From Oceanibacterium hippocampi (GTDB taxonomy: Bacteria > Pseudomonadota > Alphaproteobacteria > Sneathiellales > Sneathiellaceae), in assembly GCF_900172325.1 (NCBI RefSeq), contig NZ_FWFR01000005.1:62001-126000 (forward strand): a stretch of 64,000 nt of DNA, read 5' to 3'. The notes below the pieces were generated by a model. That model saw nothing but the letters and a program-made list of their open reading frames with translations. It had not been told where the DNA came from and made no database searches. Shown one piece after another: positions 1 to 64,000 of this stretch (positions within the stretch are counted from its first letter, which is position 1; every line of letters begins with the position of its first letter). The translations under genes were made by a program, and so were the position numbers.

Positions 1-460
1 CGCCGAAGAAACAGACGACGACCCGGTCCTCGCGCTTGAGCTTGATCGCGTGCGCGGCGCCGGCGGCGATGTTGATGTTCGCCGCGACGACCCCGTTGGC
101 CCCGAGCATGCCGACTTCGAAATCGGCGATATGCATCGAGCCGCCCTTGCCCTGGCTGGTGCCGCCGGCGCGTCCGAACAGCTCGCGCATCATGGCCAGC
201 GCGTCGGCACCCTTGGCCATGGTGTGGCCATGGCCACGGTGGGTCGACAGGATGATGTCGTCGCGGCGCAGGTTGCTGCACACGCCGACCGCGACGGCCT
301 CCTGGCCGATCGAGGGGTGAATCGCGCCAAGCACGAGCTTTTCCTCGGCCGCCGCGATCGCGGCCTTCTCGAACTCGCGGATCCGGCACATCTCGCGGAA
401 CTGGGCGAGGTGGCGATCGACATTCAGATTGGAGGCGATCGATGAGCTACGTCCTGGCAC
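1..460 (-). CDS. ThDP-dependent dehydrogenase E1 component, alpha subunit (pyruvate/acetoin type), partial
   Basis: Only about 153 N-terminal codons are present; the gene runs off the left edge. The product would be the alpha subunit of an E1 enzyme that decarboxylates a 2-oxo acid (pyruvate) or cleaves acetoin using thiamine diphosphate and hands the acyl group to an E2 partner. Visible family signatures are MCRIREFEKAA (from residue 24), GAIHPSIGQEA, STHRGHGH (72-79), GGTSQGKGGSMHI and GVVAANINIAAG. The window ends at VVVCFFG, just where the ThDP-binding GDG motif should follow. The start is the GTG at 458-460, preceded by AGGGAAG; an in-frame TAG at 473-475 forbids a longer form. Pyruvate versus acetoin cannot be decided without the neighbouring beta subunit and E2. 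Confidence 0.85.
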   Translation of the reverse strand, partial: MPGRSSSIASNLNVDRHLAQFREMCRIREFEKAAIAAAEEKLVLGAIHPSIGQEAVAVGVCSNLRRDDIILSTHRGHGHTMAKGADALAMMRELFGRAGGTSQGKGGSMHIADFEVGMLGANGVVAANINIAAGAAHAIKLKREDRVVVCFFG

Positions 461-1001
461 TCCGACTCTTCCCTATCTAGGTTCCGAACGTGGAAGCGGG
501 GAGCCGGCATTTGCCGATGGTCCGGGCACGAGGCGCACACGTGTGTCGTGGCGGGCGCGCGTCGGGCAGGCGAACCCTGACGATCGCTCGTGCCGATACC
601 AGTTTCCCCCTCCGAAAGCACGCTGCACTTTCTTCGTGTGGACAGTTTCTTCTGTGCATCCGATGGCCGAACGAGTTGACAACAATTCGTTCCGTACAGC
701 GGAATTTCGAAGAGGCTATTATGGAACAAAACGCCGGTCAATCCTCGATTCACCGCCTGGTTATCGGCATTCTGCAACCGCTGGTTCCGACGTTTCCGGA
801 GCGCCTCGGGAGCATCCAATTACCGCGCGAGAAAGGTCTGCTCCAAGCCGCTCCGGAAACCCGAAATCGTTGAAACGGGTATGGTTTGGAGCAAACCATT
901 AAGGCGAAAATCGACCCCGATTCTGTAAAAATTCTTTTCATTCCTCCCGGGCCGGTGTCGGGATAGGTCGAAAAACTCAACGGAATCAAACATTACTGAT
1001 A
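461..1001. other. Intergenic region upstream of the PEP-CTERM gene
   Basis: No convincing gene is seen; open frames here have no recognisable domain and poor codon pattern. The stretch is less GC-rich than its surroundings towards 900-1000. It holds a perfect 8-bp-arm dyad at 881-899 and ends at a sigma-54 promoter, so it probably works as an upstream control region for the gene at 1095, and as 5' flank of the divergent E1 gene. Confidence 0.5.
881..899. promoter_or_regulatory. Perfect inverted repeat, candidate activator site (UAS) for the sigma-54 promoter
   Basis: ATGGTTTG-GAG-CAAACCAT is a perfect dyad with 8-bp arms and a 3-bp spacer. Its centre lies about 113 bp upstream of the -24 GG of the sigma-54 promoter, a usual distance for a bacterial enhancer-binding protein. 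The identity of the activator is inferred only; PrsR-type regulators control PEP-CTERM genes in other proteobacteria. Confidence 0.45.
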
Positions 1002-1016
1002 TGGCATTAAACTTGC
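1002..1016 (+). promoter_or_regulatory. Sigma-54 (-24/-12) promoter
   Basis: TGGCAT-N5-TTGC matches the RpoN consensus TGGCAC-N5-TTGC at all but one base, with exact spacing. Transcription would begin near 1028, giving a leader of about 67 nt before the ATG at 1095. Confidence 0.7.
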
Positions 1017-1094
1017 GATATGGCCCTGCACAACCTCTTGATTCGGACCAGATCCGATGCCAAGGCCATAGAAGAAGTGAAAAGGGGTAATGCC

Positions 1095-1697
1095 ATGAAG
1101 AAGGGCATGTTCTTAGCCGGCGCGATCGCGGCCTGCGTCATGTTCGCGGGGGCTGCGCAGGCGACGGTCATCAATCTCGCCACGGGCGGCGATGCGACCA
1201 CGACGTCGTTCTCCAAGGCGGGTATTTCCGGCACGATTTCCGCGCGCAGCGGCGGCAATTCCTATCCGGGCAACAATGCGCTCAACAGCAACGTGATCAA
1301 TCAGGACGCGTTCGGTCTCGGCATCAAGCTGAATAGCAATGATGACCCGGACGTTGACGGGCGGAACACCATCGAGTGGCTGGTCTTCGACTTTGCCTCC
1401 GCCGTCACCCTGAACAGCATCTCGTTCAGCGACGACAACCTTAGCGGCAACTGGGACGTCTGGATTTCCCTGGCCGGTGCGGTCACGAAGGTCGGCAACG
1501 GCTCGACCCAGAATCCCTTCACCTCGGGCCTCGGCGTCCTCGTCGACCGCTTCGTCGTGAAGGCCGACAGCAACAGCGATTCCTGGCGTGTCGGGAGCTT
1601 CGACGCGACCGCGGTGCCGGAACCGGCGACGCTCGGCCTGTTCGGCCTCGGCCTGCTGGGCCTGGGTCTCGCGTCCCGCCGTCGCAAGGTCGCCTGA
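1095..1697 (+). CDS. PEP-CTERM sorting domain protein
   Basis: A 200-residue exported protein. Residues 1-23 form a Sec signal peptide (MKKGMFLAGAIAACVMFAGA, cleavage near AQA). The middle is rich in Ser, Asn, Gly and Asp and looks like a beta-rich surface domain. The C-terminus has the canonical sorting signal: VPEPATLG at 174-181, a hydrophobic Gly/Leu helix, then the basic tail SRRRKVA. Such proteins are processed by exosortase and are linked to exopolysaccharide and floc or biofilm formation; no exosortase is in this window. The ATG at 1095 is chosen over upstream in-frame starts because AAAAGGGG lies just 5' of it and because it begins the signal peptide. Expression is probably RpoN-dependent. 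It is followed by a strong terminator, so it is monocistronic. Confidence 0.9.
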   Translation: MKKGMFLAGAIAACVMFAGAAQATVINLATGGDATTTSFSKAGISGTISARSGGNSYPGNNALNSNVINQDAFGLGIKLNSNDDPDVDGRNTIEWLVFDFASAVTLNSISFSDDNLSGNWDVWISLAGAVTKVGNGSTQNPFTSGLGVLVDRFVVKADSNSDSWRVGSFDATAVPEPATLGLFGLGLLGLGLASRRRKVA

Positions 1698-1737
1698 CCG
1701 ACCTTTTACGACGCGTGGCGTAACGCGAAAAAAGCGT

Positions 1738-1771
1738 GGCGGCGGCTCCCCTGAGCCGCCGCCATCTTTTT
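1738..1771. terminator. Bidirectional intrinsic terminator
   Basis: Arms GGCGGCGGCTC (1738-1748) and GAGCCGCCGCC (1753-1763) enclose a CCCT loop and are followed by ATCTTTTT. On the other strand the same stem is followed by ACGC and six T, so it can end both the PEP-CTERM gene and the convergent crotonase gene. Confidence 0.9.
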
Positions 1772-1792
1772 GCGCGATCGGTGGAACGCCGC

Positions 1793-2614
1793 TCAGCGTC
1801 CGGTGAAGTTCGCCTGGCGCTTCTCGACGAAATGGGCGACGCCCTCGCGGAAGTCCTCGCTCCGGAAGCTCTCCGCCATTTCCCGGTTGCCGACGGCGAC
1901 CGCCTCGGCGAGCGTCTCGAACTGGGCCGCGTAGACCTGCCGTTTCATGACCGCCATCGAACGCGGCGAGACGTTTTGGGCCAGATCGGCGGCGTAGGCG
2001 CGGACTTCGGTCATCAGCTCGGCCTGGGGCACGACCCGGTTGACGAGCCCGAGACGGAGCGCCTCCTCGGCCCCGACCTTGCGCGACGAGAGCAGCAGGT
2101 CGAGCGCCGCCGCGAGACCGATCAGGCGCGGCAGCATCCAGGAGATCCCGTGCTCGGCGATCAGCCCGCGCTTGGAGAAGGCGGTCGAGAAGACCGCGTC
2201 GGCGCCGGCGATACGGATATCGCAATAGAGCGCCATGACCATGCCGAGCCCGGCCGCCGGGCCGTTGATCGCGCCGATCACCGGCTTCGAAACGGCCGGG
2301 AAATAGGAATAGCGGGTCTGGTAGTCGGGCGGCACCGAGACGTCGAAGGGGCGGGTGCCGAGCGGCCGCGGCGCCCTGTCGCCGGCCTCGGTCCGGATCG
2401 TGTTCAGCACCGCCATGTCGGCCCCGGCGCAGAAACCCCGACCCGCCCCGGTCAGAACGATGACCCGGACCGCGTCGTCGCAGTCGGCGGCCTCCATCGC
2501 CTCGCGCACCTCGCGTTCCATCGCCGGGGTCCAGGCATTCAGCTTGTCCGGCCGGTTGAGCGTTATCGTGGCGATGCGGTCGCCTGTCTCGACCAGGATA
2601 TCCTCGTGGCTCAT
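1793..2614 (-). CDS. Enoyl-CoA hydratase/isomerase (crotonase) family protein
   Basis: A 273-residue cytoplasmic crotonase-fold enzyme acting on an acyl-CoA, most likely hydrating or isomerising an enoyl-CoA in fatty-acid or aromatic-acid breakdown. Visible: NRPDKLNAW near the N-terminus, the oxyanion-hole segments GRGFCAGADM and PAAGLGMVMALYCDIRIA, and the C-terminal EALRLGLVNRVVP. The ATG at 2614 is preferred over an upstream in-frame start (2671) because GAGGAGA sits 5 nt before it and the family usually begins a few residues before the first strand. Acidic residues at the two classical catalytic positions are not clear (the second region reads GLIAEHGISW), so the reaction is not assigned. 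The divergent neighbour is a thioesterase, so both may act on the same CoA esters. Confidence 0.85.
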   Translation of the reverse strand: MSHEDILVETGDRIATITLNRPDKLNAWTPAMEREVREAMEAADCDDAVRVIVLTGAGRGFCAGADMAVLNTIRTEAGDRAPRPLGTRPFDVSVPPDYQTRYSYFPAVSKPVIGAINGPAAGLGMVMALYCDIRIAGADAVFSTAFSKRGLIAEHGISWMLPRLIGLAAALDLLLSSRKVGAEEALRLGLVNRVVPQAELMTEVRAYAADLAQNVSPRSMAVMKRQVYAAQFETLAEAVAVGNREMAESFRSEDFREGVAHFVEKRQANFTGR

Positions 2615-2751
2615 GGTGTCTCCTCGCTCCCTCGACATCCCGCACTTGATTTCGAACATCCGTTTGGTCAAAAACCTAGTCCTGTCGGCGCCGGCTTGTC
2701 CATGACCAGTCGCCTTGCCCGCAGGCTCTCCCCGATCCGAAGGACCACGCG

Positions 2752-3225
2752 ATGAACGAGCAGCGCCCCGGACCGAACGACGATGCCGCGATGATTCCGC
2801 CGGGCTTCCGGCCGCTAGACCTCGCCGGCGGCTACAACCGTCACAACGGCCCGCTCTATATCCGCGACGACGGCGAGCACCTGGCGCTTGGCTTCCGCGT
2901 GCTCGACCGCCACACCAACCCGGCGAACAGCTGCCACGGCGCCATGCTGATGTTCCTCGCCGACCTGCAACTCCCCCTCGGCGCCCGCCACCAGGCGAAG
3001 CTGGAAATCCAGTTCCTGCCGACCGTCAGCCTGACCACCGACTACCTGGCGCCGGCGCCGCTCGGCTCGTGGGTCGAGGGTCGGACCGAGGTCATGCGGG
3101 TGACCCGGAACCTGATCTTCACGCAGGGGGTGATCACCGCCGACGGGGAACCGGTGGTTCGCACGAACGGTATCTTCAAGCGGAGTTCTAGGCCGGTCCC
3201 CGGCCATGGCCTGCCGATCGAGTGA
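2752..3225 (+). CDS. PaaI-family hotdog thioesterase
   Basis: A 157-residue single hotdog-fold protein of the PaaI/YiiD thioesterase group, expected to hydrolyse acyl- or aryl-CoA thioesters in the cytoplasm. The family signature NSCHGAMLMFLADL (about residues 61-74) forms the central helix, but the position normally holding the catalytic Asp/Glu after HGG is altered to HGA. The strands QFLPTVSLTTDYLAPA and NLIFTQGVITADGEPV follow as expected. AAGGA lies 7 nt before the ATG. It is divergent from the crotonase across a 137-bp promoter region, which suggests shared control in acyl-CoA metabolism. Substrate unknown. Confidence 0.8.
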   Translation: MNEQRPGPNDDAAMIPPGFRPLDLAGGYNRHNGPLYIRDDGEHLALGFRVLDRHTNPANSCHGAMLMFLADLQLPLGARHQAKLEIQFLPTVSLTTDYLAPAPLGSWVEGRTEVMRVTRNLIFTQGVITADGEPVVRTNGIFKRSSRPVPGHGLPIE

Positions 3226-3564
3226 GCAGCGTTTCCGGCTATTCCGGGCCGCGTCGCCCGAAAAAAATGGCCGGCCACGGCGGGGGGCCACGGCCGGCCA
3301 AGGTGGGCGACGATCGGCAGGGAGGGCGCCAGCCGTTCCGGCACTGGAGACGCCGGCTTGCCTCGGGCGAGGTGCGATCGCCGTTGGCGGGGGAGTCCGA
3401 CTGACGCCGGCAGAGCCGGAACGTTCCAGGCACGGATCGTAGGGAGGCCTGTGGCGTCCCGGTGAACCACCGATCAGGAGCACCTTCCCATAAATGGCGT
3501 GAATCGAACGTGATGCGAGAGTGATCTCGCGGTCATTCGCCCGGAAAAGACCTGTGCGCTGAGT
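3226..3564. other. Intergenic region with a minus-strand terminator
   Basis: This 339-bp gap between two converging genes has no supported coding sequence. It contains the GC-rich hairpin at 3261-3300. Nothing else was recognised. Confidence 0.5.
3261..3300 (-). terminator. Intrinsic terminator, minus strand
   Basis: Arms TGGCCGGCC (3268-3276) and GGCCGGCCA (3292-3300) can pair. Read on the minus strand the hairpin is followed by seven T (3261-3267). It lies about 265 bp past the CobW stop and would end the cobW/amidohydrolase transcript. Confidence 0.65.
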
Positions 3565-4548
3565 TCAGCAGCCACCCAGGTCGACGCCGTGGGTGGCGAA
3601 CAGGGCGACGATTTCGGCGCGCGCCGGCATCGCCGTCGTGCCGATCAGGACGAGCCGCGCCGCCGGTTCGCCCGTTCGCCGTTCGAGCCGCAAACGGCTG
3701 CCGGCCCGCTGGATGGCGATGGTCCGGGCCGCTTCGCCGGCCAGCCGCGCAAAGCCCTTCGCGCGCAGCACGGCGGCCGGCAGGGCGGCGAGCGCGGCCT
3801 CGAGGGTGCCTGCCTCGACCGGACCCCGGAACGCGAAGCTCTCGGCGCGAAAATCCGCGCCATGACGATGTGCGTCATGGCTGTGCGCCGGGGCCGGCCC
3901 GGTGTCCTGCGGCAATGGCGTGGCGAACAGCAGCTCCGGCGGCAGGCGGGCCTCCCGGGTCTCGACTACCGGCACGCCCGGTGCGCGCCCGGCCAGCCAT
4001 TCGCGGAGCGATGGAAGCGCTTCCGGCCCGACAAGATCGCATTTGTTGAGCACCAGCAGGTCGGCTGCCGCCAGCTGGCCGGCGACTGTCTCGGTCAACC
4101 GCTCGTCGGCGGCCCGGGCGCGGATCGTCTCCGCATCGACGACGATCGTGATGGCATCGCCCGTGAGGCCGGGCAACAGGGCCGCGGGGCCGGCGATCTC
4201 GCGCGGATCGGCGACGCCGCTCGCCTCGACCAGGATATGGTCCGGCGGCTCGTCGCGGTCGGTCAGGTCGAGCAGGGTCGCCAGGTAGTCGTCGCCCATG
4301 GTGCAGCAGAGGCAGCCGTTGGCGAAGGCGATGGTGTCGCCGTCATGACGGGTGACGAGCGCCTCGTCGATGGCGAGCGCGCCGAAATCGTTGACCAGGA
4401 CGGCGAAGCGCACACCGCCGGCATTGCCGAGGAGATGGTTGAGCAGGGTCGTCTTGCCGGCCCCGAGAAAACCGCCGATCACGGTCAGCGGGATCGGCAG
4501 GCGCGGCGCCGCCCCTGTCGCCGGGCGTTCTCCGCGTTCGGCGCTCAT
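3565..4548 (-). CDS. CobW/P47K-family metallochaperone GTPase
   Basis: A 327-residue G3E GTPase of the CobW/COG0523 family, thought to deliver metal (Zn or Co) to client enzymes. Seen: Walker A GGFLGAGKTT (25-34), the metal-binding GCLCC motif (78-82), the switch region VEASGVADP, the base-specificity NKCD motif, a His-rich linker (HSHDAHRHGADF) and the C-terminal CobW_C domain. Its ATG overlaps the stop of the amidohydrolase gene (ATGA at 4545-4548), so the two are translationally coupled. That pairing suggests that the metal client is the upstream amidohydrolase. The last residues are DLGGC. No Zur site was recognised. Confidence 0.9.
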   Translation of the reverse strand: MSAERGERPATGAAPRLPIPLTVIGGFLGAGKTTLLNHLLGNAGGVRFAVLVNDFGALAIDEALVTRHDGDTIAFANGCLCCTMGDDYLATLLDLTDRDEPPDHILVEASGVADPREIAGPAALLPGLTGDAITIVVDAETIRARAADERLTETVAGQLAAADLLVLNKCDLVGPEALPSLREWLAGRAPGVPVVETREARLPPELLFATPLPQDTGPAPAHSHDAHRHGADFRAESFAFRGPVEAGTLEAALAALPAAVLRAKGFARLAGEAARTIAIQRAGSRLRLERRTGEPAARLVLIGTTAMPARAEIVALFATHGVDLGGC

Positions 4549-6185
4549 GCGGCTCCGTCGCAGGGGAACAGCCTGCCGCCGAGCGCGGTGCCCCAGACCC
4601 GGACATCCTTGAGCCCGGCGCCGCCGAGGTCGAAGGGATCGTCGTCGAAGATCGCGAAGTCGGCCCGCTTGCCGGTCTCGATGGAGCCCAGCTCCGTATC
4701 CAGCTTGAGCGTGTGCGCGGCGCCGAGTGTCACGGCGCGGAGCGCGTCCGCGACCGAGAGGCATTCGCTCGCGCCCAGCACGCGGCCCGACATGGTCTGG
4801 CGGTTGACGGCGCACCAGGCGGTGAAGAGCGGGGCCAGCGGCGTGATCGGCGCGTCGGAATGGATCGCGAAGGGCACTCCGAGCCGGAGCGCGGTGCCGG
4901 TCGCGTTCATCCGCTCGGCCCGTTCCGGCCCCATCGTCAGGGCGTAATGCTGGTCGCCCCAGTAATAGATGTGGTTGGCGAACAGGTTGGCCGAGATGCC
5001 GAGCCTGGCCATGCGCCGGAAATGCGCCTCGTGCGCCATCTGGCAATGTTGCAGCGTGAAGCGGGCATCGGCGTCGGGCCGGGCGCGGAGCGCCATCTCG
5101 ATGGCGTCGATGACCGTCTCTGTCGCCTGGTCGCCGTTGGTATGGATATGCACCTGCAGGCCGGCCGCGTGATAGGTGGCGATGATCTTCGGGATCTCGT
5201 CCGGGTCCATGTACCAGAGGCCGTTCGGCTGGCCGTTGTAGTATCCCGGCCACTTGAGGCGGGCGGTGAAGCCCTGGATCGAGCCGTCGGAGATCAGCTT
5301 CACGAGCCCGAAGCGGAGCTTGTCGGTGCTCTTCGCGACCAGTTCCCGGACCCGCGCGACGCCCTGCTCGGCGGGCACGGCCGAGCCGAGGAAGGCCGGC
5401 ACGATGCGCAACGGGTAATCGTCCTCGCCGGTCACCTTCAGCAGGTTCTCGACGGCGTGGTCGGGGCACTGGTTGGCGAGGTCGGTGGACGTCGTGACGC
5501 CCGCGTTCCGGGCCGAGCGGGCGAAGTTCCAGAGCGCCGTTTCCCGCGTCATCTCGGCGAAATGATCGCGGCCGATGGCATCCATCACCAGGAAGCGCGC
5601 GGGCATGCCCTGCAATTCCCCGTTCGCTTCGCCGTTGCCGTCCCTGACGATGCCCTGCACATTGGTGGCGCCGGTGATCCCGGCGCGCTCCAGCACCAGG
5701 CTGTTCACATTGACGATGTGGAAGCTCGCATGGACGACGATCACCGGCTTCGTCGTCGAGACCCGGTCGAGATCGTGCCGCGTCATGCGCGGGCCGTCGA
5801 AATAGATCGGATCGAAGCCCCAAGCCATGATGGTCTCGGGCGCGTCCGGCGCCTCGGCCGCCGCGCGGAGCCGGGCAACCGCCGCCTCGATGCTGTCGCA
5901 GCCGCCGTGGATGCTGCCGTCCGGCGCGCGACGATCGTAGGGGCCGACATAGACGTCCTGCCAGACGCTGCCCTCCATCGCGTGGGCATGGCCCTCGATC
6001 ATGCCGGGCATCACGACCTTGTCGGCGAGGCGCTCGTCCAGCTCCCACTCGCCCCAGCCGGCAAGTTCCTCCAGCGAGCCGGCGCCGAGGATGCGGCCGT
6101 CGCGGACCGCGACATGATCGGCGAAGGGGCGCCGCGGATTCATCGTTATGATCCGGCGCGCGCGGAATATGGTCGTCTTACTCAT
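4545..6185 (-). CDS. YtcJ-like amidohydrolase
   Basis: A 546-residue metal-dependent amidohydrolase of the YtcJ/amidohydrolase_3 family, cytoplasmic with no signal peptide. Metal ligands are visible: HAH in MIEGHAHAMEG, His in HIHTNGDQA, and Asp in IHSDAPITPL near the C-terminal end of the barrel. The small flanking beta domain contains FRARRIITMNPRRPFAD at the N-terminus and GKRADFAIFDDDP at the C-terminus. The start at 6185 (MSKTTIF) begins the family domain; an upstream in-frame start at 6245 would add 20 residues of low-quality sequence. It is coupled to the CobW gene, and a Rieske oxygenase lies 107 bp upstream on the same strand. Substrate unknown; family members act on N-formyl, imide or cyclic amide compounds. 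Confidence 0.85.
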   Translation of the reverse strand: MSKTTIFRARRIITMNPRRPFADHVAVRDGRILGAGSLEELAGWGEWELDERLADKVVMPGMIEGHAHAMEGSVWQDVYVGPYDRRAPDGSIHGGCDSIEAAVARLRAAAEAPDAPETIMAWGFDPIYFDGPRMTRHDLDRVSTTKPVIVVHASFHIVNVNSLVLERAGITGATNVQGIVRDGNGEANGELQGMPARFLVMDAIGRDHFAEMTRETALWNFARSARNAGVTTSTDLANQCPDHAVENLLKVTGEDDYPLRIVPAFLGSAVPAEQGVARVRELVAKSTDKLRFGLVKLISDGSIQGFTARLKWPGYYNGQPNGLWYMDPDEIPKIIATYHAAGLQVHIHTNGDQATETVIDAIEMALRARPDADARFTLQHCQMAHEAHFRRMARLGISANLFANHIYYWGDQHYALTMGPERAERMNATGTALRLGVPFAIHSDAPITPLAPLFTAWCAVNRQTMSGRVLGASECLSVADALRAVTLGAAHTLKLDTELGSIETGKRADFAIFDDDPFDLGGAGLKDVRVWGTALGGRLFPCDGAA

Positions 6186-6292
6186 GGTTGATGCCCCCGA
6201 TGCGAACCCACTGTCATGGTGACCGTTCGCGAGCCGGTCGGGCAATGGTCAAGGCGCCTCTGGTCCGTTCTTTTGCCGGACACTGGTTCCTT

Positions 6293-7465
6293 TCAGGGCG
6301 CAAGCATCCGGCCGGCGACCCAGCGGTGAAAGTCGTAGGTCGGCCCGTCCATCGCCGCTGAGAACACGCCGCCCTCGAAAGCCGGGGAATGGCGACCCTG
6401 CTGCAGGGCCTCGACGGCGAAGACGTCCTCGCGGAAGACCTGGCGCCAGAGCATCGCGTTGGCCTGGCGGAGCGCCGCGAAATCGTTGCCGAGCGCGGAT
6501 TCGTCGAAATAGCCGATCGCGACCCGCTCGATGGTGCGGTCGGGCTGCTTCGGCTCCAGGAGCACCGCGAAATAGTGATCGCGATGCACGCCGAGCAGCA
6601 GGTTCGGATAGAACGCCACGTATTCGGCGCCCTCGCGCCATTGCCGGCCGATATCGGCCAGTCCGGCGAAGGCCCGGCCGTCCCCGGCGAGGGTCGGGCG
6701 ATAGGCGGTCGAGCCCTGGCCCGAGAAGCCGTCGCCGTCCCGGTTGCGGATCGGGTAGTGATCCTCGAGCCGGGAATAGCTGTTCAGCCCCGGATGCACC
6801 CAGGGCAGGTGATAGCTCTCGCAGTAATTCTCGACCGCGAGCTTCCAGTTGCAGGCGACGGCAAGCTCGAAACGGGAATCGGCCGCGCCCGGATAGAGGG
6901 TCCGCCCGGCGAAGTCGCGCCAGCGCTCCGCCAGCGGCTCGATCCGGGTCTCGAACCCGGCCGCCAGCCCGTCCGGATTGACGAAGACGACGTCCATCCA
7001 GCAGGCCGAACGGATCTCGGTCAGGCCGTGGCAATCGCGGTCGAAACCCGCCAGCTCGTTCCGGCCCGGCCCGCCGACATGGGGGGTCGCCCGGAGCCTG
7101 CCGTCGAGCCCGTAGGACCAGGCGTGGTAGCGGCAGCGGATCAGGCCGTTCGCGTGGCCGGGCGCATCGACCAGCCGCATGCCGCGATGGCTGCAGACAT
7201 TGTGAAAGACGCGGATCTCGCCGTCGCGGCCGCGCACCAGCAGCATCGGCAGGCCCCAGAGCTCGACCGGGCGGATGTCGCCGGGGCGCGAGATGTCGGC
7301 GCCGAAGCCCGCCGCAACCCAGCCCGTCTCGAACAGCGAGCGGCGTTCGGCCGCGAAGACCCCGGGCTCGGTATAGCAGGCGTTCGGGAGGCCGCGCGCC
7401 TGTTCGATCGGGGCCAGCGCCCTGGCGAAGGCTGCCGTCGTCGCTTCGTCCTGCCAGACCGTCAT
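6293..7465 (-). CDS. Rieske 2Fe-2S ring-hydroxylating oxygenase, alpha subunit
   Basis: A 390-residue terminal oxygenase. The Rieske cluster ligands are Cys91 and His93 (CSHRG) and Cys111 and His114 (CRYHAW). The mononuclear iron site reads NYCESYHLPWVH, with His219 and His224. The residue bridging the two iron centres is Glu216 rather than the usual Asp; that feature is known from quaternary-ammonium oxygenases such as CntA, so a choline-, carnitine- or betaine-like substrate is possible. The ATG at 7465 follows GAGGCAGGCGG. No reductase gene is adjacent, so electrons must come from elsewhere. It precedes the amidohydrolase/CobW pair on the same strand and may belong to the same catabolic unit. 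Confidence 0.88.
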   Translation of the reverse strand: MTVWQDEATTAAFARALAPIEQARGLPNACYTEPGVFAAERRSLFETGWVAAGFGADISRPGDIRPVELWGLPMLLVRGRDGEIRVFHNVCSHRGMRLVDAPGHANGLIRCRYHAWSYGLDGRLRATPHVGGPGRNELAGFDRDCHGLTEIRSACWMDVVFVNPDGLAAGFETRIEPLAERWRDFAGRTLYPGAADSRFELAVACNWKLAVENYCESYHLPWVHPGLNSYSRLEDHYPIRNRDGDGFSGQGSTAYRPTLAGDGRAFAGLADIGRQWREGAEYVAFYPNLLLGVHRDHYFAVLLEPKQPDRTIERVAIGYFDESALGNDFAALRQANAMLWRQVFREDVFAVEALQQGRHSPAFEGGVFSAAMDGPTYDFHRWVAGRMLAP

Positions 7466-7604
7466 CCGCCTGCCTCGCCCGTCGCTGGACCCTGTCAGGA
7501 TCGAGACTGCGGCCGGGCAGGGGGCGATGCTGCTCAGCCAGCGACCTCGCCGATTGAGAATCCGACGCGGCGCCGGCCGGTACGCCGGTGAGGCGGCGAA
7601 AACG

Positions 7605-8120
7605 TCAGGAAAGCTCGCGCGGGCGGGCGAATTCGACCAGCGCGAAATCGGCCTTCCCGGCGGTCGCCCAGCGGGTCGCGGCGCACCGGAAGACGGCGAG
7701 GCCGGCGGTCGGGAACTTCCGGGCGATCTCGGCTGCCCGCTCGCCGCCATCCTTGCCGGCGAGTTGAAGCGCCAGGACCTGCATGCCCGGATTGTGGCCG
7801 ATGATCATGACGGTCGAGGCGGCGTCCGGGACCTTGCGCAGGAGCGCCAGCATGGCGGCCGGCTCGGCCAGATAGAGGTCGTCGTGATAGGTCGCCTCGG
7901 GCGTCCGGCCGAGTTCCGCCTCGACCAGCGCCCAGGTTTCCCGCGCCCGTGTCGCGGTCGAGCACAACACATGGTCCGGGACCAGGCCCTGTTCGCGCAG
8001 GTAGCATCCTATGCGCGGGGCCGCCTCGCGGCCGCGAGAGGCCAGCGGGCGGGCGAAATCGTCCGACGCGGTCGATGACCAGCTCGACTTGGCGTGGCGA
8101 AGCAACAGGAGCCGGCGCAT
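7605..8120 (-). CDS. SixA-type histidine phosphatase
   Basis: A 171-residue member of the histidine phosphatase branch 1 family. The catalytic RHAK motif is at residues 8-11 (LLLLRHAKSSW), the second phosphate-binding Arg is in CSTATRARET and the second His is in MIIGHNPGM. This short form matches SixA, which removes phosphate from phosphohistidine (HPt domains or PTS proteins); other members act on small molecules, so the substrate is not fixed. The gene is 38 bp downstream of the acetyltransferase on the same strand and 139 bp upstream of the Rieske oxygenase gene. Confidence 0.88.
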   Translation of the reverse strand: MRRLLLLRHAKSSWSSTASDDFARPLASRGREAAPRIGCYLREQGLVPDHVLCSTATRARETWALVEAELGRTPEATYHDDLYLAEPAAMLALLRKVPDAASTVMIIGHNPGMQVLALQLAGKDGGERAAEIARKFPTAGLAVFRCAATRWATAGKADFALVEFARPRELS

Positions 8121-8158
8121 CGCGTCCTCTCGCTATGGCAAACGGTCGGGCGATGGTC

Positions 8159-8800
8159 TCACGCGCCGATGCGGGAAGGAAGCGCGCTCACGATTTCCTG
8201 AAGTTCCTCGTAGAAGCGGCCGAGATGCAGGCCGTCGATCAGCGCATGGTGGGCCTGCACGCAGACCGGCATGGTCCAGCGTCCGTGTTCCTCGACGAAA
8301 CGGCCCCAGGCGAGGCGGGGAATGCAGTCGTCCGTGCCCTTCGTGGGATGCGTCATCGCCGTGAAGCGGAGCCAGGGCAGGCAGGTGAGAAAGATCCAGT
8401 CGTCCCGGGCGCCGACGTTGTCGGTCAGCGCTTCCTGCCGGCGGCCGCGTTCCAGCGCGTCGCGGCAGCGGCCCTCGAAGGTCGGCCAGTCGTCGGCATG
8501 TTCGAGTTCGCAGAAGACGAAACGCTCGCCCTCGATCGGCACGGTGACCGAGGGATGGACGACCTCATGCTCGACGATCTCCTCGCCGCGGAAGCGGACA
8601 CGGAATTCCGGCACCCGGTTGGCGGCCAGGGTGATCGCGTAGAGGCTGGCCGCGAAGGGCGATATCCCCGCCGGCTTCAACAGGCCGATCAGCGCGCTGA
8701 CGTCGATCTCCGCCGTCAGGCCGACATGGGGATGGGCGAGATTGCGGAAGAACTCGTAGTGCGACCGCCGCGGCCAGGTCGCCGGATCGATGCGTTTCAT
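8159..8800 (-). CDS. CatA-family (chloramphenicol O-acetyltransferase-like) acyltransferase
   Basis: A 213-residue trimeric-type CAT fold. The N-terminus RRSHYEFFRNLAHPHVGLT matches the usual WxRxxHFxxF start, and the catalytic signature HHALIDGLHLGRF starts at residue 184, close to the canonical HHxxxDG. The family transfers acetyl or other acyl groups from acyl-CoA; housekeeping CatA-like proteins in alphaproteobacteria are often not true resistance enzymes, so drug resistance is not claimed. It is divergent from metH; its ATG lies only 27 bp from the palindromic operator at 8828-8847. Confidence 0.85.
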   Translation of the reverse strand: MKRIDPATWPRRSHYEFFRNLAHPHVGLTAEIDVSALIGLLKPAGISPFAASLYAITLAANRVPEFRVRFRGEEIVEHEVVHPSVTVPIEGERFVFCELEHADDWPTFEGRCRDALERGRRQEALTDNVGARDDWIFLTCLPWLRFTAMTHPTKGTDDCIPRLAWGRFVEEHGRWTMPVCVQAHHALIDGLHLGRFYEELQEIVSALPSRIGA

Positions 8801-8824
8801 GGGGCCGGTCCTCGTCTCGACTTG

Positions 8825-8853
8825 TTGACATAAAGATATCTTTATGTGATTAT
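8825..8853 (+). promoter_or_regulatory. metH promoter with 20-bp palindromic operator (SahR-like)
   Basis: TTGACA (8825-8830), a 17-bp spacer and GATTAT (8848-8853) form a sigma-70-type promoter 47 bp before metH. A perfect palindrome, ACATAAAGATATCTTTATGT at 8828-8847, fills the spacer and overlaps the -35 box, so a bound protein would block polymerase. An AAGATATCTT core is what I recall for the ArsR-family regulator SahR, which senses S-adenosylhomocysteine and controls methionine-cycle genes; the assignment is by recollection and context. No regulator gene is in the window. Confidence 0.7.
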
Positions 8854-8900
8854 GCCGCCATCATAAAACGCGTCGACAGCGAACAACGGGAAGATGCAGA

Positions 8901-9964
8901 ATGGGAACCGGGACGCAAGCAAGCGATATCCTGCGGGCCGAGGCGGCTGAACGAATCCTGGTCCTCGACGGCGCCATGGGAACCAGCCTGCAAACCTGGA
9001 AGCTCGACGAAGCGGGCTATTGCGGGCGCCGGCTGGCCGGCCATGACCGGCCGCTCCAGGGCAACAACGACATCCTGAACCTGACCCGGCCGGACATCGT
9101 CGCCGACATTCATCGCGGTTTCCTGCAGGCCGGCGCCGATATCATCGAGACCAACACCTTCAATGCGACGGCCATCGCCCAGGCCGATTACGGCACCGAG
9201 AACCTGGTCGCCGAGATCAACCGGGCCGGGGCGGAAATCGCCCGCCTGGTGGTCGACGAGGCGAACAAGCTCAGGCCGAGCCGGCCGCGTTTCGTCGCCG
9301 GCGCGCTCGGCCCGACCAACCGGACCGCCTCGCTGTCGCCGGACGTCGCCGATCCGGGTTTCCGCAACGTCACCTTCGACGATCTGGTCGCCGCCTACCG
9401 CCAGGCCGCCGAGGCGCTGGTCGACGGCGGCGTCGATTTCCTGCTGATCGAGACGGTCTTCGACACCCTGAATGCCAAGGCGGCGATCTTCGCCTGTTCC
9501 GAACTGGCCGATGAACGCGGCGTCGAGATCCCGGTCGTCATCTCCGGCACCATCACCGACCGCTCGGGGCGGACGCTTTCGGGCCAGACGGTCGAGGCCT
9601 TCTGGTATTCGATCCGCCATGCCGAGCCGCTTGCCGCCGGGCTCAACTGCGCGCTCGGCGCCGACCAGTTGCGCGCCCATATCGCCGAACTCGGCCGCTA
9701 CGCGGACACGCTCGTGATCGCCTACCCGAATGCCGGCCTGCCGAACGAGATGGGCAGCTACGACGAAACCCCCTGCGAGACTGCGAGCCATATCCGCGAA
9801 TGGGCGGAATCCGGCCTGGTCAACATCGTCGGCGGCTGCTGCGGCACGACGCCAGAGCATATCCGCGAGATCGCGACCGCGGTCGCCGGCCTGCCGCCGC
9901 GCCCGATACCCGAGATTCCACCGGCCATGCGGCTCAGCGGCCTCGAAGGCTTCCGGTTCGCGTC

Positions 9965-9968
<4 letters not shown>
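8901..9968 (+). CDS. metH: Methionine synthase, homocysteine-binding domain protein (split MetH, N-terminal half)
   Basis: A 355-residue homocysteine S-methyltransferase barrel. In B12-dependent methionine synthesis it activates homocysteine on zinc. The three zinc ligands are visible: Cys250 in GLNCALG and Cys313-Cys314 in [11 protein letters not shown]. The N-terminus [12 protein letters not shown] and [12 protein letters not shown] are typical of MetH. In E. coli this is only the first module of a protein of about 1,220 residues; here it is a separate gene whose stop overlaps the start of the next gene (ATGA at 9965-9968), so both halves should be made in step. GGGAAG precedes the ATG. Transcription is likely controlled from the palindromic promoter. 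Confidence 0.93.
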
Positions 9969-12625
<2,657 letters not shown>

Positions 12626-12729
12626 ACAGGTTCACACTTCGGGCCGCGTTCACGAATCCTTTGATTGCATTGCAGCATCCGCGAATTAAGTCCCTCTTCC
12701 AGGGGCGAGAACAGCGGATCTGAAACACA

Positions 12730-13920
12730 ATGCAGACTCTCATCACGACGCCGGCGTCCGGCCGGCGCGAACGGAACTCCCGTGTCACGCCGCTCGGCGT
12801 GGCGCTGTTCGCCATGCTGATCGGCATTCAACCAGCCGGCGCGCAGCAACAGGCGCCGGCGGTCACGGTCGCGACGCCACTGGCCCGCGAACTCGTCGAG
12901 TACGACGACTTCACCGGCCAGTTCGCCGCCGTCGAATCCGTCGAGATCCGTTCCCGGGTCAGCGGTTACCTGCAATCGATCAATTTCCAGGACGGCCAGA
13001 TCGTCAGGAAGGGCGACCTGCTGTTCCAGATCGACCCGCGGCCGTTCGAGGCCGAGCTGGCGTCCGCCAAGGCCCGGCTCGCCCAGGCCGAGGCGCAGGT
13101 CGAACTCGCCAACCAGCAGCTCAAGCGCGCCGAGCAGCTTCGCAAGAACGACTTCGTCTCGCGCAGCGCCTATGACGAGCGGATGGCAGAACTGCGGGTC
13201 GCCTCCGGCGCGGCCGAGATCGCCCGCGCGGAGATCCGCTCGGTCGCGCTCGACGTCGAGTTCGCCCGCATCCTGTCGCCGATCGACGGGCGGATCAGTC
13301 GGCACGAGGTCAGCGTCGGCAACCTGGTGACCGGCGGTGCCGCCGGCACGCCGACGCTGCTCACCACGATCGTCTCGATTGATCCGATCCATTTCGTCTT
13401 CGACATGAGCGAGACGGATTTCCTGGCCTATCAGCGCGCGGTGGCGAAGGGCCTTCTCAAGTCCCAGCGCGACGCGGTCGAGGTCTATGCGCGGCTCGCC
13501 GACGAGCCCGACTGGCCGCGCGTCGGCACGCTCGACTACATCGACAACCGGGTCGACCGGACCTCGGGCACGATCCGTGTCCGGGCCGTCTTCCCGAACC
13601 CGGACGGGTTCCTCACCCCGGGCCAGTTCGGCCGCATCCGGATCCCGGGCTCCGAGCCCTATACGGCGCTGCTGATCCCGGAAAGCGCCGTGCTGTCGGA
13701 CCAGTCCCAGAAGATCGTCATGGTGCTGGGCGAGAACAACGTCGTGCAGGCCCGCATCGTGCGCCTCGGCCCGACCTACGACGGTCTCCGCATCGTCCGC
13801 GCCGGCCTGGAGCCGGATGACAGGATCGTCATCGCCGGGCTGATGCGGATACGCGCCGGGGCCACGGTGACGCCCGAGGAAGGCGTCATCGAGGGCATCG
13901 GCGAGAAGCGGCCGGGCTGA
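12730..13920 (+). CDS. RND efflux pump periplasmic adaptor (AcrA/MexE type)
   Basis: A 396-residue membrane-fusion protein. After an N-terminal signal sequence (hydrophobic stretch about 20-36, cleavage near GAQ) come the split lipoyl domain (SRVSGYLQSINFQDGQIVRKGDLLFQID and, after the hairpin, ILSPIDGRISRHEVSVGNLV), an alpha-hairpin (KARLAQAEAQVELANQQLKR) and beta-barrel plus membrane-proximal domains. There is no lipobox Cys at the cleavage site. It links the inner-membrane pump encoded 5 bp downstream with an outer-membrane channel that is not in this window. No regulator gene is adjacent. Confidence 0.92.
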   Translation: MQTLITTPASGRRERNSRVTPLGVALFAMLIGIQPAGAQQQAPAVTVATPLARELVEYDDFTGQFAAVESVEIRSRVSGYLQSINFQDGQIVRKGDLLFQIDPRPFEAELASAKARLAQAEAQVELANQQLKRAEQLRKNDFVSRSAYDERMAELRVASGAAEIARAEIRSVALDVEFARILSPIDGRISRHEVSVGNLVTGGAAGTPTLLTTIVSIDPIHFVFDMSETDFLAYQRAVAKGLLKSQRDAVEVYARLADEPDWPRVGTLDYIDNRVDRTSGTIRVRAVFPNPDGFLTPGQFGRIRIPGSEPYTALLIPESAVLSDQSQKIVMVLGENNVVQARIVRLGPTYDGLRIVRAGLEPDDRIVIAGLMRIRAGATVTPEEGVIEGIGEKRPG

Positions 13921-13925
13921 CGGAC

Positions 13926-16900
13926 ATGCGCATTTCCCACTTCTTCATCGACAGGCCGGTCTTTGCGACGGTGCTGTCGTTTCTGATCGTCATCGTCGGC
14001 GCGGTCGCCTATTTCGTCCTGCCGGTCGCGCAATACCCGGAGATCGCGCCGCCGACCATCGAGGTCCGCGCAAGCTATCCCGGTGCCTCGTCGGAGGTCG
14101 TCAGCGACACCGTCGCCACGCCGCTCGAACAGGAGATCAACGGCGTCGAGAACATGCTCTACATGAGCAGCCAGGCGACCGGCGACGGGCAGCTCGTCGT
14201 GCAGATCGCCTTCAAGCTCGGCACCGATCTCGACACGGCGCAGGTGCTGGTCCAGAATCGGGTGGCGATCGCCGAACCGCGCCTGCCCGAGGAAGTCCGC
14301 CGCATCGGCGTGACGGTGAACAAGAGTTCGCCGGACATGCTCATGGTGATCCACCTGAGTTCACCCGACGGCAGCCGTGACCAGCTCTATCTCTCGAACT
14401 TCGCGACGCTCCGGGTCCGCGACGTGCTTGCCCGCCTCGACGGTGTCGGCAGCGTGCGGATCTTCTCCGCCCGTGACTATTCGATGCGGATCTGGCTCGA
14501 CCCGGACAAGGCCCAGGCGCGCGGACTGACCGCGGGCGAGGTCGTCGCGGCGCTGCGCGCCCAGAATGTCCAGGTCGCCGCCGGCGTCCTCAACCAGCCG
14601 CCCGTGCCGTCGCAGGGCGCCTTCCAGATCAACGTGGAAACGCTGGGCCGGCTCGACGACCCGAAGCAGTTCGAACGGATCGTCGTCCGCCGCGACGACG
14701 AGGGCCGCCTGACCCGGCTCGGCGATATCGCGCGGGTCGAGCTCGGTGCGCTCGACTACACCACGAACGCCTATCTGAACGAGAGCGGGGCGCTGCCGCT
14801 GCTGGTCTTCCAGCGGCCCGGCTCGAACGCGCTCGAGACCGCCGACCGCATCAAGGAGACGATGGCGACGCTGTCTGAGAGCTTCCCCGATGGCGTCAAG
14901 TACAGCATCATCTACAATCCGACCGAGTTCATCAGCCAGTCCATCGACGCGGTCATGACGACGATGCTAGAGGCGATCGCGCTGGTCGTCTTCGTCGTCA
15001 TCTTGTTCCTGCAGTCATGGCGCGCCTCGATCATCCCGATCGTGGCGATCCCGATCTCGCTGATCGGCACCTTCACGGTGCTCTACCTGCTCGGGTTCTC
15101 GCTCAACAATCTCTCGCTGTTCGGCCTCGTGCTCGCGATCGGCATCGTCGTCGACGACGCGATCGTCGTGGTCGAGAATGTCGAGCGGAAGCTGCGCGAG
15201 GGGATGAAGCCGCGCGACGCGGCGCACGAGAGCATGGACGAGGTCGGCGGGGCGCTGATCGCGATCGCGCTGGTGCTGTCGGCCGTGTTCGTGCCGGCGG
15301 CGCTCATTCCGGGAATTTCCGGGCAGTTCTTCCGCCAGTTCGCGGTGACCATCGCGACCGCCACGGTGCTCTCCGCCTTCGTCTCGCTGACCCTGAGCCC
15401 GGCGCTCTGCGCGCTCCTGTTCAAGGAGCACCAGGGCGAACGCCCGGTGCCGTTCTATGCCCGGCCCGCGCATGCCTTCTTCCGGGGCTTCAACAACCTG
15501 TTCGGTCGCCTGTCGAACGGCTATGCGTGGCTGACGGGACGGCTGATCCGCAAGGCGGCCTTCGCGCTTGTCGTCTATGGCGGGCTGATCGGGCTCACCG
15601 CCTGGCAATTCGACCGGGCGCCGACCGGGTTCATCCCGCAGCAGGACCAGGGCTACCTGATCACCGTGGTGCAGGCGCCGCCGGGCGCCTCGATCGCCCG
15701 CACCGACGCCATCGTCCGCCGGGCGGCGAAGGAGATCCTGCAGATACCGGGCGTCGCCAACGTGGTGCCGTTCGCCGGTCTCGACGGCGCGACCTTCACC
15801 AACGCCTCCAATTCCGGCGCCATCTTCTCGTCGCTGAAGAGCTTCGAGGAGCGCCAGGCGCTGGGCGTCACGCTGGAAGACATCATCGGCATGCACTACC
15901 AGCGCCTCGGCGCCATCAAGGAGGCCTTCATCATCACCATCCCGCCACCGCCGGTGCGCGGCATCGGCACCGGCGGCGGCTTCAAGATGATGGTGCAGGA
16001 TCTGCGCGGGCGCGGTCCGCAGGCGCTCGAGGCGGCGACCCAGGAATTGCTGCGCGCCGCCGCCGCGCGGCCGGAAATCCGTAATCCCTATTCGCTGTTC
16101 AACACGCGCACGCCGAAGGTCTATGCCGATATCGACCGGGTGAAGGCGGAGATGCTGAACGTGCCGCCGGAACGGATCTTCGAGGCGCTCGAGGTCTATC
16201 TCGGCTCGGCCTTCGTCAACGAGTTCAACTATCTGAACCGCACCTTCCGGGTGACCCTGCAGGCGGACGGGGCATTTCGCCAGGACCTGTCCTCCGTCGC
16301 CAACCTCAAGACCCGCAACACGCTGGGCGAAATGGTTCCGCTCGGCGCGGTCGTGAGCTTCGAGGATCGCACCGGACCCTACCGGGTGCCGCGCTACAAC
16401 CTGGCGCCCGCGGCGGAGCTCCAGGGCACGACGGCGCCCGGCTATTCGAGCAGCGCCGCGATCGCCGCGATGGAGGAACTCGCCGACAACCTGTTGCCGG
16501 AAGGGTTCGGCTACGAATGGACGGAACTCGCGCTGCAGGAGAAGCTTGCCGGCAACTCCGGCCTGCTGGTATTCGCCGCTGCCGCGCTCTTCGTCTTCCT
16601 CCTGCTCGCCGCCCAGTACGAAAGCTGGCTGCTGCCGCTCGCGGTCATCCTGATCGTGCCGATGTGCCTGCTCGCTGCTGTCAGCGGGCTGCTGGCGCGC
16701 GGGATGAGCATCGACATCCTGGCCCAGGTCGGCTTCGTCGTTCTCGTCGGTCTTGCCGCCAAGAACGCGATCCTGATCGTCGAGTTCGCCCGGCAGGCCG
16801 AGGCCCTCGGGGCCGACCGCTTCGAGGCCGCGGTCTCTGCCGCGCGGACCCGGCTGCGGCCGATCCTGATGACCTCGATCGCCTTCATCCTCGGCGTCGT

Positions 16901-17090
16901 TCCGCTGGCGATCGCGACCGGGGCGGGGGCCGAGATGCGTCAGGTGCTCGGCACGGCGGTGTTCTTCGGGATGCTCGGGGTGACCCTGTTCGGGCTGATC
17001 TTCACGCCGATCTTCTATGTCGTGGTGCGCGGACTGTTCGCCCGCCGCCGGACGTCGTCGGCCCCGGCGGAAGCGGCGACCCCGGACTAG
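13926..17090 (+). CDS. RND efflux pump inner-membrane permease (AcrB/HAE-1 type)
   Basis: A 1,054-residue proton-driven drug exporter, full length for the HAE-1 family. It starts with MRISHFFIDRPVFATVLSF, shows two repeats of a membrane helix plus large periplasmic loops, and carries the proton-relay pair in TM4 (GIVVDDAIVVVENVER) and the second-half counterpart GLAAKNAILIVEFARQ. Closest in flavour to BepE/MexF-type pumps. It is co-transcribed with the adaptor. The stop codon TAG interlocks with the stop of the opposite-strand gene at 17087 through a CTAG. Confidence 0.94.
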   Translation: MRISHFFIDRPVFATVLSFLIVIVGAVAYFVLPVAQYPEIAPPTIEVRASYPGASSEVVSDTVATPLEQEINGVENMLYMSSQATGDGQLVVQIAFKLGTDLDTAQVLVQNRVAIAEPRLPEEVRRIGVTVNKSSPDMLMVIHLSSPDGSRDQLYLSNFATLRVRDVLARLDGVGSVRIFSARDYSMRIWLDPDKAQARGLTAGEVVAALRAQNVQVAAGVLNQPPVPSQGAFQINVETLGRLDDPKQFERIVVRRDDEGRLTRLGDIARVELGALDYTTNAYLNESGALPLLVFQRPGSNALETADRIKETMATLSESFPDGVKYSIIYNPTEFISQSIDAVMTTMLEAIALVVFVVILFLQSWRASIIPIVAIPISLIGTFTVLYLLGFSLNNLSLFGLVLAIGIVVDDAIVVVENVERKLREGMKPRDAAHESMDEVGGALIAIALVLSAVFVPAALIPGISGQFFRQFAVTIATATVLSAFVSLTLSPALCALLFKEHQGERPVPFYARPAHAFFRGFNNLFGRLSNGYAWLTGRLIRKAAFALVVYGGLIGLTAWQFDRAPTGFIPQQDQGYLITVVQAPPGASIARTDAIVRRAAKEILQIPGVANVVPFAGLDGATFTNASNSGAIFSSLKSFEERQALGVTLEDIIGMHYQRLGAIKEAFIITIPPPPVRGIGTGGGFKMMVQDLRGRGPQALEAATQELLRAAAARPEIRNPYSLFNTRTPKVYADIDRVKAEMLNVPPERIFEALEVYLGSAFVNEFNYLNRTFRVTLQADGAFRQDLSSVANLKTRNTLGEMVPLGAVVSFEDRTGPYRVPRYNLAPAAELQGTTAPGYSSSAAIAAMEELADNLLPEGFGYEWTELALQEKLAGNSGLLVFAAAALFVFLLLAAQYESWLLPLAVILIVPMCLLAAVSGLLARGMSIDILAQVGFVVLVGLAAKNAILIVEFARQAEALGADRFEAAVSAARTRLRPILMTSIAFILGVVPLAIATGAGAEMRQVLGTAVFFGMLGVTLFGLIFTPIFYVVVRGLFARRRTSSAPAEAATPD

Positions 17091-17404
17091 GCGCGGCGGT
17101 CGAGGGCGGCGAGCCAGCCCTGCAGCGCCCCAGCAAGGTCGCGGCGCGGCAGGGCGAGCCGCTCGTCAGGGTCGTGCAACGCTTCGATCCGCGCCTCGGT
17201 CCCGTTCAGGACGAGCACGTAGGCGTTGCCGACATGCTCCCCGTCGGCCTCGCCCCGGACCTGCTCGAGGAGCAGCCGGGCGTGCGCCGGATCCTCCTGC
17301 ACGTCGCTTTCGAGCCAGTCGGCGAGGGCGCGGAAGAGCGCCGGCGCTCGGGCCCTCAGATGGCCGTCGACGGGATCGCGCACGATCTCGAGAACGGCGG
17401 TCAT
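17087..17404 (-). CDS. Small acidic protein, putative immunity partner of the EndoU nuclease
   Basis: A 105-residue soluble protein with no signal peptide and no domain I can name. It is acidic by count (about 19 Asp/Glu against 12 Arg, no Lys), as expected for a partner of a nucleic-acid-binding toxin. Its ATG overlaps the stop of the EndoU gene (ATGA, 17401-17404), the usual order for toxin then immunity. The pattern of a short N-terminal strand, a WLESDV helix and a GNAYVLVLNG hairpin faintly recalls the YacL/UPF0231 family, which I cannot confirm. Immunity function is inferred from coupling, size and charge only. Confidence 0.6.
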   Translation of the reverse strand: MTAVLEIVRDPVDGHLRARAPALFRALADWLESDVQEDPAHARLLLEQVRGEADGEHVGNAYVLVLNGTEARIEALHDPDERLALPRRDLAGALQGWLAALDRRA

Positions 17405-17898
17405 GGCCCGGCCCGGTAGAGCGGGTAGGCGGTGACGATCCGGCCCTGGCGGTCGATCCAGCCCTCGATCTCGAAGCCATGGCCGGACGGGCCGCGCCAT
17501 TTCCTGCCGTCACGCGTGCCGGCCGCGCGAAAGGCACGCCGGATCAGCGCCAGCACCTCGTCGCGGGCGAGGCGGTCGGGAAAGAAACTGGAGAACTTCT
17601 CCTGCCACGGCGCGCTATCGTCGCGCCGGATCTCGACCCGTCCGGTGTAGATTCCGGCGTCGTTCGGACCGGCAAGTCGCCGGGCGAGCCGGGCATTGGC
17701 AAGGTCGCGGCCATCCGGCCGATGATGGAAGCCGCCCGGTCGGCCGGCCCGGTTGATCTCGCCCTCGAAGATATGGCCGACGGCGACCGGCGGATCGCCC
17801 GCGTCCCAGCGCGCGCCTGCCAGCGTCGGGTGATCCCGCGCGGCCCAGGCGAGCAGCAGGAAAACGAGAAACGCCGCACATGCCAGCAATCGCGTCAT
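17401..17898 (-). CDS. Secreted EndoU-domain ribonuclease-like protein
   Basis: A 165-residue protein: Sec signal peptide (1 to about 25, LLACAAFLVFLLLAWA) followed by one bacterial EndoU fold. Family landmarks are HIFEGEINRAG (His42), GGFHHRP (His58/His59), YTGRVEI, KFSSFFPDRL (101-110) and the terminal TAYP (156-159). Bacterial EndoU domains are mostly C-terminal toxin modules of contact-dependent inhibition proteins that cut RNA in target cells; here the domain stands alone with its own signal peptide. The downstream overlapping small gene may protect the producer. It lies 64 bp from the DUF1127 gene upstream. A housekeeping periplasmic role remains possible. Confidence 0.72.
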   Translation of the reverse strand: MTRLLACAAFLVFLLLAWAARDHPTLAGARWDAGDPPVAVGHIFEGEINRAGRPGGFHHRPDGRDLANARLARRLAGPNDAGIYTGRVEIRRDDSAPWQEKFSSFFPDRLARDEVLALIRRAFRAAGTRDGRKWRGPSGHGFEIEGWIDRQGRIVTAYPLYRAGP

Positions 17899-17962
17899 GC
17901 GACGATGCTGTCAGAATGCGGCGTTCGAAGATAGGGTTGCCGGTGGCGGCGACCGCCCGGGA

Positions 17963-18211
17963 TCAGACGATCTTGGCAGGACGGCCCGCGACATAGGCAG
18001 CGAACAGCGGCGACATGCTCATGCCGCGGCCGACCGGACGGGCGCGGCGCGCCCGGACCAGGGCGCCGTCGGCCATCGCGTAACCGACCTCGTCGATCTG
18101 GCCGCGCTCGATGCCGAGGTCGCGCAATTCACGATCGCTCAACGCGCTGATTTCGCGGCGCACATGGCCGGCGGTGAGGCTGCGGGAAAACCAGCGGGAG
18201 AAGAGGGACAT
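17963..18211 (-). CDS. DUF1127 domain protein
   Basis: An 82-residue protein with the DUF1127 core ISALSDRELRDLGIERGQIDEV (about 22-43), rich in Arg. Members of this alphaproteobacterial family are often phosphate- or stress-responsive; some small Arg-rich ones bind RNA. The ATG at 18211 with GGAG 6 nt upstream is preferred to an in-frame start at 18259. It shares its strand with the EndoU gene but the gap of 64 bp leaves co-transcription open. Confidence 0.8.
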   Translation of the reverse strand: MSLFSRWFSRSLTAGHVRREISALSDRELRDLGIERGQIDEVGYAMADGALVRARRARPVGRGMSMSPLFAAYVAGRPAKIV

Positions 18212-18694
18212 GACTGACTCCGTCGACCAGGGTTGGCAGGGACTGACGATGCGAAACATTAGCGCTTCCGTATCCGCTCCTTACTCCGCCACGTAATCCC
18301 GAATGATGCCGGAAGCCATAGCCGTTTCTTCATTTCAGCCATGTGTTTTTCGCATGTAATCGTGAACGCTTCTTCAATAACGCCCCCGCAATTACTGGGT
18401 CAATCCCAAGAAGTCGCATCGAAGATACATATTGTTCCAGATACGACCGATTCGACGTCCTGCCGTCTCGGCGAGGGCCGTGATGGCGCCTGATGCCGCG
18501 ACGCGCTTGCGATTGACAGCCGGCCGCACACCCGATACATGACCGATCCGGGTCGAGGCCCCTGCCGCCCGCAGGCATGACGCCACGGTGAAGCCTCGCG
18601 ATACACGACCGTTCAGCATCTGCATTCCCATGCGGCGCTTGGCAACGCGGGCATCCATTCGACAGCCGCATGCCGGACAGCAAGAGGCATCGCG
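18212..18694. other. Intergenic region, AT-richer, no supported gene
   Basis: A 483-bp gap between the DUF1127 gene and the glyoxalase-superfamily gene. The part from about 18270 to 18440 is clearly less GC-rich than the surroundings. Short open frames exist on the minus strand but use codons rare in the neighbours (TTA, TTG) and match no family I know. It must hold the divergent promoters of both flanking genes; none was clear enough to mark. Confidence 0.4.
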
Positions 18695-19135
18695 ATGAAC
18701 GGATCGACCAATCTCCCCTCGCTCGAGGATCTCAAGGACCAGGCCAGGCGGCTGCGTGCCGAGCTCGCGCGCTCGGGCCAGGACATCAGCCATGGCCGGG
18801 CGCTCGAACTGATCGCCAGCCAGCACGGCTTTCGCGACTGGAACACCCTGCACGCGCGGGTCGGGAACGGCCCGCCGGTTTGCCCGGTGAAGCCGGGCGA
18901 CCGCGTCGCCGGGCAGTATCTCGGCCAAGACTTCAAGGGCGAGGTCGTCGGCGTGCAGATTCTCGCCGGCGCGTCGCGCTACCGGATCGCCGTCCACTTC
19001 GACGAGCCGGTCGACGTCGTGACCTTCGAGAGCTTCAGCAACTTCCGGCGCCGGGTTTCCTGCACCATCGACGAGACCGGACGGACGCAGGAGCGGACCT
19101 CGAACGGCAAGCCGCACATGGTGCTCAAGCTCTGA
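18695..19135 (+). CDS. Glyoxalase-superfamily (Glyoxalase_8-type) domain protein
   Basis: A 146-residue protein. The N-terminal 50 residues (LPSLEDLKDQARRLRAEL, then ISHGRALELIASQHGFRDWN) match a domain found in many alphaproteobacterial proteins labelled glyoxalase superfamily, often fused to other modules. The rest (about 58-146) forms a beta-rich part including PGDRVAGQYLGQDFKGEV, which looks like a small barrel. Metal ligands for a real glyoxalase are not evident, so enzymatic activity is not claimed. It stands alone and converges with the class II aldolase gene. Confidence 0.7.
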   Translation: MNGSTNLPSLEDLKDQARRLRAELARSGQDISHGRALELIASQHGFRDWNTLHARVGNGPPVCPVKPGDRVAGQYLGQDFKGEVVGVQILAGASRYRIAVHFDEPVDVVTFESFSNFRRRVSCTIDETGRTQERTSNGKPHMVLKL

Positions 19136-19173
19136 ACGACGCGGCGCCGGGCGGCTGCCCGGCGCCGCGTCGT
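19136..19173. terminator. Perfect 17-bp-stem hairpin between convergent genes
   Basis: Arms 19136-19152 and 19157-19173 are perfectly complementary around a GGCT loop, directly after the upstream stop codon and touching the stop codon of the opposite gene. There is no T run on either side, so it is a terminator-like or RNA-stabilising hairpin, probably serving both strands. Confidence 0.6.
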
Positions 19174-19934
19174 CAGTCGCGGAAGTCGGGCATGTCGCGA
19201 TCGAGCATGCGCAGGATCGCGGCGAAGTGGCGGGCCGCCACCTTCGGCATTTCCTCCGCGAACTGCTGCCGCGTCGTGGCGATCACCTCGTCGGACAGCC
19301 GGCGCAGCTTGCCTCCGGTCGAGCGCGCGAGGACCTGGAACATCGCCGCCCGTTCCAGGTAGTAGAGATCGTTGAAGGCCTCCGCGACGCTTGGCCCGGC
19401 GACCATGACGCCGTGGTTGGCCATGAAGAGGACGCCGCGATTGCCCATCTTCCGGGCCAGCCGTTCGCCTTCGGCCTCGGCCAGCGCGAGGCCGCCATAC
19501 TCGTCGTCATAGGCGATCCGCCCGGCGAAGCTCAGGGCGTTTTGCTCGACCATCTCGAGGCGTCCGTCCTCGAGCAGGGTGAGCGCCGTCGCGTAAGGCA
19601 TGTGGGTGTGCAGCACGCAGGCGGCGCCGGGCACACCCAGATGAACGCGGCTGTGAATGCAGAAGGCGGTGCGCTCGACCTCGTTGTCACCTTCCAGCAC
19701 GGTGCCGTCGGCGTCGCACAGGACGAGCGAGGAGGCGGTCACTTCCGACCAGTGCCAGCCATGCGGGTTGATCAGGAAGCGGCGCCCGTTCAGCGCCCCG
19801 TCCTCGTCCGGCACGACGAGGCTGAAATGGTTGCAGACACCCTCCGAGAGGCCGAGCCGATCGGCCCAGCGGAGCGCCGCCGCGAGTTCGACCCGGCCCC
19901 GCCGCACGATGTCGTCCGTGTTCGTCCCCGTCAT
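19173..19934 (-). CDS. Class II aldolase/adducin family protein
   Basis: A 253-residue zinc-type class II aldolase-fold protein (fuculose-phosphate aldolase group). Zinc ligands are visible in CVLHTHMPYAT (HTH) and in FMANHGVMVAGPS; an acidic residue for catalysis is not certain because the segment before HTH reads FCIHSRVHLG. The substrate strand EGVCNHFSL is conserved. Such stand-alone proteins act on hydroxy-acid or sugar phosphates, or are adducin-like without known reaction. The gene is alone, with its promoter in the 74-bp gap after fliP. Confidence 0.85.
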   Translation of the reverse strand: MTGTNTDDIVRRGRVELAAALRWADRLGLSEGVCNHFSLVVPDEDGALNGRRFLINPHGWHWSEVTASSLVLCDADGTVLEGDNEVERTAFCIHSRVHLGVPGAACVLHTHMPYATALTLLEDGRLEMVEQNALSFAGRIAYDDEYGGLALAEAEGERLARKMGNRGVLFMANHGVMVAGPSVAEAFNDLYYLERAAMFQVLARSTGGKLRRLSDEVIATTRQQFAEEMPKVAARHFAAILRMLDRDMPDFRD

Positions 19935-20008
19935 GCCGCCCTCCGTCGCGCCCGGTTCACTACCCGAGAGTGTTAGGAGTTCGGCCGTCAGCTGGCAAGG
20001 GTTCGGCG

Positions 20009-20773
20009 CTAACCGCCGCTGTAGCTCTGCACGAGGCTTGCCGCGACCAGGTTCCAGCCGTCCACGAGGACGAAGAAGATCAGCTTGAAGGGCAGCGCGA
20101 TCATCACCGGCGGCAGCATCATCATGCCCATCGACATCAGCACCGAGGCGACCACCATGTCGATCACGATGAACGGCACGAACAGCAGGAAGCCGATCTC
20201 GAAGGCGCGGCGCAGCTCGCTGATGACGAAGGCCGGGATCAGCGCCTGCAGCGGCGTGGCGTTCGGATCCTCGAGCGGGCCGGTGCCAGCCAGGTCGAGG
20301 AAGAGCTGGAGATCCTTGTCCCGGACATGGGTCAGCATGAAGGCGCGGACCGGAACGACGACGCGGTTGAACGCCTCCTGTTCGTCGATCTGTTCGTCGA
20401 TCAGCGGCGCAATGCCGCTGTCGTAGGCCTGCTGCAGCGTCGGCGCCATGATGAAGCCGGTGAGGAACAGCGAAAGCGAGATGATCACCACGTTGGGCGG
20501 TGTCGTCTGCACGCCGATCGCGCTCCGCAGCAGCGACAGGACGACGACGATCCGGGTGAACGAGGTCACCATGACGAGTATCGCCGGGGCCAGGCTGAGA
20601 ACCGTGACCAGCGCGACGATCTGGATGATGCGACCGGTAAAGACCCCGCCGGCATCGCCGAGATCGAGACTGAGGCTCTGCGCCGCCGCGGGCGTTGCCG
20701 CGACCAGCAGGGCGAGAAGGGGAAGCAGGCCGCCCGCGCCGCGACCGATCGCCCGCAACGCGACCCCGGTCAC
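20009..20773 (-). CDS. fliP: Flagellar type III export gate protein FliP
   Basis: A 254-residue integral membrane subunit of the FliPQR export gate. It has a cleavable signal sequence (LLPLLALLVAATPAAAQ), then hydrophobic helices with the family motifs FTRIVVVLSLLR, GFIMAP, ISELRRAFEIGFLLFVPF and PFKLIFFVLVDGW. The GTG start at 20773 overlaps the fliO stop (GTGA, 20770-20773), so the pair is coupled. It is the last gene of a minus-strand flagellar block that also holds fliO and two small genes; fliQ and fliR are in the opposite block at 24.1 kb. Confidence 0.95.
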   Translation of the reverse strand: MTGVALRAIGRGAGGLLPLLALLVAATPAAAQSLSLDLGDAGGVFTGRIIQIVALVTVLSLAPAILVMVTSFTRIVVVLSLLRSAIGVQTTPPNVVIISLSLFLTGFIMAPTLQQAYDSGIAPLIDEQIDEQEAFNRVVVPVRAFMLTHVRDKDLQLFLDLAGTGPLEDPNATPLQALIPAFVISELRRAFEIGFLLFVPFIVIDMVVASVLMSMGMMMLPPVMIALPFKLIFFVLVDGWNLVAASLVQSYSGG

Positions 20774-21066
20774 GAGGCGATCTCGCGAATCCTGGCGGGC
20801 TCGGCGCGTGCGATCCCGCTTTCCACGACCAGGTCGTTCTCGCCGCCGATCAGCAGGAGATGCTGGACATCGTCGCGCTGCACGAGGATCAGCCGCCGCT
20901 TGGCGTCGATCGTCGTGACATCGACGACCGAGAGCCGCCTGACGCCGCCCGGGCGGCTGATCCGGGGCGCCATGCCGAACCGTTTCCCGGCCCAGGCAAG
21001 TAGCCCGATCAGCCCGAGCACGACGACCAGGGCGACGAAATACTGAATCAGCGAGATCGCTTCCAT
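20770..21066 (-). CDS. fliO: Flagellar biosynthesis protein FliO
   Basis: A 98-residue protein with one N-terminal membrane helix (IQYFVALVVVLGLIGLLAWA) followed by a basic cytoplasmic domain with RRLSVVDVTTIDAKRRLILVQRDD and HLLLIGG, as in FliO. FliO helps FliP assemble into the export gate. Coupled to fliP by a 4-bp overlap; 11 bp after the upstream small gene. Confidence 0.88.
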   Translation of the reverse strand: MEAISLIQYFVALVVVLGLIGLLAWAGKRFGMAPRISRPGGVRRLSVVDVTTIDAKRRLILVQRDDVQHLLLIGGENDLVVESGIARAEPARIREIAS

Positions 21067-21077
21067 TACCGAACAGC

Positions 21078-21362
21078 TCAGCGAGTGGGGGGATTGATGG
21101 CCTCGAGCCGTTCGGCGAGCGAGTGGGCGCGTGTTTCCAGCGCGCTCGCCAGCGAGTCGAGCGCCGTATAGAGGCTGCCGATCCGCTGCCGGTAGGGGCG
21201 GCGCTCGTCTTCCGGGAGCGTCGCGATCGAATCGTGGAGCGCGGCGGCAAGCCCGTCGAGATCGGAGAGATCGACGCTCTGCTCGAGTTCGAGGGATGCG
21301 CCCGCGCTGTCGAGCCGGTGCTGGAATTCCTGGATCAGGCGTTCTGGCGATTCACTTATCAC
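21078..21362 (-). CDS. Small helical protein in the fliOP operon, function unknown
   Basis: A 94-residue, largely alpha-helical, acidic protein with no membrane segment. It starts with GTG at 21362, overlapping the stop of the FlhB-like gene (GTGA). Length and helical character resemble export chaperones or C-ring accessory proteins of the FliT/FlgN kind, but no signature is clear. Its place between an FlhB-type switch fragment and fliO argues for a role in flagellar export. Confidence 0.6.
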   Translation of the reverse strand: MISESPERLIQEFQHRLDSAGASLELEQSVDLSDLDGLAAALHDSIATLPEDERRPYRQRIGSLYTALDSLASALETRAHSLAERLEAINPPTR

Positions 21363-21667
21363 GGACGGGGCTCCCCGGGTTCGCGGTTCTCGAAGCGGTA
21401 GACATAGGCAAGGATCTCGGCAACGACGGCGAAGGCTTCCAGCGGGATCGGGCTGTCGACGTCGAGCGCCGAGAGCAGGGTGACCAGGTCGGCATCCTCG
21501 CGAACCTTCACGCCGTTGGCGAAGGCGATCTCCAAGATCTGCTCGGCGACGCTGCCCCGGCCCGCCGCGACCACGCTCGGCGTGTCACTTTGCCGCGGAT
21601 CGAAGGCGATGGCGGCGGCGCGCAGGCGGTCGCGACTGTTCGAAGGATCGGCCAAGGCTTGTTCCAC
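21359..21667 (-). CDS. FlhB C-terminal-domain paralogue (FhlX/FlhX-like export switch protein)
   Basis: A 102-residue soluble protein matching only the cytoplasmic C-terminal domain of FlhB/YscU: VVAAGRGSVAEQILEIAFANGVKVREDADLV and the last helix PLEAFAVVAEILAYVYRFE parallel GQDLVALRIRKLAEENDVPIVE and EVISYIYGLR of the complete FlhB at 25.1 kb. The autocleavage NPTH motif and the membrane domain are absent. Such fragments can replace the C-terminal FlhB half in some bacteria. First gene of the minus-strand fliOP block, with a CtrA-like box 53 bp upstream. Confidence 0.75.
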   Translation of the reverse strand: MEQALADPSNSRDRLRAAAIAFDPRQSDTPSVVAAGRGSVAEQILEIAFANGVKVREDADLVTLLSALDVDSPIPLEAFAVVAEILAYVYRFENREPGEPRP

Positions 21668-22111
21668 CGGTTGCCGGACGGCTTGCCCGGCGTCTGCGGC
21701 GATTCTCCTGTCCTTATGCTTAACAAAGCGTTAGCGGGCGATATTGGCGCGGCAGATTGGCCGGGGAGGGGATTTCAGCGGCCCTTTCTGGCCGTATTCG
21801 CTATTGCAAAGCAAGAATATTGCAATTGCGAGGGCAGCCCCCAAATCATCCTTGTCAGGGCGCTGTCCAGACTCTAGGTTCTGGCCACGGCTCGGCGCCG
21901 GTTATCGGCGCTTCCCATCATCCTCGGCGCGCGTGGTTCCCTCGCCCTGTCGGCGATATCCAGGCAACACACGCACTGGCGACCGTTTCGCCACCGTCCG
22001 ACCGGCCCCAATCAGGCCGACTGTTCTGGCTGGCAGGAGTTGTGCGGCACCGTCCACGCAGCGACGCCCGCGTCCACGCTATTTTGCGTAATGAATTGAA
22101 AGGAGACCAAT
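21668..22111. other. Divergent intergenic region between the fliOP block and the PfpI-like gene
   Basis: A 444-bp gap with no supported gene. It holds the CtrA-like box at 21720-21734 and, near 21805-21835, two copies of TTGCAA in an AT-richer patch. A promoter for the PfpI-like gene must lie here; none was clear. Confidence 0.4.
21720..21734 (-). promoter_or_regulatory. Candidate CtrA binding site (TTAA-N7-TTAG)
   Basis: TTAA-CAAAGCG-TTAG matches the CtrA consensus TTAA-N7-TTAA at seven of eight fixed bases. It lies 53 bp before the first gene of the fliOP block. CckA, the kinase that feeds CtrA, is encoded 4.5 kb away. A short motif like this can arise by chance. Confidence 0.45.
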
Positions 22112-22684
22112 ATGGAGGAGCAGGTCAAAGCGCTCACCGGTAAGAACATCGCTTTACTCGTGGCCAACGGCTTCGAAGAGGCCGAGATGACGTCGCTGCA
22201 GAAGGCGCTGATCGTTGCCGGCGCGAAAGTCGCGATCGTTTCGCCCGAGAAGGGCATCGTCAACAGCTGGCACGATGGGACCTGGGGCCATTTCTTCCCG
22301 GTCAACGCCTTCCTGCCCGAAGCGATGTCGCATCATTTCGACGGCGTCGTCGTTCCCGGTGGCAGCCGCCATGTCGAGCGACTGAGCAACAACCCGCAGA
22401 CCACCCGTTTCCTGAACGGCTTCATGCTGGACGACAAGCCGGTCGCGCTGCATGACGCCGCGGCGCTGGTCGCCAACGGCGGGCTGGCCGACGGCCGCAC
22501 CGTGGCGGCGACCGAGGATGTCTCGGGTGCCCTGATCCGCGAAGGCGCGAAGGTCGCGGACGAGCCCGTGCATGTCGACGGCCGGCTGCTTTCGGCGTTC
22601 GGCGAGGAGACGATGGGGCAGTTCGTGAGCGAGCTTCTCAGCCTTCTCGAGGGCGAAGCGGCGAAGCTCGGCGAGGCCGCCTGA
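22112..22684 (+). CDS. DJ-1/PfpI-like protein without the catalytic cysteine
   Basis: A 190-residue class I glutamine-amidotransferase-like fold (DJ-1/PfpI superfamily). The N-terminal IALLVANGFEEAEM keeps the conserved Glu, and GVVVPGGSRHVERL is typical. Where thiol-type members have a Cys-His elbow, this protein reads VALHDAAAL (residues 111-119), and it contains no Cys at all. The arrangement resembles the C-terminal PfpI-like domain of large catalases, which is also Cys-less, so it is probably not a protease, deglycase or chaperone of the usual kind. AAGGAGA stands 6 nt before the ATG, a strong ribosome site. Monocistronic, ended by the hairpin at 22720. Confidence 0.82.
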   Translation: MEEQVKALTGKNIALLVANGFEEAEMTSLQKALIVAGAKVAIVSPEKGIVNSWHDGTWGHFFPVNAFLPEAMSHHFDGVVVPGGSRHVERLSNNPQTTRFLNGFMLDDKPVALHDAAALVANGGLADGRTVAATEDVSGALIREGAKVADEPVHVDGRLLSAFGEETMGQFVSELLSLLEGEAAKLGEAA

Positions 22685-22719
22685 GAAGATACCTGACAGG
22701 CACCGCCTGGCGGGTTACG

Positions 22720-22746
22720 GGGGCATCCGGTCGGATGCCCCTTTTT
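22720..22746 (+). terminator. Intrinsic terminator
   Basis: GGGGCATCC (22720-22728), loop GGTC, GGATGCCCC (22733-22741) and five T. It ends the PfpI-like gene and separates it from the flgB operon. Confidence 0.9.
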
Positions 22747-22859
22747 CGTTTCCGCGGTTGCCGGCCGGGCGATGCGGCGGATAGCGAAAATTTTACCGAT
22801 TGTTAACCCGAACGGCCGATCATTAAGAAAGCGTATCAAGCGCGCGGGAAGGCCGCCCG

Positions 22860-23267
22860 ATGAACCTGAACGACATACCGATATTCGCCGCCCTGCAGAA
22901 ACGCATGGCCTGGCTGTCCGCCAGACATGACGTGCTCGCGCAGAATGTCGCCAATGCGGACACCCCGAACTACCGCCCGAAGGATCTGGTGGAGCCGTCC
23001 TTCGCCGAGCTGGTGAAGGGCCCGGAGACCGGCAAGGTCACGCTGCGCGCGACCCAGGCCGGGCATATCCCGGGCGGCGGGGCCGGGCACGATTTCGGGA
23101 CCGGCGCGGTCTCGTCCGGCTACGAGACCGCGCCGTCGGGCAATTCGGTCGTGCTCGAGGAGCAGCTCATCAAGGTCGCCGAGACCCAGGCCGAGCATCA
23201 GCTTTCGGCAAACCTCTATCGCAAGCATGTCGAGATGATCCGCATCGCTCTCGGCCGGCGCGGCTAG
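22860..23267 (+). CDS. flgB: Flagellar proximal rod protein FlgB
   Basis: A 135-residue rod subunit exported through the flagellar type III system. The N-terminal motif HDVLAQNVANADTPNYRPKD is diagnostic for the FlgB/FlgC rod family, and the C-terminal helix (AEHQLSANLYRKHVEMIRIA) is also typical. GGAAGG precedes the ATG. First gene of a tight operon flgB-flgC-fliE-fliQ-fliR-flhB-cckA. Just upstream are TTAACC and another TTAA, spaced 16 bp, which is not a canonical CtrA box. Confidence 0.95.
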   Translation: MNLNDIPIFAALQKRMAWLSARHDVLAQNVANADTPNYRPKDLVEPSFAELVKGPETGKVTLRATQAGHIPGGGAGHDFGTGAVSSGYETAPSGNSVVLEEQLIKVAETQAEHQLSANLYRKHVEMIRIALGRRG

Positions 23268-23285
23268 CAGTAACGGGGACCAGTC

Positions 23286-23693
23286 ATGGACTTCTCCAAG
23301 ACCCTGATGATCTCGGCCTCGGGCATGAAAGCCCAGAGCGAGCGCATGCGCGTCATCGCCGAGAACGTCGCCAACAAGGATTCGCTGGCCAAGACGCCGG
23401 GCGAGAATCCCTATCGTCGCAAGGTCGTGGTGTTCAAGAACGCGCTCGACCGCGAACTCGGCGTCTCGCGCGTCGAGGTCGCGAAGGTCACCCGCGACCG
23501 CAGCGATTTCGGCCTCGAATACCGCCCCGGTCACCCGGCCGCCGACGAGAACGGCTATGTCCGCACGCCGAACGTCCACGGCCTGATCGAGATGATCGAC
23601 ATGAAGGAAGCCCAGCGGTCCTACGAGGCCAATCTCAACCTGATCGACGCCGCCAAGGCGATGCTCATGAAGACGATCGAGATCCTGAGATAG
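23286..23693 (+). CDS. flgC: Flagellar proximal rod protein FlgC
   Basis: A 135-residue rod subunit. ISASGMKAQSERMRVIAENVANKDS at the N-terminus and EMIDMKEAQRSYEANLNLIDAAKAM at the C-terminus are hallmarks of FlgC; Asn-Val replaces the commoner N-x-A-N order only slightly. It assembles with FlgB and FliE at the base of the rod. Starts 18 bp after flgB. Confidence 0.95.
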   Translation: MDFSKTLMISASGMKAQSERMRVIAENVANKDSLAKTPGENPYRRKVVVFKNALDRELGVSRVEVAKVTRDRSDFGLEYRPGHPAADENGYVRTPNVHGLIEMIDMKEAQRSYEANLNLIDAAKAMLMKTIEILR

Positions 23694-23715
23694 GCCCGAG
23701 CAAGGAAACAGCGTC

Positions 23716-24045
23716 ATGGAAAGCAGTGCCGTCAATGCCGCCCTGGCTTATGCCCGGGCGATTTCGAATGCCGAGAACGCCGGCAACATTCCCGGCGACG
23801 ACCTGGCCACCGACGCGGCCGGCGCCGGCGGGAGCTTCGCCTCGCTGCTGCAGGACGCCGGCAAGGACATGGTGGCCGGCGGGCAGACGTCGGAAGAGTT
23901 GAGCTTGCGCGCCGTCGCCCGCGATGCCAACGTCGCCGACGTGGTGGCCGCGGTCAGCAATGCCGAGGTCACCCTGGAAACCGTGGTCACCGTCCGCGAC
24001 CGCATCATCCAGGCCTACCAGGACATCATCAAGATGCCGATCTGA
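23716..24045 (+). CDS. fliE: Flagellar hook-basal body protein FliE
   Basis: A 109-residue adapter joining the MS ring to the rod. The family C-terminus is clear: VVAAVSNAEVTLETVVTVRDRIIQAYQDIIKMPI covers about residues 75-109. The N-terminal half is low-complexity and Ala/Gly rich. Located 22 bp after flgC, in the usual alphaproteobacterial order. Confidence 0.94.
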   Translation: MESSAVNAALAYARAISNAENAGNIPGDDLATDAAGAGGSFASLLQDAGKDMVAGGQTSEELSLRAVARDANVADVVAAVSNAEVTLETVVTVRDRIIQAYQDIIKMPI

Positions 24046-24069
24046 CGGGATCGGCGGTCGAGCGGGACC

Positions 24070-24333
24070 ATGAACGAGGCGGACGTCATCGACATTTCGC
24101 GCGAGGCGATCTGGGTGCTGCTGAAGGTGGCGGGCCCGGTGATGGTCATCGCGCTGCTGGTCGGTCTCGCCATCTCGCTGATCCAGGCGCTGACCCAGGT
24201 CCAGGAAATGACGCTCGCCTTCGTGCCGAAGATCCTCGCGATCTTCGTCTCGATCATCGTCCTGATGCCGTTCATGATCGCCACCCTGACCGCGTTCATG
24301 GAGCAGATCGCCCAACGCATCGCCGCGCTTTGA
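24070..24333 (+). CDS. fliQ: Flagellar export gate protein FliQ
   Basis: An 87-residue membrane protein with two helices (VLLKVAGPVMVIALLVGLAI and ILAIFVSIIVLMPFMIATL) joined by the motif SLIQALTQVQEMTLAFVPK. It packs around FliP and FliR in the export gate. Between fliE and fliR as usual. Confidence 0.95.
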   Translation: MNEADVIDISREAIWVLLKVAGPVMVIALLVGLAISLIQALTQVQEMTLAFVPKILAIFVSIIVLMPFMIATLTAFMEQIAQRIAAL

Positions 24334-24353
24334 GCGGCCGGGGCTGAACGCGC

Positions 24354-25115
24354 ATGCTGCAACAGCTGCTGCCGGCCGGGGTCTTCGCCTTCTTCATCGT
24401 CTTCGCCCGCATCGGCTCGGCCTTCATGGTCGTGCCGGGCTTCAGCGAGGGTTTCGTGCCGCCGCGCGTCCGGCTGGTCATCGCCATCGGCGTCAGCCTG
24501 CTCGTCCTGCCGCTCGTGGTCACCACCCTGCCGGCGCTGCCGTCGTCACCGGCCGAACTGGCGCTGGTGATCGGCGGAGAGATCCTGATCGGCCTGCTGA
24601 TCGGCGGCGTCGCCCGGCTGGCGATCAGCGGCCTGCACACCGCCGGCATGATCATCGCCCACCTGTCGAGCCTCGCCGCGGCGCAGTTCTTCGACCCGGC
24701 GCAGCAGACCCAGGGGGCGCTGGTCGGCAGCTTCCTGACCCTGATCGGCCTCGTCCTGATCTTCGTCACCGACATGCACCACCTGTTCATCATGGGCGCC
24801 GCCGAAAGCTACCGGACCTTCCCGCCGGCGGCCCTGCCGGCGATGGGCGACTTCGCCGGGCTGGCGAGCGACCTCGTGGCCGGGTCCTTCCGGCTCGGCG
24901 TGCAGATCTCCGCGCCCTTCATCGTCTACGGGTTGACGCTCTATATCGGCGCCGGCCTGATCAATCGCCTGATGCCGCAGGTTCAGGTATTCTTCGTCAT
25001 GATGCCGCTGCAGATCGCGCTCGCCTTCCTCGTGCTCTCGGTTACCCTCGGCGCGATCGGGATGTGGTTCATCGACTACTACCGGGACGCGCTCGGCCTT
25101 CTGACGGGGTTGTAA
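24354..25115 (+). CDS. fliR: Flagellar export gate protein FliR
   Basis: A 253-residue integral membrane protein with about six helices, full length for FliR. Typical pieces are FARIGSAFMVVPGFSEGFVP, RLVIAIGVSLLVLPLV and NRLMPQVQVFFVMMPLQIAL. It forms the export gate with FliP and FliQ. Stops 4 bp before flhB. Confidence 0.94.
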   Translation: MLQQLLPAGVFAFFIVFARIGSAFMVVPGFSEGFVPPRVRLVIAIGVSLLVLPLVVTTLPALPSSPAELALVIGGEILIGLLIGGVARLAISGLHTAGMIIAHLSSLAAAQFFDPAQQTQGALVGSFLTLIGLVLIFVTDMHHLFIMGAAESYRTFPPAALPAMGDFAGLASDLVAGSFRLGVQISAPFIVYGLTLYIGAGLINRLMPQVQVFFVMMPLQIALAFLVLSVTLGAIGMWFIDYYRDALGLLTGL

Positions 25116-25119
25116 GGCG

Positions 25120-26205
25120 ATGGCCGACGAAGACCAGTCACAGAAAACAGAAGAGCCGACAGCCAAGAAGCTCGAGGATGCCTTCAAGAAGGGGCAGGTC
25201 GCGAAGAGCCAGGAGGTCGGCCATTTCTTCATGACCGCGGGGATCGCGCTCGCCGTCCTGACGGTCGCCGCCGGCGCCGGCGGCGATCTCGCCCGTTCGC
25301 TCTCGATCTTCGTCGAATCGCCGCATCTCTTCGACACCGACAGCGGCATCCTGCAGGCCGCCTTCGCCGATCTCGGGCTCAACCTGGCGCTGACGATGGC
25401 CCCGGTGCTCGGCATCCTGATCCTCGCCGCGCTGATCGGCAACGTGATCCAGCATCGCCCCTTCGTCTCGCTGGAGCGGATCAAGCCGAAGTTCAGCAAG
25501 ATCTCCCTGATCGAGGGAATCAAACGACAATTCTCCCTGAAGGCGCTTGTCGAGTTCCTCAAGGGCCTGGGCAAGCTCACCCTCGTCGGCGCCGTCGCGG
25601 TGACGCTCATCTGGCCCCAGATGGACCGTCTGCCGCTCATCGTCAGCTACGATCCGAGCGACATCCTCGAACTCGTCCAGCGGCTGTCGCTGCTCATGCT
25701 GTCCGGGGTCGCCGCGGTCATGGCGGTGATCGCCGGCCTCGATTTCCTGTACCAGAGGTACAGCCACATCAAGGGCCTCAAGATGTCGCGGCAGGAGATC
25801 AAGGACGAGTACAAGGACGCCGAGGGCGATCCACTGATCAAGGCCAAGCTCCGCCAGCTGCGCATGGAGCGCTCGCGCCGGCGCATGATGGCGGCGGTGC
25901 CGACGGCCGACGTGGTGATCACCAACCCGACCCATTTCGCCGTCGCCCTGAAATATGACGGCGGCAAGATGAACGCGCCGAAGGTCGTCGCCAAGGGCCA
26001 GGACCTGGTCGCGCTCCGCATCCGCAAGCTCGCCGAGGAAAACGACGTGCCGATCGTCGAGAACCCGCCGCTCGCCCGGGCGCTGCACGCGACCGCCGAT
26101 CTTGACAGGGAAATTCCGGTCGAACATTACAAGGCGGTCGCCGAGGTCATCAGCTACATCTACGGCTTGCGCAAGAAGCAGGGCACCCGGCGGCCGGTGC
26201 AATAG
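25120..26205 (+). CDS. flhB: Flagellar export switch protein FlhB
   Basis: A 361-residue protein: basic N-terminus (DQSQKTEEPTAKKLEDAFKK), four membrane helices, then the cytoplasmic domain with the autocleavage site NPTH at residues 269-272 (DVVITNPTHFAVALKYD). It switches export from rod/hook to filament substrates. A second copy of only the C-terminal domain is encoded at 21359-21667. The motif SRQEIKDEYKDAEGDP upstream of the cleavage site is intact. Confidence 0.96.
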   Translation: MADEDQSQKTEEPTAKKLEDAFKKGQVAKSQEVGHFFMTAGIALAVLTVAAGAGGDLARSLSIFVESPHLFDTDSGILQAAFADLGLNLALTMAPVLGILILAALIGNVIQHRPFVSLERIKPKFSKISLIEGIKRQFSLKALVEFLKGLGKLTLVGAVAVTLIWPQMDRLPLIVSYDPSDILELVQRLSLLMLSGVAAVMAVIAGLDFLYQRYSHIKGLKMSRQEIKDEYKDAEGDPLIKAKLRQLRMERSRRRMMAAVPTADVVITNPTHFAVALKYDGGKMNAPKVVAKGQDLVALRIRKLAEENDVPIVENPPLARALHATADLDREIPVEHYKAVAEVISYIYGLRKKQGTRRPVQ

Positions 26206-26252
26206 CCGATGAGCCGATATCGCGCGGGGCGCAGGCGTCAGGGGATGGCCGG

Positions 26253-28826
26253 ATGAGAGCAGGGGACGGCGACCGGAAGACGGCCGGTGACAGGATTCCG
26301 TCGCGCGCCGCGGGGTCTGCCTTCGCTGTCGCCCTCGGGCTCGCGGCGCTCGCGGTCTGCGGCGCCGGGGCAATCGCCGGCGGACGCCTCGGGCTCGCGA
26401 TCGGCCTGCTCGGTCTCGCCCTGCTCGGTGCCGTCGCGGCCTTGCGGCTGTCCGCCGGACGTTCCGGCGCGGTTGCCGCGATTGCCGGCGAGGCACCGCT
26501 CGCGTTCGACACGACATTGCTCGACTACGCCCCGACGGCCTGCCTGATAACCCGCCGGAACGGCAGCTTCGAATATGCCAACGCCGCCTACCGGAACCTC
26601 GTGGGCGCCGGTGGCGGCGACATTCCGCCGACGCTCGTGCAATTGCTGAACGACAGCCAGCCGGCCCTCGAGCGGCTGCTGGCGCATGCCCGCGCCGCGC
26701 TCGAACCCGGCCGCGACGAGGGTGCCGAACGGGCCGACGGACGGACCGGGGACGGCGAGGGGGAGCGGGACCCGGCCGGGCATCCGGCGCCGCTGGTGAT
26801 CGAGCCGGGCGACGGCCGCAGCCTCTCGGTCACGGTCTGCCGCCATCCGGGCGCCGGCGACCTGGTGCTCTGGTTCGTCGACGACCTGAGCCATTCGCCG
26901 CTGGCGCTCGAACTCGGCGACGAGCGCGGCAGCATCGCCGATTATCTCGACAACGCGCCGGTCGGATTCTACTCGATCGACCCGCAGGGCCGCTTCCAGT
27001 TCGTCAACGCCACGCTTGCCCGCTGGCTCGGCTGGGAACGGGAGGATCTGGTCGGCGGCGACGTCCAGCTTCGCGACGTCCTGGTCCGCGAGGCCGGCGG
27101 CGGCCAGTATGTCGACGCCTTTCCCGACGAGCGCCCGCTGACCGACGGCGAGCGGGGTCTGCGCGCCCGCGGCGGCCAGGTGCTGCCGGTGCATATCACC
27201 CAGACCGTGATTCGCGACGCCGCCGGCGCCAAGCTCGGCAGCCGCGCGGTCGTCCGCGAGCTCACCACCGAACAGGAATGGCAGGACCTGCTGCGCCGGG
27301 CCGAGCTGCATTTCCGTCGCTTCTTCGACGCCGCGCCGGTCGGCATCGTCACCCTCGACCGGGACGACCGGGTGGTCGAGGGCAACCCGGCGCTGCTTGC
27401 CCTGCTCGACACCACGGCCGAGAAATTCAATCGCCGCCCGATCGGCGACTACCTGTCCGGCGAGAGCCGCCAGCAGCTCGGCGAGCATCTCAAGGCGGTC
27501 CGGGAGGCGGCCGGCGAACTGCCGCCGATCGAGGTGCAGATCGGCGACGCCGCCCGGCAGCGGACCGCCCAGGTCTATGCCCGCCGGCTTGCCGGCACGA
27601 ACGAGAGCGGCGGGCTGCTGCTCCACCTGATCGACACCAGCGAGCAGAAGATGCTCGAACTCCGCATGGTCCAGGGCCAGAAGATGCAGGCGGTCGGCCA
27701 GCTCGCCGGCGGCGTCGCCCATGACTTCAACAACCTGCTGACGGCGATGATCGGCTTCTGCGACCTGCTGCTGCTCCGCCACGAGCCGGGCGACCAGTCC
27801 TTCTCGGACATCATGCAGATCAAGCAGAACGCCAACCGCGCGGCCAACCTGGTGCGCCAGCTGCTCGCCTTCTCGCGCCAGCAGACGCTGCGGCCCAAGG
27901 TCCTGGTGCTGACCGACGTGCTGGCCGAACTCTCCAACCTGCTGCGCCGCCTGATGGGCGAGCGGATCGCCCTCAAGGTCGTACACGGCCGCGATCTCGG
28001 GCTGGTCCGGGTCGACCAGGGGCAGTTCGAACAGGTGGTGATCAATCTCGCCGTCAATGCCCGCGACGCCATGCGCGACGGCGGCGACCTGACGATCGCG
28101 ACCGAGAATCTCTCGCTCGAACGGCCGCTCAGCGCCGGCGGCGACACGATTCCGCCCGGCGATTACGTGGTCATCACGGTCAGGGATACCGGGCACGGCA
28201 TCGCCAAGGATCACTTCGAGAAGATCTTCGAGCCCTTTTTCACCACCAAGGAAGTCGGCGCCGGCACCGGGCTCGGGCTCTCGACCGTATACGGCATCAT
28301 CAAGCAGACCGGCGGCTTCATCGTGCCGGAGAGCACCGTCGGCGCCGGCACGACCTTCACCATCTACCTGCCGCGCCATCAGCCCGAGGCGGCCGAGGTC
28401 GCCGGCGAGGAGGCGGGCGACCAGCGGATCGCCCGCGATCTGACCGGCAAGGGCACGGTGCTGCTGGTCGAGGACGAGGACCCGGTCCGGCTGTTCGCCG
28501 CCCGCGCGCTCAAGAACAAGGGCTACGAGGTGCTGACCGCGGATTCGGGCGAAAGCGCGCTCGAGGTCGTGCGCAGCCATCAGGGCCACATCGACCTGCT
28601 GGTGTCCGACGTGGTCATGCCGCAGATGGACGGCCCGACCCTGGTCAGCCACGTCCTGCACGAGTATCCGGCGATCAAGGTGATCTTCATCTCCGGCTAT
28701 GCCGAGGATACCTTCCGCCGCTCCTTCGACGTCGAGCTCGAGGATATCGACTTCCTGCCCAAGCCCTTCAGTCTCGAGGAGCTGGCCGGCAAGGTGAAGG
28801 AAGTCATGGAAAGCCGTCGCCCCTGA
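26253..28826 (+). CDS. cckA: Cell-cycle hybrid histidine kinase CckA
   Basis: An 857-residue bifunctional kinase/phosphatase that drives CtrA and CpdR through the phosphotransferase ChpT. Order: basic N-terminus, two membrane helices (about 20-60), PAS-like regions (about 90-200, 225-330, 350-460), HisKA with His490 in GGVAHDFNNLLTAMIGF, HATPase (NLAVNARDAMRDGG, TGLGLSTVYGIIKQTGG) and a C-terminal receiver with Asp786 (VSDVVMPQMDG) and FLPKPFSLEEL. The domain set and HDFNNLLTAMIGFCDLLL are characteristic of CckA. It is 47 bp after flhB, so flagellar export genes and the master cell-cycle kinase probably share transcripts. AGGGG precedes the ATG. Confidence 0.92.
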   Translation: MRAGDGDRKTAGDRIPSRAAGSAFAVALGLAALAVCGAGAIAGGRLGLAIGLLGLALLGAVAALRLSAGRSGAVAAIAGEAPLAFDTTLLDYAPTACLITRRNGSFEYANAAYRNLVGAGGGDIPPTLVQLLNDSQPALERLLAHARAALEPGRDEGAERADGRTGDGEGERDPAGHPAPLVIEPGDGRSLSVTVCRHPGAGDLVLWFVDDLSHSPLALELGDERGSIADYLDNAPVGFYSIDPQGRFQFVNATLARWLGWEREDLVGGDVQLRDVLVREAGGGQYVDAFPDERPLTDGERGLRARGGQVLPVHITQTVIRDAAGAKLGSRAVVRELTTEQEWQDLLRRAELHFRRFFDAAPVGIVTLDRDDRVVEGNPALLALLDTTAEKFNRRPIGDYLSGESRQQLGEHLKAVREAAGELPPIEVQIGDAARQRTAQVYARRLAGTNESGGLLLHLIDTSEQKMLELRMVQGQKMQAVGQLAGGVAHDFNNLLTAMIGFCDLLLLRHEPGDQSFSDIMQIKQNANRAANLVRQLLAFSRQQTLRPKVLVLTDVLAELSNLLRRLMGERIALKVVHGRDLGLVRVDQGQFEQVVINLAVNARDAMRDGGDLTIATENLSLERPLSAGGDTIPPGDYVVITVRDTGHGIAKDHFEKIFEPFFTTKEVGAGTGLGLSTVYGIIKQTGGFIVPESTVGAGTTFTIYLPRHQPEAAEVAGEEAGDQRIARDLTGKGTVLLVEDEDPVRLFAARALKNKGYEVLTADSGESALEVVRSHQGHIDLLVSDVVMPQMDGPTLVSHVLHEYPAIKVIFISGYAEDTFRRSFDVELEDIDFLPKPFSLEELAGKVKEVMESRRP

Positions 28827-28972
28827 GCGCCCGGCCGGTCGCCGGCATGCGGGTGGTTTGGAATTATCGGTGCCACCCAAGGAAGCCAGCGCTAATTGGC
28901 CTCATTTCCGTCCTCGAGCAATTGGAACTTGCCAACGGAGGAGTTCGCCCCGCCGTGCCACCAATTGAACCG

Positions 28973-29797
28973 CTAGAAGTGCGGTGCACCGAACACATCC
29001 CGGAAATAAATTTCACCGCTTACATAGGCAACTAGTTTCCCGTTCTGAAAGTCGCTTACTTCGGCATGTGTGAGAGACTTCTTTCCAAGCCAGTAAACAT
29101 GCGCGTCTTGACCAGGATTGATGTCCCGGCCTCGTTGTGGCTCGCCACTCAGGACGGGCTGATCACCGGGACGGCTGAATGCCCCTTTGATCGAGTAGCT
29201 AATTTCTTTTGCCGGCGTGTTGCCGGAGTTTTTGACAGTTACTTCGACCATCGGCACCCGGTTACCGCCGAACGATAGAGTGAGATTTGGCGTTGTCGAC
29301 AAGTACGGTCTCAGTTGCAGTTGCATGTTCTCGCGTGACAGATCAATTGCAGCGAAGGCTGCCGTAGCGCCGCGTTCGGCTTCCTTGGTAGCGTCTCTTG
29401 TGGCACGCAACGTCTGTTTAAGGAGCCAAACAGCCCAAATGCTTACGATGAGAGCAACCACGCCGGATACCGCCATGATCCATTGTGGAATCGTATCGCC
29501 CCAGGGAATGCTGCTCGACCAATCTAGTTCCTCTTCCAACTGATCGGATTCGTCAACGCGGGTTTCGTAATCATGCGGGGCGTCGCGAGCTTCAGCATTC
29601 GGAGTTGGCTCGATGAGCCGGAGAGTTCCTTGGGTTTCAGCAGCCGATTGATCGGGGGAGTGGCGATGGTCTTCCTTTGGGGATGATTCTTGCTGAAGTT
29701 GTAAGTCTGGCGCGGCGACTTGAGGCCATGCTGACATTGGCAACATTAGAACGCCGATTGCCGTGAGCGCCAAGAGTACGGTGCTAGTGTTTACCAC
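28973..29797 (-). CDS. Membrane protein of unknown function in an AT-richer island
   Basis: A 274-residue protein with an N-terminal signal-like helix (TVLLALTAIGVLMLPMSAWP), a low-complexity segment rich in Glu, Ser and Gln (about 30-95), one membrane helix (WIMAVSGVVALIVSIWAVWLL, about 104-124), a short coil (TLRATRDATKEAERGATAA) and a C-terminal beta-rich domain starting RPYLSTTPNLTLSF. This helix-coil-RPY layout is common in uncharacterised proteobacterial proteins. The GTG start follows GGAGGA. Base composition and codon use (ATG-poor, AT-richer codons) differ from the core genes around it, so horizontal acquisition is likely. No function is proposed. Confidence 0.75.
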   Translation of the reverse strand: MVNTSTVLLALTAIGVLMLPMSAWPQVAAPDLQLQQESSPKEDHRHSPDQSAAETQGTLRLIEPTPNAEARDAPHDYETRVDESDQLEEELDWSSSIPWGDTIPQWIMAVSGVVALIVSIWAVWLLKQTLRATRDATKEAERGATAAFAAIDLSRENMQLQLRPYLSTTPNLTLSFGGNRVPMVEVTVKNSGNTPAKEISYSIKGAFSRPGDQPVLSGEPQRGRDINPGQDAHVYWLGKKSLTHAEVSDFQNGKLVAYVSGEIYFRDVFGAPHF

Positions 29798-29863
29798 TGT
29801 TTCATCCTCCCCCGGATCGATGCCGCACTAAGAATGTGTCCGAAAAAATACACGACAGTCGCT

Positions 29864-30015
29864 TTAAAGATAATTGAAATACACGGTGTGATTGCACCCG
29901 TCTGTTCGGCACCAGATTTCTTGCTGGTGGTATCGCGGGCATTCCGAAGCCGGTACCTTGCGGATGCGGTGCCACCTCGTATGGCGGGAGCAAATCTCGC
30001 AATCGCCTCGGTTCC
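29864..30015 (-). pseudogene. Truncated IS1595-type transposase zinc-ribbon fragment
   Basis: On the minus strand the DNA encodes GDCEICSRHTRWHRIRKVPA followed by SEC, clearly related to GDCPKCSRHTKFHRIRKEPA of the intact transposase at 31037-31897. Only the zinc-ribbon part remains; the rest diverges and ends at TAA (29864-29866), with no catalytic domain. The intact element at 30016-31962 is inserted in this fragment: joining 30015 to 31971 restores one open frame. It is therefore the scar of an older, related insertion. Confidence 0.75.
30008..30015. repeat. Target-site duplication, left copy (TCGGTTCC)
   Basis: Identical to 31963-31970 and immediately outside the left inverted repeat. 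Eight bases is the normal duplication length for IS1595-family transposition. Confidence 0.9.
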
Positions 30016-30043
30016 GGCATATATCCCCTTTACCTATGTAGTG
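30016..30043 (+). repeat. IS1595 element left inverted repeat
   Basis: 28 bp beginning GGCATATATCCCC and ending TATGTAGTG. It differs from the right repeat at one base (T for G at 30031). Confidence 0.9.
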
Positions 30044-30191
30044 GAGCGGCGGTTGAAGATGCTCTATAAAGATCAGCTTGCGAACACTGGGTTTGGCGGG
30101 CGGCTTGAAGATACTACGCAGGATTATCGCGCTTACTCGAAATTGGCGCATCGTTCCACCGGTCGGCGCCCCACCGGCTGCTGCGGCAATT

Positions 30192-31010
30192 GTGTGCGAG
30201 CGGTGGGCAACAATTGTTAGATGGATCAAATCGAATTGCGAAATTGAATGGGCCGTTGATTTGATTTCTGTTCCTGGGCTGTGGCCAGCCGCCGTGGTGC
30301 TCTTTGTGGGGTATTTCGTGGTCTTATTACTTAAGAACCGAACTCTTATGAATCGCCTGAAGCCGAGGCTGACAATTGGCGCAAACGGCTACGGTACGAT
30401 CATCGCGACGCGCGAGAAAATGGGGGGCGCTGGAAGGCCCCTTGTTACAACGACGGGATCTGCGTTTCCCGCCACCGTGAACAAGGTAGAGAACATTGGT
30501 GCTAGTAAGACAGATCACGAGGTAGTTTTTATCCGGGCCATTGTGTCGGCTTGCGGAACGGAGACTGTAAGCGACTGTCGAGTATATTTAGTGGCACTAT
30601 GTAAGATATCTTCTAATGGTAGTGTGGAACCTTCGGCCCTTACTGATCCTATTCAGCTGCCGTGGTATCCATCGAACCATTGTGCCGAGAACATTCACCC
30701 TGACCTGATCAAGTATGCAGCCGTCTTGCGGATTCCGTCGCACACCAACATTCCGGAGATTGCTGGAGATTATCCGTTGGTACTCAGCGGATTCTTCAAT
30801 GAGAGCGCAGAGTATGAGTTGGGCCTACATGTGACAGGTAACAACGCATCTGCGAAGGCGACTATTGTCGTAACCTGGGCCGGTGATACAGACTCGCTTA
30901 CGGTGAAGGAGAAAGGTGATGTTGCAGGACAAGGAATTAAGCCTAGAAGAAGCTCGCAAACTGGGTCAAATGGGGGAGTTCGTCCGGGATCACCCTTCGA
31001 TTGGCGATGA
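30192..31010 (+). CDS. IS passenger gene: single-pass membrane protein of unknown function
   Basis: About 272 residues from the GTG at 30192; a longer form from TTG at 30078 is open and the start is uncertain because no clear ribosome site is seen. One membrane helix (LWPAAVVLFVGYFVVLLLK) is followed by a large domain beginning KPRLTIGANGYGTI, with strands such as YPLVLSGFFNESAEYELGLHV and SAKATIVVTWAG, so it looks beta-rich. No family recognised. It lies wholly inside the IS1595 element, on the strand opposite to the transposase, and its last 31 codons overlap the next passenger gene. Confidence 0.65.
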   Translation: MCERWATIVRWIKSNCEIEWAVDLISVPGLWPAAVVLFVGYFVVLLLKNRTLMNRLKPRLTIGANGYGTIIATREKMGGAGRPLVTTTGSAFPATVNKVENIGASKTDHEVVFIRAIVSACGTETVSDCRVYLVALCKISSNGSVEPSALTDPIQLPWYPSNHCAENIHPDLIKYAAVLRIPSHTNIPEIAGDYPLVLSGFFNESAEYELGLHVTGNNASAKATIVVTWAGDTDSLTVKEKGDVAGQGIKPRRSSQTGSNGGVRPGSPFDWR

Positions 31011-31101
31011 GGATGTGTTCGATGCCCTGCTCGGTGCTATGGCTTCGGGAAAGCCTGCACCAGTAGATCAAACATCAGATGAGGCTGCTTCCGAAGATTG
31101 A
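30919..31101 (+). CDS. IS passenger gene: 60-residue protein
   Basis: Starts at ATG 30919 with AAGGAG 8 nt upstream, the best ribosome site in the element, inside the 3' end of the membrane-protein gene. The sequence (LSLEEARKLGQMGEFVRDHPS and DEDVFDALLGAMASGKPAP) resembles small hypothetical proteins that in other bacteria accompany unknown membrane proteins. Its last 65 bp overlap the 3' end of the convergent transposase gene. Function unknown. Confidence 0.55.
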   Translation: MLQDKELSLEEARKLGQMGEFVRDHPSIGDEDVFDALLGAMASGKPAPVDQTSDEAASED

Positions 31102-31897
31102 AGCGGAATTCGAACTCCGCGAGATAGCTCGACAGATGCTTGTCTGACACCCAGATGTAGGTTCCCTCGACACCGCGCTTGAGCGCCGCCCAGAACGACT
31201 CGATGGTGTTCGTATGGACCGGACCTCGCACGTATTCCTTAGCGGCATGATTGACGACGCCGTGGCGATAACCCCTTGAGGAGAGCAGGACGAAAGAGCC
31301 AGCCTGATCGGTGGCGACGCGCGTGCCCTGCTTGACCCATTCGGTGATATGCGGCGTGACCGTATTCCGGCTGCGGTTGGGGATGACGCGGGTGATGATA
31401 TCACCGCCGCGTTCGACCATGCCGAGTACGATGTACTTGTCGTCCTGACCCTGTTCGTCCCTACCTCCGATGAAGACCTTATCGACTTCAACGATCTTCT
31501 GGCCGCCCAGCATGGCGTCGCCATCGACCCAGCCCATGTACTTGCGGATCTCGTGGCCTATGCGCCACGCGGTCTTGTAGGTCACGCCCAACTGGCGCTC
31601 CAGCTCCTTGGCGGAGACGCCGTTGCGGGTCGTGGTGAAGAGGTACATGGCATAGAACCACTTCTGGAGCGGGGTGCGTGTCCGAGCGAATGGGGTGCCT
31701 GCCATCGGGTGGATATGATGCCCACACCATTGGCATTCCCAAGCCGGTTCCTTGCGGATGCGATGAAACTTGGTGTGGCGCGAACACTTTGGGCAATCAC
31801 CCTCGGTGCCGTAGCGGACCAGCATCAGGTGCTCCAGGCACGCCTCATCGGTAGGGAAGCGATTGAAGAAGTCCTGAATGGTGAATTGCTTGGCCAT
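31037..31897 (-). CDS. IS1595-family (ISXO2-like) transposase
   Basis: A 286-residue transposase. An N-terminal zinc ribbon (CPKC at about 34-37, CQWC at about 54-57) precedes the helix-turn-helix-like part (SAKELERQLGVTYKTAWRIGHEIR) and the DDE-type core: VEVDKVFIGG, RVATDQAG and HTNTIESFWAALKRG. Full length for the family, with no frameshift or stop, so it is probably active. It begins 38 bp from the right inverted repeat. Confidence 0.93.
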   Translation of the reverse strand: MAKQFTIQDFFNRFPTDEACLEHLMLVRYGTEGDCPKCSRHTKFHRIRKEPAWECQWCGHHIHPMAGTPFARTRTPLQKWFYAMYLFTTTRNGVSAKELERQLGVTYKTAWRIGHEIRKYMGWVDGDAMLGGQKIVEVDKVFIGGRDEQGQDDKYIVLGMVERGGDIITRVIPNRSRNTVTPHITEWVKQGTRVATDQAGSFVLLSSRGYRHGVVNHAAKEYVRGPVHTNTIESFWAALKRGVEGTYIWVSDKHLSSYLAEFEFRFNLRKQPHLMFDLLVQAFPKP

Positions 31898-31934
31898 ATC
31901 CTGTTCCTTTCGACACCTTGGATATGGGAATTCA

Positions 31935-31962
31935 CACTACATAGGTCAAGGGGATATATGCC
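31935..31962 (-). repeat. IS1595 element right inverted repeat
   Basis: 28 bp; its reverse complement begins GGCATATATCCCC and matches the left repeat at 27 positions. Confidence 0.9.
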
Positions 31963-31970
31963 TCGGTTCC
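31963..31970. repeat. Target-site duplication, right copy (TCGGTTCC)
   Basis: Identical to 30008-30015, directly outside the right inverted repeat. Confidence 0.9.
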
Positions 31971-31978
31971 CCGGACAT

Positions 31979-31993
31979 GAACAAATATCGAAC
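31979..31993 (+). promoter_or_regulatory. LexA (SOS) box, alphaproteobacterial GAAC-N7-GAAC type
   Basis: GAAC-AAATATC-GAAC is an exact match to the direct-repeat SOS operator of alphaproteobacteria (GTTC-N7-GTTC read on the other strand). It lies 120 bp before the recA start codon, 16 bp from the IS1595 right end. Confidence 0.7.
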
Positions 31994-32035
31994 ATGGTTT
32001 GTTCTCCCCGTTCCGGCCGTCCCAGAAGAGGGCTA

Positions 32036-32063
32036 TTGCCAACAAGAACAAATCATGTACATT
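32036..32063 (+). promoter_or_regulatory. Probable recA promoter with a second SOS-like site
   Basis: TTGCCA (32036-32041), 16-bp spacer, TACATT (32058-32063). Inside the spacer, GAAC-N7-GTAC at 32046-32060 is a one-base variant of the SOS box, placed where LexA would occlude polymerase. Confidence 0.5.
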
Positions 32064-32112
32064 GTCCGTGTTTGCATCCCGCCGGGTGCTGTGGAATAAG
32101 AAGGAGAGAGGC

Positions 32113-33195
<1,083 letters not shown>

Positions 33196-33227
33196 CGGCG
33201 CCGGACAGGCCATCCCGGACCGGGAGG

Positions 33228-33254
33228 CGCCGCGCGGGTTTCCGCGCGGCGTTT
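33228..33254 (+). terminator. Probable intrinsic terminator after recA
   Basis: CGCCGCGCGG (33228-33237), loop GTTT, CCGCGCGGCG (33242-33251), then TTTGCCGTT. The T run is short, so termination may be partial. Confidence 0.6.
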
Positions 33255-33373
33255 GCCGTTGTCCGGACGGCCGCCGCGTTCGTGCGGGCTTGGCTTTCGC
33301 CGGGACGCTATGCTAGTGAGCCGGGCCGGGCGTCGGCTCTGGACGCGGAAGTGGGAAGATCGAAGGGTTCGAG

Positions 33374-36025
<2,652 letters not shown>

Positions 36026-36058
36026 CGGCCGTCACCTTCCCGCCGACCGGAAACGAAA

Positions 36059-36088
36059 CGGGCCCGCCGGCTGCAGCCGGCGGGCCCG
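36059..36088. terminator. Perfect 30-bp palindrome between convergent alaS and icd
   Basis: The sequence is its own reverse complement from 36059 to 36088 (half-site CGGGCCCGCCGGCTG). On the minus strand it is followed by CGTTTCGTTTCC, weakly T-rich; on the plus strand by no T run. Likely a shared terminator for both genes. Confidence 0.65.
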
Positions 36089-36122
36089 ATCCATTCCTGC
36101 CCGGTGACGGGCGGCGGCGGGC

Positions 36123-37343
36123 TCAGTTGTAGCCCATCGCCTTCCGGAAGTTCGTGTCGATCGCGTCGAGGAACTTGTTGGTGGTCAGCCAGGGCTGGTC
36201 CGGGCCGATCAGGATCGCCAGGTCCTTGGTCATCTGCCCGCCCTCGACGGTGGCGATGCAGGTCGCCTCGAGCGTCTTCGCGAAGTTCGTGAGCTCCTCG
36301 TTGTCGTCAAGCTTGCCGCGATGCATCAGGCCGCGCGTCCAGGCGAAGATCGAGGCGATCGGGTTGGTCGAGGTTTCCTTGCCTTCCTGGTGCAGGCGGT
36401 AATGGCGGGTGACGGTGCCGTGCGCCGCCTCGGCCTCGACCGTCTGGCCGTCCGGCGTCATGAGCACCGAGGTCATCAGGCCGAGCGAGCCGAAGCCCTG
36501 GGCCACGGTGTCGGACTGCACGTCGCCGTCGTAGTTCTTGCAGGCCCAGACGAAACCGCCCGACCATTTCATCGCGCAGGCGACCATGTCGTCGATCAGG
36601 CGATGCTCGTAGGTGATCCCGGCCTTGGCGTACTTGTCGGCGAACTCCTCGTCGAAGATCTTCTGGAACAGGTCGCGGAACTGTCCGTCATAGGCCTTCA
36701 GGATGGTGTTCTTGGTCGACAGGTAGACCGGGTAGTTGCGCAGCAGGCCGTAATTCATCGACGCGCGGGCGAAATCCCGGATGGAATCGTCGAGGTTGTA
36801 CATGCCCATCGCGACGCCCGAGCCCGGGAAGTCGTAGACGTCGTAATTGACCGGCTCGCCGCCGTCCTCGGGCGTGTAGGTCATGGTCAGCTTGCCCTTG
36901 CCGGGCACGCGGAAGTTCACGCAGCGATACTGGTCGCCGAAGGCGTGGCGGCCGATGATGATCGGCTGCGTCCAGCCGGGCACCAGCCGCGGCACGTTCT
37001 GGCAGATGATCGGCTCGCGGAAGATGGTGCCGCCCAGGATGTTGCGGATCGTGCCGTTCGGGGACTTCCACATTTCCTTGAGCTTGAATTCCTTGACCCG
37101 GTCCTCGTCGGGCGTGATCGTCGCGCACTTGACGCCGACGCCGTATTTCTTGATCGCCTCGGCCGCGTCGACCGTGATCTGGTCGTTGGTCGCGTCACGC
37201 GCCTCGACCCCGAGGTCGTAATATTCGAGATCGACGTCCAGGTAGGGAAGGATCAGCTTGTCCTTGATGAAGGCCCAGATGATGCGGGTCATTTCGTCCC
37301 CGTCGAGTTCGACGACGGGGTTCCGGACTTTGATCTTGCTCAT
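36123..37343 (-). CDS. icd: NADP-dependent isocitrate dehydrogenase
   Basis: A 406-residue enzyme of the eukaryote-like, NADP-specific subfamily used by most alphaproteobacteria. It converts isocitrate to 2-oxoglutarate in the TCA cycle. Substrate and metal residues are in [41 protein letters not shown] and [19 protein letters not shown]; the NADP-binding loop is [17 protein letters not shown]. Complete, with a clear start [18 protein letters not shown]. Monocistronic on the minus strand, its terminator shared with alaS. Confidence 0.97.
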
Positions 37344-37465
37344 TCAGAGGTTCCTCGCGGGAATGGCGGCGTGACAAAGGGTTGCCGCAAAATAGCAAAG
37401 ACGGGGGCGGGCGCAAGGGCGCAGGATTCCGCGCCGCGCAAGTTTCCGGACGGCGGAACGCCCGG

Positions 37466-38050
37466 TTACAGGCGCGCCGGCCGGTCGGCGACGGTTGGCG
37501 GCATGGCTTTCTCGATCGCCGGGATCACCTCGTCCACGTCGTCGACCACGGTGAACAGCCGGCGGACGGCGACACTGGCGAAGTCCTCCGCTACGATGGC
37601 GTCGATCAGATTGAGCAGGGGGCGCCAGTATCCGTCCTGGTTGACCAGCACGATCGGCTTGTCATGAAGGGACAGCTGTCGCCAGGTGATCATCTCGAAC
37701 GCCTCGTCGAGCGTGCCCAGCCCGCCGGGCAGGATCACGAAGGCGTCGGCGCTCTCGAACATCCGGTGCTTGCGCTCATGCATGCTGTCGACGACCTCGA
37801 GTTTCGTCAAATTAGCGTGACCGACTTCGCTTGCGGCGAGATGTCCCGGTATGATGCCGAACACTTCACCGCCGGCGGCGAGCGCGGCGTCAGCGGCGAC
37901 GCCCATCAGCCCGACATGGCCGCCGCCGTAGACGAGGCGGATGCCGCGTTCGCCGACCAGACGCCCGAGCCGCTGGGCCGCGCGGCGGAGAGACTGGTTC
38001 CTCGGTTGTCGGGAACCGCAATAGACACAAAGTGAGGTTAGCGTCGCCAT
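37466..38050 (-). CDS. LOG-family (TIGR00730) nucleoside 5'-monophosphate phosphoribohydrolase-like protein
   Basis: A 194-residue Rossmann-fold protein of the lysine-decarboxylase-like LOG family. SLCVYCGS at the N-terminus, LVYGGGHVGLMG, HERKHRM and the signature PGGLGTLDE are present. Plant and bacterial LOGs release free cytokinin base from its riboside monophosphate; others act on purine nucleotides (PpnN-like), so the substrate is open. The chosen ATG at 38050 begins the family domain. It overlaps by 2 bp, head to head, the start codon of the plus-strand gene at 38049. Confidence 0.88.
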   Translation of the reverse strand: MATLTSLCVYCGSRQPRNQSLRRAAQRLGRLVGERGIRLVYGGGHVGLMGVAADAALAAGGEVFGIIPGHLAASEVGHANLTKLEVVDSMHERKHRMFESADAFVILPGGLGTLDEAFEMITWRQLSLHDKPIVLVNQDGYWRPLLNLIDAIVAEDFASVAVRRLFTVVDDVDEVIPAIEKAMPPTVADRPARL

Positions 38051-38465
38051 GATTGCTATGCTTCGTTTCCTGGTTCCACAAATCCGGCGCCGGTTTCTCG
38101 CGATCCCGGTCGCGGCACTGGTTGCGATCACGATTGCCGCGGCCGGATCGGCGGTGGCCGGTCCGGCTGACGTCGTCGCGGTCACTGTCGAGAAGACCGG
38201 GCCGGAAGTATACCGGTTTCGGGTCACCGTGCGACATGACGACAGCGGCTGGGATCATTATGCCAATAGGTGGGAGGTGCTCGACATGCAAGGAAATCTG
38301 CTCGGGCAGCGGGTCCTGATGCATCCCCATGTCGACGAGCAACCCTTTACCCGGAGCGGCATGATCAGCGTGCCGATGGACGTCAAGCGGGTGCGCGTCC
38401 GCGCTCACGACCTGAAGGACGGTTACGGCGGCGCCGAGGTCACCGTCGAACTGGACGCGCCGTGA
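38049..38465 (+). CDS. Small exported protein of unknown function
   Basis: A 138-residue protein with a signal peptide (FLAIPVAALVAITIAAAGSAVA) and a compact beta-rich domain (VVAVTVEKTGPEVYRFRVTVRH, WDHYANRWEVLDMQGNLLG, RVRVRAHDLKDGYGGAEVTVEL). The HDDSGWDHYANRWEVLD pattern is shared with small periplasmic proteins seen next to cytochromes in other proteobacteria, but I cannot name a function. GAGG stands about 10 nt before the first ATG; ATG 38058 is an alternative. The stop overlaps the start of the cytochrome gene (GTGA), so the two are coupled. Confidence 0.75.
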   Translation: MIAMLRFLVPQIRRRFLAIPVAALVAITIAAAGSAVAGPADVVAVTVEKTGPEVYRFRVTVRHDDSGWDHYANRWEVLDMQGNLLGQRVLMHPHVDEQPFTRSGMISVPMDVKRVRVRAHDLKDGYGGAEVTVELDAP

Positions 38466-39382
38466 GCGGCGGCGGGCGGCGCTCGCGGCACGGTGTCGCG
38501 GCCGGGCTGGGCCTGCTGGCCGGGTTCGCGTTCTTCGCCTGGGCCGGAGCCGCGACGGCGGCCGACGAGGATGCGGTTGCCCGCGGCCGCTACCTGGCAA
38601 ACGCCGGCGGCTGTCTCGGCTGCCACACGAACTACGCCGGGAACGGCGCGCCCTACGCCGGGGGAAGGGCGCTCGCGACGCCGTTCGGTACCTTCTACAG
38701 CCCCAACCTGACGCCCGATCCCGCGACCGGCCTCGGCGGCTGGACGGCGGATCGATTCGTGCGTGCGCTGACCCATGGCCGGCGGGCCGACGGCGCCGCC
38801 TATTTCCCGGTCTTTCCGTTCACCAGCTACGCCCGGATGCGGCCCGGGGACGCGCACGACATCTTCGCCTATTTCCAGAGCCTCGAGCCGGTCGAGAACA
38901 GCGTGCCCGACCATGACGTCGGCTTCCCGTTCTCGATCCGCGCGCTGCAGCGGGTCTGGCAGTGGCTGTTCCTCGATGCCGAGACGTTCGTGGACGATCC
39001 GGCGCGCTCGGCCGAATGGAACCGGGGCGCCTACCTGGTCCAGGCGCTCGCCCATTGCGGGGAATGCCACACGCCGCGCAATGCCTTCGGCGCGCCGCAA
39101 TGGGACAAGGGGCTGATCGGCACGCCCGACGGGCCGGACGGCGAGCGGGTGCCCAACATCACCCCGGATCCGGCGACCGGCATCGGCGACTGGTCGGAGG
39201 CCGATATCGCCTCGTTCCTGGAAAGCGGACTGAAGCCGAATTACGACGACGTCCAGGGCAGCATGAAGGAGGCGATCCGCGACGGGCTCAAGGAACTGAA
39301 CAAGGCCGACCGGACGGCGATCGCCGTCTATCTGAAGTCGTTGCCACCGGTCGAGAACAGGGTCCCGCGCAAGACGCAATGA
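38462..39382 (+). CDS. Dihaem cytochrome c
   Basis: A 306-residue periplasmic electron carrier. The GTG start overlaps the previous stop. A signal peptide (GLGLLAGFAFFAWAGAATAA) precedes two c-type haem sites: CLGCH in the first half and CGECH in the second. Repeated segments FYSPNLTPDPATGLGGWT and VPNITPDPATGIGDWS mark two homologous domains. This layout is that of the cytochrome subunits of membrane dehydrogenases (gluconate, alcohol, sorbosone type), although no dehydrogenase is adjacent. A third haem domain, present in some relatives, is missing. Confidence 0.9.
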   Translation: MSGGGRRSRHGVAAGLGLLAGFAFFAWAGAATAADEDAVARGRYLANAGGCLGCHTNYAGNGAPYAGGRALATPFGTFYSPNLTPDPATGLGGWTADRFVRALTHGRRADGAAYFPVFPFTSYARMRPGDAHDIFAYFQSLEPVENSVPDHDVGFPFSIRALQRVWQWLFLDAETFVDDPARSAEWNRGAYLVQALAHCGECHTPRNAFGAPQWDKGLIGTPDGPDGERVPNITPDPATGIGDWSEADIASFLESGLKPNYDDVQGSMKEAIRDGLKELNKADRTAIAVYLKSLPPVENRVPRKTQ

Positions 39383-39396
39383 GCCGCCGGGCTTCC

Positions 39397-39424
39397 TTGC
39401 CAGATTGGCGCGGCCCGTCATAGT
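39397..39424 (+). promoter_or_regulatory. Probable sigma-70 promoter of the LysM gene
   Basis: TTGCCA (39397-39402), 16-bp spacer, CATAGT (39419-39424), 33 bp before the GTG at 39458. Confidence 0.4.
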
Positions 39425-39457
39425 CTAGCGGAACAGTTCTCAACCGGATCGGCCGCC

Positions 39458-41113
39458 GTGCGCAAAGTCATTCCCGCCCTTCTCGTCGTGTTGCTGGTCG
39501 CCATCCTCGCCGGCGCGGCGTTCTATTACTGGTTCGGGCGCGAGGACAGCCCCTCCCTGGCCGACAATGCCACGGAGACTGCCGCCGGCGAGGCCCCCGG
39601 CGGAACGGCAACGACCGGCAAACCGGCCGGAGAGGCATCCTCCGGCGGCACTGACGGCGAAACGACCGCCAACGAGGGTGCCGGCGCGGACAAGCCGGCC
39701 GCCGGGGCCAGTGCCAGCGCCCCGATCGTCGAATCCGCCGGCACGCCCGCCAAAACAGGAACGGAAACGAAGGTCGAAGCGCTGGCTGAAACCGTCAGCG
39801 AGGCCGCCAGCAAGGCGGGCGCGCTGGTCGGCAAGGCGGCCAGGAACGCCAGCGAAGCGGTCGAGGAGGCGACCAGGGAAGCGGTCGAGACCATCGAGAA
39901 GTTGGCCGACGAGGCGCGCGGCACCACCGGGACGGTTGCCGGCGGGTTGGGAACGCCTGCGAAACCGGCCGGCGAGACGGATTCCGCCCCGGCGACGCCA
40001 GCCGTTCCCGGGCAGGCCATCGCCTCGGCGGCCGACCAGGCGACGGATGCCGCGAAGGCGGCGGGGCCATCCGCGCCCGAGCCGGTGGCCGGAGGGCAGA
40101 CCAAACAGGGTGGACAGGCCGAAACCGGCGGGCAGGCCGTCGCCGCCCTGCCGCAGGGCGGGGCGGATGCCGCCGATAAGGCCGCCGGCAAGGCCGCGGC
40201 TCCCTCGGAAGAAGGTGCGGCTCCCGGTGATGATTCCGCGGTGCCCGGCCCGAGCTTCGATATCGTCCGTGTCGAGCAGAATTGCGAGGCCCTGTTCGCC
40301 GGCCGCGCCGCGCCGGGCGCGACGGTCACCATCGAAAGCGACGGCACGGTGATCGGCACGATTGTCGCTGACGGTCGCGGCGAATGGGTCTTCCTGCCGC
40401 CCGAGCCGCTGCCCGCCGGAACCCATGTCTTCTCGCTCCGGTCGACGGTCGACGGCGCTGCGACAGGCGCGTCGGCGGAAACCGTGACCATCCTGGTGCC
40501 CGATTGCGCCGGCAAGGGCGGGGTCGAGGCGCCGGAAACGGCGATCGCGGTGCTGACCCCCAACGCAGGCGACGCGCCGTCGAAACTGCTGCAGGGGCCG
40601 CCACCGTCCGGCGATCGGTCGAAGGCCCGGGCGCTGGCGCTCGGTGCGGTCGATTACGACGAGGAAGGGCAGGTCGCGCTTTCCGGTACCGCCGAACCCG
40701 GCAACCTGGTGCGCGTCTACATCGACAACAGGCTGGTCGGCGAGGCCCTTGTCGATGCCGAGGGGCGCTGGCGGCTGCGGCCGGACGGCATGGTCGAACC
40801 GGGCGTCCATGACCTCAGGCTCGACCAGATCGGCAAGTCCGGCGAAGAGGCCGACACCGTGGTCTCGCGCATCAACCTGCCGTTCAAGCGGGCCGAGCCC
40901 GGCGAGATCAGGCTCGCGGTCGGCGAGACCAATCTCCGGGTCGTCGTCCAGCCCGGCAACAGCCTGTGGCGGCTCGCCCGGCGGTTCTACGGCAGCGGCG
41001 TCCGCTACACCGTCATCTACCAGGCCAACGACCGCCAGATCAGCGATCCCGACCTGATCTATCCCGGCCAGATCTTCACCGTGCCGAAGGACAAGGCGGC
41101 CGGCAACGGCTAG
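39458..41113 (+). CDS. LysM peptidoglycan-binding protein with long Ala/Gly-rich linker
   Basis: A 551-residue envelope protein. An N-terminal membrane anchor (VIPALLVVLLVAILAGAAFYYW) is followed by about 230 residues of low-complexity Ala/Gly/Thr/Glu sequence, with a helical Ala-rich patch (AETVSEAASKAGALVGKAAR). Then come two immunoglobulin-like or Bacterial-Ig domains (about 265-350 and 390-470: RVEQNCEALFAGRAAPGATV, GQVALSGTAEPGNLVRVYI) and a C-terminal LysM (VVVQPGNSLWRLARRFYGSG to YPGQIFTVPKD). It is expected to span from inner membrane to cell wall. GTG start. Confidence 0.85.
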   Translation: MRKVIPALLVVLLVAILAGAAFYYWFGREDSPSLADNATETAAGEAPGGTATTGKPAGEASSGGTDGETTANEGAGADKPAAGASASAPIVESAGTPAKTGTETKVEALAETVSEAASKAGALVGKAARNASEAVEEATREAVETIEKLADEARGTTGTVAGGLGTPAKPAGETDSAPATPAVPGQAIASAADQATDAAKAAGPSAPEPVAGGQTKQGGQAETGGQAVAALPQGGADAADKAAGKAAAPSEEGAAPGDDSAVPGPSFDIVRVEQNCEALFAGRAAPGATVTIESDGTVIGTIVADGRGEWVFLPPEPLPAGTHVFSLRSTVDGAATGASAETVTILVPDCAGKGGVEAPETAIAVLTPNAGDAPSKLLQGPPPSGDRSKARALALGAVDYDEEGQVALSGTAEPGNLVRVYIDNRLVGEALVDAEGRWRLRPDGMVEPGVHDLRLDQIGKSGEEADTVVSRINLPFKRAEPGEIRLAVGETNLRVVVQPGNSLWRLARRFYGSGVRYTVIYQANDRQISDPDLIYPGQIFTVPKDKAAGNG

Positions 41114-41280
41114 GCGGACGGGCGTTTCCGGAACTGGAAGCATGCCGGTCACGTTGTCGGCGATATCGTTGTAAATCATTGCGATAGCCGTGTAACTTGA
41201 CAACGCGCATCATCCCGGGGTCGGGCGCCGAGGGCCCGGGCAGGTGATGCCGGGATACCGGAACAGACAGGCTAGGGCAG

Positions 41281-43170
41281 GTGTCAGCAAGCAGCGGCGA
41301 GATAACCGACGACGAGAAGGGCAAGGCGCACGGCCGCACCCTCCGGACGTTGATCACCTATCTCTGGCCGCCCGGGCGGACGGACCTGAAGGCACGTGTC
41401 GTCATCGCGATGGCTTTCCTGGTCGCCGCCAAGGTCGTCACCGTCTATGTCCCGTTCCTGCTCAAGGACGCGGTCGACATCCTGGCCGGCGAACGGGCGG
41501 TGGCGATCGTCGTCCCGGTGGCGCTGCTGCTCGCCTACGGTGTCGGCCGGGTCGCGATGCAGGCCTTCGGCGAGCTTCGCGATGCGGTTTTCGCCAAGGT
41601 CGGCCAGCATGCGATCCGCACGGTCGCGCTCGAAACCTTCCGCCATCTCCATGCTTTGTCGCTGCGCTTTCACCTGGAACGGCAGACCGGCGGGCTCAGC
41701 CGGGCGATCGAGCGCGGCACCAAGGGCATCGAGTTCCTGCTCCGCTTCTCGCTGTTCAACGTCCTGCCGACCGTGCTCGAGATCGGCTTCGTCTGCATCA
41801 TCCTGCTGGTGCGCTACGACGTCGCCTTCGCGGCGATCACGCTGGTCACGGTGGTTGCCTATATCGCCTTCACCCTGCTGATCACCGACTGGCGGATCAA
41901 GTATCGCCGCTCGATGAACCGGGCCGACAGCGACGCCAACACGAAGGCGATCGACAGCCTGCTGAACTACGAGACAGTGAAGTATTTCGGCAACGAGGCC
42001 CACGAAGCGCGCCGCTTCGACAAGGCGATCGCGGCTTACGAGAAGGCCGCCGTCAACAGCCAGACCTCACTCGCCGCGCTGAATATCGGCCAGGGCGTGA
42101 TCATCGCCTTCGGCCAGGTCAGCGTGCTCTACCTCGCGGCGCGCGGCATCGTCGACGGCAGTCTCACCATCGGCGACTTCTTCCTAGTCAACGCCTTCCT
42201 GATGCAGCTCTACATGCCGCTCAACTTCCTCGGCTTCGTCTATCGGGAGATCAAGCAGAGCCTGGTCGACATGGAGAAGATGTTCGACCTGCTGGCGATC
42301 GGCGAGGAGATCTCGGACCCGCCGGAAGCCGGCCCGCTCGCCGCCGGACCGGGCGAGGTCCGTTTCGAGCATGTCTCCTTCGGCTATGAAAGCCGCCGGC
42401 CGATCCTGAAGGACATCTCCTTCGTCGTCCCGGCCGGCGCCAAGGTGGCGATCGTCGGCCCGTCCGGTGCCGGCAAGTCGACGATCTCGCGGATCCTGTT
42501 CCGCTTCTATGACGTGCAGGACGGCCGGGTCACCATCGACGGGCAGGATATCCGTGACGTCACGCAGCAGAGCGTGCGGGCCGCGGTCGGCATCGTTCCG
42601 CAGGATACCGTGCTCTTCAACGACACGATCCGCTACAACATCCGCTATGGCCGGCCGGCCGCCGACGACGCGGCCGTTGCGGAGGCCGCCCGCATGGCCC
42701 ATATCGAGGGCTTCATCGAGTCGCTGCCGGACGGCTTCGAGACCATGGTCGGCGAACGCGGGCTGAAGCTTTCCGGGGGCGAGAAACAACGGGTGGCGAT
42801 CGCCCGGACGATCCTGAAGGATCCGCGCATCCTGTTGCTCGACGAGGCGACCTCGGCGCTCGACAGCGCCACCGAGAGGGAGATCCAGGCCAATCTTCTG
42901 GAGGTTTCACGGAACCGGACGACGCTGGTGATCGCCCACCGGCTCTCGACCGTGGTCGACGCCGACGAGATCCTCGTGCTCGACGCCGGCCGGATCGTCG
43001 AGCGCGGCCGCCATGACGCGCTGCTCGCCCTCGACGGCCAGTATGCGGCGATGTGGCGGCGCCAGCAGCAGGCGGCCGACATCCAGAAGCAGCTTCGCGA
43101 ATATCGAGAAACCTTCGGCGTCGCGCCGCCGCTGGAACAGGGCGTTAACAATCCGGCCGATGGCGACTAG
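41281..43170 (+). CDS. Atm1-type ABC exporter (fused permease/ATPase)
   Basis: A 629-residue half-transporter of the Atm1/HMT1 group, which moves glutathione-linked compounds or metal-thiol conjugates across the inner membrane. Six membrane helices form the N-terminal half (FNVLPTVLEIGFVCIILLVRYD; NYETVKYFGNEAHEARRFD is typical of Atm1). The ATPase has Walker A GPSGAGKS, Q-loop GIVPQDTVLF, signature LSGGEKQRVAIAR and Walker B LLLDEATSALD. It starts with GTG at 41281 with AGGG close by. 30 bp before psd, so it may be co-transcribed with psd-pssA. Confidence 0.92.
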   Translation: MSASSGEITDDEKGKAHGRTLRTLITYLWPPGRTDLKARVVIAMAFLVAAKVVTVYVPFLLKDAVDILAGERAVAIVVPVALLLAYGVGRVAMQAFGELRDAVFAKVGQHAIRTVALETFRHLHALSLRFHLERQTGGLSRAIERGTKGIEFLLRFSLFNVLPTVLEIGFVCIILLVRYDVAFAAITLVTVVAYIAFTLLITDWRIKYRRSMNRADSDANTKAIDSLLNYETVKYFGNEAHEARRFDKAIAAYEKAAVNSQTSLAALNIGQGVIIAFGQVSVLYLAARGIVDGSLTIGDFFLVNAFLMQLYMPLNFLGFVYREIKQSLVDMEKMFDLLAIGEEISDPPEAGPLAAGPGEVRFEHVSFGYESRRPILKDISFVVPAGAKVAIVGPSGAGKSTISRILFRFYDVQDGRVTIDGQDIRDVTQQSVRAAVGIVPQDTVLFNDTIRYNIRYGRPAADDAAVAEAARMAHIEGFIESLPDGFETMVGERGLKLSGGEKQRVAIARTILKDPRILLLDEATSALDSATEREIQANLLEVSRNRTTLVIAHRLSTVVDADEILVLDAGRIVERGRHDALLALDGQYAAMWRRQQQAADIQKQLREYRETFGVAPPLEQGVNNPADGD

Positions 43171-43200
43171 ATTGGCGCATTTCAGTAATCGGAAAACCTG

Positions 43201-43896
43201 ATGGAAACCTTGCAGTCCGTAATGACCCCGATCCACCGCGAAGGCCATCGCTTCATCGCGATATTTGCCGCCGTCACGGTCGTTCTGTTCCTGATCGCGG
43301 CCCCGCTCGGCTGGCTCGGTGTCCTGCTGACGCTCTGGTGCGTCTATTTCTTCCGCAATCCCGATCGCCACGTCCCGACCCGGGAGGGGTTGATCGTCAG
43401 CCCGGCGGACGGCGTCGTGCAGCTGATCGAGCGCGCCGTGCCGCCGCCCGAGCTCGACATGGGCAGCGACCCACGCATGCGGATCAGCATTTTCCTGAAT
43501 GTCTTCAACGTGCATGTGAACCGGGTGCCCGCCGATGGCCGCATCACGCGCACGGTCTATCGCCCCGGCCGCTTCCTGAACGCCATGAAGGAGAAGGCGT
43601 CTGAGGACAACGAGCGGCAGTCGGTGCGGATGACGACCGCCGATGGCCATGACATCGCCTTCGTGCAGATCGCCGGGCTGGTGGCGCGACGGATCGTCTG
43701 CGACCTCGACGAGGGCCAGTCGGTGCGCGCCGGCGAGCGCTTCGGCCTGATCCGTTTCGGCAGCCGGACCGACATCTATCTCGACGACGGCATGGTGCCG
43801 CTGGTCGCCGTGGGGCAGACCACGATCGGCGGCGAGACCGTGCTCGTCGACAGCCAGACGGGAGATGTCGCGGCCCGCGGCGCGGAGGTCCGCTAG
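43201..43896 (+). CDS. psd: Phosphatidylserine decarboxylase
   Basis: A 231-residue proenzyme of the short, archaetidylserine-type class. It is processed at Gly187-Ser188 (RFGSRTDIY), turning Ser into the pyruvoyl cofactor. N-terminal hydrophobic helices ([21 protein letters not shown]) anchor it; VSPADGVV and [16 protein letters not shown] are the substrate strands. It makes phosphatidylethanolamine from phosphatidylserine supplied by the next gene; pssA starts at the base after its stop codon. Confidence 0.95.
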
Positions 43897-44721
43897 ATGG
43901 TCCGGGCCAACCGGCGGCGCCTGCGCGACCTGCCGGTCAATTCGCTGATCCCGAACATCCTGACGGTGATGGCGCTCTGCGCCGGCCTGACGGCGATGCG
44001 ACTGGCGCTGCAGGACCGCTGGCAGGAAGCGGTGGCGGCGATCCTGATCGCCGGCCTGCTCGACGGCCTCGACGGTCGTGTCGCGCGGCTGCTGAAGGGC
44101 ACCAGCAAGTTCGGCGCCGAGCTCGATTCACTTTCTGACTTCGTCTGTTTCGGCGTCGCGCCGGCCTTTACCCTCTATCTCTGGACGCTGTCCGACCTGG
44201 CCGGGATCGGCTGGACGGTGACGCTGGCCCTTACCGTCTGCTGCGGTCTCCGGCTCGCCCGCTTCAACACCGCCCTGGAGGGCACGGTCCAGCCGCACTG
44301 GACGGTCAATTTCTTCACCGGGGTGGCCTCGCCGGCCGGCGCGGCGATGGCGACGCTGCCAATGATGCTGAGCTTCTATTCCGGCCTGGAGTTCCTGCGG
44401 AATCCCGTATTCGTGGCCTTCTGGGCACTCGGCGTGGCCTTCCTGATGGTCAGCCAGATCCCGACCTTCTCGTTCAAGCGGGTCAGGGTCCGGCGCCAGT
44501 ACATCATGCCGGTGCTGCTGCTGGTCGGCCTGCTGACGGCGCTGCTGGTCAGCTATCCGTGGATCCTGATCTCGTTCGTCGTGATCGTCTACCTGTTCTC
44601 GCTGCCGCTCAGCATGCGGCAGCACCGGCGCCTGTCGCGCACCCATCCGCCGGATGAGGCGGGTGATGCGGACTGTGACGACGATGCCGCCGAGGAAGGC
44701 GAGGCGGACCGGCCGACCTGA
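43897..44721 (+). CDS. pssA: CDP-diacylglycerol--serine O-phosphatidyltransferase
   Basis: A 274-residue CDP-alcohol phosphatidyltransferase with several membrane helices. The class signature is complete: DGRVARLLKGTSKFGAELDS plus LSD, i.e. DG-x2-AR-x8-G-x3-D-x3-D. It joins serine to CDP-diacylglycerol. The ATG directly follows the psd TAG, so the two enzymes of phosphatidylethanolamine synthesis are made together. The C-terminal tail after residue 250 is acidic (DEAGDADCDDDAAEEGEAD). Confidence 0.95.
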   Translation: MVRANRRRLRDLPVNSLIPNILTVMALCAGLTAMRLALQDRWQEAVAAILIAGLLDGLDGRVARLLKGTSKFGAELDSLSDFVCFGVAPAFTLYLWTLSDLAGIGWTVTLALTVCCGLRLARFNTALEGTVQPHWTVNFFTGVASPAGAAMATLPMMLSFYSGLEFLRNPVFVAFWALGVAFLMVSQIPTFSFKRVRVRRQYIMPVLLLVGLLTALLVSYPWILISFVVIVYLFSLPLSMRQHRRLSRTHPPDEAGDADCDDDAAEEGEADRPT

Positions 44722-44733
44722 GGATCTGCCCGG

Positions 44734-47700
44734 CTATTCCGCCGGCGCGCTCGAAGCCTCGCCCGCATTTCCGGCACGCTCTGCTCGACGGGCCGCGCGC
44801 CGCGCCCGGCGCCGGTTCGAGGCGTCCTGAATCCGGACACCGAGCGCCAGCAGGCAGGGCGTCAGGATCAGCGTCAGCACGGTCGCGAAGGTGAGGCCGA
44901 AGGCGACCGCGGTCGAGAGCTGCACCCACCATTGCGAGGACGGCGCGCCGACCGTGACCTCGCGGGTGATGAAGTCGATGTTGGTCTGGAAGACCATCGG
45001 CACCAGGCCGAAGATCGTCGTCACCGTGGTCAGCATCACCGGGCGCAGGCGCTGGGCACCGGTCCGGATGACCGCCTCGATACCCGGCATGCCGCCCTTG
45101 ACCATGTAGGCGAAGGTATCGATCAGCACGATGTTGTTGTTGACCACGATGCCGGCGAGCGCGATCACCCCGACCCCGGTCATGACGATACCGAAGGGCT
45201 GGCCGGTGATGATCAGGCCGACGAAGACGCCGATCGTCGACATGATGACGGCGGTCAGGATCAGGAAGGCGCGGTAGAAGCTGTTGAACTGGGTGACCAG
45301 GATGATCGCCATCACGAACAGCGCGACCCCGAAAGCCTTCATCAGGAAGGCGCCGGCCTTCTTCTGCTCCTCGTCCTCGCCCTTGAAGCTGTAGCTGACA
45401 TTCGGATCGATCGGGACGCCGGAAAGCCAGTCGGAGATCTCCCGGACCTTGTCGTCGATGAGGATGCCGGGCGCGACGTTGGCCTGGACCGTCAGCATTT
45501 CGCGCAAATCCACGCGGTTGATCGTGCCGACCTTCGGCTGCGCGGTGCGAACGACGAAATTGGACAGCGGCACCGGTCCGGCCGAGGTCGGCACGCGCAG
45601 CATGTCGAGCTGGTTGACGGAGCGGTCGGCCTCCGGGAACCGGGCCCGGATCTCGACCTCGTCGTCGGTGTCGTCGGGCCTGATCTCGTCCAGCTTGTAG
45701 CCGTTGGTGACAAGCTGGATCATGACGCCGATCGAGGCGATGTCGGTGCCGAAACGGCCGGCGTTGGCCCGGTCGACCGACATCTGCCATTCGACGCCGG
45801 GGACCGGGCGGCTGTCCTCGATATCGAGCAGCCCGGAGACATTCCGCTCCAAGTGCTGGCGGATCATCTCGGCGACCGGGGCGAGGGCGGCGCGATCCCG
45901 CGAGGTGAGCTGGATCTGGATGTCCTTGCCGGTCGGCGGGCCATTGTCGGGCTTGCGTGCCTCGACCTCGATACCGGCGATTCCGGCCGTGCGCTCGCGG
46001 ATATCGCTCAGCACCACATCGGCCGGACGTCGCTCGGTCCAGTCCTTGAACTCGACCTGGATGGTGCCGATCACGTCCTCGGATACGTCCTGTCCCTGGC
46101 CGGCGCTTCCGGTCCGCGCATAGACATGGTCGAAATCGTCGAGTTCCAGCACCCGGGCCTCGACCTCCTGGACCAGACGATCCTTTTCGACGGTCGAGAG
46201 ATTGCCGCGCGCATGGACATGGATGATCGCCTGCTCCGGCTCGACGTCGGGGAAGAACTCGACCCCGTTGCCATGCATCGCGTAGTAGGCCTGCACCCCG
46301 ATCAGCGTGGCGAAGGCGACCGCGACGACCTTGAGCGGATGGCGGACGAGGACGCTGAGCAACCGGGCATAGGCGCCGGTGAAGCCCCTGATCTGTGTCA
46401 CGTCGCCATGCTCGGCGGCGGCCAGCGCCTTCATCGTCTCCTGGTTGCCGGCGCCGGCCTTGCCGATCAGCGAGCCGAGCGTCGGCACGAAGATCAGCGC
46501 CATCAGCAGCGATCCCGACAGCGTCAGGATCAGCGTGATCGGCAGGAACTTCATGAACTCGCCGACCACGTCGGGCCAGAACAGCAGCGGCATGAAGGCG
46601 GCCAGCGTGGTTGCCGTCGAGGCGATGATCGGCCAGGCCATCCGCTTGGCGGCGATCGAGTAGGCCTCGCGCCGGTCCAGCCCCTCTGTCATCTTGCGGT
46701 CGGCGAACTCGGTGACCACGATGGCCCCGTCGACCAGCATGCCGACCGCCAGGATCAGCGCGAACAGCACGACGATATTGATCGTCATGCCGAAGATGTA
46801 GAGGTAGAGAATCCCGATCAGGAACGAGCCCGGGATGGCGATGCCGACCAGCGCGGCCGACCGCAGGCCGAGCGCCGCGACGACGACGATCATGACCAGC
46901 AGGATCGCGCTCAGCACGTTGTTCTGCAGGTCGCGCAGCATGTTGGCGATGTCGTCCGATTTGTCCTGGCTGAAGCTGACGCGGACATTCGCCGGCCAGT
47001 TCGCCTGTTCCTCGGCGACCAGCGCCCGGACCTGGGCGATTGTCTCGATGATGTTCTGGCCGAGCCGTTTCTTGACCTCGATGGCGATCGCCTGCTCGCC
47101 GTCGAGCCGGGCGAAGGTCGTCGCGTCCTTGAAGGTGCGGCGCACGGTCGAGACATCGGCGAGAGTGACGACGCTGTCGCCGCTCACCTTGACCGGCAGT
47201 TCGAGAACGTCGCGGGCCGTCTTGATCAGTCCCGGAACCTTGATCGGGAAGCGTCCGGCGCCGGCATCGAGTTCGCCGGCCGAAACCAGCCGGTTGTTCA
47301 GGTCGACCGCTTGGTAAAGTTCGCCGGCGCTGATGTTGTAGCTTTCGAGCTTCTGCGGGTCGATGATGACCTCGACCACTTCCTCGCGGTCGCCGACGAT
47401 GTCCGCCTCGAGTACCGGCGGCAGTCCCTCGATCGAATCGCGAAGTTCGCGCGACAGGCGCGACAACGTGCGGTAGGGCAGGTCGCCGGAGAGCGTCACC
47501 ACGAGCACCGGGAAGAGGCCGACATTGACCTCGTTGACGGTCGGGTCGTCGGTTTCGTCGGGCAACTCGGTCTTGGCGATATCGACCTTCTCGCGCACGT
47601 CGTCGAGCGCGGCGTCGGAATCGAAGCCGGCCTCGAACTCCAGCACCACCGAGGCCGAGCCCTGGCGCGCGGTCGAGCGCATCTCCTTGACGCCCTCGAT

Positions 47701-47922
47701 GGAGCGGAGCTCCTGTTCCATCGGCCGGACCAGAAGGCGCACCGCGTCTTCCGGCGAGATCCCGTCATGCGTCATCGAGACGTAGATGATCGGGATGTTG
47801 ATGTCCGGGTCGGATTCCTTCGGAATCGAGATATAGGCGATGGTGCCCGCGATCAGGATCAGCACAAGCGTCGCGATGATCGTTCGCGAGCGTTCGATTG
47901 CCGCGTCGATCAGTGCATTCAT
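44734..47922 (-). CDS. RND efflux permease (second system)
   Basis: A 1,062-residue pump of the HAE-1-like branch. N-terminus ALIDAAIERSRTIIATLVLI, TM4 motif GMLVDGAIVVTEFADRKM and TM10 region ALAGIVVNNNIVLIDTFAYM. The Asp-Asp proton relay of AcrB is Asp-Gly here, as in several metal- or lipid-type RND groups. The C-terminal tail is basic (RRRARRAARRAERAG). Its ATG overlaps the adaptor stop by 4 bp (47919-47922). Cargo unknown; regulation likely through the PadR protein at the head of the operon. Confidence 0.93.
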   Translation of the reverse strand: MNALIDAAIERSRTIIATLVLILIAGTIAYISIPKESDPDINIPIIYVSMTHDGISPEDAVRLLVRPMEQELRSIEGVKEMRSTARQGSASVVLEFEAGFDSDAALDDVREKVDIAKTELPDETDDPTVNEVNVGLFPVLVVTLSGDLPYRTLSRLSRELRDSIEGLPPVLEADIVGDREEVVEVIIDPQKLESYNISAGELYQAVDLNNRLVSAGELDAGAGRFPIKVPGLIKTARDVLELPVKVSGDSVVTLADVSTVRRTFKDATTFARLDGEQAIAIEVKKRLGQNIIETIAQVRALVAEEQANWPANVRVSFSQDKSDDIANMLRDLQNNVLSAILLVMIVVVAALGLRSAALVGIAIPGSFLIGILYLYIFGMTINIVVLFALILAVGMLVDGAIVVTEFADRKMTEGLDRREAYSIAAKRMAWPIIASTATTLAAFMPLLFWPDVVGEFMKFLPITLILTLSGSLLMALIFVPTLGSLIGKAGAGNQETMKALAAAEHGDVTQIRGFTGAYARLLSVLVRHPLKVVAVAFATLIGVQAYYAMHGNGVEFFPDVEPEQAIIHVHARGNLSTVEKDRLVQEVEARVLELDDFDHVYARTGSAGQGQDVSEDVIGTIQVEFKDWTERRPADVVLSDIRERTAGIAGIEVEARKPDNGPPTGKDIQIQLTSRDRAALAPVAEMIRQHLERNVSGLLDIEDSRPVPGVEWQMSVDRANAGRFGTDIASIGVMIQLVTNGYKLDEIRPDDTDDEVEIRARFPEADRSVNQLDMLRVPTSAGPVPLSNFVVRTAQPKVGTINRVDLREMLTVQANVAPGILIDDKVREISDWLSGVPIDPNVSYSFKGEDEEQKKAGAFLMKAFGVALFVMAIILVTQFNSFYRAFLILTAVIMSTIGVFVGLIITGQPFGIVMTGVGVIALAGIVVNNNIVLIDTFAYMVKGGMPGIEAVIRTGAQRLRPVMLTTVTTIFGLVPMVFQTNIDFITREVTVGAPSSQWWVQLSTAVAFGLTFATVLTLILTPCLLALGVRIQDASNRRRARRAARRAERAGNAGEASSAPAE

Positions 47923-49061
47923 GACGTCTCGCCCTTCGGCTCCTGCGTCAGCTCGGCCGCATCGACCGGCTTGACCTTCTGACCCTCGCCGACGAATTCC
48001 TGGCCGACCGTGATGACCCGGACCCGGTCGGGCAGCCCGGTTATCCAGACACCCTTGGTGGTGTCGGAAATGATCCGGGTCGGGAGGAAGTGGACGATGT
48101 CCTCGTCATCGACGATGCGCACGCCGATCACGCCGTCGTCGTTGAGGGTGAGGACCGCGGGGCTGACGAAATGCGCCTTCACCTCGCCGACCGGGAAGCT
48201 GATCGTCGCGGTGACGCCGGATCTGAGCGTCCGTTCGGGGTTCGCGACCTCGAGTTCGACCCGGAACGTCCGTGTCGTCTCCTCGGCGCGCTTGGAGATG
48301 AAGCGGACCGTGCCTTCGGCCGTCTCGCCGCTCACCAGCCGGGCGACACCGGGCGTGCCCTGCGTGAGCGCGCGGACATCGGTTTCGTTGACGTAGCCGA
48401 CGACCAGGAACGGGTCCTCGTCGATGACCGTGGCGACCTTGTTGCCGACATCGAGGAAATCCCCGATATCGGCGCTGCGTTCCTCGACGAAGCCGTCGAA
48501 GGGCGCGCGGATGGTCAGGTGGTCGAGGTTGACTTCCCAGAGCGCGATATCGGCCTTGGCCGAGTCGTAGGCGGCCTGCGCCTGGGCGACCGTCGTTTCG
48601 GCGGCGAATCCCTTCTTGCTGAGCGACGAGGCGGCCTTGAGCTTGATTTCCATTTCGGCCAGTCCGGCGCGCGCCTTGGCCAGCCGCGCCTCATGATCCT
48701 CGACCGCGAGGCGCACCAGGATGTCGCCTTTCTTGACCCGCTGGCCGCGCTCGACCTTGACCGCGACGACACGTCCGGCACCTTCCGCCTTCACATCGAC
48801 CGACCGCAGGGCCTCGGTGCGGCCGCGCACGGTGACGTCGATGGAACGGGTTTCCGCCGCCAGTTCGGCGACGCGCACGAGGGTGAGGGGCTTCTCCGTC
48901 GCCGCCTCGTCGGCCGACGAGGCTTCCTCGTCCGCGCCGATTGCGACATTGGCCTGGGCGGCCGGCCTCTCGTCGCCGGTAAAGCGGTCGATCTGGCCGG
49001 ACAGGATCCAGCCGGCGACAACGACGGCAAGCAGCAATGCAATGATAACGGAACGGTTCAC
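47919..49061 (-). CDS. RND efflux periplasmic adaptor (second system)
   Basis: A 380-residue membrane-fusion protein with an uncleaved-looking N-terminal helix (VIIALLLAVVVAGWILSG), split lipoyl domain (AEGAGRVVAVKVERGQRVKKGDILVRL; TIRAPFDGFVEERSADIGDF), a coiled hairpin (ARLAKARAGLAEMEIKLKAA) and beta-barrel domains. It pairs with the permease that overlaps its stop codon. Encoded 36 bp after padR. Confidence 0.92.
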   Translation of the reverse strand: MNRSVIIALLLAVVVAGWILSGQIDRFTGDERPAAQANVAIGADEEASSADEAATEKPLTLVRVAELAAETRSIDVTVRGRTEALRSVDVKAEGAGRVVAVKVERGQRVKKGDILVRLAVEDHEARLAKARAGLAEMEIKLKAASSLSKKGFAAETTVAQAQAAYDSAKADIALWEVNLDHLTIRAPFDGFVEERSADIGDFLDVGNKVATVIDEDPFLVVGYVNETDVRALTQGTPGVARLVSGETAEGTVRFISKRAEETTRTFRVELEVANPERTLRSGVTATISFPVGEVKAHFVSPAVLTLNDDGVIGVRIVDDEDIVHFLPTRIISDTTKGVWITGLPDRVRVITVGQEFVGEGQKVKPVDAAELTQEPKGETS

Positions 49062-49097
49062 GGCTCCGGCCTTTCCAGTTCGGGGCGGCGCGCCCGC

Positions 49098-49640
49098 CTA
49101 TTCAGCGGCGCGGGTGCTGCCCATCAGCGCCTCGCTTTCCAGCAGGTGGCGATTGTCCTCGAGATATTGAACCGCGGCGCTGTACACGGCCTTGCCGTAG
49201 CCGCAGATGAAGGTCTCTACCTCACCCGCCATGACGCCGGCGCACTCGCGATCGATGTGCGCGATACGGTCGCGGTACTCGTCGATCCGGTCGTCGATCA
49301 GACGGCTCAGATGCCCCGCCGGCAGGAGCCGGGCGAACATCATGACCGCAAGAAACTCGGAACGGATGCGATCGCGTCCCGGATGCTTCTGCAGCGCGTC
49401 CATGAAGGCGAGCTTGCCTGCGGACGTGACCGAATAGACCTTCTTGTCCGGGCGCTTGTCCTGGGCCTGCTGGTCGCAGGTGAGCAGGCCTTCCTCGGTC
49501 AGCTTGTTCAGGGCGGGATAAATCGAACCGTAGCTCGCCTCGTAGAAATGGCTGAGCGGCCCCTCGAAGGTCTTCTTGATCTCGTACCCGGTGGCCTCTT
49601 TCAGGGTCAGCAGGCCGAGGCACAGCATCCGAATGTCCAT
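49098..49640 (-). CDS. PadR-family transcriptional regulator
   Basis: A 180-residue repressor: winged helix (LGLLTLKEATGYEIKKTFEG, SYGSIYPALNKLTEEGLL, YSVTSAGKLAFMDAL) and a C-terminal helical dimer domain of the PadR/Vir type. PadR proteins usually repress adjacent detoxification or efflux genes and their own promoter. It heads the operon with the RND adaptor and permease; the dyad at 49673-49691 in its promoter is the likely operator. GGAGCGTGAC precedes the ATG. Confidence 0.9.
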   Translation of the reverse strand: MDIRMLCLGLLTLKEATGYEIKKTFEGPLSHFYEASYGSIYPALNKLTEEGLLTCDQQAQDKRPDKKVYSVTSAGKLAFMDALQKHPGRDRIRSEFLAVMMFARLLPAGHLSRLIDDRIDEYRDRIAHIDRECAGVMAGEVETFICGYGKAVYSAAVQYLEDNRHLLESEALMGSTRAAE

Positions 49641-49672
49641 GTCACGCTCCGGTACGCATACAAAAAATCGTC

Positions 49673-49691
49673 ATATATCGAGTTGATATAT
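49673..49691 (-). promoter_or_regulatory. AT-rich dyad, candidate PadR operator
   Basis: ATATATC-GAGTT-GATATAT is a perfect 7-bp-arm inverted repeat, 33 bp before the padR ATG, next to a CATAAT that could be a -10 box. In this GC-rich genome such an AT-rich dyad stands out. Confidence 0.55.
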
Positions 49692-49851
49692 TATGCAGTA
49701 ATGTAAATCACCTTCTTGTGAATTGCAAGGGCCTGCCGGTTGCCGGTGTGTGGCTACCGGCTTCGAAGCCGGGCAGCCCGGACGGGCGTCCGGCGTTCCC
49801 GGATGCGATGCACCCGTCCGGATCGAACGGCGTGTCCTGTTCAGGAAAAGG

Positions 49852-49873
49852 AAAAGCCCCGGCGAGGCGGGGC
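49852..49873 (-). terminator. Intrinsic terminator, minus strand
   Basis: GCCCCG (49856-49861) pairs with CGGGGC (49868-49873); read on the minus strand it is followed by TTTTCCTTTTCC. It lies 62 bp after the SleB-like gene. Confidence 0.65.
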
Positions 49874-49934
49874 CTGGGACGATCGGTCGGCGGGCGATGA
49901 TCGGGCCGGGCGGCCCGGCCGGCGGATGGCGCCC

Positions 49935-50438
49935 CTAGGTCTTCTGGTTCGTCCGGTAGAAGACATGCCGGCCGATGGTCTGGGTGCGCTGCAGATGCGA
50001 GGCCCAGCGCGGCGCGACATAATCGGCATGGTAGTGCGTCGCCGCGTCGGTCAGGTCGCGCAGCGTCCGGCTCAGCACCATGTCGGCGACGCCCTGGGCC
50101 CGCGCCCAGGATGCCGGGTCACGCGGCGTGTCGGAGCGGCCGTCGCAGGCAAAGGAGAACTGGCAGGCGTTCCGGCGCGTGGCATTCTGGTAGACAACGC
50201 CGCAGGCGCTGTCCGGATAGCGGCGATCCTGCATCCGGTTGGCAATGACGAGGGCAACCGCGAGCTGCCCCATGTAGGGCTCGCCACGGGCCTCGAAATA
50301 GACCGCCTTGGCCAGGCAATCCCGTTCCTTGGCGGCGAGCGCCGCGCGGTCGGCGTCGCTCGGGCAGATCAGCGGCAAGGCGGCCAGGAGGCCGGCCAGG
50401 TAAATCACCGTCAGGGTCGTCAATACCGTGAGTCGCAT
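49935..50438 (-). CDS. SleB-like cell wall hydrolase
   Basis: A 167-residue protein with an N-terminal signal or anchor (LTVLTTLTVIYLAGLLAALPL) and the Hydrolase_2 (SleB) domain. CLAKAVYFEARGEPYMGQLAVALVIANR contains the conserved catalytic Glu; Cys residues in DSACGVVYQ and NACQFSFACDG, and THYHADYVAPRW, are family features. It is expected to cleave peptidoglycan (lytic transglycosylase or amidase type) in the periplasm. Monocistronic. Confidence 0.88.
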   Translation of the reverse strand: MRLTVLTTLTVIYLAGLLAALPLICPSDADRAALAAKERDCLAKAVYFEARGEPYMGQLAVALVIANRMQDRRYPDSACGVVYQNATRRNACQFSFACDGRSDTPRDPASWARAQGVADMVLSRTLRDLTDAATHYHADYVAPRWASHLQRTQTIGRHVFYRTNQKT

Positions 50439-50519
50439 CTCGCTCCCCTTGTGCGACGCCTCACATCGTCATTCGTTCAATATCGCATTAGGGGAATATT
50501 GAGGCGGAACTATGGCGTC

Positions 50520-50762
50520 TCAGCCGCCCTCGTTCGCCTCGGGCGTTCCGGCGAAGCGGGCCCGCGCCGGACGCTTGCGGGGACGCGCTCGGCCACCGCG
50601 GCGCGCCCGCAGGACGGCCAGCAGCGCCATCCGCGCCTCGTTGGGCATGCCCGGCCAGTCGGCGATCTCGGCACCGCTCCGCCAGCAGCCCCGGCACAGG
50701 CCGGTATCGCTTTCGAGAATGCAGATGCCGACGCAGGGCGAGGGGATGTCGATCTGGCTCAT
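50520..50762 (-). CDS. DUF1289 domain protein
   Basis: An 80-residue protein with the DUF1289 cysteine cluster PCVGICILESDTGLCRGCWRS (Cys at about 10, 14, 23, 26), probably binding a metal or Fe-S centre, and the EIADWP motif. Arg-rich C-terminus. Small members are widespread in proteobacteria; function unknown. The ATG at 50762 starts right before the domain. Confidence 0.85.
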   Translation of the reverse strand: MSQIDIPSPCVGICILESDTGLCRGCWRSGAEIADWPGMPNEARMALLAVLRARRGGRARPRKRPARARFAGTPEANEGG

Positions 50763-51056
50763 GGAGGTTCCGGTGGCGCCGTTCTGGCGGCCGGTCGCCG
50801 GCCGGCGGGTCCGCGCATCATTCGTCGCGGCGGGGCCCCGAGTCAACCATCCGCATTGCCACATGACCCGGCCGTCGGCTATGCATGATGTGCGGGGTGG
50901 AGTGTGAATTGAACCGATGTCCGAGATAGGCGAGGCAGCGGGCCAACGGGCTTTTGGCTGGCGGCCGGACGGCGTTGCGACGGCGATGGGGCATGTCGCG
51001 ACGAAGCATGCCTGTTGTCGACGCGCCGCTCGCGGTGCTGAACGCGCACGCCGGCC
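50763..51056. other. Divergent intergenic region, nothing recognised
   Basis: A 294-bp gap between the DUF1289 gene and the hydrolase-like gene. No promoter, hairpin or coding sequence could be supported. Confidence 0.35.
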
Positions 51057-51884
51057 ATGAGACGAAGGCGGGCGACCAATCTGCTGCTGATCGTGCTCGC
51101 GGTTTACGCGGTCGCGGCAGGGCTGGTCTGGCATTTCCAGCGTGAACTGCTCTATGGCAGCGGTGACCCGGTGGCCGAGAATATCGCGCCGCCGGGCCTG
51201 AACGCGGTCCGCTTCATCACCGAGGACGGCTTGACCCTCTACGGCTGGTTCAAGCCGCCCGGCGAGGCGAAGGAGATCGTGGTCTTCTTTCACGGCGCGC
51301 AGCAGTCGGTCGCCGACCAGTGGCTTCGGGCGCAGCCGCTGCTGACGCAGGGATATGGCGCGCTCCTGGTCGAGTTCCGCGGCTATGGCGGCAATCCTGG
51401 CGATCCGTCGGAGTCCGGGATTCTCCTCGACGCGCGCGCCGCGCTGAATTACGTGCTGGCAAGCGGGATCAATCCGTCCCGGATCGTCCTGTTCGGCCGG
51501 GCCATGGGCGCCGACGTCGCGGTCTCGACGGCGCTCAAGACGGAGGTCGGGGCGCTCGTCCTCGAAACGCCCTTCACCAGCTTCGCCGACTACTGGACCG
51601 CGCGCTTTCCCTGGCTTCCCTTCGGATTCCTGCTCAAGGACCGATTCGCGACGATCGAGAAGATCGGCCGCGTCAAGGCACCGATCCTGATCCTGCATGG
51701 CGGCCGCGACCCGCATGTGCCGATCGCCCAGGGACGGGCGGTCTTCGAGGCGGCGCCGGCCAAGAAGGAAGCCTTTTTCGTCGACGATGCGGGCGACGCC
51801 GAACTGTTCGACCGAGGCGCGACCGAGGCGGTTCTCGATTTCCTCGAACGGGTCATGCAGCCCGACGGCCAGAACGGCGTCTGA
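51057..51884 (+). CDS. Alpha/beta-hydrolase-fold protein lacking the nucleophile serine
   Basis: A 275-residue membrane-anchored protein (one helix, LLLIVLAVYAVAAGLVW) of the Bem46/ABHD13-like group. Fold motifs are clear: VVFFHGAQQS, VEFRGYGGNPGDPSE and APILILHGGRDPHVPI with the triad Asp218. But the nucleophile elbow reads LFGRAMGADVA, so Ala149 replaces Ser, and the usual catalytic His position is in DDAGDAELFD, with Asp247 in place of His. Two triad members are missing, so hydrolysis by the normal mechanism is unlikely. The start is uncertain; no clear ribosome site precedes the ATG. Confidence 0.82.
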   Translation: MRRRRATNLLLIVLAVYAVAAGLVWHFQRELLYGSGDPVAENIAPPGLNAVRFITEDGLTLYGWFKPPGEAKEIVVFFHGAQQSVADQWLRAQPLLTQGYGALLVEFRGYGGNPGDPSESGILLDARAALNYVLASGINPSRIVLFGRAMGADVAVSTALKTEVGALVLETPFTSFADYWTARFPWLPFGFLLKDRFATIEKIGRVKAPILILHGGRDPHVPIAQGRAVFEAAPAKKEAFFVDDAGDAELFDRGATEAVLDFLERVMQPDGQNGV

Positions 51885-51914
51885 TACCCGGGCGCGTGCC
51901 GGCCGCGCGCGGCC

Positions 51915-53540
51915 TCAATCGCTGCCCTCGCTCGCCGCGGCCAGCATCTCCGGGGTATCGATGTCGAAGAAGATCGCGTCGCCGTCGATCGGGACCTCGA
52001 CCGTGACCTCGTCGTTCTCGGCGATCAGGTGGCGCGCCCCCAGGTCGCCCTTCAGCGCGGCGATGTCGCCGGCGAACTCGCGCCCGATCAGCACTGGATT
52101 GCCGCGCTTGCCGCGATAGGTCGGCACGACGATGGCGCGCCCCTCCCGCGGGTCGAAGGCGGCGATCATGCTGTCGAGCAGCGCCGCCCCGACGCGCGGC
52201 ATGTCGCCCAGCATGACGATCGCGCCGTCGGCCGCCTCGGGAAGGGCCGCGTAGCCGGCGCGCAGCGAGGCGCTGAGCCCCGCGGCATAGTCGCTGCTGT
52301 CGACGAATTGCACGGCGCGGTCGCCGAGCGCGGCACGGACCTGGTCCGCCTGGTGCCCGGTCACGACCAGCACCGGATCGCAGGCGGCGGCGAGCGCCGC
52401 GTCGACCGCATGGGCGACCATCGGCTTGCCGCCGACCGGTTCGAGCAGCTTGTTGGCGGCCCCCATGCGACGCGACTGGCCGGCGGCGAGCACGATCGCG
52501 GCGACGGAGGGGCCGATCTTCGGCCGCTCGCCGGGCCGGCGATCGCGCGGTTGCGGCCGGCTGTGGATCTCCTGCAGCAGGCCGCCGGCGCCGAGCCGGG
52601 CGAGGTCCGTGCTGCCGACGGCAACGCCGGCGATCAGCCGCTCCAGCACCCAGTCGAAGCCGTTCAGCTTCGGTGAACGGGCGCAGCCCGGCAGTGCCAC
52701 GACCGGGGTCTCGTCGTGGCGTCCGAGCAGCAGGAGGTTGCCCGGGTCGACCGGCATCCCGAAATGCTCGATCCGCCCGCCCGCGGCAACGATCCCGGCC
52801 GGCAGCACGTCGCCCCGGTCAGTGATCGCCGAGGCGCCGAACAGCAGCACGAGATCGCAGCCAGCGGCCAGTGCCTCGGCGACCGCGCCGGCCACCGAGT
52901 CCTCGTGATGAGGCACCGTCCGGACGACGTCGAGGCGCGCGCCGAAGCTTTCCAGCCGGGTCCGAACGACCTGCTCGGTCTTGTCCAGCATGGCATCCTT
53001 GGTCGCCTCGAAACGGGTCATGACGAGGGCCACGCGGCGGGGCGCGAAGGCGGCGACCCGCACCATGCCGGCGACACCGGCCATGGTCCGCCAGGCGTCC
53101 AGCGTGCGCCGGGCGGCGGCGAACGGGATGATCTTGATGGTGGCGATCATCCGCCCGGCCTCGACCCGTGCGTAGGGGGCAAGCGTCGCCACCGTCACTG
53201 CCTCGTCGATCTGGTTGAGCCGGGCCAGCAGGTCGGCATCGACGACCAGAATGCCGTCGGCGTCGGCATAGAGATTGACGCGCCCGGTGAAGGGTTCGCG
53301 CTGGAGCGTCATCGGCCCGGCGATCAGGGTGGCGATTTCCTCGGCTGCGGAATCCTCCGGCACGTCGTCGGGATCGAGCCGGGCGGCGACGATCGTCTCG
53401 TGGCCGGCCCGGCGGAGCGCGGCGACATCGTCGGCGGTCAGGACATGCCCCTTGCGGAAACGTCGTCCCTCGACCGAGAGCGCGTGGGCGAGGATCGCCC
53501 CTGTCGCCGCGCTGTCGGTGCCGATCCGTCCGAACTTCAT
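51915..53540 (-). CDS. Molybdopterin-binding/MocA-like nucleotidyltransferase fusion
   Basis: A 541-residue two-domain protein. Residues 1 to about 340 form a MoeA/MogA-like molybdopterin-binding part (KFGRIGTDSAATGAILAHAL, LVLLFGASAITDRGD). From about 345 a MobA/MocA-type NTP transferase follows (AIVLAAGQSRRMGAANKLLE, GAIVMLGDMPRV, GKRGNPVLIGREF). Such fusions sit in cox/xdh clusters and are thought to convert the molybdenum cofactor to the cytosine dinucleotide form required by CO-dehydrogenase-type enzymes. Its start overlaps the xdhC-type gene by 4 bp; last gene of the cox operon. Confidence 0.9.
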   Translation of the reverse strand: MKFGRIGTDSAATGAILAHALSVEGRRFRKGHVLTADDVAALRRAGHETIVAARLDPDDVPEDSAAEEIATLIAGPMTLQREPFTGRVNLYADADGILVVDADLLARLNQIDEAVTVATLAPYARVEAGRMIATIKIIPFAAARRTLDAWRTMAGVAGMVRVAAFAPRRVALVMTRFEATKDAMLDKTEQVVRTRLESFGARLDVVRTVPHHEDSVAGAVAEALAAGCDLVLLFGASAITDRGDVLPAGIVAAGGRIEHFGMPVDPGNLLLLGRHDETPVVALPGCARSPKLNGFDWVLERLIAGVAVGSTDLARLGAGGLLQEIHSRPQPRDRRPGERPKIGPSVAAIVLAAGQSRRMGAANKLLEPVGGKPMVAHAVDAALAAACDPVLVVTGHQADQVRAALGDRAVQFVDSSDYAAGLSASLRAGYAALPEAADGAIVMLGDMPRVGAALLDSMIAAFDPREGRAIVVPTYRGKRGNPVLIGREFAGDIAALKGDLGARHLIAENDEVTVEVPIDGDAIFFDIDTPEMLAAASEGSD

Positions 53541-54226
53541 GACCGCTCTCCCTTGCGCAGCGCGGCGGTGATCTGGGCCATCGCCGAGACCGCGATCTCG
53601 GCCGGCGAGCGGGCGCCGATGTCGAGCCCGAGCGGGGCGTGGATGCGCGCGAGCTCGGCCTCGCCGAGGCCCGCCTTCGCGAGCCGTTCGAGCCGCTTCG
53701 CATGGGTCCGCGTGCTGCCGAGCGAGCCGACATAGAAGGCGTCCGAACGCAGCGCCACCTGCAGGGCCGGATCGTCGAGCTTCGGATCGTGGGTGAGGGT
53801 CACCACCGCCGTCCGGTGATCGGGGGCAAGCGTCGCCATGGCGTCGTCCGGCCAGTCGTCGAGCAGGGTGACGCCCGGAAAGCGTTCCAGCGTGCCGAAG
53901 GCGCGCCGCGGATCGATCACCGTCACCGCGTAGCCGGCCAGCGTCGCCATCGGCACGAGGGCCTGGGCAATATGCACCGCCCCGACGATCAGCATCCGGA
54001 GCGGCGGGTTGAAGACCTGCAGGAAGCGGGCCCCGCCGGGCAGCTCGACCGTGCCGCTCCGATCGTTCCGGGCTGCGATTCTGGCCGCCTCCAGAAGTTC
54101 GCTGTTGCCCGTGTCTTCAAAGGGATAGAGCAACGTTTCGTCACCGTTCTTCAGGTCGACCGATCTGACGACGGAACGTTTTTCAGCCTGGTCCCTGCGC
54201 AGTTGCGCGAGTGTCGAGAGTTGCAT
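53537..54226 (-). CDS. XdhC/CoxF-family Moco insertion protein, Rossmann-domain half
   Basis: A 229-residue protein. A short N-terminal XdhC-like part is followed by the XdhC Rossmann domain (RMLIVGAVHIAQALVPMATLAGY, TVIDPRRAFGTLERF, VVTLTHDPKLDDPAL, YVGSLGSTRTHAKRLERL). XdhC proteins bind and insert matured molybdenum cofactor into xanthine-dehydrogenase-type enzymes. Here the family is split in two genes; the partner half is just upstream. Overlaps the nucleotidyltransferase gene (ATGA). Confidence 0.9.
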   Translation of the reverse strand: MQLSTLAQLRRDQAEKRSVVRSVDLKNGDETLLYPFEDTGNSELLEAARIAARNDRSGTVELPGGARFLQVFNPPLRMLIVGAVHIAQALVPMATLAGYAVTVIDPRRAFGTLERFPGVTLLDDWPDDAMATLAPDHRTAVVTLTHDPKLDDPALQVALRSDAFYVGSLGSTRTHAKRLERLAKAGLGEAELARIHAPLGLDIGARSPAEIAVSAMAQITAALRKGERS

Positions 54227-54232
54227 CGCCGG

Positions 54233-54577
54233 TCAGCCCAGCGCTTCGACGAAAACCTGGATCCTGCCGCCGCAGGCGAGCCCGACTTCCCAGGCCTCCT
54301 CGTTGCTGACGCCGAATTCCAGCATGGCCGGCTTGCCGCTCTTCATCACCGCGTTGGCGGCCTCGATCACCGCGCCCTCGACGCAGCCGCCGCTGACCGA
54401 TCCGGCCATGTTCATCGCGTCGTCGACGGCGAGCTGGCTGCCGGCCGGGCGGGGCGCCGAGCCCCAGGTCGAGATGACGGTCGCCAGCGCGACCTGTCGT
54501 CCGGCCGCCTTCCAGGCCTCGGCCTGGGTCAGCACGTCCTCCGTGCCACGCATCGTCATGTCGTTGTCGCCGCTCAT
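54233..54577 (-). CDS. XdhC/CoxI-family Moco insertion protein, N-terminal half
   Basis: A 114-residue protein containing the XdhC_CoxI domain: ALATVISTWGSAPRPAGSQL, AGSVSGGCVEGAVIEAA and GLACGGRIQVFVE. The Cys in SGGCVEG and LACGG are the conserved Moco-binding cysteines. GGAGG precedes the ATG at 54577, which overlaps the coxE stop by 4 bp. Only 6 bp separate it from the Rossmann half. Confidence 0.9.
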   Translation of the reverse strand: MSGDNDMTMRGTEDVLTQAEAWKAAGRQVALATVISTWGSAPRPAGSQLAVDDAMNMAGSVSGGCVEGAVIEAANAVMKSGKPAMLEFGVSNEEAWEVGLACGGRIQVFVEALG

Positions 54578-55797
54578 GCCGCCAATCCTCCACGCTGGTT
54601 CCACCCTGTCTCCGGCCGCGACAGGGCCTGGACGAGATCGCCCAGACTCTCGAGATTGTGCACTGGCCGAAACTCGTCAACATGCGGCAGGATCGCCCGG
54701 ATGCCCTTCGATTTCGGCTCGAATGCCTCGTAGCGGAGCAGGGGGTTGAGCCAGATCAGCCGGCGACAGGACTTCTGCAGCCGTTCGACTTCCTCCTCCA
54801 GCCCCTTGCCGGCGTCGCGGTCGAGACCGTCGCTGATCAGCAGCACCACGGCGCCCTGGCCGAGCACGCGCCGGCTCCAGACCAGGTTGAATTCGCGGAG
54901 CGTCGTGCCGATCCGCGTGCCGCCCGACCAGTCCTCGACCTCCTCGCCGACCAGGTCCAGCGCCTCGTCGACATCGCGGGCCCGCATCTGCCGGGTGATG
55001 TTGGTGAGCCGGGTCCCGAAGACGAAGGAATGGACCCGGTCCCGGTCGCTGGTCAGGGTATGGACGAAATGCAGCAGCATCCGGCTGTAACTCGACATCG
55101 AGCCGGAAATGTCGCACAGCACGACCAGCGGCGAGGTCCTGAGCCGGCGTCGGCGGCGCTGCAGGGCGATGATCCCGCTGCCGCCCCGCATCGACATCCG
55201 GAGCGTGCGGCGCATGTCGATCGAGGCGCCGCGCGGATCCGCCACCATCCGCCGCGAGCGGATCGGTGGTACCGGCAGCCGCATCCTGGCGATCAGTTGC
55301 CGCGCCGCCTCGACCTCGGCGGCCGACATCTCCTCGAAATCCTTCTTCTGCAGGACCTCGCGGTCGGACCAGGTGAGCTGGGCATCGATCTCGATCTCCT
55401 GCTCGCGCTCCTCGCGCCGCTGCTGGCCGCCGGCGAGCGTCGCGAGCGCCTCGGCGACCCGCTTCGATTGCGGCTTCTGCTGTTCCTTGGCGGCATCCTC
55501 GAACACGGTCGGCAGCATCATCTGCATCATCCGTTCGAGGATTTCCGGGTTGCGCCAGAAGATGTGGAACACCTGGTCGAACAGGTAGCGCTGGTCGCGC
55601 CGGCGGACGAAGACCGAATGCAGCGCCCAGTAGAAATCGTCGCGGCGGCGAAGCCCGGACAGCTCGGCCGCGCGGACCGCGTCGATCACCGAGGCCGGTC
55701 CGACCGGCAGGCCGGCGCGGCGCAGCACGCGGGCGAAATGCATGATGTTCTCGGCCAGCCGGCCGCCGGGAAGCTCCCCCTCGCTGTCGCCGGCCAT
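54574..55797 (-). CDS. coxE: CoxE-like VWA-domain protein
   Basis: A 407-residue cytoplasmic protein of the CoxE family with a von Willebrand A domain in the C-terminal half; the MIDAS motif DISGSMSS and GTRIGTTLREF are present. With the CoxD ATPase it matures the Mo-Cu/Mo active site of the hydroxylase. The ATG overlaps the coxD stop by one base (TGATG). The N-terminal half is helical and charged (QQRREEREQEIEIDAQL). Confidence 0.92.
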   Translation of the reverse strand: MAGDSEGELPGGRLAENIMHFARVLRRAGLPVGPASVIDAVRAAELSGLRRRDDFYWALHSVFVRRRDQRYLFDQVFHIFWRNPEILERMMQMMLPTVFEDAAKEQQKPQSKRVAEALATLAGGQQRREEREQEIEIDAQLTWSDREVLQKKDFEEMSAAEVEAARQLIARMRLPVPPIRSRRMVADPRGASIDMRRTLRMSMRGGSGIIALQRRRRRLRTSPLVVLCDISGSMSSYSRMLLHFVHTLTSDRDRVHSFVFGTRLTNITRQMRARDVDEALDLVGEEVEDWSGGTRIGTTLREFNLVWSRRVLGQGAVVLLISDGLDRDAGKGLEEEVERLQKSCRRLIWLNPLLRYEAFEPKSKGIRAILPHVDEFRPVHNLESLGDLVQALSRPETGWNQRGGLAA

Positions 55798-56708
55798 CAG
55801 CCGACCGCCGCGAGCTCGCGTTCGACGCGGGCGAGGATCTCCGCCGCCTCCGTGCCCTGCACCTTGGCGATGTCGTCCTGGTATTTCAGCAGCACGCCAA
55901 GGGTGTCGTCGACCGCTGCCGGATCGAGCGACAGCACGTCGAGCTGGGTCAGCGCCTTGGTCCAGTCGATGGTTTCCGCGACGCCCGGCAGCTTGAAGAG
56001 ATTGCGGTCCTCGCGCAGCGCCTGCACGAAGGCGACGATCTGGCGGCTGAGCCGCTCGCCCGCCTCCGGCGCCTTGATGCGCAGGATCTCGAGTTCGCGC
56101 TGGGTGTCCGGATAGTCGACCCAGTGATAGAGGCAGCGCCGCTTCAGCGCGTCATGGATTTCCCGGGTCCGGTTCGAGGTGATGACGACGATCGGTGGAT
56201 GCTCGGCCGTCACGGTGCCGATTTCCGGGATCGTCACCTGATAGTCCGCAAGCACTTCCAGCAGGAAGGCCTCGAACGGCTCGTCGGTGCGGTCGAGTTC
56301 GTCGATCAGCAGCACGGCGGGGCCCTCGGCGCTGGGCTCGAGCGCCTGCAGCAGCGGCCGCTTGATCAGGAAGCGCTCGGAAAAGATGTCGGTCTCGGCC
56401 GAGCTCGAATCGCGGGCCTCGGCGAGCCGGATCTCGAGCATCTGGCGGGCATAGTTCCATTCGTAGACGGCGGAACTGACGTCGAGCCCCTCGTAGCACT
56501 GCAGACGCACCAGCCGGCGTCCGAGGGCGGCGGCCAGCACCTTGGCGATCTCGGTCTTGCCGACCCCGGCCTCGCCCTCGAGAAAGATCGGCCGTCCCAT
56601 CCGCAGGCTGAGAAAGAGGATGGTCGCGAGACTGCGGTCGGCGACATAGTCGGCCTCGCCGAGAAGGCTGGCCATTTCATCGATGCTGTCGGGCAGGGCA
56701 CGGGTCAT
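55797..56708 (-). CDS. coxD: CoxD-like MoxR AAA+ ATPase
   Basis: A 303-residue MoxR-type AAA+ protein: Walker A LEGEAGVGKTEIAK, Walker B VLLIDELDRTDEPFEAFLLE, sensor 1 VVITSNRTREIHDALKRRC. In Oligotropha CoxD is needed to complete the CO dehydrogenase active site, working with CoxE. The ATG is at 56708; a terminator-like hairpin lies between it and coxM, so its level may be lower than that of the structural genes. Confidence 0.93.
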   Translation of the reverse strand: MTRALPDSIDEMASLLGEADYVADRSLATILFLSLRMGRPIFLEGEAGVGKTEIAKVLAAALGRRLVRLQCYEGLDVSSAVYEWNYARQMLEIRLAEARDSSSAETDIFSERFLIKRPLLQALEPSAEGPAVLLIDELDRTDEPFEAFLLEVLADYQVTIPEIGTVTAEHPPIVVITSNRTREIHDALKRRCLYHWVDYPDTQRELEILRIKAPEAGERLSRQIVAFVQALREDRNLFKLPGVAETIDWTKALTQLDVLSLDPAAVDDTLGVLLKYQDDIAKVQGTEAAEILARVERELAAVG

Positions 56709-56746
56709 GGAGGGACGCTCGGGCGTTACGGGAACGAAAAGACAAA

Positions 56747-56772
56747 GGGGGAGGCGTCGCGTCGCCTCCCCC
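56747..56772 (-). terminator. Hairpin between coxM and coxD, partial terminator
   Basis: GGGGGAGGCG (56747-56756), loop of 6, CGCCTCCCCC (56763-56772). On the minus strand it is followed by TTTGTCTTTTCG. It could reduce read-through from the structural genes into the maturation genes. Confidence 0.7.
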
Positions 56773-56800
56773 CGTCGATGTCGGTGGTCAGGCTCAGCGC

Positions 56801-57592
56801 TCAGCCGCCGGCGGCGGCAATAGCCCGTTTCGCCATGACCGTTACCAGATGGGCGCGGTACTCGGCCGATCCGTGCATGTCGGAATTGAGGCCGTCGGCC
56901 GACACGCTGACCCCGTCGATCGCGCCGGCGGAGAAATTGCCGGCCAGCGCCGTCTCCATCGCACCGATCCGGAATACCCCCGGACCGGCCCCGGTGACGG
57001 CGACGCGGACGCCGCCTGGGGTCCGCGCCACGAACACGCCGACCAGGGCATAGCGGGACGCCGGGTTGGCGAACTTGGCATAGCCCGCCGCCTGCGGCAC
57101 CGGGAAGCGCACCCGGGTGATGATCTCGTCCTCGCCGAGCGCGGTCTCGAACATCCCGGTGAAGAAGTCGTCGGCGGCGACGGTCCGCTTGTTGGTCTCG
57201 ACGCTGGCGCCGAGGCCGAGCAGGGCGGCCGGATAGTCCGCCGCCGGGTCGTTGTTGGCGACCGAGCCGCCAAGCGTGCCCATGTTGCGGACCTGGGGAT
57301 CGCCGATCCCGCCGGCGAGTTTGGCCAGCGCCGGGATCGCTTTCGCCACCTCGGCCGAGGCGGCGACCGCGCCGTGCCGCGTCATGGCGCCGATGACGAC
57401 CGCGTCGCCCTCGACCTTGATCCCGGACAGCTCGGCGATGCCGCCCAGGTCGACGATCTTGTCGGGCTGGGCGAGCCGTTGCTTGAGAGTCGGGATGAAG
57501 GTCTGGCCGCCGGCGAGGAGCTTGGCTTCTCCACCCAGCTGGCGGACGGCATCGTCGACCGAACGCGGACGGTGATAGTCGAAGCTGTACAT
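56801..57592 (-). CDS. coxM: CoxM-like FAD-binding medium subunit
   Basis: A 263-residue flavoprotein subunit of a molybdenum hydroxylase. FAD-binding motifs AKLLAGGQTFIPTLK and TLGGSVANNDPAADYPA are clear. It passes electrons from the 2Fe-2S subunit to the quinone or other acceptor. 11 bp after coxL in the S-L-M order typical of form II clusters. Confidence 0.94.
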   Translation of the reverse strand: MYSFDYHRPRSVDDAVRQLGGEAKLLAGGQTFIPTLKQRLAQPDKIVDLGGIAELSGIKVEGDAVVIGAMTRHGAVAASAEVAKAIPALAKLAGGIGDPQVRNMGTLGGSVANNDPAADYPAALLGLGASVETNKRTVAADDFFTGMFETALGEDEIITRVRFPVPQAAGYAKFANPASRYALVGVFVARTPGGVRVAVTGAGPGVFRIGAMETALAGNFSAGAIDGVSVSADGLNSDMHGSAEYRAHLVTVMAKRAIAAAGG

Positions 57593-57603
57593 GTTCGTTC
57601 CCC

Positions 57604-59967
<2,364 letters not shown>

Positions 59968-59971
59968 GACG

Positions 59972-60439
59972 TCAACCTCCCATTTCCTGTGCCGCCGCCT
60001 TCACCGCCTTGACGATATTCTGGTAGCCGGTGCAGCGGCAGATGTTGCCTTCCAGTTCGTGCCGGATGGTCTCTTCGGAGGGGTTGGGATGACGCTTAAT
60101 GAGATCGATGGCGCTCATCAGCATGCCGGGCGTGCAGAAGCCGCATTGCAGCCCGTGATGCTCGTTGAAGGCCTTCTGGATCGGATGCATCTTGCCGTTC
60201 GTCGCCAGTCCCTCGACGGTCGTGACGGCGGCGCCGTCGGCCTGCATCGCCAGCATGGTGCAGGACTTCACGCTGCGTCCGTCGACATGGACGACGCAGG
60301 CGCCGCACTGGCTGGTATCGCATCCCACATGCGTCCCCGTCAGATGCAGGTTCTGGCGGATGAACTCAACCAGAAGTGTGCGCGGCTCAACATCGGCTGA
60401 AACCGATTTTCCGTTGACCGTCATCGATACGGTGGCCAT
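59972..60439 (-). CDS. coxS: CoxS-like 2Fe-2S small subunit
   Basis: A 155-residue iron-sulfur subunit with a plant-ferredoxin-type N-terminal cluster ([16 protein letters not shown]) and the C-terminal four-helix cluster ([22 protein letters not shown]). The ATG at 60439 follows GGGAGGA; a TTG one codon earlier is a poorer choice. It carries electrons from the Mo site in CoxL to FAD in CoxM. Confidence 0.95.
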
Positions 60440-60603
60440 CAAACTGTCCTCCCTTGGGTGCAGATTTCTTCCGGTCTCGATTCCCCGCGATGGAAGAACG
60501 GACCATTCCCCGGACCTCTTGCAAGCGATAGTCGAACGCCGTCCCCGGTCAGGTCAAGTGACGAAGTCGCGACGGCGAACGCGCGCGATTACGCGTCGGT
60601 ATG

Positions 60604-61248
60604 TCAGGCGAAAACGAGGATCAGGAGCGCCACGACGACGACCCCGATCAGCAGCCAGGTCCCGGTGCTCAGTCCACCCGCCGAGGGTGCGGCGGCCGGC
60701 TTCGGCGGTGCTGGCGGTGGCGGGGTCGGCGTGACAGTTTCGACCTCGGGCGTCTCGGCCGCCGCGCTCGCCGCCTCGGGCGGCGGGGCAGAGGCCTCGC
60801 CGGCGTGTCGGGCACTCATGATTGCATTGAAACGGTTGAAAAAGTCGTCGGCCATCTTCTGCGCCGTGCCGTCGATCAGCCGCGAGCCGATCTGCGCCAG
60901 CTTGCCGCCGACCGATGCTTCGACGTCATAGGACATTTGCGTCCCGCCATCGACCTCGGCGAGCGCGACCCTGGCCGCGCCCTTGCCGAATCCGGCGGCT
61001 CCGCCCTTGCCCTCGCCGCGAATCGTGTAGCCGTTCGGCGGGTCGAGATCCTCGAGCACGACCGAGCCCTTGAAGCGGGCCTTCACCGGCCCGACCTTGG
61101 CCGTCACGCTCGCCGTCATTTCGGTGTCCGAGGTCTTCTCGATTTCCTCACAGCCCGAAATGCATTCCTTGAGCACTGCCGGATCGTTGAGCGCCTCCCA
61201 GACCGCCTGCCTGGGAGCAGGAACCATCTGCTCGCCGGTCATTTTCAT
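60604..61248 (-). CDS. coxG: CoxG-like SRPBCC protein with C-terminal membrane anchor
   Basis: A 214-residue protein: residues 1 to about 150 form the CoxG/SRPBCC fold ([60 protein letters not shown]), then a Pro/Ala linker and a C-terminal helix ([19 protein letters not shown]). CoxG is believed to tether the enzyme to the membrane and quinone pool. First gene of the cox operon; the 164-bp gap to coxS may hold another promoter. Confidence 0.92.
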
Positions 61249-61414
61249 GACTGCCGTCCCCTATTCTTGCTCGTGGGTGATGACCGTAGCGGGCCGGCCG
61301 TGCGTCGGCAAGGCCCGGCCATGGTGCGGAACCATCCCCATTAACCCGCGATTAACGATGGTGGCCGCAAGATGGTCCGCCAGACGCGAACGACAACAGC
61401 CAGGAGCAGCGCCC

Positions 61415-62020
61415 ATGAGGCCCGGCATACGCTCGGTATTCGATGTTGCCCAATGGTTCATCGAACGGAACCGGTCCACCGGCCGCTCGCTGCCGGCCGC
61501 AAAGCTGCATTGCCTGATTTACGAGAGCCAGCTTCGCTATGCGATCATCCACAAGGGCGCGCGGATGATGCCGGCGACCTTCCTCGCGACCGAGCTCGGC
61601 CCGATCGAACCCAATCTCTACCTGATCTATGACGGTGGCGAGGCGCCGATTGCCGCGATGCGGCCGTCGGAGCAGGTCGCCAGCGTGCTCGAGGCGGTCT
61701 GGCACGATCTCGGCGAGCGTTCGGCGGAGCAGCTTGCCGCCCATTACCGCCAGGATCCGGCTTACCTGAAGGCCTGGAATACTGAGCGCAGCGCCGAGAT
61801 CGCGCTCGACGACATGGTCCAGTGCCGGGCCATCCAGATTTCCGACAAGGTCGCGCCGCTGCGCGCCGACGGCGCGACGCCGAAGACCGGCCCCCGCGCG
61901 CCGGTGAAGCCCGCGGCGATCGAGGCGGCGCCCGACGCCGGCCAGAGCATCCGCTTTACCGGCGACGGCCGGGTCGTGACCCGCTGGCGCCCGACCAAGA
62001 CGGTCCGCCGCCTGCACTGA
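61415..62020 (+). CDS. SocA/Panacea (DUF4065)-type protein, unpaired
   Basis: A 201-residue protein whose first 140 residues match the SocA-like Panacea domain: SVFDVAQWFIERNRSTGRSL, LPAAKLHCLIYESQLRYAII, ATELGPIEPNLYLIYDGG. In Caulobacter SocA is the antitoxin and ClpXP adaptor for the sliding-clamp poison SocB; Panacea domains occur in many toxin-antitoxin pairs. No toxin-like gene is next to it here: upstream is the divergent cox operon and downstream a convergent ChaN-like gene. The tail (150-201) is basic, with GDGRVVTRWRPTKTVRRLH. AGGAG lies 8 nt before the ATG. Confidence 0.78.
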   Translation: MRPGIRSVFDVAQWFIERNRSTGRSLPAAKLHCLIYESQLRYAIIHKGARMMPATFLATELGPIEPNLYLIYDGGEAPIAAMRPSEQVASVLEAVWHDLGERSAEQLAAHYRQDPAYLKAWNTERSAEIALDDMVQCRAIQISDKVAPLRADGATPKTGPRAPVKPAAIEAAPDAGQSIRFTGDGRVVTRWRPTKTVRRLH

Positions 62021-62044
62021 GGTCGGCGTTCGCGCCGGCGTAGT

Positions 62045-63022
62045 TCATTCGGCCTGTCCCTTCTGTTTCGCCTTCATCCGCCCGAGCGCCTCGCGATGGG
62101 CCTCGCAGGGATCGTTCGTGTCGACCCGGGGCGTGTACCAGACGATGTCGTAGGGCGCCCTTTCCGGCTGCGCGCTCTCGCCCGGCGCCGGGACTTCCCG
62201 GAAGGCGATCGCAAGAACCCGCGCGTCCGGCGCGACCCGTCGCAGGTATTGGGGCACCGCCCAGTCCTTCCGCACATGCCCGGCGCCGGCGATCAGCACG
62301 GCACGGCGCGCACCGCCGTCGACGAGCGCCGCGGCCATGACCGCGTCGCGGGCCCGCTGGACCCGGACGAGGGGCGCCGCCCGGTCAGCCGTGATCATGC
62401 CGCAATGGGCGCCGACGATGGTTGCCGCCAGTGCCTCGGCCGAGGCCGCCGGCAACGGCGCGTCCAGCGCGAAGCGTTCGACGAAGGCCGGATCGAGCGC
62501 CGACCAGCCCTCCTTGTAGAGCGCCCGGATCCGCGGCCGTTCCAGGTTGGCCGGGCGGATGTCGGAGCTCGCCCGCAAGGCGGCCTCGAACACCGGGCGA
62601 TAGATCGCCCAGTCCGGCCAGCCGCTTTTCGCCCAGTCGAGACGGCGGGCCAGTGCATCGACGTCGCCGGCGGCGGGCAGGGGGCTCAATGCCGTGGCCC
62701 GGTCGCCGGGGATCATTTCGAAGGCGATCGCCGGGGCCGGTCCGGTCGCGGCGAAGGCGCCGATCAGCAGCGCCTGCAATCTGTGGTGATCCCGGTTGTC
62801 GTGCTTCTCGCCGAGCAGCAGGATGTCGGTGCGGTCGAGCCGACGATAAAGCGCCTCGAGCGGGATTTCCGCGCCGCTCGCGACATCGAGAATCCGGCCG
62901 GTGAGCGGATGGTCCGCCTCGACCGTCTCCTGCCACTCGACCGCAGCGACCGGAGCGGCGAGGCTCGCGGCAAGGGCAAGGACGGTGGCGGCGAGCAGGG
63001 CGCGGAAGCGGGACCGGGTCAT
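62045..63022 (-). CDS. ChaN-family (DUF399) exported protein
   Basis: A 325-residue protein with a signal peptide (ALLAATVLALAASLAAPVAA) and a ChaN-like domain: ILLLGEKHDNRDHHRLQALL and IAFEMIPGD near the N-terminus, VLIAGAGHVRKDWAVPQYL near the C-terminus. ChaN relatives bind haem or iron; EreA/B esterases share the fold. The lipobox of true ChaN is not clear here. Its start overlaps the stop of the DUF4149 gene (ATGA, 63019-63022). Confidence 0.87.
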   Translation of the reverse strand: MTRSRFRALLAATVLALAASLAAPVAAVEWQETVEADHPLTGRILDVASGAEIPLEALYRRLDRTDILLLGEKHDNRDHHRLQALLIGAFAATGPAPAIAFEMIPGDRATALSPLPAAGDVDALARRLDWAKSGWPDWAIYRPVFEAALRASSDIRPANLERPRIRALYKEGWSALDPAFVERFALDAPLPAASAEALAATIVGAHCGMITADRAAPLVRVQRARDAVMAAALVDGGARRAVLIAGAGHVRKDWAVPQYLRRVAPDARVLAIAFREVPAPGESAQPERAPYDIVWYTPRVDTNDPCEAHREALGRMKAKQKGQAE

Positions 63023-63441
63023 CGGGCGAGCCTCAGGAAGACGCCGAGCACGAGAACGAGCTGGGCGAGGTTGAGCACCATGCTGGCGCCGTGCAGGCGA
63101 CGAAAGGCCGCCGTCGCGGCAGGCTCGCCGCGTTCCCGTCCCGGGCGGTGGCGCGCGATGCGCGGCCGGAGCAGGCGATCCGCGACGACGAAGCCGATGC
63201 CGACGGCGAACAGGATCCACGCCTCGGACCGGTACCAGACCGGCAGGGCGGCGGCCAGCGCGAGCAGCCCCATGACCCGGTAATAGACCGGGAGGATCGC
63301 TTCGAGGAAGGCGCCGCGCGCCGGCTGTTCGAGGCGCCGGAAGACCGTCGGCGTGACGACGAAGGTGAAGAAGACCATGCCGCCCAGCAGCAGGGCGCAA
63401 AGCAGGCTCGCCAGCACATGCAGGGTGAGGATGCCGCTCAT
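63019..63441 (-). CDS. DUF4149 (TMEM205-like) membrane protein
   Basis: A 140-residue inner-membrane protein with about four helices (LHVLASLLCALLLGGMVFFTF, VMGLLALAAALPVW, WILFAVGIGFVVADRL, NLAQLVLVLGVFL). The FFTFVVTPTVFRRL motif is typical of DUF4149. Function unknown; coupled to the ChaN-like gene. Confidence 0.85.
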   Translation of the reverse strand: MSGILTLHVLASLLCALLLGGMVFFTFVVTPTVFRRLEQPARGAFLEAILPVYYRVMGLLALAAALPVWYRSEAWILFAVGIGFVVADRLLRPRIARHRPGRERGEPAATAAFRRLHGASMVLNLAQLVLVLGVFLRLAR

Positions 63442-63495
63442 CGCTGCCCCGTCTTCGATCGGTTCGCCGGTGCCGGGCCCGGGCGGCCCGGCCGC

Positions 63496-64000
63496 TCAGA
63501 CGTAGTAAAGAACGACGTAGAGACCAAGGAGGAAGGCGACGATCAGCACGGCCACGCCGGTCGACTGGCCGAGCATGCGCAACCGGCGCCGGCCGGAGGA
63601 GGCCTGCAGGAAATGCCAGCTGTCGGTCGCCCGGTCGCGGGCCGCGTCGGCAAGCCCGGCGCGCAGGGCCGAGGCCCCGTCGAGGATCGCGAGGCCGGCC
63701 CGGCGGATCGGTACCCGGAAGAACCAGTCGACGTCGAGGCTGATCGTCAGCGTCCGCTTCATCAGCGGCAGGCCGACGAAGAAGGCGAGGCCGGAAAACA
63801 GCAGGAGCTGGAACTGGAAGACCAGGTGGCTGCCGGTATAGGGCTCGTAGCCGGTCGGATAGGGCAGGAGCGCGTAGAGCCCGTCCGGCCAGACGCCGAG
63901 GCCGATGCAGAGGAAGGCGAAGATATACATCGCCAGCCGCATGTTCCACGGCGGGTCCGGCGGGCGCAGCCCGGAATCCTTCTGGAAGAAGACGAACCAC
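63496..64000 (-). CDS. Mrp-type Na+/H+ antiporter subunit D (NuoM-like), C-terminal part
   Basis: Only about 168 C-terminal codons are inside the window; the gene enters from the right edge. Visible are a helix pair (LAMYIFAFLCIGLGVW; HLVFQFQLLLFSGLAFFVGLPL), the loop KRTLTISLDVDWFFRVPIR and a last helix (VAVLIVAFLLGLYVVLYYV). The DVDWFFR segment is characteristic of the D-subunit-like proteins of multisubunit cation/proton antiporters. It is the upstream neighbour of the DUF4149-ChaN pair. Confidence 0.8.
   Translation of the reverse strand, partial: WFVFFQKDSGLRPPDPPWNMRLAMYIFAFLCIGLGVWPDGLYALLPYPTGYEPYTGSHLVFQFQLLLFSGLAFFVGLPLMKRTLTISLDVDWFFRVPIRRAGLAILDGASALRAGLADAARDRATDSWHFLQASSGRRRLRMLGQSTGVAVLIVAFLLGLYVVLYYV

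Follow-up and report, generated by a model that had tools for sequence, protein, structure and literature searches.

Upstream of proteobacterial PEP-CTERM genes, Haft et al. (2006) found a motif 1 of 17 nt with TTTACA at its end, which is sometimes repeated, and, after a further 62.8 +/- 10.6 nt (range 32-92), a sigma-54 motif 2; they proposed PrsR as the reader of motif 1 (PMC1569441). An alphaproteobacterial case, Rru_A3095 of Rhodospirillum rubrum, was already present in that work, and the novelty that an earlier sequence-only reading of the present locus had hoped for in a matching site from an alphaproteobacterium had thus been published in 2006 (PMC1569441). For pepA of Aquincola tertiaricarbonis RN12, dependence on RpoN1 was measured and the transcription start was mapped, while the link to PrsK/PrsR was predicted and a plasmid carrying prsK-prsR did not complement (PMC9850573). 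Control by PrsK, PrsR and RpoN is also stated for Zoogloea in the introduction of PMC9012009.

The locus analyzed here lies in a 64-kb stretch of DNA, hereafter the window, and sequence comparison indicates that its promoter is very probably of the PrsK/PrsR-RpoN type and part of the PEP-CTERM/exosortase-A regulon. The features of the locus are as follows.

881 to 899, no strand assigned: perfect dyad ATGGTTTG-GAG-CAAACCAT; single copy in the genome, not a shared operator
924 to 940, forward strand: predicted PrsR box (Haft motif 1) TGTAAAAATTCTTTTCA; imperfect palindrome, 17.2 bits
1001 to 1017, forward strand: sigma-54 promoter ATGGCATTAAACTTGCG; -24 GG at 1003-1004, -12 GC at 1015-1016
1028, forward strand: predicted transcription start, 12 bases past the -12 C, placed by the -24/-12 geometry
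1081 to 1087, forward strand: ribosome-binding site AAAGGGG, assigned by sequence, 7 bases 5' of ATG 1095
1095 to 1697, forward strand: PEP-CTERM protein gene, 200 aa; ATG at 1095, stop at 1697; PF07589 and TIGR02595 above cut-off
1611 to 1685, forward strand: PEP-CTERM sorting segment (VPEPATLGLFGLGLLGLGLASRRRK); the genome's top PEP-CTERM match, 37.6 bits

The product of the gene at 1095-1697 scores 33.7 bits against PF07589 (cut-off 20.7) and 26.8 bits against TIGR02595 (cut-off 16), and has the C-terminal PEP motif, hydrophobic stretch and basic end of a PEP-CTERM protein as well as an N-terminal signal peptide, judged by eye. It falls under every cut-off of the named PEP-CTERM subfamilies (XDP1, PepA, FxDxF and others), and identity with the PepA flocculation protein (NF033554) was rejected (34.4 bits; cut-off 80). 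An in-frame ATG at 1020, which opens the longer frame of the ORF list, is not favored as start codon because transcription is predicted to begin downstream of it, at 1028, from where a 67-nt leader would precede ATG 1095. The left neighbor is divergent and, by the look of its sequence, is presumably an E1-alpha-like thiamine-diphosphate dehydrogenase gene, and the intergenic gap upstream of the PEP-CTERM gene is therefore large, at about 630-650 bp.

Within this gap, positions 1002-1016 read TGGCATTAAACTTGC (TGGCAT-TAAAC-TTGC), an exact match to TGGCAY-N5-TTGC that lies, precisely as the sequence-only reading had claimed, upstream of a real PEP-CTERM gene. The 4.83-Mb genome contains 25 copies of the pattern, compared with nine of a reversed-pattern control, and five of the 25 are directly 5' of one of the genome's 13 PEP-CTERM genes, so that the sigma-54 site is not attributable to chance. 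With a looser matrix, a -24/-12 site is found at 10 of the 13 genes.

The likely operator of this promoter, overlooked in the sequence-only reading, is the predicted box at 924-940. It reads TGTAAA-AATTC-TTTTCA, is centered at about -96 from the predicted transcription start and begins 77 bp 5' of the sigma-54 17-mer, leaving a spacer of 60 nt that falls within the published range (32-92 nt, mean 62.8). TGTAAAAATTCTTTTCA matches the 17-nt motif 1 but is one base off its terminal TTTACA: it is imperfect in having T at position 15, near-invariantly A elsewhere (TTTTCA, not TTTACA), and an exact TTTACA is present on its other strand. When scored with a matrix of the nine sister promoters listed below, from which the window's own box is left out, it reaches 17.2 bits and is the second-best place in the 64-kb window; on a matrix from other alphaproteobacteria (36 of 40 boxes, four outliers left out, from eleven further genomes) it scores 15.7-16.2 bits. 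Box and sigma-54 site together form the only such composite in the window, and 0 of 5000 shuffles reach it with the other-genome matrix. The top single PrsR-box match in the window, TGCCGGAGTTTTTGACA at 29221-29237, lacks a suitably spaced sigma-54 site downstream and is probably a chance occurrence.

All ten sigma-54 PEP-CTERM promoters of the genome have a box of the form TGTMRR-N5-YTKACA at 75-80 bp, start to start, and every composite outscores all of its 200 Markov shuffles when its own box is left out of the matrix. The boxes of the nine sister promoters, with their distances to the sigma-54 17-mer, are these.

Sister promoter box TGTAAAGATTCCCAACA, 77 bp
Sister promoter box TGTAAATTATTGTAACA, 77 bp
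Sister promoter box TGTCGGAATATCTTACA, 76 bp
Sister promoter box TGTCAAGGAATCCGACA, 78 bp
Sister promoter box CGTCATCTTTTCTGACA, 77 bp
Sister promoter box TACCGGAAATTCTGACA, 80 bp
Sister promoter box TCGCGGAATATTTTACA, 78 bp
Sister promoter box TGTAAGTCGTTCTGACA, 75 bp
Sister promoter box CGTCGGATTTCTTGACA, 76 bp

The pair of box and promoter is missing at three of the 13 PEP-CTERM genes (C16:1293187, C9:48667 and C16:1487705; loci L035/L127, L037 and L038), which must be controlled in some other way. The PEP-CTERM gene at L040 (C16, about 1755.6 kb) has two boxes 5' of its sigma-54 site, a weaker one at 80 bp and a perfect one, TGTCAGGATACTTGACA, at 173 bp. Composites of box and sigma-54 site, spaced 75-76 bp, are also present at L095:1489-1580 (C6, about 158.7 kb; 33.8 bits) and L096:1489-1581 (C6, about 395.4 kb; 24.5 bits), where they precede short genes whose small products are secreted or membrane proteins without a PEP-CTERM match; these genes may also belong to the PrsR regulon. 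For one alphaproteobacterium, a concrete, predicted PrsR regulon of ten promoters is now defined, along with a matrix that draws on eleven further genomes.

The trans-acting components of this control are encoded in the same genome. On contig C7, PrsK (670 bits), PrsR (660 bits) and PrsT (668 bits) lie in tandem, all above their NCBIfam cut-offs, and the cluster adjoins an XrtA-system amidotransferase and an exosortase A fused to EpsI, which scores 315.5 bits against TIGR03109 (cut-off 208) and thereby belongs to the XrtA system. One of the ten promoters with box and -24/-12 site (L034) lies within this cluster, and RpoN is encoded on C16. The sequence-only reading had advised a search of the genome for prsK/prsR and exosortase, and all were found, along with PrsT and RpoN; the PrsK/PrsR/RpoN control that it proposed is supported by the presence of all required genes and by the architecture common to the nine sister promoters. 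Four other full-length NtrC-type regulators match TIGR02915 below its cut-off, and PrsR is therefore not the sole possible activator. That one of these four, and not PrsR, activates the promoter is nevertheless very unlikely, as the box is common to ten PEP-CTERM genes of this genome and is found again at PEP-CTERM genes of genomes that were chosen for having PrsR above cut-off.

A different element had been put forward as the enhancer, namely the dyad at 881-899. This is indeed a perfect 8+3+8 palindrome of 19 bp, and its distance, given as about 113 bp upstream, is correct for the dyad center, the end of the dyad being 102 bp from the -24 element. Binding of PrsR, or of another enhancer-binding protein, to ATGGTTTG-N3-CAAACCAT as the enhancer of this promoter would accord with the perfect symmetry, with a center at about -138, a frequent enhancer place at sigma-54 promoters, and with a chance probability of about 0.04 for a dyad of this kind within 160 bp upstream, but the idea is scarcely tenable on several grounds. 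A genome search allowing up to 3 mismatches returned a single exact copy and four sites with 3 mismatches each, and no copy was found in 288 other alphaproteobacterial genomes. It is likewise missing from all nine sister PEP-CTERM promoters, where half sites with 1 mismatch occur only at unrelated distances, never at a like place. The dyad scores -8.1 bits on the PrsR matrix, and the stretch from there to the promoter contains a better site, which the sister promoters have in common. Absence of the dyad elsewhere near PEP-CTERM genes had been named beforehand as the observation that would speak against an enhancer role, and this is what was found, both in its own genome and in the 288 others. 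From the complete promoter/enhancer pair originally described, the sigma-54 promoter is retained, being shared by 10 of 13 PEP-CTERM genes, and the single-copy dyad is dropped as enhancer; it is not needed for the proposed PrsR/RpoN control.

When perfect dyads with arms of at least 8 bp and loops of up to 12 are counted, the 64-kb window contains 37 compared with 24 by Markov expectation, and at least one such dyad would arise with a probability of 0.12 across the 650-bp gap, or of 0.04 across the 160 bp that precede the promoter. The dyad is weakly significant and compatible with chance. It is probably a chance palindrome without function, as the number of window dyads of at least its strength, the 0.12 for the gap and the lack of conservation in this genome and the 288 others would have it, although operators are to be expected in a promoter region such as the one in which it lies. 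A less likely and doubtful explanation is that it serves as an operator through which another regulator, specific to this gene, supplements or modulates control by PrsR; its perfect 8-bp arms, the absence of further such dyads from the intergenic region and a good fold as a single strand (z -3.35) are what would be expected of such an operator, but there is neither a second copy nor a conserved orthologue for comparison, and dyads of this class are frequent enough to arise by chance (0.12 for the gap). The 200-aa protein has no relative among the genome contigs searched, and matches of its own family, at just 31-36%, are without box or promoter, so that orthologue footprinting of the dyad is precluded. 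If the dyad were the operator of a second regulator, single regulon members would be tunable apart from the rest.

The assignment of the box at 924-940 to PrsR draws further support from other genomes. PrsR is above cut-off in 27 of 337 alphaproteobacterial genomes, and among 90 PEP-CTERM loci taken from other PrsR-bearing alphaproteobacteria, 40 have box and promoter upstream of the PEP-CTERM gene at a composite score of at least 25 bits, compared with one in the reversed-sequence control; their box consensus is TGTCRG-N5-TTTACA. The same pair is found near prsR in several beta- and gammaproteobacterial loci. Four alphaproteobacterial genomes with PrsR above cut-off (G037, G075, G155 and G256) have no PEP-CTERM match at E 0.001 and may have another sorting tag or diverged PEP-CTERM ends. 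In the alphaproteobacterial loci (L220-L309), the distances from box to promoter, start to start, are mostly 77-81 bp, with a minority that fall about one helical turn apart, at 58, 66-69, 89-91, 101, 110, 121 and 131, and with one at 43. The 14 composites outside the main peak keep its phase, with a V-test p of about 0.0005 at 10.6 bp that is rough because the best pair per locus was taken, a wide range of distances (40-134) was allowed and some of the genes are paralogues. This pattern suggests that the PrsR box and the sigma-54 promoter are helically phased. No statement on helical phasing was found in the literature consulted, where Haft et al. give the mean and range (PMC1569441). The helical-turn steps in spacing make the looping geometry of PrsR, whose binding site is a predicted one in that literature, directly testable.

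The promoter parts, their common spacing, all of the regulators and the exosortase are seen by sequence, and the mechanism that they suggest has predicted steps of binding, transcription start and processing. The sensor kinase PrsK would phosphorylate PrsR, an NtrC-type enhancer-binding protein, which would bind the 17-bp box at 924-940, loop over about 60 bp and use ATP to open the RNA polymerase-RpoN held at 1001-1017. A transcript from near 1028 would then yield the secreted 200-aa protein, which exosortase A may process at the VPEP segment so that it is displayed together with exopolysaccharide. The sequence to search and mutate is 924-940 instead of 881-899, and the locus is an ordinary, well-formed PrsR/RpoN PEP-CTERM promoter, with a box type and an alphaproteobacterial occurrence that are already known.

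In relation to the described systems, the locus shares with the cis-regulatory region of Haft et al. the 17-bp box with a 3' end resembling TTTACA, the 60-bp spacer, the -24/-12 site, a distance of 77 bp to the start codon, the single-gene unit, the large upstream gap and the prsK-prsR-prsT tandem, but differs from it in a single base of the 3' half of the box that departs from the consensus, an extra, unshared dyad upstream and a tighter spacing in this genome (75-80 start to start). Like Aquincola pepA, it has a PEP-CTERM gene behind a -24/-12 promoter and a predicted enhancer, with prsK/prsR/prsT in the genome, whereas the bacterial class is another, the protein is outside the PepA family (34 bits versus 80) and the transcription start is a predicted one. 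Other PrsR-bearing alphaproteobacteria (e.g., L289, L285 and L250) have TGTCRG-N5-TTTACA where the window has TGTAAA-N5-TTTTCA, and are otherwise like the window in box, promoter and the main spacing of 77-81 bp.

Follow-up and report, generated by a model that had tools for sequence, protein, structure and literature searches.

A conserved small gene accompanies the transposase, beside a variable cargo gene, in a clade of IS1595-family elements

The window analysed here is a stretch of 64,000 nucleotides from Oceanibacterium hippocampi (contig NZ_FWFR01000005.1, positions 62,001 to 126,000 of the forward strand). Between a gene for a CckA-like kinase and recA, which we take to be such from their translations, it contains a complete insertion sequence (IS) set into the remnant of an older one. 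The features of the locus, and a second element located elsewhere in the same genome, are as follows:

28973–29797, minus strand: gene for a 274-aa membrane protein, in an older low-GC stretch
29938–30015, minus strand: remnant of an older IS1595-type transposase, zinc-ribbon part, 78 bp, 77–78% nucleotide identity
30008–30015: target-site duplication, left copy, 8 bp, TCGGTTCC
30016–30043, plus strand: terminal inverted repeat at the cargo end, 28 bp, with homologous ends in relatives
30078–31010, plus strand: variable cargo gene, an ORF of at most 310 aa with one strongly hydrophobic stretch; start at TTG 30078 or a later codon
30919–31101, plus strand: conserved small gene, 60 aa, starting within the 3' end of the cargo gene and ending within the transposase gene
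31037–31101: convergent overlap of the 3' ends of the small gene and the transposase gene, 65 nt
31037–31897, minus strand: IS1595-family transposase, 286 aa, zinc ribbon and DDE domain
31935–31962, minus strand: terminal inverted repeat at the transposase end, 28 bp, containing TTGACC
31963–31970: target-site duplication, right copy, 8 bp, TCGGTTCC
G000:C16:1128000-1135500: diverged second element of the same clade (L045), 2,617 bp

The element measures 1,947 bp and spans positions 30016–31962, between the two copies of the direct repeat. Its inverted repeats pair at 27 of 28 positions (one mismatch, 96% complementary), and both ends and the duplication are still intact. A chance origin of these repeats was ruled out, since the same ends and duplications recur in relatives. 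The transposase is an uninterrupted reading frame with zinc ribbon cysteines C35-C38/C55-C58, and it exceeded the curated cut-offs of the NCBIfam model for IS1595 transposases (NF033547; 4.4e-56, 190 bits, cut-off 75) and of Pfam PF12762 (4.9e-35) and PF12760 (3.6e-8). The type of transposase, the terminal inverted repeats and the 8-bp target duplication all place the element in the IS1595 family, so that the exact 1,947-bp insertion with an intact transposase, as proposed in an earlier sequence-only reading of this DNA, was borne out. It is the sole full copy in its genome. The hexamer TTGACC in the transposase-end repeat resembles a −35 element and is oriented toward the transposase. Of 26 elements, 24 had a −35-like TTGANN hexamer in the transposase-side repeat and only seven had one in the cargo-side repeat, which suggests that the transposase promoter is located inside the transposase-side inverted repeat.

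The target of the insertion lies within the zinc-ribbon region of the IS1595-type remnant, so that one IS landed in its own relative. To the left of the remnant, the 274-aa gene is carried on a low-GC stretch of 1.2 kb. Because the element sits in an older remnant beside this stretch, the locus records two or more successive mobile-element events, the 30016–31962 element being the younger. Homologs of the 274-aa protein were found in two of 384 other genomes of the class, one of them near a piece of an IS1595 transposase (L094). The 274-aa gene is possibly cargo of the older element, a reading that stays a suggestion because the L094 transposase piece is arranged head to head. It was not accepted as proven cargo: a likeness to the cargo of two clade elements (L015 and L017) was seen by eye, with no phmmer link at E < 0.01.

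The insertion, which could affect recA expression, is absent from four of 24 sister-genus recA loci (L064, L070, L072 and L085). At these four loci, a cckA match of 60–64% identity lies 222–421 nt from recA (gap lengths are good to within a few bases); in the window, the distance is about 3.3 kb. The other sister-genus recA loci had no cckA in the flank examined, a weak match of 35% at L086 having been dropped. The sequence-only reading had taken the insertion to be recent, which may be so in view of its intact ends and duplication and of the four insert-free sister-genus loci. Two LexA-type boxes precede recA in the window, GAAC-N7-GTTC at 31990 and the conserved GAAC-N7-GTAC at 32046, and both are intact. 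The insertion terminates 19 bp short of the first of them.

A scan of genome contigs with the transposase yielded 16 loci, 14 at 53–68% identity and two outgroups at 31–36%. Of the 15 relatives in which both sides were readable, 13 had ends that match and a perfect duplication of 8 bp, and the relatives' elements are 1.7–2.9 kb in length. In a second set of loci, ends and perfect duplication were identified for 11 of 17 transposases, including L050, which is the identical locus to L013; in the same search, they were absent or imperfect at L047, L049, L053, L058 and for both transposases of L054. Two further loci (L061 and L062) were without a transposase. (L050 and L013, as well as L060 and L059, which are the same element, were deduplicated, and L050 and L060 were excluded from the alignment for the codon-position, DNA-homology and Mantel analyses.) Other elements of the clade were checked for differing ends, which proved to be homologous and element-specific, and none of 60 related genomes examined contained the same 2 kb without the repeats. 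One genome (G399) carries the same 2,434-bp element at two sites with different duplications, which suggests that the whole unit moves in that relative. The second element of the O. hippocampi genome, L045, is flanked by its own duplication, TTTCGATT, and contains a cargo gene for a four-TM protein unlike that of the window, another ORF of 299 aa and a homologous small gene.

With a cargo gene of at most 310 codons inside the IS ends at 30016–31962, the window element can be described as a transporter IS (tIS), like its relatives. It had been singled out as an unusual transporter; an extra gene is indeed carried, but the element is not singular, since every complete relative examined has non-transposase ORFs. 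The window cargo had no match in Pfam, NCBIfam or PHROGs and no relative in viral contigs, and a search of 385 genomes of the class returned a single weak homolog (E = 3.7e-4) outside its own genome, making two genomes in total. Its fold, modelled alone, was unusable (pLDDT 37). Cargo ORFs were taken throughout as the longest non-overlapping ORFs, and their starts are uncertain. When 30 cargo proteins of relatives were scanned with Pfam, Trypsin_2 (L048) and DUF7946/7947 (L052 and L055) scored above curated cut-offs. The C-terminus of the L048 cargo, a trypsin-like peptidase, looked by eye like the C-terminal half of the small protein. Simple hydropathy indicated one or more membrane stretches in the cargo of six of 14 distinct loci, and some cargo proteins are small membrane proteins with an effector-like shape.

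Related cargo was found in five pairs only (phmmer E < 0.01). Even the two most similar transposase pairs, L012/L015 (86% identical) and L045/L052 (85%), carry unrelated cargo. DNA homology between L045 and L052 extends over positions 1–1052, up to the start codon of the L045 small gene, and then resumes for the last ≈85 bp only. The homology between L046 and L051 likewise stops at the small-gene start codon. In four other close pairs, it ends earlier, inside the small gene, and never crosses the start codon into the cargo.

Both a membrane protein and a 60-residue protein had been noted opposite the transposase strand, and both reading frames are present. The small ORF starts at 30916 or 30919 (61 or 60 aa, respectively) and stops at 31101. 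It belongs to a family of proteins of about 50–75 aa across the clade, predicted to be helical, with the motif (L)SLEEARK.GKL..F..EHPSEGD...FD.LL.AMA. No match to the small protein was found in Pfam, NCBIfam or PHROGs. It was modelled with modest confidence as three short helices (pLDDT 73, pTM 0.38), and a Foldseek search with this model found nothing, the best PDB match having an E value of 7.5.

A census of the family was started from a seed of four elements with ORFs of about 50–67 aa sharing the motif. The seed profile matched 12 distinct loci over the N-terminal-to-middle part, giving alignment A1. Searched over 385 genomes of the class, the A1 profile, which was trained in part on the same loci, produced 18 matches in 15 genomes, 16 of them convergent with the 3' end of an IS1595 transposase. 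Thirteen matches were not among the A1 rows, and a transposase lies beside 11 of these; the remaining two are a fragment of 24 aa in G327 and a match on G040:C77, a contig that has no transposase. Two additional matches, each adjoining a transposase, were found in 369 genomes of the phylum. A search of phages and plasmids with the small protein of L014 gave no match.

The census was also run in reverse, from the transposase, on 27 clade loci of the class whose 3' end could be read (leaving out L117 and L125, which lack the 3' end, L127, an outgroup without the small gene, and two further places that yielded no locus). The long form was present at 16 loci, a form corresponding to the C-terminal half (E < 1e-4) at seven, a marginal match at three and none at one. 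About one third of the clade has only the C-terminal-half form, much of it antisense to the transposase. No small gene was detected by profile at L048/L124. Long forms beyond the training set were found at L098, L099, L122 and L126. The first two are plasmid copies that had been found by their transposase alone, from Sulfitobacter and a Geminicoccaceae bacterium, and the small gene is present in both, with no CDS listed at that position in an incomplete gene table. Viral contigs contained two transposase relatives, L096 with the short form and L097 with no small gene. Across 19 elements, small-protein distances correlated with transposase distances (Mantel r 0.69, p 1e-4).

The sequence-only reading had regarded the two genes on the plus strand as unrelated passengers. 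This is apt for the membrane protein, which behaves as swappable cargo, but not for the 60-aa protein, whose family is almost confined to the 3' ends of clade transposases and co-varies with them. What is new here is that the 60-aa protein is conserved with the transposase as its partner and is no unrelated passenger. Because the small protein tracks the transposase while the cargo is swapped, we read these tIS as consisting of a fixed transposase–small-protein module, a cargo slot and a far end, with the small protein most likely acting as a regulator of the transposase. Taken as a whole, we give this reading about an even chance of being correct.

The small protein might instead be a second passenger, captured once by the ancestor of the clade and useful to the host, not to transposition. 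Such an origin would be in keeping with the long form being missing or halved in about one third of the clade. However, the gene has persisted at the slot's transposase side while the cargo was replaced repeatedly, and 13 of the 15 new matches adjoin a transposase rather than lying free in genomes. We therefore consider a second passenger unlikely.

In 22 of 24 elements, the start codon of the small gene lies between −23 and +10 nt from the cargo stop. The exceptions are the window element (−92) and L057 (+615), although the 615-nt gap of the latter may hide an overlooked cargo gene closer by. Such tight coupling would also be expected if the small protein served the cargo as an antitoxin or immunity protein, forming a toxin–antitoxin-like pair that keeps the element in its host. 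The small, membrane-bound and effector-like shape of some cargo would agree with such a pair, as would the matches of at most four of 32 cargo proteins to PADLOC candidate-defence models (one member per model, best 6e-9). Nevertheless, it is one and the same small-protein family that accompanies unrelated cargo, at odds with the one-toxin-family specificity of a toxin–antitoxin module, and the family follows transposase distances. Furthermore, L015 and L017 have their cargo on the transposase strand, leaving the short form by itself. A role as antitoxin thus appears rather improbable.

The small gene and the transposase gene overlap by 32–125 nt in all elements measured, except in L014, where the small gene is 723 nt away from the transposase; overlap with the transposase is therefore not required. 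The best-conserved part of the small gene falls outside the overlap. There, differences at the three codon positions were 0.45/0.39/0.63, and stop codons closed the remaining five frames in 12 to 22 of the 23 sequences. (The alignment was built in the coding frame, which biases the frame comparison toward that frame, but leaves the stop counts unaffected.) Based on the codon-position variation and the closed frames, we rejected the possibility that the long form is an antisense artefact of a conserved transposase end. The short form could be conserved through being antisense to the transposase; short forms possess their own start codon. Residues 331–354 of the L118 cargo ORF matched the small protein within its C-terminal half (E = 0.004). 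In L118 and L048, the cargo seems to be fused to a small-protein-like piece, a weak match that would fit a modular role. That the protein is incidental, and selection acts on RNA or DNA (the cargo transcript serving as antisense RNA against the 3' end of the transposase gene, or the stretch working as a terminator or a site of recombination), would account for the convergent overlap in nearly all elements and for a slot edge at a fixed position, but is difficult to reconcile with conservation that peaks beyond the overlap, coding-type variation, mostly closed alternative frames and start codons that adjoin many different cargo stops, and we consider it quite unlikely.

In the module-and-slot arrangement that we favor, one end of the element is a fixed block consisting of the inverted repeat, the transposase gene and the convergent, overlapping small gene. 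The cargo slot reaches from the small-gene start codon to the far end and is filled with genes that are unrelated from one element to the next, and the far end itself is short and fixed, comprising the second inverted repeat. The small protein would be an accessory factor in transposition, with regulation of the transposase as its likeliest task. Since the protein varies with the transposase rather than with the cargo, involvement in transposition is the simplest assumption, and the coupling of the small gene to the cargo mRNA hints at regulation. The protein would be made from that mRNA, whose 3' end would run antisense into the transposase gene, tying transposase output to whichever cargo is aboard. 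More speculatively, starting at the cargo stop may couple the translation of any captured cargo to transposase control, so that the element would sense an expressed cargo and tune its movement, an elaboration that we think is probably incorrect.

A simple insertion sequence is commonly viewed as a transposase gene with its two ends, to which a passenger is occasionally added. The present clade as a whole retains, in addition, a small gene without a name, at the transposase side of a slot open to unrelated genes. Such elements offer a testable model for the way in which a minimal transposon takes up cargo, exchanges it and perhaps regulates it. The cargo is also a reservoir of uncharacterised proteins, a few of which resemble candidate defence proteins.

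The elements share with IS1595-family ISs a transposase with a zinc ribbon and a DDE_Tnp_IS1595 domain, inverted repeats and the 8-bp duplication. An ordinary IS of this family is about 1 kb long, whereas those described here reach 1.7–2.9 kb and have a conserved small second gene and a cargo slot. Accessory regulators are known from other ISs, such as InsA of IS1 and OrfA of IS911, and the likeness lies in a small, element-encoded protein that is kept with the transposase. Unlike InsA and OrfA, the small protein described here does not stem from the transposase frame; its gene lies on the other strand and is coupled to the cargo, and its regulatory role is a proposal. The conserved small gene is unmentioned in the literature searched, which covered neither ISfinder nor Siguier et al. 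2009; the latter may already show it. Members of the IS1595 family with passengers go by the name of transporter ISs (PMC3129680, PMC5704250 and PMC7986276), and according to a title cited in PMC5704250, one of them, tISCpe8, carries lincomycin resistance. tISCpe8 and MTnSag1/tISSag10 resemble the present elements in having an IS1595-type transposase with passenger genes between the ends. In the elements described here, by contrast, most cargo falls outside known families, and the slot borders on the gene of a conserved small protein.
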